From a virus: a stretch of 26,385 bases of DNA. The notes beneath the pieces are model-generated. The model worked only from the letters and a program-made list of their open reading frames with translations. It had not been told where the DNA came from and did no database searches. The translations under genes were made by a program, and so were the position numbers. Shown piece by piece: positions 1 to 26,385 of the stretch; position 1 is the stretch's first letter, and each line of letters starts with the position of its first letter. Location of the stretch: positions 1-26,385 of the IMG/VR virus record IMGVR_UViG_3300022602_000362; one strand, 5' to 3'.

Positions 1-365
1 TTATGTCCGTAATACAGTCTATTTTCATGATGTTCTTTTTCAACAACAGTTTTTAATTCTAAAACTTTATTCCATTCTGTAACGCCATATTTTTCTTTGA
101 ATTCTTTTTCAGCTTTATTTTCTGCTTCAATAATTGCACTTTGGTTTTTATATTCTCTGATAGCTCGATAGATCATTGAGTTATCTAAAGCCTCTTCATA
201 AGCCTTATGGCGTTGCTGTGCTTCGAGTTCCTGTTGTGCTACATCTAAACCATCATGTTGAATATTTTCAATACTTTTGGTAAGACTCTTCCCTGCTTCA
301 CGAGCTTGATTAAGACCGTCGCTTAACGATTTTGCTCCTTCGGCAATCGGATTAACACTTGGCAT
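1..365 (-). CDS. Hypothetical protein, 3' end cut by window
   Basis: Only the first 121 codons are visible; the frame is still open at base 1. I do not recognise the family. The protein begins MPSVNPIAEGAKSLSDGLNQ, followed by a long highly charged helical stretch rich in Glu, Lys and Gln (residues 30-115), which suggests a coiled coil. There is no signal peptide or membrane segment in the visible part. The ATG shares one base with the stop of the preceding small gene (TAATG), so translation is probably coupled. Lying at the far end of the late operon, after the ejection-type proteins, it may be another virion or lysis-related protein, but that is only inference from position. Confidence 0.7.
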   Translation of the reverse strand, partial: MPSVNPIAEGAKSLSDGLNQAREAGKSLTKSIENIQHDGLDVAQQELEAQQRHKAYEEALDNSMIYRAIREYKNQSAIIEAENKAEKEFKEKYGVTEWNKVLELKTVVEKEHHENRLYYGH

Positions 366-502
366 TATTTTTGTTTAGTTTTCTTAGACTTTCCAGCTTT
401 GCTCAATGCAATCGCTACAGCCTGCTTCTGTCCTTTGCCAGCCTTCATCTCAGTCTTAATATTTTTAGAAATTGTTTTTTTGCTTGATCCAGTTTTAAGC
501 AT
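365..502 (-). CDS. Small Lys-rich protein, DUF6496-like
   Basis: A 45-residue strongly basic protein starting MLKTGSSKKTISKNIKTEMK. The core (residues 8-37) matches what I remember of the short DUF6496-type phage and bacterial proteins: a TISKNI segment, then a GxxQKQAVAIALSKAG helix. Function is unknown; the charge would suit nucleic-acid or membrane binding. The ATG overlaps the end of the upstream 54-codon gene by 8 bases, and its stop overlaps the next start. The family resemblance is from memory, not a search. Confidence 0.7.
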   Translation of the reverse strand: MLKTGSSKKTISKNIKTEMKAGKGQKQAVAIALSKAGKSKKTKQK

Positions 503-659
503 TTGTTGTCTCCAATTGTTGTTTAGCAAACTCTAATAAGATGTTAAAGTCTGCCTTTAATCTATAACCTTCACATACTCTATTCTGAATTTGTTCTAAC
601 AGCTTTAATGTGACTTTTTGTTCTGTGTCAACTACAGGTAAGTGATTTGTAAATGTCAT
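495..659 (-). CDS. Small hypothetical protein (54 aa)
   Basis: A 54-residue protein beginning MTFTNHLPVVDTEQKVTLKL. It is mostly helical in appearance, has mixed charge and no membrane segment. Its ATG overlaps the stop of the preceding fibre-like gene as ATGA, a standard sign of translational coupling in this operon, and its 3' end overlaps the next small gene by 8 bases. Reading frame, spacing and coupling support a real gene. I do not recognise the family. Confidence 0.65.
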   Translation of the reverse strand: MTFTNHLPVVDTEQKVTLKLLEQIQNRVCEGYRLKADFNILLEFAKQQLETTNA

Positions 660-1108
660 ACAATAGAAGTTATAATCCCGTTAACTACAGTAATTGTTTT
701 TGGTGGTGTATCACCAGATAAAAATGAACCAGTAGTACCTTTGTTTTCTGTAACAATAGTGCCTAACCCAGTTACGTTGGTATATGGAATAGAACTACCT
801 GTTAAATTAACTCCAGATATGGTTCCACCAGTGATAGAAACAGCACTACTTGTTAAATTAACTCCAGATATGGTTCCACCAGTGATAGAAACAGCACTAG
901 AATTCTCTACAGCCATACTACCAAGCCCTAAGTTCTGCCTAGCCCCTTGTGCATTATTAGCACCAGTACCACCTTGTAAAATAGTCCACACAGTGTTACC
1001 TACTTGTGCAGCTTGGATGTAACTACCTAAGTTACGAAACCATTCTCTCCACCGAGGATTCTCTTTAATCTCATCTTGAGGTATTGGAGGTAAGTTATTA
1101 ACAGCCAC
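656..1108 (-). CDS. Short tail-fibre-like protein with repeats
   Basis: A protein of 150 residues starting at a GTG (read as Met-Ala-Val-Asn-Asn-Leu-Pro-Pro). This start is preferred over the TTG six bases upstream because AGGAG sits six bases before the GTG. The N-terminal ~45 residues (IPQDEIKENPRWREWFRNLG and following) look like a virion-anchoring segment. Next comes TILQGGTGANNAQGARQNLG, a motif common in phage tail fibres. Residues ~65-105 contain two perfect copies of a 17-residue unit with the core SITGGTISGVNLT, typical of beta-helical or triple-stranded fibre shafts. It is probably a small fibre or shaft component. It overlaps the PurD-like gene upstream by 11 bases and the next gene as ATGA. 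Confidence 0.72.
   Translation of the reverse strand: MAVNNLPPIPQDEIKENPRWREWFRNLGSYIQAAQVGNTVWTILQGGTGANNAQGARQNLGLGSMAVENSSAVSITGGTISGVNLTSSAVSITGGTISGVNLTGSSIPYTNVTGLGTIVTENKGTTGSFLSGDTPPKTITVVNGIITSIV
801..902 (-). repeat. 51-bp tandem duplication in fibre gene
   Basis: Two adjacent units offset by exactly 51 bp: bases 801-848 are identical to 852-899. Each unit encodes 17 residues of the fibre shaft, so the frame is kept. Perfect identity at DNA level, with no synonymous drift, indicates a recent duplication by slippage or recombination. Confidence 0.95.
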
Positions 1109-2438
1109 TCTCAACTCCTAATCCGTAACCATAGCTTTGTAGTTCATCAAGTTTCTTTTGTACCTTCTCACCAATGTCAGTACGATAAGCAATGCTATTA
1201 GGAATACAAATCTTTTTCTTAATCTTACCGTAAACAGACTCACGAGCAAGTTCAATATCATCCCCAATCCCTACAACGGTACATACATAGTCACCAGCAG
1301 TAACAAACATGGGTACATTCTCTTTGATCTCACCGTCTTCCATTGCAGGGCCTTTGCCCCACTGTACTTCACAAAGGTGTACATCTTTAACAGCATCTTC
1401 TAATGTTAGACCCCACATAGGATAGCCAGAACATTCTTTCTTAGGTTTAGTACAGTAAGGGTAATCAGGTAAACTAATTACAACACCACATGCTATTTTG
1501 TCTGATACTTTGAGTGTATCTTTGCCGTCTAACAAGTCAAGCATCCACTGTGCAGGATCACCTTTGTGTAAAGACAATTGAATGTTAAATAAAGGCCATC
1601 CTGGACGCATAGTAAACTCTAACGGCCATGCTTGACCCTTCTTATCCACAATACAGTTTACATCGATGTAGCCTGTATAGCCTAAACCGTGCAGCATATC
1701 TTCTAACGGTCTTAACATCTCATCAGCAAGCTTAGAGTTATCTGTATAGCGGACAATAGTGCCTTGCTCACCGGTAGTGACACCTAACTCACCGTCCATG
1801 AGCTTTTTGTGTTCCCAAGACTCTGAGAAGTATCTATTAAACCCACCAGGACCAAACCAACCACCAACACCGAACTCAATACCAGGTCTAAACTCTTGCA
1901 GAATAAACTCTTCGCCCTTATGAGCATTTGTTTTCTTCCACTTGTTTAACATATAGACTAGATCAGCAGGTGAGCTTGGTACATAGGATAATGTCTTGTC
2001 ACCGTCACCAATAGGCTTACTAACATACATACGGCCAGTATCTTTAACGTACTTAATAGCTTCATCATAGTTATCAAAGGCCTGGCTTGGAATAGTCTCA
2101 ATGCCAGCTTTCTTCATAATCATCTCACCATGATCACGTTGCTGTTCCCACCGATTAGTATCGATAGAAGGGCCTAAGATAGGATAGCCCTTATCTCTGT
2201 ACCGTTCTAGTCCATGAATATAGTAGATGTTATCTGTACAGAATATAAGATCAGCCCAATCCATATGGTCTTCCCAGTTACTGACACGCTTTACTAAGCC
2301 ACCATCACCAACTTCACTTCTTGAACCGTCTTTATTGTGACGAATAAACATTTTAACTTCATGGTCATAGTGTTGACTACGAAGTGCAAAAGACAAACCA
2401 CAACCACATCCTGACGGATCTATAATTAATATTTTCAT
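1098..2438 (-). CDS. PurD-like ATP-grasp ligase (GARS family)
   Basis: 446 residues, close to the usual ~420-430 of phosphoribosylamine-glycine ligase, which makes glycinamide ribonucleotide in purine synthesis. Visible support: an N-terminal Rossmann-like strand-loop (MKILIIDPSGCGCG, 1-14); an ATP-grasp N-lobe with YVSKP (138-142) and GDGDKTL; a C-lobe with GYTGYIDVNCIVD (253-265) and PLEFTMRPGWP (272-282), the expected Mg-ATP acidic and Asn residues; and a PurD-type C-terminal domain with VTAGDYVCTVVGIGDD (379-394) and AYRTDIG (417-423). The usual GxGGREHA N-terminal motif is altered, so the substrate may differ: an amino acid or peptide rather than phosphoribosylamine is possible. It overlaps its upstream neighbour by ATGA and sits among virion genes, so it is expressed late. 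Confidence 0.8.
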   Translation of the reverse strand: MKILIIDPSGCGCGLSFALRSQHYDHEVKMFIRHNKDGSRSEVGDGGLVKRVSNWEDHMDWADLIFCTDNIYYIHGLERYRDKGYPILGPSIDTNRWEQQRDHGEMIMKKAGIETIPSQAFDNYDEAIKYVKDTGRMYVSKPIGDGDKTLSYVPSSPADLVYMLNKWKKTNAHKGEEFILQEFRPGIEFGVGGWFGPGGFNRYFSESWEHKKLMDGELGVTTGEQGTIVRYTDNSKLADEMLRPLEDMLHGLGYTGYIDVNCIVDKKGQAWPLEFTMRPGWPLFNIQLSLHKGDPAQWMLDLLDGKDTLKVSDKIACGVVISLPDYPYCTKPKKECSGYPMWGLTLEDAVKDVHLCEVQWGKGPAMEDGEIKENVPMFVTAGDYVCTVVGIGDDIELARESVYGKIKKKICIPNSIAYRTDIGEKVQKKLDELQSYGYGLGVESGC

Positions 2439-3979
2439 TGATTTCGCTCTACGTCAATTGCTGCGGGTATAGATACACTCATTAAAATTCTACGTGCCCT
2501 ACTTAAAGACTGTTTAGTAGGTCCTTTAGCAAATATGCTATTTAATTCTTCAAATTTAGCTGTGTCCTTAACCATATACTTACCTACATTGTCTTTAATC
2601 TCAGACCAAATTGTTTGTGCTTGTTTAGCTGGCATCTTTTCTAAATTACCTGCAAGTTGAGATATAAACTCTTTTTGTGTAGCAGGTTCTTTGCTTAGAT
2701 TCCATATTTGACTATTCAAATCATTAGACGCTTGTCTAAGCTCTCTAGTGCTCTGTGCAGTACCTATGCTTTCAAACATCTTAGGTAATTCATCTTTGGC
2801 TTTAGCTGCCGCAACTTCTGCAAAACCTTTACGAGAATTTGCCTGCCAAGGTTGTCCAGTGTTTTTAATTAACCAACCATTGTATTCTTTTTCAAGTGCG
2901 GAACCCTCAGCCCATCTAGCTTCTTTAGCTTGGTTGCCGGTTACTTCAAATTTACCAGCACCAGATTTAAAGTCTTTAAGATTGTTAATTACATCTTGAC
3001 CTGTTAATTGGTTACCTTTTTCGTCCATAAATATTTTACCATACTTATTGACTTGAGCAGGATTAACTTTACCGTTTACAGTTGCAGCACGATTAAAGAA
3101 AGTAGAGTTAGTAAAAGGTTCAATAGCGGTGGCTTCGTTAATCTTGCCTCCAGTTGTTTCGTAGATATGACTAATAGGGTCTACACCTTGTGGTATCTTT
3201 GTTCCTGTAGCTTGTTCAAACTTCTGACCAATCATTTGTTTAACTTTGTTTGCTTCTTCAGGAGACACGTTAGGATCTACTACTTTACCTTTGACGTTAA
3301 ACAAGTTTTCAATTGATCCTGTGTCAATAGGTGCTTTACCTTCAGCACGTTTAGCAAGCCCTTCTGTAATAGCACCAATACCAGGAATACCTGTAGTCTT
3401 TTGTGCAAGCTTACCATAAATTTTAGGAGCGTTTCTTTCAATAGCACCCACTAGTGTTGCTTCAAGTTTACGCCCTACAGCACCTGGTCCCGCTAATCCA
3501 GCTACAAACTGTGTACCAGATCCAAAGCCTAAATCTTCAGCACCTGCCTCTAACAAACCAGATAATGCACCTGTAGCACCTCCAACAGCAGCAGTAGCAA
3601 GAGCACCTGGTCCTGTAAGAGCACCGAAAACACCTCCTGCAATAATACCAGACGCTGCTCCGCCCATAGCACGATTAAAGTAATCTTCAGTAGTTAACTG
3701 CCCTGCTTTACTTTCATCTCTGCCAAACATTTCTTTAAATCCTGATACTGCTGTAGATTGTGCAGCAGCTTTACCAGACTTTTCTGTTGCAGGTTGTTCG
3801 GGTTGTTGTGCTGCAGATCCTAAGTATTTCTTTTGTACTTCTTGTTTTGCACCGTCAGATAATTTATTATATGCTTCATCTTTGGTTGAGTACTTATCAA
3901 AAACAACTTTCTTTGCCTCAGGAGACAATCCCTCGAAAGCTGTGCTTTTTAATGCTTCTGATAAACTGTTATATGCCAT
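2435..3979 (-). CDS. Putative internal virion / ejection protein
   Basis: 514 residues, family not recognised. The N-terminus (1-50) has two helix repeats of the type LSxEAKKxxxxKY, then a low-complexity Gln/Pro/Ala linker. Residues ~105-155 are a Gly/Ala-rich hydrophobic region (GGAASGIIAGGVFGALTGPG and following) that looks like a glycine-zipper membrane-inserting segment. The rest is helical, charged and soluble-looking. The combination of a membrane-active glycine-rich region, large size and position directly after the transglycosylase-bearing protein fits the ejection proteins of podoviruses, which enter the host envelope during DNA delivery. This is inference from architecture and context. 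Alternatively it is a bulky structural protein of unknown location. Confidence 0.65.
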   Translation of the reverse strand: MAYNSLSEALKSTAFEGLSPEAKKVVFDKYSTKDEAYNKLSDGAKQEVQKKYLGSAAQQPEQPATEKSGKAAAQSTAVSGFKEMFGRDESKAGQLTTEDYFNRAMGGAASGIIAGGVFGALTGPGALATAAVGGATGALSGLLEAGAEDLGFGSGTQFVAGLAGPGAVGRKLEATLVGAIERNAPKIYGKLAQKTTGIPGIGAITEGLAKRAEGKAPIDTGSIENLFNVKGKVVDPNVSPEEANKVKQMIGQKFEQATGTKIPQGVDPISHIYETTGGKINEATAIEPFTNSTFFNRAATVNGKVNPAQVNKYGKIFMDEKGNQLTGQDVINNLKDFKSGAGKFEVTGNQAKEARWAEGSALEKEYNGWLIKNTGQPWQANSRKGFAEVAAAKAKDELPKMFESIGTAQSTRELRQASNDLNSQIWNLSKEPATQKEFISQLAGNLEKMPAKQAQTIWSEIKDNVGKYMVKDTAKFEELNSIFAKGPTKQSLSRARRILMSVSIPAAIDVERNQ

Positions 3980-3981
3980 AA

Positions 3982-5892
3982 TTAAAATCCTGCGGCGGCT
4001 GCTTCGTCTGCTGCACTTTTACTAGATTTAAAAGTACCAGCACCGCTAGATCGACCACCTAATCCAGGACTTGTACGTTCTGTTTTCTTTGTTAAAGCTT
4101 CTGGGGATTTTTCATAATCACCTAAATAATCTTTAGAAGATTTAGAATTTAATAGTTTATATTTTTCAGGATCTAATTGATCTTTTTTAGCACCTGTAAT
4201 ATTTTCACTAATAACTTTTGCAGCATCTTTTTGACGTAGCTTTAATACTCCTGTTAAAGTTTCAGGAGATAAAGCTTGATTATAAATACCTTTAAATGAT
4301 TTTTCTAAATATTGATTTAAACGTCCACCAGAACCAGCAGCAGCATCTTTCAATGAAATATCTAAAAGTTCTTTAGAAAGATATTCAATATCCTGTGTAT
4401 AAGATTTATCCTTTTTAATATTGTCTAAAGACTGGTTGGTTAGTGCACCGTACTTTTTAATTAGAGAAGCCATAGTACCCGCAGCTTTAGAATGTTCTTT
4501 AATAAATTGTGCAATCTCTTCTGTTTTACCTAAAACTTCATATGAAGCTTGTACGGCAGTTTTAGACTTTTCTCCTAAGTAAGGCATCTTATATGGTTCA
4601 ATACCATAATCAACTCCTAAAGGACCTAAACTGCCAACTTTCTTTTGAATATTTAAAGGAGCATTTTGATAAGCTTCTTCTAAGTCAGTTTCACGTGCTT
4701 GTCTAGCTTCAGAAGTAAGTTTATCTGCAGCAGCACTTGTAGGAGCACCTCTATTAAGTTCATCAAGAACTTGTCCAACAGTTTTAGAAGTTCCATCTTT
4801 GTTTTTAAGATTAGGATTCTGTTCTATAACTACAGGACGTACTACAGAACTAATTGGTGTATCTAATTTAGCATCTAATACTTTATTACCTTCTGCAGGC
4901 CCAAAATACCAATAAGCATTTTTATTAGCAGTAGTAAGCTCTTTACCAGAAGCCTTTAAATTTCTTTCAACATTTTGTTCAAGAAGTTTTGCTGCTTTAT
5001 CTTGTGCTTCTGGATTCTTTAAAAACTCTTCTTTAGAAGGAAGACTAGGATCTTGTTTTTTTAAACCCTCATAGGTGTTAGGCATGATTTGATATTTACC
5101 TAAAGCACCTGATTGTTTATTAACAACAGAATAATTTCCACCACTTTCACGAGAACCTGTTTGTTCTAAGAAAGAACTTGAGGAAGGTTCTTCTCCTCTA
5201 GATAAAGCAACATCTTTAGGATCAGGAAGTCTACCCGCTCTATAAGCATCTTGAATTCTTAATCGAGCTTGTGCTTGTTGTTTATCTTTTTCTTTTTGAG
5301 TAAATTCTTCTCTTTTTCTAATTTCTTCTCTATCAGAACGTAAATTGTCTGCATCAATATTTTCAATTTGTTTTGCTTTATATAATCCTTCAAATACAGC
5401 TTTTTGTGCCTCAATCTTTTCTTTAGCAGTCATTGTCATGTCTGATAAAGATTTTTTCTTAGCTTCAAAATCTAAATTAGGATTACGCATAACACTTTCA
5501 ACAACCATTCTAGCCGCAGGGTCCTTTACTGTTTGTCCAATAACAGATTTTAAATCCTCTTCAGTAGTTGCACCAGATAATAATTGTCCAGCATATGATA
5601 TTTCATCTTCTTTAATTTTTAAATCATTTAATTGTTTTGTTTGAGCAGCACCTTCTAATTCTTTAGCTTGTTTTTGAAATGAATATGCTAACGATGCTTG
5701 ACCACGTTGACCAGCCATCATTGCAGCTTGGTTATAAATGTTTTGTTGTGCTTGTGGGTCTTTGGCTTGGTCAGGAGTTGCTGAAGCATAGGCTTGTTTA
5801 AGAATGTCTTTAGAAGCCATATCTTCTTGCACTTCTCCCATTGCTTTATAACCTTTTGCAAACGCTTCTACTGGGTTTGTATATTCAGCCAT
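3982..5892 (-). CDS. Internal virion protein with lytic transglycosylase motif
   Basis: 636 residues from the ATG at 5892, chosen over an in-frame ATG at 5907 because GGAG lies just upstream and the longer form starts inside the preceding gene. A coiled, charged N-terminal part (1-225) is followed at ~245-290 by a soluble lytic transglycosylase-like motif: the candidate catalytic Glu in SRESGGNYSVVN (E249) and then GALGKYQIMPNTY. The C-terminal half is helical and ends in a Lys/Ser/Ala tail. In podoviruses such enzymes are carried in the virion and locally open peptidoglycan during DNA ejection. Its neighbours, a Gln-rich virion protein and a glycine-zipper protein, match the usual trio of ejection proteins. 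Active in the cell wall at infection, not a lysis endolysin, by inference. Confidence 0.8.
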   Translation of the reverse strand: MAEYTNPVEAFAKGYKAMGEVQEDMASKDILKQAYASATPDQAKDPQAQQNIYNQAAMMAGQRGQASLAYSFQKQAKELEGAAQTKQLNDLKIKEDEISYAGQLLSGATTEEDLKSVIGQTVKDPAARMVVESVMRNPNLDFEAKKKSLSDMTMTAKEKIEAQKAVFEGLYKAKQIENIDADNLRSDREEIRKREEFTQKEKDKQQAQARLRIQDAYRAGRLPDPKDVALSRGEEPSSSSFLEQTGSRESGGNYSVVNKQSGALGKYQIMPNTYEGLKKQDPSLPSKEEFLKNPEAQDKAAKLLEQNVERNLKASGKELTTANKNAYWYFGPAEGNKVLDAKLDTPISSVVRPVVIEQNPNLKNKDGTSKTVGQVLDELNRGAPTSAAADKLTSEARQARETDLEEAYQNAPLNIQKKVGSLGPLGVDYGIEPYKMPYLGEKSKTAVQASYEVLGKTEEIAQFIKEHSKAAGTMASLIKKYGALTNQSLDNIKKDKSYTQDIEYLSKELLDISLKDAAAGSGGRLNQYLEKSFKGIYNQALSPETLTGVLKLRQKDAAKVISENITGAKKDQLDPEKYKLLNSKSSKDYLGDYEKSPEALTKKTERTSPGLGGRSSGAGTFKSSKSAADEAAAAGF

Positions 5893-5894
5893 AT

Positions 5895-6491
5895 TTAGAT
5901 ACTCCATCCAGCATTAGGATTATAAGCACTACCATAATAATCAGAAGCAGTAGATGCTGCCGCACCAGTATCAGCTTGTATAGGAGTTGTTTGTGAACTA
6001 TTATAAATACTAGCTAAACCACCTAATCCGGAAGTTACTTGCCCTAAAGCATTAGACTGTAATCCAAACTGTGAAGATGCACCTTGTTGTGCAGCTAAGT
6101 TAGCCTGTGCAGGTGCCTGAGTAGCACCAGACAATTGTTCTAACTGTGAAGTTAAACTATTGTAAAAAGAACCAAAAGTATTTTGACCTAACGTCTGCAA
6201 AGCAGCTTGTTCTTGACCAGACCCTAATTTACCTTGTGCGGCTAACCCTCGTTCAGTTGCCTGCGTACCTTGTTGAAGCTGTTGTTGGTACCCAGGCTGT
6301 GCCATTGCTAAAGCAGGGTTCTGCATTACATTTTGTAACTGTGAAGCAGCCTGTGCTCTATAAGGACCGTATGGATCGTATTGTTGTTGAGCACCTGTGG
6401 CACCGCCACTTCCGCTACTACTACCTCCACCAAATAAACTTTTAGCCGCTACTGCAGTTGTGGCCACTGCTGCTACTGTTGCGAATGTCAT
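5895..6491 (-). CDS. Small internal virion protein, Gln/Ala/Gly-rich
   Basis: 198 residues. The N-terminus MTFATVAAVATTAVAAKSLF is one hydrophobic Ala/Val helix, followed by a Gly/Ser linker (GGGSSSGSGG) and a long Gln/Ala-rich region with NPALAMAQPGYQQQLQQG. Low-complexity Gln/Ala proteins with an N-terminal hydrophobic helix are typical of the first ejection protein of podoviruses (T7 gp14-like position) and commonly precede the transglycosylase-bearing protein, as here. Its ATG overlaps the cupin stop as ATGA. The functional call rests on composition and position; no catalytic motif is present. Confidence 0.68.
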   Translation of the reverse strand: MTFATVAAVATTAVAAKSLFGGGSSSGSGGATGAQQQYDPYGPYRAQAASQLQNVMQNPALAMAQPGYQQQLQQGTQATERGLAAQGKLGSGQEQAALQTLGQNTFGSFYNSLTSQLEQLSGATQAPAQANLAAQQGASSQFGLQSNALGQVTSGLGGLASIYNSSQTTPIQADTGAAASTASDYYGSAYNPNAGWSI

Positions 6492-7000
6492 AATTTGTTT
6501 CCTTGTAATTTGAGTAGTTCTTCTGTAGAAGATATTAGTCCTAATTGTTTATAATCTGGAGCAATAATCTCTTCCTCCATCTTATCTAAATTTTCCTCAC
6601 CTAAATGTTTAGTAATGTGTACTGTGACCCAGATAGTATCTTCTTCTGTGTATACAGCTCTTTTAAGCCCTACTTCCGAAACAAAGATACAAGGAGCTTC
6701 AAAATACTTTTTACCAAATTCTGTAGAGACAGATACTTTGCCAGACATAATAAAATTGAGATGTTGGTGCCTGTGAATTTTACCTACAACAATTGTTCCT
6801 TTAGGCATAAACAGTTGTCTTGCATAAGTACCACAACCATACGTAGGATCGATTGGAGAAAAGTAATGAGTTAATATACAATCTTGTAACGCATCTTTTA
6901 GTTCACCATCTTCAATTAACTTCTTCATGCCTTCTTGAACTTGAATGATGTCTTCTCTAAACTTAACTTTATCGTAAGTATTATTTTCTATAAGATCCAT
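6488..7000 (-). CDS. Cupin-fold protein
   Basis: 170 residues. The central part fits a cupin barrel: FMPKGTIVVGKIHRHQHLNF (64-83) with the histidine row H76-x-H78-x-H80, then SGKVSV, EAPCIFVSEVGLKRAVY and TIWVTVH. The canonical cupin motif-1 glutamate appears to be replaced by Asn82, and the motif-2 histidine is not obvious, so metal binding is possible but may be incomplete. Similar small cupins occur next to tail genes in other podoviruses, as I recall. The role is unknown: it could be an enzyme on a small molecule or a structural barrel. It lies between the gp10-like hub and the ejection proteins. Confidence 0.75.
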   Translation of the reverse strand: MDLIENNTYDKVKFREDIIQVQEGMKKLIEDGELKDALQDCILTHYFSPIDPTYGCGTYARQLFMPKGTIVVGKIHRHQHLNFIMSGKVSVSTEFGKKYFEAPCIFVSEVGLKRAVYTEEDTIWVTVHITKHLGEENLDKMEEEIIAPDYKQLGLISSTEELLKLQGNKL

Positions 7001-7002
7001 TA

Positions 7003-8709
7003 TTACTTTCTATATTGTGTAGGTGAGCCGCCTTCGTTATCTAGTTCACCAATACTAAAATCTACTTCAGCACAGTCTATTCTTAATGGTTGATTATCAG
7101 TGCATAAAAACTCCCACGCCCTACGGCGAGCAGCACCTGTTTGATATATCTGAGAACGACCTTTATGTAAGTCTACAGTGCGATAAGGAGACCATGAAAC
7201 ATAGTCATTATCTGAATGACGTATATTCATAATTGCTGGAACTTTGTCACCCACAATCTCAACACGGTTATAGAACTTACGCTTAGTAGTACCATTATCG
7301 ATTAAGTCAGTAACAGCTCTGTAATAAATAGGTGCACCAGCATCTGTGTAGTACGTATCGGACATTAAGTATAATGAACCATTGTCATCATCTAATACAA
7401 AGTATTGTGAACCGTAACCAGCAAAGAAGCTTGGTCTAAAGTATTGCTCTGCATAAATGCCGGTAATACCTGAACTAGAGTCACCAATAGCAAACATAGT
7501 CCACTGATACCACATTCTTTCATTTACGTCAAACACTATTGTAACATTTAAATCAGCCAATGTCAATACATAAAACATATGACCATTAAACTTAAATGTG
7601 TAGGCTTTAACTTCTGACAAGTTACTATTGCCTAAAATACGATCAATATACACAGTGGACACTTTAACTGGTGCTGTACCATCCATTAAATAGATACCAG
7701 CACCTGTAGCTTTAGACACTCCAATCCATAATACAGACTGTTCAAACTGCACAATAGAATCACCATTAGCACATCCAATTTCAACCTTGTATGACGGTGC
7801 AGCACCTAAAGGTGAGGCTACTGAGTTACCAGCGTCATAGAACAGCTCTGTAGACCACTGACCAAAGCCTAAGATGTAGTTTAAGTGTTTGGAGATACCT
7901 GTTAAGTTATCTGGATCACCTTCAAGACTAATATAATCTAAAGGGTTCCATATAGTAGGATCATTAACATTAGATGTGTAGATACGGCCACTTGGTGTAC
8001 CAACAGTAATGTAACTATCTAAAAAGCAAGCACCAGGAACTAAGCCACCGGTAGGAAAAAAACTAAGTGAACTTGTTGCTGAGAAACCAGTACCGGTAGA
8101 AGTAGTAATTGAAATTGAAGGAGCTGTAACATAACCAGAACCAGGATTAGTAATTGTAATACCTGTGATGATTCCACTAGTAAACTGTAGTGTACCTGTA
8201 GCTGTTACACCACTAGGAGGTGCTGAGAATGTAATTGTATCCGTACTAGCATATCCCGTACCTGCAACTATAATGGTTGTTGAAGCTACCTTATCATTAG
8301 TTATTTGGCTAAAAGCACCAGTACTGCCATTAACTAAATAACCATTCACTTGATTGTGTAAAAACAGATAACCGTTGTTTAATGTCTGTGTAAAGTACGC
8401 ATTAGCCACAGCACCATTAACAGTACCGGTCAACGTACCTACAGTAGTCATTGCATATGTAGTAGGATTAATTTTGTATAGTACATTGTTAACTACAGCA
8501 TACAAGTAGTTATTAAACAAATACATACCTTGGCCCTGTGCAGACGGTATAGCAGGAGAAGTTGTTACTAAAGACAATCCAGGTCTTTTAATAAACTCTC
8601 TTTTTTCATTTCTACTTTCAAAGTAACCATTTACGCACTTTGAATCAGTGGATAAAGTTCCATCACGAGTCTCGATGGGTTGTGATAAAGGTATTCTTTG
8701 AATAGCCAT
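7003..8709 (-). CDS. P22 gp10-like tail hub / DNA stabilisation protein
   Basis: 568 residues. The N-terminus IQRIPLSQPIETRDGTLSTD, then KCVNGYF and FIKRPGL, is the recognisable opening of the P22 gp10 family, which closes the neck below gp4, stabilises packaged DNA and connects to tail parts. The later sequence is all-beta, propeller-like (GWP/W-rich blades such as QWSTELFYDAGN, RMWYQWTMFAIG). Residues ~145-215 look like an insertion with two copies of a G[TS]GYxxxxx motif (GTGYASTDTITF, GSGYVTAPSISI), a small beta module common in phage tail proteins. It follows the gp4-like gene with a TAATG stop-start overlap, the same order as in P22. Confidence 0.85.
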   Translation of the reverse strand: MAIQRIPLSQPIETRDGTLSTDSKCVNGYFESRNEKREFIKRPGLSLVTTSPAIPSAQGQGMYLFNNYLYAVVNNVLYKINPTTYAMTTVGTLTGTVNGAVANAYFTQTLNNGYLFLHNQVNGYLVNGSTGAFSQITNDKVASTTIIVAGTGYASTDTITFSAPPSGVTATGTLQFTSGIITGITITNPGSGYVTAPSISITTSTGTGFSATSSLSFFPTGGLVPGACFLDSYITVGTPSGRIYTSNVNDPTIWNPLDYISLEGDPDNLTGISKHLNYILGFGQWSTELFYDAGNSVASPLGAAPSYKVEIGCANGDSIVQFEQSVLWIGVSKATGAGIYLMDGTAPVKVSTVYIDRILGNSNLSEVKAYTFKFNGHMFYVLTLADLNVTIVFDVNERMWYQWTMFAIGDSSSGITGIYAEQYFRPSFFAGYGSQYFVLDDDNGSLYLMSDTYYTDAGAPIYYRAVTDLIDNGTTKRKFYNRVEIVGDKVPAIMNIRHSDNDYVSWSPYRTVDLHKGRSQIYQTGAARRRAWEFLCTDNQPLRIDCAEVDFSIGELDNEGGSPTQYRK

Positions 8710-9482
8710 TAGACAGTGTTTCCAATAACAGCATTAGCCATCCGCATATCGACTTGGAAGAATGTCGATGTAGGTTCTACGTCCCAGTCTGTTAACTGAT
8801 CTCTATAAGTTTTAGCACGTGCGGCAATCTCTTGTCTGTGGTTTTGTGGCACAGAATATTCAATAGCAAGTTGATCTGCTAAGTTCCATACTAATGTGTT
8901 CATCCACTCATTAGGGAAGTCTGGGACATCTTGACCACTCATTAGATCATTCATAGGCATCTGTGCAACTAAGTGAATATTTAAATTAGTAGCTACATAG
9001 CTATTAGGCTCAAGGTAAACATATAAGATACCGTTAAGCTGTTTAACATCATAGAAGACGCTGTTAGCCACACCTTGAGATTGTTTGGATCCTAAGATGT
9101 TATATTCTTGTTTAGACAGCAACTGTAATGGTGTGTCTACCGGAGGAGTAGATTGGTTGTTACGATACCACCCTTGAATAACCTTTAAAGGCTTGTCAGT
9201 AATTGGGGTAGTGTAAGATGTGTCAAAGCTGTCATACATTAATGCACTGTTTGATCCACCTAAGACATAAGTGTATTGTGCATTTGTCATTGGAATAACA
9301 AGCTCTTCTATTTTCCAGATCTTGAGACCCTCAGTAGCACATTGTTTAATAAATAGATTAAGTGCTAAAGAAGCGTTAGCAATTGTTGCTGAATCAGGAG
9401 TGTCACCTAGTTCAAGTACGCCTAGCTTGCGTAGTGCTAAACTAATAATTTGATCACGAGATACAGTAAAAATACTTGACAT
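8709..9482 (-). CDS. P22 gp4-like neck adaptor protein
   Basis: 257 residues beginning MSSIFTVSRDQIISLALRKLG, then an ALNLFIKQCATEGLKIWKIE helix and PDFPNEWMNTLVWNLADQLA. This pattern of an N-terminal LRKLGVL helix, Asn-Leu-Phe-Ile-Lys and a Pro-hinged W helix is characteristic of gp4-like head-to-tail adaptors that assemble below the portal. The next gene is gp10-like, the expected partner. No muramidase active site of P22 gp4 type is evident to me. High confidence in family, lower on any enzymatic activity. Confidence 0.82.
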   Translation of the reverse strand: MSSIFTVSRDQIISLALRKLGVLELGDTPDSATIANASLALNLFIKQCATEGLKIWKIEELVIPMTNAQYTYVLGGSNSALMYDSFDTSYTTPITDKPLKVIQGWYRNNQSTPPVDTPLQLLSKQEYNILGSKQSQGVANSVFYDVKQLNGILYVYLEPNSYVATNLNIHLVAQMPMNDLMSGQDVPDFPNEWMNTLVWNLADQLAIEYSVPQNHRQEIAARAKTYRDQLTDWDVEPTSTFFQVDMRMANAVIGNTV

Positions 9483-9491
9483 TGTTAATCC

Positions 9492-9650
9492 TTATTGTAA
9501 CTTTAAAACTAAAGCTAATAAAGTTGTTATGATAAAGCCAGCAGATAAAAGTAGGATTTGCTCAAGACGTTTAAGCCTTGCATTAATGCCTGTGTAGCGT
9601 TCTGCACAAACTGCTTCGTGTGAGTTTAATCTTGATTCAACATCATCCAT
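9492..9650 (-). CDS. Small membrane protein, holin-like
   Basis: 52 residues beginning MDDVESRLNSHEAVCAERYT. A charged amphipathic helix (1-30, including INARLKRLEQ) is followed by one hydrophobic membrane helix (residues 31-49: ILLLSAGFIITTLLALVL). This layout of a heptad-like soluble helix plus a C-terminal membrane span occurs in XhlA-type and other small phage lysis or holin-like proteins. An AAGGA site lies about 12 bases before the ATG. No endolysin gene was found nearby, so a lysis role is inferred only from topology and size. Confidence 0.68.
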   Translation of the reverse strand: MDDVESRLNSHEAVCAERYTGINARLKRLEQILLLSAGFIITTLLALVLKLQ

Positions 9651-9665
9651 TTAAATCTTTTCCTT

Positions 9666-9731
9666 TTATTTTTTATTATGCAGACTGTGGTTGATTTGTT
9701 TACTTAAAGCAGTAAAAACATTAATTCCCAT
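9666..9731 (-). CDS. Possible micro-ORF (21 aa)
   Basis: ATG-initiated 21-codon frame with peptide MGINVFTALSKQINHSLHNK plus one Lys. A GATAGGG stretch about 8 bases upstream could serve as a weak ribosome site. The gap it fills would otherwise be non-coding inside an extremely compact operon. Too short to judge; it may be chance. Confidence 0.3.
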   Translation of the reverse strand: MGINVFTALSKQINHSLHNKK

Positions 9732-9735
9732 GTTA

Positions 9736-9798
9736 TTACCCTATCAATGCTGTTACTTCAGCTTGTGTTAGTTCTAATGCTGTTAGTTTATTTCTCAT
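9736..9798 (-). CDS. Possible micro-ORF (20 aa)
   Basis: A 20-codon frame with peptide MRNKLTALELTQAEVTALIG. Its ATG overlaps the stop of the 54-codon fibre-tip gene as ATGA, the same coupling used by accepted genes in this operon, which is the main support. The peptide is one amphipathic helix. It could instead be the remnant of a longer deleted gene. Confidence 0.4.
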   Translation of the reverse strand: MRNKLTALELTQAEVTALIG

Positions 9799-9959
9799 GC
9801 TGAAGTTATTGTTTGCCACGCCGAACCTGTATAAATACATAGTTTGCTTAAAGTTGAATCAAACACAATATATCCAGCACTTACAGTTAAAGCATTTTTA
9901 GCTGTAGTTGTTACTACTGGGACTTGTGCACCATTTGTTCCATCTAGTATTAGACTCAT
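9795..9959 (-). CDS. Small fibre-associated protein (54 aa)
   Basis: 54 residues beginning MSLILDGTNGAQVPVVTTTA, then YIVFDSTLSKLCIYTGSAWQ. The C-terminal part resembles the short beta module with a FDSTLxKLCIYTGSAWxT motif that ends or decorates many phage fibres and minor tail proteins. The ATG overlaps the preceding stop (TGA) by two bases. Probably a small virion appendage component; exact role unknown. Confidence 0.65.
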   Translation of the reverse strand: MSLILDGTNGAQVPVVTTTAKNALTVSAGYIVFDSTLSKLCIYTGSAWQTITSA

Positions 9960-10159
9960 TTTAATGTTCCTAAGAATGTTGTTATATCACTAGCCGTCAT
10001 AGCAGTACCAGTAGCGTCTTGGAGGGTTGCTCCGTTGGCTAAGTCTGTTTTGAAGGCTTGGTTATCTTCTGTGCAAGTTACTCGGCATAATCCATCATCG
10101 TCAATTTTTGCGTAGATTTTTGTACCAAATTCATTGGTTTCTAAATATTTATAAATCAT
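9956..10159 (-). CDS. Small fibre-cluster protein (67 aa)
   Basis: The start at 10159 (MIYKYLETNEFGTKIYAKID) is chosen because it overlaps the upstream fibre stop as ATGA; a longer form would begin inside that gene. The 67 residues comprise a beta-rich first half (KIYAKIDDDGLCRVTCTED) and a C-terminal DATGTAMTASDITTFLGTLK. The DATGTAM motif also occurs in the C1q-like fibre protein at 11818-12378, suggesting a shared fibre module. Function unknown; likely a virion appendage or assembly factor. Confidence 0.65.
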   Translation of the reverse strand: MIYKYLETNEFGTKIYAKIDDDGLCRVTCTEDNQAFKTDLANGATLQDATGTAMTASDITTFLGTLK

Positions 10160-11163
10160 AGTTCTGCACTCCAAGCTAAATAAGCACCAGTATTTAATCC
10201 TCTTGCGTAACCAGCTGTACCAACAGTCAATCCTGCAGCAACAGTAAATGTAATCAGCGCATTATCTGTATTTGAATAGGCAAATGCAGGGACTGATGAA
10301 CAAGTTGTACCTGTTCCACCCATAAATACTCCATAATTTGCCGCAGTACCATTTTGCTCTAAAGCAGTTGGTGAAGTTCTTAATGTTACTGGAAAAGTAA
10401 ATGTTGAATAAGCAACAGTTGTTGTAGAAGAAAATGCACTACCAAAACTATTATTAATGTTAGGTTGTGTAGTTTTATAGTAATACCTCTGACACAAAGC
10501 TAACTCTTGACCATACTGACGATACTCATATCCAGTAGCACTACTTCCTACTTCTAATTGAACTAAACCTAATTGCCATGTACCGCTTGTTTGTGCGCCA
10601 ACAGTAAAAACAATTTCAATACCAGTAGTTGCGGCAGATGGAATAGAAATCTGTGCGTTGTACTGGGTTAGCGTAGAAGTTACTGTAAATGTACCTGTAG
10701 CGATTTGAGTGCGAGAAGGACTAGCTAAAGTACCAAAAGTATCGGTAGTATTTGCGTAGTAAGCAGTCCAAGTAACCGATGTTAAAAGACTGTTAGCAAT
10801 ATAAGCAGATAAAGTAGCTGTAGACCCAGCCATATCATAAGAATTAACTGCTTCAATACGCTGACCTACACCAATAGCTGTAACCGATGCCGCACCAGTA
10901 AATTGCAATAAATTACGGTTATTACCTGAACCAGCCACTTGTGCCATTGTCACGTTAGCACCAGTACAATAACCGTAGAATCTGTCTACAGTTGCATAGT
11001 TTAAAGCCGCACCAGCGGTAATGGTGGCAGAAGTACCTCTTTGTGCAACATACATCGCACCATTAATAATGCGGTTCTTCATAGTAGAAGCGTTACCAGC
11101 ACCTAATGAAGTATTTGCTACGCTTGACTGAATAACATCAGCCTGTACTGTTCCGTATGCCAT
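10156..11163 (-). CDS. Tail fibre / receptor-binding protein
   Basis: 335 residues. After a short N-terminal anchor (MAYGTVQADVIQSSVANTSL) comes MKNRIINGAMYVAQRGTSAT (28-47), an opening found in many phage receptor-binding tips, then a TVDRFYGY segment and a jelly-roll or carbohydrate-binding-like beta domain ending in QLGLVQLEVGSSATGYEYRQ. YGQELALCQRYYYKT follows and leads into a second beta domain at the C-terminus. This layout is typical of side-fibre tips that bind surface glycans. It lies directly downstream of the HNH-AP2 gene and is the best candidate for the host-range determinant. Confidence 0.8.
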   Translation of the reverse strand: MAYGTVQADVIQSSVANTSLGAGNASTMKNRIINGAMYVAQRGTSATITAGAALNYATVDRFYGYCTGANVTMAQVAGSGNNRNLLQFTGAASVTAIGVGQRIEAVNSYDMAGSTATLSAYIANSLLTSVTWTAYYANTTDTFGTLASPSRTQIATGTFTVTSTLTQYNAQISIPSAATTGIEIVFTVGAQTSGTWQLGLVQLEVGSSATGYEYRQYGQELALCQRYYYKTTQPNINNSFGSAFSSTTTVAYSTFTFPVTLRTSPTALEQNGTAANYGVFMGGTGTTCSSVPAFAYSNTDNALITFTVAAGLTVGTAGYARGLNTGAYLAWSAEL

Positions 11164-11164
11164 A

Positions 11165-11659
11165 TTATGCTCCTAATCCGTTGTTGGCATATTCGCCATG
11201 ATATTTGTGTCTAGCTTCCATAGCTACCAACTCCGCAAGTTCTAAATCTTTAAAATCTTTTTGAAATTTAATGCCAATTTGTTTGTTTTCCACACATACA
11301 CGCCATGCTTTTCGGCTTTCAACCCAAGATACATTTTTAATGCCTGACTTGTTATTTTTACGCAATCCAATGTTGGCATTGTTTTCAGAATAACTTGCTG
11401 CTCGTAAATTTTCAATTCGATTATCTAGTTTATTGCCGTTTATATGGTCAATAGTTTGTGGCAAATATCCATTATGATAAACAAATACAGCACGATGAAA
11501 CCAATGTAATTCTTGGTCAAACTTAATTTGTACATAGCGACCATCTGTATTTCTATTAGCTTTGTGACCTTTTTTTGCACGACCTTTATCCAACTTCCAG
11601 TAGAAGTTGCCATCTTTGTAATCAAAGAGTTGGTGTAATCGGTATTTATTTAACGGCAT
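11165..11659 (-). CDS. HNH-AP2 homing endonuclease
   Basis: 164 residues. The HNH nuclease core is FHRAVFVYHNGYLPQTIDHI (54-73) continuing NGNKLDNRIENLR, with H55, D71, H72, N80 and N84 as likely active-site or metal residues. An AP2-type DNA-binding domain follows (106-157: SGIKNVSWVESRKAWRV, then a helix and HKYHGEYAN). Proteins of this type are free-standing mobile nucleases that cut intron-less or endonuclease-less alleles and spread by repair. Its ATG overlaps the end of the upstream small gene by 14 bases, so it is inserted into the fibre cluster with coupled expression. No flanking intron is evident because both neighbours are complete. Confidence 0.9.
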   Translation of the reverse strand: MPLNKYRLHQLFDYKDGNFYWKLDKGRAKKGHKANRNTDGRYVQIKFDQELHWFHRAVFVYHNGYLPQTIDHINGNKLDNRIENLRAASYSENNANIGLRKNNKSGIKNVSWVESRKAWRVCVENKQIGIKFQKDFKDLELAELVAMEARHKYHGEYANNGLGA

Positions 11660-11816
11660 CTAACTGTTCCTGTGTAGGCTGAACTAAAGTCGGATGTTGC
11701 CAAGCCTTGATATAGTCCCCAGCACCATTAGAATCGTTTTGTAGTGTAATTACAGTCAAGAAATCCTGTTGTGTAAGGCTAGGATATAAAGCCATTATGC
11801 GTTCGTATAGGGTCAT
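11646..11816 (-). CDS. XkdW-like small tail protein
   Basis: 56 residues beginning MTLYERIMALYPSLTQQDFL, then TVITLQNDSNGAGDYIKAW and HPTLVQPTQEQLDAV. This resembles the XkdW-like small proteins found in phage tail clusters, as I recall. The ATG at 11816 is supported by AAGGAG eight bases upstream, better placed than for the internal Met at residue 8. It may act as a fibre chaperone or minor tail part; no catalytic motif is visible. The HNH gene begins inside its last codons. Confidence 0.7.
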   Translation of the reverse strand: MTLYERIMALYPSLTQQDFLTVITLQNDSNGAGDYIKAWQHPTLVQPTQEQLDAVK

Positions 11817-11817
11817 G

Positions 11818-12378
11818 TTATGCGCTCCTTACCATACAAGCATTAAAATATGTTTGAGTAGAACCAAAACCTATTACTGTTCCAGAACCAGCTACATATC
11901 CATAAAGCTCTATATAATCAGTTGAACCATTTAAGTAAACAAGTGAAGAAACAATAGGGTCTATATTATTTGTTGTTGCAGAAAATAATTGTGTACCTTT
12001 TTGATATTGAGCATTATTTTTGTAAATAAAAACTATAGCGCCTGTTACAGATGTTCCTCCTGCCGTAATACTTCCATTTACTTGATAATATCCAGCTACA
12101 GTAGGAGTAAATCTGTAATTTGTTGTTGCGTCATATCCTGTATTTGGAAATGTAGCATCTAATGTATCAATTTTTACTTTTGTAAATGTTGCGTTTGTTA
12201 CTGATTGAGAAGAACTACCATTAGTCATGTAAGCACTAAACGCTGGCATATTACCGCTAACCATCGCAGTACCAGTAGCATCAGGAATGGTTAATACTTG
12301 ATTGGAGTTGGTGCTTGGTCCTTGGATAGTTAAACTACCCGTCCCCGTTGCACCACTTGCATTAATTAAACTTGCCAT
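11818..12378 (-). CDS. C1q-like jelly-roll fibre protein
   Basis: 186 residues. The N-terminal ~50 residues form a fibre-joining segment with GPSTNSNQVLTIPDATGTAM. Residues ~48-186 have the pattern of a C1q/TNF-like jelly roll: FSAYMTNG, then FTKVKIDTLDATFPNTGYD, YRFTPTVAGYYQVNGSITAG and AIVFIYKNNAQYQKGT. In C1q folds the FxPxxAGxYxxxxxxx stretch is the hallmark. Such domains trimerise and serve as binding heads. It is probably a fibre tip or appendage; the target is unknown. Confidence 0.75.
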   Translation of the reverse strand: MASLINASGATGTGSLTIQGPSTNSNQVLTIPDATGTAMVSGNMPAFSAYMTNGSSSQSVTNATFTKVKIDTLDATFPNTGYDATTNYRFTPTVAGYYQVNGSITAGGTSVTGAIVFIYKNNAQYQKGTQLFSATTNNIDPIVSSLVYLNGSTDYIELYGYVAGSGTVIGFGSTQTYFNACMVRSA

Positions 12379-12388
12379 TATTTGTCCT

Positions 12389-12856
12389 TTATAAAATAAC
12401 CCAGCGTTGTCCGCTAGGTACTGTTACGTTTACGCCTGCATCAATTGTTATAGGACCGACTGAGAATCCATTTTTGCCTGTAGTCATAGTATAGCTAGAA
12501 GTTACCTCTGCTCCGTTTTCATAAATAACACCGTTAGCTTGTGGGCCAGTATTGGCAGCAGTTTGCATCACAGCAGCAGTGATACGTAATTGCACACTAT
12601 CTCCACCAGTAAAGGCAGAAGCTGTAGTACCCTCTTGTGCTCTTACAATTGTGAAAGTATCCGTAGACCTAGCAGTTACTTTAACAATTTCAATAGGGCT
12701 GCCAGATACTCCAATTAAAGTCACTAAAAAATAATTAGTGCCAGTAATAGTAGGAAACAGTGATCCCTGTCCGGAAGACACAGTCAAAGACGTAGCAGAG
12801 TTAGTTATACTCGCTGCTAATGTTGATGCTGCATTATTGGTAAACAAAACACTCAT
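12389..12856 (-). CDS. Fibre protein with VPSG-RWV C-terminal module
   Basis: 155 residues. The N-terminal ~85 residues are a beta domain: AASTLAASITNSATSLTVSS, then FLVTLIGVSGSPIEIVKVT and FTIVRAQEGTTASAF, a pattern common in phage tail or fibre proteins. The C-terminal ~35 residues (GPITIDAGVNVTVPSGQRWV) closely match the C-terminus of the protein at 14701-15189, indicating a shared capping or attachment module. Probably an appendage protein; no enzymatic motif. Confidence 0.7.
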   Translation of the reverse strand: MSVLFTNNAASTLAASITNSATSLTVSSGQGSLFPTITGTNYFLVTLIGVSGSPIEIVKVTARSTDTFTIVRAQEGTTASAFTGGDSVQLRITAAVMQTAANTGPQANGVIYENGAEVTSSYTMTTGKNGFSVGPITIDAGVNVTVPSGQRWVIL

Positions 12857-12859
12857 GTG

Positions 12860-13228
12860 TTATCCTAAAGTTACGGTATTAATAGCAAAGCCATCTACTA
12901 ACTTACTTACTACAGGCTTTGGATATGTTGTTTTACTAATTGTTACTGTTGGTGTCTCTGTAACAAGAGGCATCAACGGATTACCATAATCATCATAGAT
13001 AATAGTAACTGGTATAAATTGGTCTGAAGGCTCTGGTCTAGTCCAGACTGGTGCTTGGTAGTCAGCAACACCTCTTACAAAGTCTTGAGGCTGTCTTGGC
13101 TCCCAGTCATCGCTGCAAGTCTTTAAACCATCCCACCGTTGACGTAAGTCTTGATTACGATACTTACGACCACATACATCGCATATCGTTGCCCACTCAC
13201 CTTTATCGTAGCGAGAAAAATAGCTCAT
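12860..13228 (-). CDS. Structural protein with CxxC zinc-finger-like start
   Basis: 122 residues. CDVCGRKYRNQDLRQRWDG (16-34), followed by TCSDDWEPRQPQDF, places three cysteines (C16, C19 and one near 38) and matches the short phage proteins that carry WDG...WEPRHPQDF motifs, which I recall from many tail clusters. The C-terminal half is Pro-rich and beta (PVTIIYDDYGNPLMPLVTE). Perhaps a metal-stabilised adaptor between fibre and tail. Its ATG overlaps the upstream stop as TAATG. Confidence 0.7.
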   Translation of the reverse strand: MSYFSRYDKGEWATICDVCGRKYRNQDLRQRWDGLKTCSDDWEPRQPQDFVRGVADYQAPVWTRPEPSDQFIPVTIIYDDYGNPLMPLVTETPTVTISKTTYPKPVVSKLVDGFAINTVTLG

Positions 13229-13539
13229 TAGACGTTAGGAGCAGTATAGATGTTTAAATCACCAATACCTACATAGGTATTCCCTTGTGATGTAGTAATC
13301 GTCATTATTAAACGATAAGTAACATCATTAACACCATTAGCAATACGCTGAGAAGCTGTTTTATTATTAATAACAGAGGCTCCTATAATAATGTTATTGG
13401 GAGAAGGATCAATCCCATTCATCACAATAACAGTACAAATAGCCGTAGAGATAGTTTCTGACGGCGACAGAACTTGCGTAAAATCAAAAGTAAATAACTC
13501 CGATTCAGTAGTAATTTTGTAACTAAAGGACTCAGCCAT
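13228..13539 (-). CDS. Small beta-rich tail-cluster protein
   Basis: 103 residues beginning MAESFSYKITTESELFTFDF. An all-beta pattern with ITTESELFTFDFTQVLSPSE and YRLIMTITTSQGNTYVGIGD resembles the small immunoglobulin-like phage proteins that require a substrate of the form (D)W...L..GD.I and are found beside fibre genes. The 3' end is a TAATG overlap and the ATG overlaps the repeat-protein gene by 8 bases. Likely structural. Confidence 0.65.
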   Translation of the reverse strand: MAESFSYKITTESELFTFDFTQVLSPSETISTAICTVIVMNGIDPSPNNIIIGASVINNKTASQRIANGVNDVTYRLIMTITTSQGNTYVGIGDLNIYTAPNV

Positions 13540-14701
13540 TTAATTTCCTGTATAACATTATAACACGATTTTTAACAAATTGCAAGCCTTTTTTACCTCT
13601 TTGCACGACTATTGTGCTATTTCTACTAATAGTAATAGATAGCTTCTTAGGCTGTACTATAAAGGTAAACTTAGCTACTGCACCAAATATCTTAACAAAC
13701 TCAGCTATAACACTGATTATAGAGCTTACTATTACAGTTAATAGTTTATTTAGCAATCTATTTAAAGTAGCTATGTTAGTAACTACTACTGTTAGTATAT
13801 GTATAAAAGCTTTAAATAAACTAACTGTTGCCTTCACAGATACACTCAAAGTCCTAAAGAAGGCAAAGTGTGTCACGATAGCCACTGTAGCTGTTACAAC
13901 ATTACTAATAGTTTTAGCAATAGCTCTTAAATAACTAACTGATCCTGTAACTGCCACTGTAAGGGTATATGGCTGTCTTTTGAGGATACTTACTATGCTA
14001 GATACCAAAACACTGTAACTAACAGCTATGACTCGTTTATAGCTTACTGTAGCAACTACGTTAATAGCCATACCTACTAAGTGAAAAGCTGACTCAGTAA
14101 GTACTACCAGCATATGCTCTACAATAGTGCTAATTGCTTTAGCAATAGCTCTTATATAACTAACTGATCCAATAACGCTGACACTTAATAACTTAATTGG
14201 TAATTTAACCAAACTAACTATAGCTGTACTTAATATTGTCAAAGTATGTCTTACAGACTTAACTAAAGATACTGTAGCAGTAGAAGATAAAGTAATAAAC
14301 TTATTAAGTGCTTTTATAATACTAACTGTTGTTATTGAAGCTATAGTTATTAACTTACCAACAGATTTAATTAAAGATACTGTAGCAACAGAAGAAGCAG
14401 TTATTGTTCTTAAATAATTTACTGCTTTACTTAAAGTAATTACAGTAGTGCTAGAAATACTCTTAATTAAGGCTATTGCTTTAATAATACTAGGTGAACC
14501 AGTTACCGAAACAGATAAAGTCCTTAAATAAGACATTACCTTTGCTATTGTAAAAGATCCTGTTACGGATACCGACAAAGACTTTAATGCCTGCTTAATT
14601 AACGATACTGCAACAGTAACCGCAACTGTTAAAGTTTGCGATACTGAGTTGTTACTACTACCTGCATACGAAGCTGCAGAGAATGGTTGTTTACCAAACA
14701 T
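13532..14701 (-). CDS. Basic 18-residue-repeat protein of tail cluster
   Basis: 389 residues from the ATG at 14701 (MFGKQPFSAASYAGSSNN), chosen over an upstream TTG because it forms a TAATG overlap with the previous gene. The opening MFGKQPFSAASYA resembles the starts of some phage tail proteins. From ~residue 20 to 345 the sequence consists of roughly 17 copies of an ~18-residue unit, for example LSVSVTGSVSYLRAIAKT-like and ITIASITTVSIIKALNKF: a hydrophobic alternating strand, a small-residue turn, then an amphipathic Lys/Arg segment. Acidic residues are nearly absent, so it is very basic. The C-terminal ~45 residues are Lys/Arg-rich and not repetitive. Fold and role are unknown; a beta-solenoid shaft or membrane-interacting repeat are both possible. 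Confidence 0.75.
   Translation of the reverse strand: MFGKQPFSAASYAGSSNNSVSQTLTVAVTVAVSLIKQALKSLSVSVTGSFTIAKVMSYLRTLSVSVTGSPSIIKAIALIKSISSTTVITLSKAVNYLRTITASSVATVSLIKSVGKLITIASITTVSIIKALNKFITLSSTATVSLVKSVRHTLTILSTAIVSLVKLPIKLLSVSVIGSVSYIRAIAKAISTIVEHMLVVLTESAFHLVGMAINVVATVSYKRVIAVSYSVLVSSIVSILKRQPYTLTVAVTGSVSYLRAIAKTISNVVTATVAIVTHFAFFRTLSVSVKATVSLFKAFIHILTVVVTNIATLNRLLNKLLTVIVSSIISVIAEFVKIFGAVAKFTFIVQPKKLSITISRNSTIVVQRGKKGLQFVKNRVIMLYRKLNG
13913..14170 (-). repeat. DNA-level repeat inside repeat-protein gene
   Basis: Bases 13913-13945 and 14138-14170 are 33-bp direct repeats with one mismatch, offset by 225 bp (75 codons, frame kept), encoding the GSVSY(L/I)RAIAK part of the 18-residue unit. 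Many other units in the gene are similar at protein level but more diverged in DNA, so units have been copied at different times. Confidence 0.85.
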
Positions 14702-15189
14702 TAAAGAACTACCCAACGACTCCCTGATGGGACAGTCACTGAAACACCACTAGCTACAGTCATAGGTCCTGCGGATATTGCATTGTTTGTGCTAGGAATA
14801 GAAAAACTAGTTGATACTGTTTTACTGTTTAATAATAAACCATTTGATGATTGTAGCTGAGGGGCTATAGCAGTTAAAGTAGTATCTTGATATACTGCTC
14901 TACTTGCTAGATAATCACAGAATACAGTCACTGCTCCAGAGAACGTGACGGCACTGCCGCTATTGCTAGAAGCAAGTACCGTTGTTCTTGTTAGCGTTGG
15001 CCCTGTAGTAGAATATGTACCAAGTCCTGTTTCCCAGTTAGTTCCATCATTAGCTGAATAGTAAGTAGTGTTTCCATTACCTACGGCAGCAAAAGACTGA
15101 TAACCAGTAGAAGTAGCAGACAAGGTAAAGCTAACAGTTGTGTTAGCAGTACCGGTCTGTTGTATGCGGTCATAGACTACAAGAGCCAT
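14701..15189 (-). CDS. Fibre/tail protein with VPSG-RWV C-terminal module
   Basis: 162 residues beginning MALVVYDRIQQTGTANTTVS. A beta domain with TGYQSFAAVGNGNTTYYSAN and DGTNWETGLGTYS is the type of sequence often seen in phage neck or tail-collar proteins (VxDRVQETxTTTGTG-like openings). The C-terminus GPMTVASGVSVTVPSGSRWV nearly matches the protein at 12389-12856. Structural appendage protein, likely modular. Confidence 0.72.
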   Translation of the reverse strand: MALVVYDRIQQTGTANTTVSFTLSATSTGYQSFAAVGNGNTTYYSANDGTNWETGLGTYSTTGPTLTRTTVLASSNSGSAVTFSGAVTVFCDYLASRAVYQDTTLTAIAPQLQSSNGLLLNSKTVSTSFSIPSTNNAISAGPMTVASGVSVTVPSGSRWVVL

Positions 15190-15198
15190 ATAATCCTA

Positions 15199-15564
15199 TT
15201 AACTAAATTGTACTTTAAATGTAAACTGAATGGAATCGCCTGTTGTCAATGCAATACCAGAGAAGTCACCTTTTACAAATAAATTACCAGATGTAGAAGC
15301 ATCAAATAAACCAGCGTTGGTAATTGTCTCACCTGTAGCGGCTGTTTGTGTACCTACAACTTGGAAAGTGTCATTAGTAGTAGAAGTTGTAACCTGAGTA
15401 ACTGTACCACTTGTACGTGGTGTTACTTCAGTAAATAAAGTTGTATCTGTTGCACTAGTAGTACCTGCCCCAGTACCCCATCCAATGTAGTTAGGTGTTG
15501 TACCTCCGCCGTTTAAGCGTGAGGTAATAACAGCCCTTCCTGTGTTTACTAAGAGTGTAGCCAT
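15199..15564 (-). CDS. Small tail/fibre protein (121 aa)
   Basis: 121 residues starting MATLLVNTGRAVITSRLNGG, then YIGWGTGAGTTSATDTTLFT and VTNAGLFDA-like (ITNAGLFDASTSGNLFVKGD) and FTFKVQFS. The pattern YIGWGTG...DTxLFxE...EITNAGLFD occurs in many phage tail proteins, as I recall. All-beta, no membrane segment. It overlaps the 51-codon gene upstream by 16 bases. Confidence 0.72.
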   Translation of the reverse strand: MATLLVNTGRAVITSRLNGGGTTPNYIGWGTGAGTTSATDTTLFTEVTPRTSGTVTQVTTSTTNDTFQVVGTQTAATGETITNAGLFDASTSGNLFVKGDFSGIALTTGDSIQFTFKVQFS

Positions 15565-15704
15565 TTTTTAATTCTCCAAATGAGTCGTTTGATAGGGTTT
15601 TTATGCCAGTAATCAATAGTACCAAGTTCTTCAACAGTACCGTTAGCCCTAGTGATAGTGGCTACAAGTTGAATTTCTTTTGCATTACTATTAGCTATTT
15701 GCAT
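15549..15704 (-). CDS. Small conserved-type phage protein (51 aa)
   Basis: 51 residues: MQIANSNAKEIQLVATITRA, then NGTVEELGTIDYWHKNPIKR and a basic tail LIWRIKKWLHS. A short beta part with RANGTVEELGTI followed by HKNPIKRLIWR is a pattern I recall from small phage proteins near tail genes. The amphipathic basic C-terminus could contact a membrane. Its ATG directly follows the stop of the upstream gene. Function unknown. Confidence 0.68.
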   Translation of the reverse strand: MQIANSNAKEIQLVATITRANGTVEELGTIDYWHKNPIKRLIWRIKKWLHS

Positions 15705-16109
15705 TTAAACCCCAAGTTTAACCATCTCTAAAACTACTGAAAATACCAAAGGTGTTGTACCTAAAGTAGTTGCATTATATCCAGAAGTTAATAGATTAAT
15801 TTTTCCTGTAACGCCTGCTCCACCGTTATCTTGTAGACCACCGAAGTTCCAGAAACTCATACGGCCACGACCTGCAATAGGAAGAATATCAATAGGAGTT
15901 GATGCGTCCCATTGTAGTCTTACTTCAAGAGGATCTGAAATAGAATAATCTAAATGATCGATTCTAAATGCAGTAGGTTTTGGTGTAAAACTTGCGGGAT
16001 CAACCACTACCATAGAAGACACGTTACCCGTATCTAATACACCAGTGATTTTAACAACAGCGTTACGAGCACCGTCAACTAGGATTTGCGTATTGACTAC
16101 GTTAGCCAT
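15705..16109 (-). CDS. Structural protein of tail cluster (134 aa)
   Basis: 134 residues beginning MANVVNTQILVDGARNAVVK, an all-beta protein with ITGVLDTGN, then LEVRLQWDASTPIDILPIAG and RGRMSFWNFGGLQDNGG. The pattern is similar to small virion structural proteins seen in other aquatic podovirus-like genomes, as I recall. No catalytic motif. AGGAGGCTAAT-type ribosome site upstream of its ATG. Confidence 0.7.
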   Translation of the reverse strand: MANVVNTQILVDGARNAVVKITGVLDTGNVSSMVVVDPASFTPKPTAFRIDHLDYSISDPLEVRLQWDASTPIDILPIAGRGRMSFWNFGGLQDNGGAGVTGKINLLTSGYNATTLGTTPLVFSVVLEMVKLGV

Positions 16110-16121
16110 ATTAGCCTCCTA

Positions 16122-16829
16122 TTAACGTGTAACTTCTTGAGCTACCCCAACAAAGTCCACTGTCATTGTTTCAGTTGCTGCTGGAGTAATCTCAAACACA
16201 GGTGACAATGTAGTATTAGTCAATGTAGTTGCAGAAGATCCAATAGTCGGTGAAGTTATGCGTGTTTGTAATTGGTTGCCGGCATATACTAATAAATCAG
16301 TACCGTTATAATAGAAACCTAATTCTACATACGTGGCAGCAGTAACGCTTGTCAAACCAGTAACTAAAGTAGTTGATGTAGAACCTACAACAGATACTAA
16401 GTTAATAGAAGATGAACTAGCTGCTTTACTAAACCAAATACCGTCGTTAGCACTTGTTCCATTCTGTAAACCAACATAGAAAGAATCAGCACCTACACCA
16501 GAAGCTTGAAAACGAACTGTATACCAAAAACGATTTCCTGATTGGAATTGAAAAGCTTGGCCATTTTTAGTCACAGTAGTTGCTGTGGTTGCTCCGCCTG
16601 GAGTAATGATTGCTACACCACCTACACCATTGGTTAAAGCAAAGGTTGAACTTGTACCAGCAACAGCATAATCTGTACCGACAAGAGTGTTAAAATCATT
16701 TATGTAGTTTGTGCTACCTAATGCTTGTGTGCTTCCAGTATGAAATGGATCTGGGAATGGATAGCTGTGAAATATTTCATTTGTATAGGCTGTAGATAAG
16801 CCTGCGTATAATCTGGTTGGATTGCTCAT
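16122..16829 (-). CDS. Virion structural protein, lectin-like beta sandwich
   Basis: 235 residues. The first ~45 residues (TRLYAGLSTAYTNEIFHSYP) are followed by an all-beta Ser/Thr/Gly-rich domain with FWYTVRFQASGVGADSFYVG, LQNGTSANDGIWF and YVELGFYYNGTDLLVYAGNQ, a pattern that fits a concanavalin-like jelly-roll sandwich. Ends SPVFEITPAATETMTVDFVG. Likely a capsid-surface or fibre protein. It is the first gene after the lysine-rich cassette and may also be transcribed from the promoter at 17151-17179. Confidence 0.65.
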   Translation of the reverse strand: MSNPTRLYAGLSTAYTNEIFHSYPFPDPFHTGSTQALGSTNYINDFNTLVGTDYAVAGTSSTFALTNGVGGVAIITPGGATTATTVTKNGQAFQFQSGNRFWYTVRFQASGVGADSFYVGLQNGTSANDGIWFSKAASSSSINLVSVVGSTSTTLVTGLTSVTAATYVELGFYYNGTDLLVYAGNQLQTRITSPTIGSSATTLTNTTLSPVFEITPAATETMTVDFVGVAQEVTR

Positions 16830-16839
16830 TTTATGTGTT

Positions 16840-16877
16840 CCTTAACGTGAATGAGTTCACGCCCGAAGGCGTTAAGG
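16840..16877 (-). other. Nested stem-loop / three-way junction with UUCG loop
   Basis: 38 nt between the lysine-rich gene and the next start. On the minus strand the outer arms CCTTAA and TTAAGG pair. Inside are CGCC-TTCG-GGCG, a canonical extra-stable C(UUCG)G tetraloop hairpin, and TGAA-CTCA-TTCA. No U-run follows, so it is not a classical terminator. It could be an RNA-processing or stability element, or one arm of the inverted repeat pair that brackets the gene. Confidence 0.7.
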
Positions 16878-16886
16878 TTAAAAGTA

Positions 16887-17093
16887 TTACTTAGGTTTTT
16901 TTACTGATGCAACAGCAGTCATGCGTTTCTTTTTAACGCCAGACTCTTGTGCCCCTGATGTCTCAGAAGCTTTTAAATCTTTCATGTCTTTTGCCATTTT
17001 CATAGCAGGAGGTGCTTTACCTTTCATACGATTCTTAGCAATACCTTTGGTAGGTGTTTTAATCGTAGGATTAGCTTTAGTAACTTTTTGCAT
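16887..17093 (-). CDS. Small Lys-rich protein with own promoter
   Basis: 68 residues beginning MQKVTKANPTIKTPTKGIAK, very basic and Lys/Ala/Met/Pro-rich (NRMKGKAPPAMKMAKDMKDL), with a polar tail ending KKPK. No membrane segment or known domain. TTTTTTTGGAGC just upstream provides GGAG as the ribosome site. Unlike its neighbours it has a consensus promoter directly upstream and stem-loops at both ends, like a phage moron: a self-contained added gene. A nucleic-acid-binding or DNA-condensing role would fit the charge but is unproven. Confidence 0.7.
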   Translation of the reverse strand: MQKVTKANPTIKTPTKGIAKNRMKGKAPPAMKMAKDMKDLKASETSGAQESGVKKKRMTAVASVKKPK

Positions 17094-17102
17094 ATTTGCT
17101 CC

Positions 17103-17147
17103 AAAAAAAGGTTAAGGAAGAGATTCTTTTGAAACCTCAACCTTAAC
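17103..17147 (-). terminator. Terminator-like stem-loop with U-run (possible attenuator)
   Basis: On the minus strand GTTAAGG pairs with CCTTAAC (with GAG/CTC continuing inside), followed by C and seven T residues. The hairpin begins essentially at the predicted start of transcription of the promoter at 17151-17179. It may end the capsid-operon transcript, attenuate the promoter, or produce a ~45-nt RNA. Confidence 0.65.
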
Positions 17148-17150
17148 GCT

Positions 17151-17179
17151 ATTATACCACTAATTTATGATTTTGTCAA
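17151..17179 (-). promoter_or_regulatory. Consensus sigma-70 promoter before Lys-rich gene
   Basis: On the minus strand TTGACA (17179-17174), a 17-base spacer ending in TGG, and TATAAT (17156-17151): perfect hexamers and ideal spacing. Predicted start about 17144. It reads toward the lysine-rich gene and the fibre block. Confidence 0.88.
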
Positions 17180-17194
17180 CCATTATTTTAACTA

Positions 17195-17224
17195 TTATGG
17201 ACCTTTTGAGCCATAAATAGTACA
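17195..17224 (-). repeat. Duplicate of the capsid gene's last codons, in frame
   Basis: Directly after the major capsid TAA, the same frame continues as Cys-Thr-Ile-Tyr-Gly-Ser-Lys-Gly-Pro and a second TAA. The capsid itself ends Arg-Ala-Ile-Tyr-Gly-Ser-Asn-Gly-Pro. The two 32-base stretches match at about 25 positions, and three of the four codon differences within the IYGS(N/K)GP part are synonymous. It is therefore a diverged second copy of the 3' end, not chance. Confidence 0.85.
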
Positions 17225-18139
17225 TTAAGGGCCATTTGATCCATAAATAGCACGTGGGTCTGTCCAGCCGAAGCTATAACGCTCGTAGCCTTTAGCCTTA
17301 GCATTCATGGTATCAAAATCATTGTCTTGATCGAACATGATGCCTACACGCTCATAATACTTTAAGCCATTCATGATATTAGTTCTGATGAACCAAGCAT
17401 GAGGAGCTGTCAAGTAATGGTTCATAACGATTCCTTCAGGGAATGCGTTAGTTGCTTTCAACACGTTAATGTCGTTGTTAGCAGAACCAGGTGTGTATAC
17501 AGACTTCAGAATACGGTTAGAGTTATACCACTCTTGACGAGCAACAACTAAACTCTTAGGCATTACATTGATCAATAAACCACGATCATTTTGGAATCCC
17601 ATAATAGCAATAGTTGCATCTTCTAAAGAGGCTTCAGAAAGGTCAACGTCAACAGTTGGCTTGTTTGCAAAAGTTCCACCAGATGTATTTGGGTGAGCTG
17701 TTGAGCAAAGAGGCTGTGCATCGCCACCAGTATAAGTGCTATTGAAAGCACGGTTATAGATGTTGGCAGCTACGTTTTCTTTAGTTTGACGGAAAGACAT
17801 CGCTAAAGCAGCAGCACGACGCTTAGAGACGTTTTCATACAGATTATCGTCTAATTCTTCTTTAGTAACGATATAACCCAAAGCGTAAGCAATGTGTGTA
17901 TAGCGTGTAACGAAGCCTTGAACTTCTGAATCATACTGAACGCCTTGTCCTTCAGGCTTAGTTTGTGCTAAACCGAAACCAGTTAATTGAACATCTTCTT
18001 CGTAATTTTGTGAAGAAGTATCTTTGTCGAAGAGATGAATATACTCTTCTGGGTGCTCGTCATAAACCTGACCCCACCAAGCTTTTACGCCAGGCCATAG
18101 GGCTTTTGGATGAGTACCAGTTGTAATTACACCAGCCAT
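17225..18139 (-). CDS. Major capsid protein
   Basis: 304 residues beginning MAGVITTGTHPKALWPGVKA. Features of HK97-fold coat proteins of the Mu gpT-like / related type: an N-terminal WWGQVYDEHPEEY helix, a helix with ALAMSFRQTKENVAANIYNR, the LCSTAHP motif (144-150), IMGFQNDRGLLINVMPKSLV (spine-type strand-helix) and a C-terminal YERVGIMFDQDNDFDTMNAK and YERYSFGWTDPRAIYG. No protease or delta domain is fused. Its neighbours are scaffold and a decoration-like protein, the standard position. Family assignment within the HK97 fold is less sure than the role. Confidence 0.87.
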   Translation of the reverse strand: MAGVITTGTHPKALWPGVKAWWGQVYDEHPEEYIHLFDKDTSSQNYEEDVQLTGFGLAQTKPEGQGVQYDSEVQGFVTRYTHIAYALGYIVTKEELDDNLYENVSKRRAAALAMSFRQTKENVAANIYNRAFNSTYTGGDAQPLCSTAHPNTSGGTFANKPTVDVDLSEASLEDATIAIMGFQNDRGLLINVMPKSLVVARQEWYNSNRILKSVYTPGSANNDINVLKATNAFPEGIVMNHYLTAPHAWFIRTNIMNGLKYYERVGIMFDQDNDFDTMNAKAKGYERYSFGWTDPRAIYGSNGP

Positions 18140-18155
18140 GTTTTATTCTCCTAAA

Positions 18156-18779
18156 TTAAGCAGTGCCTTGGGCTTGCTTGAATTGATGTCTATTAAAAAT
18201 TACTTGTACGTCTGCATAAGCACCAGGTGCATTGTCAGGACGTTGAGTAATACCAATAACTGTCAAAGGCAAGGCTAAAGAACCAGAAGATCCTTGTGCA
18301 AGCAATGAAGAGCTGTTTAACACAGTAGAAGACAATGGGCTAGACTGAGACAATGAAGTCTGGTTAGCTGTAATTGTCATACCTGCATTTTTATTAACAT
18401 CAGCAGCAGCAACGCCTGTAGCATCAGATTCAATAGAGAAAATGATGTTAGGATCAGTAACTACTTGTGCATAACGTGTACCAGCAGAAAGATTTAAGTA
18501 GATCTTAGTTAAATCTAAGTTAATACCCTGTAAAGAAACACCAGGATCTGCAACACGAATACCAACGATAACTCCAACTGGAATATCGGTAGTAGCTGCT
18601 TTAATACAATACGGAACGCCATTTGTATCGGCACCGGTTGCGAGCTTTACTACATCGCCAATAGCGTATGTGTTTGAAGCGTCGGAAGCGATAGCGTACA
18701 ATTGGCCCTGTTCATTGAAGGGTGCACCAGTAAGTGTTCCTACTGGAGACAACCCACGTGGGCTATTTGTGTTTGCCAT
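18156..18779 (-). CDS. Capsid decoration-like protein
   Basis: 207 residues beginning MANTNSPRGLSPVGTLTGAP. The opening NSPRGLSPVG and then YAIGDVVKLATGADTNGVPY and DIPVGVIVGIRVADPG form a beta-barrel pattern found in proteins encoded just before the major capsid in many podoviruses. A Ser/Leu-rich stretch (SLSQSSPLSSTVLNSSSLLA) is probably a loop or arm. It may be a decoration or head-stabilising protein on the capsid surface, inferred from position and pattern. Confidence 0.68.
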   Translation of the reverse strand: MANTNSPRGLSPVGTLTGAPFNEQGQLYAIASDASNTYAIGDVVKLATGADTNGVPYCIKAATTDIPVGVIVGIRVADPGVSLQGINLDLTKIYLNLSAGTRYAQVVTDPNIIFSIESDATGVAAADVNKNAGMTITANQTSLSQSSPLSSTVLNSSSLLAQGSSGSLALPLTVIGITQRPDNAPGAYADVQVIFNRHQFKQAQGTA

Positions 18780-18799
18780 TTAATAAAACTCCTTATGGA

Positions 18800-19258
18800 T
18801 TAATATTTAATTCCAGCATTGTAGAAGCCTTCTGATGACATTCCATCACCAGTTAATTTACCTCCACGAATTGCTGCGTCTGTTTTATCGTTCCTGATCT
18901 GTAGTTCCTTTTGATCTTCTAACCACCACTCTTCTTTAATCTTCATTAAATAAGCGTACTGTGGTTCACCGTCTTGAGAGCCTACTAAGAACCGAACCTT
19001 ATCTCCTAAATCCGTATTACGAGAAGTTACATTCTCTGTAACACCACCTACCTCGTCGGGATGGACAAACTCATACCCCGTATCTAATGATGCTTGGATT
19101 CTTCCTGGCGTATCATTAAAAATATGCAAGTGAAAACCTGGTATAGATTTTCCTACTTGTAACTTTCCACGAGTCCCGTTAAATGCACCACGTTGGCGTG
19201 GACGCTCTACCTTAGTAGACTCTGTAGTAGTTTTGTTTTCACGTTTAGTATCAGTCAT
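18800..19258 (-). CDS. Head-region hypothetical protein (152 aa)
   Basis: The start at 19258 (MTDTKRENKTTTESTKVERP) is chosen because AAGGAG lies seven bases upstream and this avoids overlap with the scaffold stop; the longer form would overlap it by 26 bases. A disordered basic N-terminus (1-30) is followed by GKSIPGFHLHIFNDTPGRIQ, YEFVHPDEVGGV and KVRFLVGSQDGEPQYAYLMK. A similar protein lies between scaffold and decoration genes in aquatic phages, as I recall. Function unknown; probably assembly or minor capsid. Confidence 0.72.
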   Translation of the reverse strand: MTDTKRENKTTTESTKVERPRQRGAFNGTRGKLQVGKSIPGFHLHIFNDTPGRIQASLDTGYEFVHPDEVGGVTENVTSRNTDLGDKVRFLVGSQDGEPQYAYLMKIKEEWWLEDQKELQIRNDKTDAAIRGGKLTGDGMSSEGFYNAGIKY

Positions 19259-19268
19259 TCCTATCTCC

Positions 19269-20096
19269 TTATTCCCAGTCATAGTCTGCAACATATTGTT
19301 CTTTAGTCATGAGACCTTGCTTAACAAATCGGTCACATGCTGCTTTTGCTTCAGGTGGCAAACTGTTGTAAGACTTCTTACCACCAGTTACCGGTCTTGT
19401 GTTTGTACTAGATGTACCTTCCATTGGATTTGGTGTCTTTTTCTTACCAAACTTTTCAGGAATCATTTCAGCTAGTTCTTCATCTAATTTCTTTAAGAAA
19501 GCTTCACCGATTAGGGAAGGATTCTCACGACGAAGTTCAACTCCAAGGCTGTTAGCTACTGCAGTCATTTTTGTATCTTTACCAAACCAGTCGTTACGGT
19601 CAATCCATGCGTTAAGCATTGGGTCTTCTGTAATCTGTGGCGTAGCCTTAGCTGCTTCTTCTGCTTTTTTAACTTCTGCCTTTGCTTCAAGATGCTCTTC
19701 TTTAATAGCATCCATTGCATCGTCAATCGCTAAAACTCGATCACCGTCACCAGTGTTGATTGCATCACGTTTAGCCATTTTCAATTGGTCTAGTTGAGTT
19801 TCAAGATCTTTACTCTTACGCTCATACTGTTCTTTTTGAAACTGTTTAAACTCTAGTGCAGCCTCACGAGCCTCATTAGCAGCTTTTTTTGCTTCAGCTA
19901 ATTCTTTAAGCAATTTCTCATTGTTCTTACGTAAGATTGGCATAATCTCTCTACCACGACGTACAAACGTCTCAGCATCAACCCAATCATTCTCAGAACC
20001 TCTAAAATCATCCTTTGGTACCCAACCTTGTGCTTTCGCTTCGGATTCGTACTCAGGAGCTTCTTGCTGTTGCTCTACTACCTGTTCATCACTCAT
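19269..20096 (-). CDS. Scaffolding protein
   Basis: 275 residues, highly charged. An acidic Gln/Glu N-terminus (MSDEQVVEQQQEAPEYESEA) leads to GWVPKDDFRGSENDWVDAET (23-42), a motif common at the start of podovirus scaffolds. Then comes a long coiled coil (about 50-150, KLLKELAEAKKAANEAREAA and following). Past a PMLNAWIDRNDWFGKD segment the C-terminal helix-turn has KSYNSLPPEAKAACDRFVKQ. This layout and position just before the coat genes fit a P22-type scaffold whose basic C-terminal helix-turn-helix binds coat. It overlaps the GroES-like stop as TAATG. Confidence 0.85.
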   Translation of the reverse strand: MSDEQVVEQQQEAPEYESEAKAQGWVPKDDFRGSENDWVDAETFVRRGREIMPILRKNNEKLLKELAEAKKAANEAREAALEFKQFQKEQYERKSKDLETQLDQLKMAKRDAINTGDGDRVLAIDDAMDAIKEEHLEAKAEVKKAEEAAKATPQITEDPMLNAWIDRNDWFGKDTKMTAVANSLGVELRRENPSLIGEAFLKKLDEELAEMIPEKFGKKKTPNPMEGTSSTNTRPVTGGKKSYNSLPPEAKAACDRFVKQGLMTKEQYVADYDWE

Positions 20097-20437
20097 TACT
20101 TTAATCCCTTAGTTAAATGTGGATCTACTAAATCCATATCATCATCTAGCTTACCTGTCAAATCATCGTAGTTCACCATACGGTAGCCTTTTTTATCTTT
20201 ACCGGTATACATTAAACCTGCATACTTAGCAAAAATAACTTTATCGCCTACTGCCACAATACCTGCTGGAACTTCTTCGCCTAGTGCTACAATCTGACCT
20301 GTAGTGTTTGCTAACTGTTCTCTTTCGGAAGCTTCTTCAGTGTTTAACTGAAAACCCCATTCTGTTTTTTCAACGACCTGTAACGGTAGAATTAAAACTC
20401 TGTCAAAGATTGGTGTTATTCCTGATGGATTAATCAT
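20096..20437 (-). CDS. GroES-like co-chaperonin
   Basis: 113 residues. PIFDRVLILPLQVVEKTEWG (9-28) is the Cpn10 opening (PLxDRVLV), GFQLN...EREQ forms the mobile loop that contacts GroEL, GQIVALGEEVP and VAVGDKVIFAKYAG (61-74) are the conserved barrel strands, and GYRMVNYDDLTGKL ends the fold. Predicted to assemble as a heptamer cap of host GroEL and help fold the coat protein, the role known for T4 gp31 and related viral co-chaperonins. The gene lies between portal and scaffold, consistent with late expression for capsid folding. Confidence 0.88.
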   Translation of the reverse strand: MINPSGITPIFDRVLILPLQVVEKTEWGFQLNTEEASEREQLANTTGQIVALGEEVPAGIVAVGDKVIFAKYAGLMYTGKDKKGYRMVNYDDLTGKLDDDMDLVDPHLTKGLK

Positions 20438-20654
20438 CTTTTCTCTCCTTTACTGCGTGCATCAATTCCTCATAAGTAATTCTTAGAATCTCTGTAACTG
20501 CTGCGGCACGTCCTCTAATGTTGTCATCATTCTCTGTACCCGCTAAGAGCATCTCTTTAAGATATTCTCTTTCGTTATTTAAGCCCTTCATAAATGCTTC
20601 TGTTACTCTTGACTTTTTCCATTCTAAAAACTCTTGCTCTGTTACTACTATCAT
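20430..20654 (-). CDS. Small helical protein (74 aa)
   Basis: 74 residues beginning MIVVTEQEFLEWKKSRVTEA, all helical, acidic and basic residues balanced, ending KERKDD. No known domain. The ATG of the GroES-like gene starts within its last codons (8-base overlap), so the two are coupled. Position after the portal and composition suggest an assembly factor, but I do not recognise a family. Confidence 0.65.
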   Translation of the reverse strand: MIVVTEQEFLEWKKSRVTEAFMKGLNNEREYLKEMLLAGTENDDNIRGRAAAVTEILRITYEELMHAVKERKDD

Positions 20655-20669
20655 TTACTTCCTCCTTGT

Positions 20670-22712
20670 TTACATCTGTGGTTCTTGTGATTCCTTTTCT
20701 CCAAAGTGTCCTAAATCAGTCATATGCTTTTCTAAGTCCATCATTGTTTTTAATGCACTTTGTATTCCATCTTGTTTTGCTCTAGCAGCACCAATTTGTG
20801 CATCTATCATAGCAATCTCATGTCCTGTTTGTACACCACCAGCTTGTTCCACAGCAAGAATAGCTTCAGCTTCCAGCTTGTGAATCTTAGCTTGTTGGAG
20901 TTCAACATCTTTCATCATCTTCATCATTGCAAGCTTAGTCTGAATCTGCATATCCATCTGCTTAGTCTGCATACGCATTTGTTCGATTTGTACTTTCTCG
21001 CTAGGTCCTGGTTTGATTGCTTTAGGTCCTTGTGGGTCAGGTAGCACAGCTTCAATATTAGGTACCTTCATTGCCTTGAGGTACATCTTCTGTACTTCAT
21101 ACATATTCATACCAGGTGTTGTTCCTGCAAGCTGTAACAGTGCTGTAGCTTGTTGTACACGCTGTGTATCAGAAACAATATTAGGATCTGCACTTGGGCG
21201 TACATCAGATACTGGACCTAAGTAGTCATCAGCATCGATAAAGTTTTTACCGCCTTGACTGTTGTAGTCTTCAATGCCTTGTAGGTACAGTTGGTTAAGT
21301 CGGTACATCTTTCTAAACTCATCACGTAAACTTCTGTAGGTACGTTTAAAGATACCTGAGAAGATTTTCATTCCTTGTTCAGCCATTGTTCTTGTTGTTT
21401 CAGCCGCTGTATTCTGTCCTGGATTTTGGCCTGACAGTATGTCGACAGAACCACCAATACGCTCACCGTAGTTGATGAGAAGATTAAGAAGAGTAAAGAG
21501 TACTTGAGAAGGCTCTCTAACAGGCAAAGGCATGATACCTTTACGGAGATCATCTCCTGTCGAGTCAACATGTTTCCACTCCAAAGGTGCAAAGTTATAA
21601 TTACCGCCTCTTAGTTTGATTCCCCTAGAAAGGAATCCACCTGCTGTATTTGCCATTGTGCCAGCATCAATGAGTTGGTTAAGCAAAGTGTCGATGCTTT
21701 GATTAAGGGGTCCCAATAAGACTCCAAATCCCAAATCATAAAATCCACCATCTGGGGAAGGGATGAAAGGAAATTTTGTAAAATAGTTTTCTGATTTGAT
21801 TCTGAGAACATTGCCCTTATTATCCTTCTCAATAGAATTTTTAAAGTATCTTGCAACAATACGTAAGATGTTTTTGTTATCACGACGCATCCATACGATG
21901 TACGGCTCTGCATAACCATCACCATCAAAGTCAATATAGCAGTGCTGTTCTAAGATTTCATATGGTGTGCTGTCATCAATCGATTCAGGTGCATTAAGTC
22001 CTTGTGCCTTGTTCTGAGCTAATTTAAGACCTGTTTGTGGGACCGCTGAAGGACGTGATTCATCAAACTCAATAAACAGCCCACGAGCAACACGCTCATA
22101 GATGTCATTGGAACTAAAGTACTGTACGTGCGTAATACGAGGAGCATCTTCTAAGTTCTTGGTCCAGTAGTTAACGACAAAGTCTTTAGCAAGAATGTTT
22201 TCTGATACGTTATGTTTTTTAATTGGATCAAAGAATGTCTTTTTAAACGCACAACCAACAATCGGCTGTGAGATTAAGACACGATCCATCTCAGATTCCC
22301 AGTTCTCATCTTCTTCAAGAATCTGGTATGACATGTGGTTACCAACACGTTCTGCCCTAGCATACTTCTCACCGGTAGGATCTTCACCGTATGTACGGCA
22401 ATGTACTGGAGTCTCACCGTTAATGAGGACAGGGTAGCTACGTGCATGGTACTGCAGAGCTGCAATAGTAATTAATGGGAACTTGACGTTAGAAGCACCT
22501 GGCCAAGGAAACGACTTAGCCTCTGCTACTTGCAAAGCAAGCTTCATCGAGTCTTCGGTACGTTTCTCCCAAGCAGAACGAGAATTAATGTCTGTCTCAA
22601 AGTTCTTATGGATGTTATAACTGATTGTTGTTAAATCGTCCTTTTCCAATATCTCAGCGATATTAGGCATAGAAACAAGGTCATCTAAGTTATAAGTATT
22701 TTTTAATTTCAT
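20670..22712 (-). CDS. Portal protein, P22 gp1-like
   Basis: 680 residues, near the P22 portal's 725. Visible: an N-terminal helical clip/wing region with SAWEKRTEDSMKLALQVAEA, FPWPGASNVKFPLITIAALQ; a central LGFGVLLGPLNQSIDTLLNQ-like segment (YDLGFGVLLGPLNQSIDTLL) and GGSVDILSGQNPGQNTAAET, the pattern shared by P22-like portals; and a long C-terminal coiled coil (about 575-670, EQMRMQTKQMDMQIQ and ELQQAKIHKLEAEA), the barrel-type helices. It forms the dodecameric DNA gate at a capsid vertex. It follows terL with the stop and start adjacent. Confidence 0.9.
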   Translation of the reverse strand: MKLKNTYNLDDLVSMPNIAEILEKDDLTTISYNIHKNFETDINSRSAWEKRTEDSMKLALQVAEAKSFPWPGASNVKFPLITIAALQYHARSYPVLINGETPVHCRTYGEDPTGEKYARAERVGNHMSYQILEEDENWESEMDRVLISQPIVGCAFKKTFFDPIKKHNVSENILAKDFVVNYWTKNLEDAPRITHVQYFSSNDIYERVARGLFIEFDESRPSAVPQTGLKLAQNKAQGLNAPESIDDSTPYEILEQHCYIDFDGDGYAEPYIVWMRRDNKNILRIVARYFKNSIEKDNKGNVLRIKSENYFTKFPFIPSPDGGFYDLGFGVLLGPLNQSIDTLLNQLIDAGTMANTAGGFLSRGIKLRGGNYNFAPLEWKHVDSTGDDLRKGIMPLPVREPSQVLFTLLNLLINYGERIGGSVDILSGQNPGQNTAAETTRTMAEQGMKIFSGIFKRTYRSLRDEFRKMYRLNQLYLQGIEDYNSQGGKNFIDADDYLGPVSDVRPSADPNIVSDTQRVQQATALLQLAGTTPGMNMYEVQKMYLKAMKVPNIEAVLPDPQGPKAIKPGPSEKVQIEQMRMQTKQMDMQIQTKLAMMKMMKDVELQQAKIHKLEAEAILAVEQAGGVQTGHEIAMIDAQIGAARAKQDGIQSALKTMMDLEKHMTDLGHFGEKESQEPQM

Positions 22713-24230
22713 CTAGTATCCGGTTGTTCCGTTTCGACCTATTTCGTCGTATCCATATTCATGTAAGGCAAACCTGTACTCCTCATCCTCAAGTTCTTCT
22801 GGAGTTGCTGCTGTTTGCATCTGGTCTAAGAGAAGTCCAATGTATGCCCAAGCGTCAACTTGATCATCGTGTCTGTCTCTTGGAAAACGCATAAGCTCAT
22901 CTTCAAAAGTTTGATACCAATCAGAATTCTTATCAAATCTTACAGCACCTGCTCTCATACGAGCTTGCATGGAACGTGCACGTGTTAACTTATCCCCGCT
23001 AGGCTTGAGCAACACTAGGTTGACAAAAACGTCGTTCTTCATCATTGCTTCGTTAAGGTATGGGCCTATAGACTTCTGGATAGTACCTGCCTCGATTCCA
23101 AACAATTCAGGCTTGTAAGTTCGCTGGAGGGCAAGTATGGTTTCAACAATCTGCATTGCATCCATTCTGTCACGAATGATGTTTACACATTGAATGCGTT
23201 GTTCATCGTCCATCCCTGCCACAGCAAAAACGCTATAATCACTATGTTGCCTTTGGCTAATCGCTAAGTCAGCAGCAATATAATAATTTAAATTTCTTTT
23301 ACGATCTTCATCCTTCATTGGAGCAAAGTCGTTTTTCTTAAAGAATCCATTTGCATCATCAAGAGGAATATTTAACATCTCCTGACTATACGCATCAGCA
23401 AGACCTTGCATGATGTATTGGTTCTTACGCTCTATTAGAGACTGCTTATTCCATCTGTCTGGCCATAAGATGCTATTAAAGTCATCTGTATGGGCACGGT
23501 ACTTAATCGATGTCCAAGGTGTCTTATAACTTGTAAACTGTTTTAAATCTTGTGTGATTAAGTGTTTAAGACCTTTAGAACCTAATGCAGCAAGTTGTGA
23601 CTCAGGCATTAATCGTTCTAGGAGTGAGTCTAAGTGTAAGATGGTACCTACGATTCTAATCTTACCGGTCACTGACAAACAAGGTATCAATGCTGAGTAG
23701 AACCACCTACGAAACTTCTCACGTCTTTCTTTATTCAGAACCTGTTCATCAGATTCCATATCATCACAGATAATTAAATCAGGTCTTCGGTTTAACCATT
23801 TAAGACCACGAAGCTTTTGTTCTGAACCTTTAGCTTGAATACGAAAAACAAATCCATCACTGAATTTACATATTATATCATCTTCGGTAGACTTTGTAAA
23901 CTCTATGTCACCAAATAATCCATGTATGTCTTCGTTATCTCTTAACTCTTTAATTACATCACCCAAGAACAATCCAGCTTGAGAAAATGAATCTGAGACA
24001 ATTAACACATAACGAGACTTACGAAACAACACCTCAGCTAACAAATACGCATACGTTACTGCTGTAGACTTACCATGTCCACGTGGTGCCGCTATAGCAA
24101 CAAACTTATCCTGGTGGCAACAGTAACGCCATAACTCACGATGGAACTCAGGAGTCTCTGTAGCTTGGTCATAGTTCTTGACAAGACAGGCATTACTGAA
24201 TCCTTCGATAACATCACTGGTTAATTCCAT
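22713..24230 (-). CDS. Terminase large subunit
   Basis: 505 residues. The ATPase domain has Walker A APRGHGKST (48-56, K54), Walker B LIICDDME (152-159) and a coupling motif GTILH (195-199). The RNase-H-like nuclease domain has YYIAADLAIS (D321), FGIEAG (E380) and RHDDQVDAWAY (D459 region), the three acidic sites. It is the motor that pumps and cuts DNA at the portal. Its ATG overlaps the small-subunit stop as TAATG, and the portal follows directly. Confidence 0.95.
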   Translation of the reverse strand: MELTSDVIEGFSNACLVKNYDQATETPEFHRELWRYCCHQDKFVAIAAPRGHGKSTAVTYAYLLAEVLFRKSRYVLIVSDSFSQAGLFLGDVIKELRDNEDIHGLFGDIEFTKSTEDDIICKFSDGFVFRIQAKGSEQKLRGLKWLNRRPDLIICDDMESDEQVLNKERREKFRRWFYSALIPCLSVTGKIRIVGTILHLDSLLERLMPESQLAALGSKGLKHLITQDLKQFTSYKTPWTSIKYRAHTDDFNSILWPDRWNKQSLIERKNQYIMQGLADAYSQEMLNIPLDDANGFFKKNDFAPMKDEDRKRNLNYYIAADLAISQRQHSDYSVFAVAGMDDEQRIQCVNIIRDRMDAMQIVETILALQRTYKPELFGIEAGTIQKSIGPYLNEAMMKNDVFVNLVLLKPSGDKLTRARSMQARMRAGAVRFDKNSDWYQTFEDELMRFPRDRHDDQVDAWAYIGLLLDQMQTAATPEELEDEEYRFALHEYGYDEIGRNGTTGY

Positions 24231-24757
24231 TATATTTCTTCATGCTCTATAACCTTGGGCTTTGGTGTAACATCTTTAGCTTTAGCAAACCTAGCAAACT
24301 CATCTGCCAGTTTAGCAAGTCTGTCATCAACAGTCTTTTCAATTTGTTCTTGCATCGGTTGTTGGCGTAGTATTTCTCTACGATCCATCAAGTCTGCAGT
24401 GGCCTTCATTGAATCTCTCAGGTTTACTGGAACTCGAACATTCCCACCTGTCTTTGGATCATATTGGAAGTTACCGTTGTCTAGTCTATCCTCCACCACA
24501 GCTAATGCTTTATTAACGATCTTACTGAGCCTACCATCTAGTGCAAGTGTTTCTTCAGAACGTATCTGAAGCACCAACTCTTTCCACCAATCGGTATAAC
24601 GCCATCTGACTATAGTGTCCTTCGGGATACCTGTCGCTGCTGCCGTCAATGGTAACGATCCAAGAGCCAGCCAAGTTGTCACTGCTTCAATCTTCTGAGC
24701 TTCGCTCCACCACTTTCCACTTGCCTTTAAGTCTCTCTTTTTTCGTCTTCTTGGCAT
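24230..24757 (-). CDS. Terminase small subunit
   Basis: 175 residues beginning MPRRRKKRDLKASGKWWSEA. A basic N-terminus precedes a helix-turn-helix (about 20-53: QKIEAVTTWLALGSLPLTAA, then IPKDTIVRWRYTDWW), which recognises the packaging site on the DNA. The C-terminal half is helical with LNxRDSMKATADLMDRR. It is the first gene after the leftward consensus promoter; the ribosome site is weak (AAAGATA), so the start may depend on the short leader. Confidence 0.85.
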   Translation of the reverse strand: MPRRRKKRDLKASGKWWSEAQKIEAVTTWLALGSLPLTAAATGIPKDTIVRWRYTDWWKELVLQIRSEETLALDGRLSKIVNKALAVVEDRLDNGNFQYDPKTGGNVRVPVNLRDSMKATADLMDRREILRQQPMQEQIEKTVDDRLAKLADEFARFAKAKDVTPKPKVIEHEEI

Positions 24758-24787
24758 CAGTCATATCTTTAATTATTTAATGATACC

Positions 24788-24816
24788 ATTATATCATATA
24801 AGTTTAAATTTGTCAA
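24788..24816 (-). promoter_or_regulatory. Consensus leftward promoter of the late operon
   Basis: On the minus strand TTGACA (24816-24811), a 17-base spacer and TATAAT (24793-24788). Perfect hexamers and ideal spacing, with AT-rich sequence upstream. Predicted start about 24781, some 24 bases before the terS ATG. It is the only strong candidate for driving the late gene block. Confidence 0.9.
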
Positions 24817-24850
24817 GTATTATTTTATAGAGGGGACATAAAAAAACTTC

Positions 24851-24879
24851 TTGACAAAAGATAAAAAATGTGCTATTAT
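24851..24879 (+). promoter_or_regulatory. Consensus rightward promoter
   Basis: TTGACA (24851-24856), 17-base spacer ending TGC (extended -10), TATTAT (24874-24879). It is divergent from the late promoter, with 34 bases between the two -35 boxes; 9-bp arms TTTGTCAAG (24809) and CTTGACAAA (24850) overlap both -35 sites as an inverted repeat. Predicted start about 24886, giving a long leader before the GP88 gene. Confidence 0.85.
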
Positions 24880-24882
24880 AAG

Positions 24883-24894
24883 TACTATATAGTA
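24883..24894. promoter_or_regulatory. Palindrome at rightward start site
   Basis: TACTATATAGTA is a perfect 12-bp palindrome lying across the predicted transcription start of the rightward promoter. A regulator binding here would block initiation. AT-rich palindromes can arise by chance, so the call is tentative. Confidence 0.45.
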
Positions 24895-24954
24895 AATACA
24901 TAGTAACGCTATAGTAAAGCTTTTTATAGAGTTTTATCTATGTATGTATTTACT
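24891..24954 (+). other. Long inverted repeat at 5' end of rightward leader
   Basis: AGTAAATACATA (24891-24902) is an exact reverse complement of TATGTATTTACT (24943-24954), with an inner CTATA/TATAG pairing in the 40-base loop. The rightward RNA would begin with this stem. Confidence 0.6.
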
Positions 24955-25286
24955 GAGATGTAACTAAGTAGACCTAACGAGAACAGTTCAGTAAACTACT
25001 TAGTGCTTCGTGCACATATTGTAATTATTTTAAAGTGTATTCACTATTCTTGAATAAAGAATGTCTCAGTGCTTCTCAGCACATCGTAGGCTACCCTACC
25101 CTCAACTTGTAATTTAAAATCAATACAGAGCTGTTTAGAGCCTCTGGTGAGCATTTTAGACCTGTCTAGACCCTACCCCCTATTCTAAAAATTATGCCAG
25201 CGTTAAAAATAGCGTTATATATATTTATAAAGAATTCTTTTTTGCCCCTGCCTACCCTGTATATCTATACAGTATTACCCTAGCTA

Positions 25287-25420
25287 GGTTAGTGAGTACT
25301 TACTTACTTAACTCGGATTTAAGAAGGTCACTAAGTTAGTGAGTGCTTACTTCATAGTGAGTGTGTCCCTGATACAAGTTAGTAAGGACTTACTTCCTAG
25401 TCTACTCTGTCCCTGCATCA
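25287..25420. repeat. Dyadic iteron-like repeats
   Basis: Three copies of an 18-base unit with consensus GTTAGTRAGTRCTTACTT start at 25288, 25335 and 25378 (spacing 47 and 43), and a weaker fourth, GTTAGCACGCACTTACA, is at 25509. Each core AGTRAGTRCTTACT is a near-perfect dyad. The second and third units extend into a 43-bp imperfect tandem repeat that also shares TGTCCCTG. They look like binding sites for one protein: a replication initiator (iterons) or a regulator. Confidence 0.7.
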
Positions 25421-25452
25421 TGTCAGTGCATATTACTAAAAGTTATATAAGC

Positions 25453-25470
25453 TGTTGTTTTTAGACAACA
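25453..25470. promoter_or_regulatory. Operator candidate 1 (TGTTGT-N6-ACAACA)
   Basis: TGTTGTTTTTAGACAACA is a perfect inverted repeat with 6-bp arms. It differs at only two bases from the site at 25630-25647, 177 bp away. Confidence 0.65.
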
Positions 25471-25547
25471 AAGTAGTAAGGCGTAACGCAACCGTATAAA
25501 ATCAATAAGTTAGCACGCACTTACACTACACCATTTCACTATCTAAT

Positions 25548-25562
25548 TGATAATGATTCTCA
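25548..25562. promoter_or_regulatory. Fur-box-like dyad 1
   Basis: TGATAATGATTCTCA, 13 of 14 conserved positions of the Fur 7-1-7 motif TGATAATnATTATCA. First of three in a row. Confidence 0.55.
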
Positions 25563-25581
25563 CTCGTATTTGATTAGTTAT

Positions 25582-25596
25582 TGAGAATGATTCTCA
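25582..25596. promoter_or_regulatory. Fur-box-like dyad 2
   Basis: TGAGAATGATTCTCA, a perfect 7-1-7 dyad around a central G and a frequent variant of bacterial Fur sites; 12 of 14 positions of the 7-1-7 motif. Confidence 0.58.
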
Positions 25597-25604
25597 CTTG
25601 TAAA

Positions 25605-25619
25605 CGATAACGATTCTCA
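25605..25619. promoter_or_regulatory. Fur-box-like dyad 3
   Basis: CGATAACGATTCTCA, 11 of 14 positions of the 7-1-7 motif; 20 bases upstream of the -35 of the GP88 promoter. Confidence 0.45.
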
Positions 25620-25629
25620 TTTAAAGCAC

Positions 25630-25647
25630 TGTTGTATTTTGACAACA
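25630..25647. promoter_or_regulatory. Operator candidate 2, overlaps the -35 box
   Basis: TGTTGTATTTTGACAACA, a perfect inverted repeat with 6-bp arms, 16 of 18 bases identical to the site at 25453. It covers the TTGACA at 25639-25644, so a bound protein would exclude RNA polymerase. Confidence 0.72.
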
Positions 25648-25666
25648 TAGGGTTTATCCCTATAGT
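25639..25666 (+). promoter_or_regulatory. Sigma-70 promoter of the GP88 gene
   Basis: TTGACA (25639-25644), 16-base spacer, TATAGT (25661-25666). Predicted start about 25673, then a ~50-base leader with AAGGAG (25710-25715) eight bases before the ATG. Confidence 0.75.
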
Positions 25667-25723
25667 TTTTTTGTTGTGACTATATAAAATAGAATCATCA
25701 ACACAACATAAGGAGATTTAAAA

Positions 25724-26385
25724 ATGTTTACTAGAAAACAATTATTAGGATTCAATACCAACGCTAAAACGATTAAGGGAGAAAAGATCGGTTATTATAC
25801 CGGCATTTTATATCTTGCACCAAGCGATATCTCCGGCTTTCAGGTTTGCCCCTTAGCTAAATTGGCACAATGTGAGAAAGCCTGTTTATATACAGCGGGA
25901 AGAGGGGCATTTAATTCTATACAGCAAGCTAGAATTGAGAAAACAAAATACTTTTTCAATGATCGTAACAATTTTATGATCAATATCTATAAGGATATCG
26001 AGAAGGGTATCAAGAAAGCTAAACAATTAAATCAAGAGTTATTAATTCGTTTAAACGGAACGAGTGATATTAAATGGGAAAATGTATCATTTGAATATAA
26101 CGGGATCACTTATGACAATATTATGAGTGCATTTCCTACTGTTCAATTTTATGATTATACTAAAATACCGAATAGGGTTAACTTACCGGAAAATTATGAT
26201 TTAACATTCTCTTATTCTGGCGTTATTAGTTTTCAAAAGTATGTTACAAAAGCAATTGAGAATAAAAACCGTATCGCTGTTGTTTTTCGATACGAGAGAG
26301 ACATACCTAAAATGTTCAAGGGTTTAAATGTAATCGGCGGAGATAATTCAGACGTGCGGCATATTGAAGATAAAAATACTATTGT
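25724..26385 (+). CDS. GP88-family phage protein, 3' end cut by window
   Basis: 220 codons visible, frame open at the window end. Recognisable GP88 (gene product 88) features in order: FQVCPLAKLAQCEKACLYTA with C42-x7-C50-x3-C54 and AGRG; ARIEKTKYFFNDRNNF; RLNGTSDIKWE; AFPTVQFYDYTK; TFSYSG; and VIGGDNSDVRHIED. The cysteine cluster plus a likely TIM-barrel pattern could bind an iron-sulphur cluster, as in radical-SAM-like enzymes, but this is inference: biochemical function is unknown to me. The only rightward gene in the window, it is preceded by AAGGAG, a promoter, an overlapping operator and three Fur-like boxes. AGRG and GTSDIKWE are strong family marks. Confidence 0.85.
   Translation, partial: MFTRKQLLGFNTNAKTIKGEKIGYYTGILYLAPSDISGFQVCPLAKLAQCEKACLYTAGRGAFNSIQQARIEKTKYFFNDRNNFMINIYKDIEKGIKKAKQLNQELLIRLNGTSDIKWENVSFEYNGITYDNIMSAFPTVQFYDYTKIPNRVNLPENYDLTFSYSGVISFQKYVTKAIENKNRIAVVFRYERDIPKMFKGLNVIGGDNSDVRHIEDKNTI

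Follow-up and report, generated by a model that had tools for sequence, protein, structure and literature searches.

Tandem Fur-box sequences in the control region of a lake phage and in unrelated phages: candidate sites for the host iron regulator

Results

Layout of the locus

The window, by which we mean the whole 26,385-base virus record analysed here, carries on its minus strand the structural genes for a terminase, an SU10-type portal, a cpn10-like protein and a capsid protein, and derives from a tailed, probably lytic phage. Megablast of the window against phages returned no match. An AT-rich and repeat-rich control region separates this late operon from the early operon on the plus strand (Table 1), and the late and early operons of a relative, MW202796, are arranged around their control region in the same way. 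The gene for the cpn10-like protein lies amid the head genes, an order that MW202796 shares. The control region also holds TAGTRAGNNCTTACT in three copies, spaced by about 45 bases, which are possible operators or iterons; two copies, placed differently, occur in the nearest relative (L005), and none was found in the relatives L007, L010 or G004.

Table 1 Features of the window discussed in the text
Feature	Position	Strand	Remarks
cpn10-like protein gene (PF00166)	20096-20437	-	
Divergent non-coding control region	24758-25723 (966 bases)		ORF map; packaging genes; MW202796 arranged alike
TAGTRAGNNCTTACT, three copies	25290-25394		
Fur box 1, TGATAATGATTCTCA	25548-25562		20.2 bits (E. coli matrix); retained in nearest relative
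Fur box 2, TGAGAATGATTCTCA	25582-25596		19.4 bits; perfect 7-1-7 dyad; retained in nearest relative
Fur box 3, CGATAACGATTCTCA	25605-25619		17.4 bits; imperfect dyad (13/15); retained in nearest relative
Early promoter, TTGACA-16-TATAGT	25639-25666	+	11/12 consensus
AGGGTTTATCCCT dyad	25649-25661		In promoter spacer
GP88 gene (PF17338), first early gene here	25724-26385, cut by window end	+	Pfam E 4e-37; PHROG 1617

Three Fur boxes upstream of the early promoter

The first-pass annotation had described three sites of the type recognized by Fur within 72 bases, all of them 7-1-7 dyads, ending 20 bases before the -35 element of a promoter for GP88. The sites and the promoter were found where they had been placed and the dyads fit the consensus TGATAATNATTATCA, with two amendments: one of the three is an imperfect dyad, and the gap to the -35 is 19 bases. 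The start-to-start spacings are 34 and 23 bases, and no other such cluster occurs in the window. In order to avoid circularity, the scoring matrix was derived, with the window excluded, from a palindromic motif search on 12 intergenic regions of E. coli K-12 that lie upstream of well-known Fur-regulated genes; the motif returned was TGATAATCATTATCA. By this matrix, which comes from E. coli, the per-position probabilities of boxes 1 to 3 are about 4e-8, 1e-7 and 9e-7, and the next-best site in the window reaches 11.1 bits. The E. coli sites themselves score 8.9 to 19.5 bits (mean 15.5), so that the boxes in the window exceed nearly all of them.

A control region rich in AT and repeats might be expected to throw up resemblances to Fur boxes by accident, an explanation to which we attach a negligible probability. 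Not one of 2000 first-order Markov copies of the intergenic region contained even a single site of at least 17 bits, none of 100 shuffled windows reached six matches at three or fewer mismatches, and all three sites are retained in the nearest relative. Chance is already refuted by the Markov copies together with this retention, and the three sites are, as judged from their sequence, Fur boxes.

Fur operators usually sit over the promoter. The boxes in the window lie upstream of the promoter core and do not overlap it; with the start site set seven bases after the -10 element, their centres would fall at about -118, -84 and -61. The spacer of the promoter is itself occupied by the AGGGTTTATCCCT dyad. 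Dyads of the form AGGGT-N-CCCT lie upstream of GP88 in 11 of 18 GP88 loci and therefore mark a regulator site separate from, and better conserved than, the Fur boxes; AGGGTTTATCCCT probably serves as operator for a non-Fur regulator, encoded either by the phage or by the host. No strict DnaA box was found in this region of the window.

Relatives and the link to GP88

The nearest relative is a 45.6 kb record whose aligned segments are mostly 90-98% identical to the window. All three boxes are unchanged there, with substitutions beside them, and an ORF of 51 amino acids separates the promoter from GP88. Boxes of at least 12.5 bits are absent from 16 of the 17 other GP88 loci (L006-L009 and L011-L022; best-segment identity across the 17, 47-78%), while the remaining locus, L010, has one box, downstream of GP88. 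L007 and L008 lack boxes in spite of TerL proteins 86-88% identical to that of the window. Because of the intervening ORF, the boxless majority of GP88 loci and the boxless L007 and L008, the boxes are assigned by these comparisons to the control region of the early operon and are not tied to GP88, and they are dispensable over short evolutionary times. The specific link to GP88 drawn in the first-pass annotation is thus not upheld, and the expectation that relatives would keep the boxes upstream of this gene is borne out in the nearest relative alone.

A perfect TGATAATGATTATCA in the relative G004 was rejected as a control-region box, being located inside the reading frame of a virion gene. 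Host class was likewise discarded as an explanation for the absence of boxes: GP88 phages of alpha-proteobacteria are boxless, but there is no clean contrast between host classes, since the phages Limnohabitans DC31 and Stenotrophomonas RAS14 are boxless too.

The GP88 protein

The GP88 product matches PF17338 with 128.7 bits against a curated cut-off of 24.4. The C-x7-C-x3-C arrangement already noted in its sequence (Cys42, Cys50 and Cys54) is present and is invariant in 20 GP88 homologues; its spacing differs from the canonical CX3CX2C motif of radical-SAM enzymes. An AlphaFold model (pLDDT 88, pTM 0.85) gave no Foldseek match at E 0.001, and the sequence found no match in the PDB. In VIA-align the best 16 rows were all of radical-SAM type, with Z scores of 4.6-7.2; the best row was the PFL-activating enzyme (Z 7.2, rmsd 3.9, 159 residues), and a Z of this size may, according to the tool, reflect no more than a common arrangement. 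In the model the cysteines come after the first strand, which is the position of the cluster in radical-SAM enzymes. GP88 is plausibly an iron-sulphur-type protein, and it models like a radical-SAM enzyme with non-canonical cysteine spacing.

Arrays in uncultured viruses and in bacteria

IMG/VR and bacterial genomes were scanned for a tandem pattern consisting of AATGATTCTCA, 4-30 bases and GATTCTCA. At least 119 loci in IMG/VR carry it, against 17 for the reversed pattern. Among the 119 listed, 108 have two or more boxes of at least 11 bits and 63 have three or more, with a maximum of nine, whereas the rest of these loci contains only 80 boxes of at least 11 bits in approximately 1.03 million bases. 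The commonest spacings between boxes are 23, 29 and 34 bases, the first and last of which are those of the window. Clustered by DNA similarity along with the window and MW202796, the listed arrays fall into 65 unrelated clusters. The box columns are more conserved than their flanks in 12 of 13 clusters (sign test p 0.002), letters required by the search having been excluded. An array of Fur boxes is, these figures suggest, widespread among unrelated phages.

In bacterial genomes a true box pair was present in 32 of the 118 tandem loci listed, the remainder being mostly chance matches; the bacterial and IMG/VR counts are both lower bounds, and the densities of the two sets are not comparable. 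Of these 32 listed pairs, 16 have an iron-uptake homologue within the locus, although for some of the 16 the match is to the ABC ATPase FhuC and is perhaps not specific. L232 and L321, both from beta-proteobacteria, have their boxes directly ahead of the gene for a TonB receptor. Since iron-uptake homologues are found in none of the 119 viral loci listed, host contamination does not account for the viral arrays. One of the bacterial loci, L291 (NYTN01000042, binned as a Rhodobiaceae MAG), has six boxes and equals in length, at 20,518 bases, the IMG/VR contig of L130; it is probably phage DNA mis-binned in a bacterial genome.

Host Fur as the likely reader

A gene of the Fur family (PF01475) was found neither in the window nor in 49 array-bearing records, several of which are fragments with rough gene calls. 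For this reason host Fur, proposed as the reader in the first-pass annotation, is the likely ligand of the arrays, and we regard its binding to the array as very probable. The alternative offered by the same annotation is that the dyads serve a regulator encoded by the phage, in which case their likeness to Fur boxes would be convergent. Other dyads of phage type do occur in the region (AGGGTTTATCCCT and AGTRAGNNCTTACT), but the motif fits the E. coli Fur matrix and recurs in unrelated phages for which no shared regulator was identified, and with a Fur homologue in none of the 49 records we consider this reading highly unlikely.

Cultured phages

When three 21-base boxes were compared by blastn with cultured phages, near-perfect boxes were matched in 500 records and the reversed control matched none. 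Most are phages of Escherichia, Salmonella, Klebsiella and Vibrio, largely T5-like and Phapecoctavirus-type, together with RaK2. In T5 (AY587007; L203, 576-735) the repeats of the injection-stop region, a region described as consisting of repeats, palindromes and DnaA boxes, hold Fur boxes of 20.2, 15.2 and 14.4 bits, for which the annotation goes no further than 'direct repeat C' and palindromes (E-J). This array lies in the terminal repeat between converging gene ends, and the array of anhysbys is also placed between converging genes. An additional 21-bit box is found inside T5 dmp, at 233. A Vibrio relative of T5 retains a box close to the same early genes, within an extensive non-coding stretch, accompanied by three strict DnaA boxes. 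The early genes of MW202796 are read from a promoter (10/12) whose -35 is directly adjoined by a single perfect box. Klebsiella phage RaK2 (L325, 3218-5715) has at least seven Fur boxes, of which two precede short genes by about 225 bases, and the set looks like dispersed operators rather than a single array.

The rise of host iron-uptake genes during some phage infections has been called unexplained (PMC6024767). PAK_P4 and Campylobacter phage NCTC 12673 are reported as inducing host iron genes and PAK_P3 is not. No array was found in any of the three, counts being near those of the reversed control and slightly above it for PAK_P4 (5 against 1), and arrays were accordingly rejected as the cause of the reported inductions.

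Discussion

Titration, promoter control or structure

Our best explanation, offered tentatively and from sequence comparison, is that the main control region presents three high-affinity sites to host iron-loaded Fur and thereby titrates it. Iron-loaded Fur of the host would load onto the array and, as the phage DNA multiplies, the array would pull Fur off host operators; the withdrawal would partly derepress host iron uptake, in a natural counterpart of the laboratory Fur titration assay, and a side effect on the early promoter 19 bases downstream is likely. Titration is favoured because the sites are near-consensus and multicopy, their distance from promoters is variable, their overlap with promoter cores is low and the arrays of T5 and anhysbys are placed between convergent genes. 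If Fur does bind, we put titration at about an even prospect, control of the promoter lower and a structural role well below both. Several observations weigh against titration: three boxes per genome would need a high copy number to matter, the natural test afforded by PAK_P4, PAK_P3 and NCTC 12673 did not support it, and the close relatives L007 and L008 manage without boxes.

The same sites could instead serve as operators, with iron-loaded host Fur at about -61, -84 and -118 repressing or activating the early promoter so that transcription tracks host iron status, as the first-pass annotation had supposed. This is a real though less probable possibility, to which the near-consensus promoter just beyond box 3, the box abutting the early promoter of MW202796, the RaK2 boxes ahead of two short genes and the frequent location of arrays in divergent control regions (18 of the 39 classified) all lend support. 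However, the boxes lie at least 19 bases upstream of the -35 and leave the promoter core uncovered, unlike usual Fur repressor sites; the distance between array and promoter ranges among phages from overlap to more than 200 bases; and converging genes flank the arrays of T5 and anhysbys. A promoter core (at least 9/12) is overlapped by 58 of 217 array boxes, compared with 10 of the 12 boxes from E. coli (p 1e-4); this comparison presupposes promoters like those of E. coli, includes several boxes from the same array and has only 12 reference sites. Relative to shifted controls, array boxes overlap cores slightly more often (27% versus 18%, p 0.005), which counts against titration. We lean towards titration over promoter control by a small margin. 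A structural role, in which Fur on the array would act as a nucleoprotein block or platform while the DNA enters, replicates or is packaged, is improbable: the T5 array is part of the injection-stop region and the Vibrio relative combines its box with DnaA boxes, but the region in the window has no strict DnaA box and no known entry or origin site is associated with the arrays of other phages.

Extended beyond the window, the titration reading would make Fur-box arrays widespread non-coding sponges that open host iron uptake, from lake and marine phages to T5-like phages, Phapecoctavirus and RaK2, a generalization that we advance as a doubtful but possible one. Searches of the literature outside subscription journals turned up no paper on Fur arrays in phages, and the arrays suggest an apparently unreported way for phages to engage the iron-control protein of the host. 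If host Fur binds, many unrelated phages engage the host iron regulator directly through their DNA, which would supply one testable cause for the rise of host iron-uptake genes in some infections, although the phages named in PMC6024767 are without arrays. The long-known injection-stop repeats of T5 would gain a testable function, in a model phage for which a fur-null host is easy to use.

Comparison with known systems

Like the Fur boxes of bacterial iron-uptake genes (E. coli fecI, fhuF and cirA), those of the window are 7-1-7 dyads fitting the consensus, and the phage arrays are tandem, as are bacterial copies upstream of TonB receptors. They differ from the bacterial boxes in having no iron gene nearby, in lying upstream of the promoter core and in matching the consensus more closely than most sites of the E. 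coli set do. The stx1 promoter of Shiga-toxin prophages has a Fur box, a phage-borne site read by host Fur, as is proposed for the window; there, however, a single operator serves one cargo gene of temperate phages, whereas here arrays occupy control regions alongside lytic-type gene sets. 'Direct repeat C' and palindromes E-J of T5 contain Fur boxes by the same matrix as was used for the window, the T5 array being situated in a terminal repeat between converging genes and that of the window at an early promoter. In FURTA, finally, a technique described in the literature, Fur boxes present in multicopy take Fur away from operators on the chromosome, just as is proposed for the phage array; FURTA is a laboratory plasmid construct, and the arrays described here would be its use in nature by phages.
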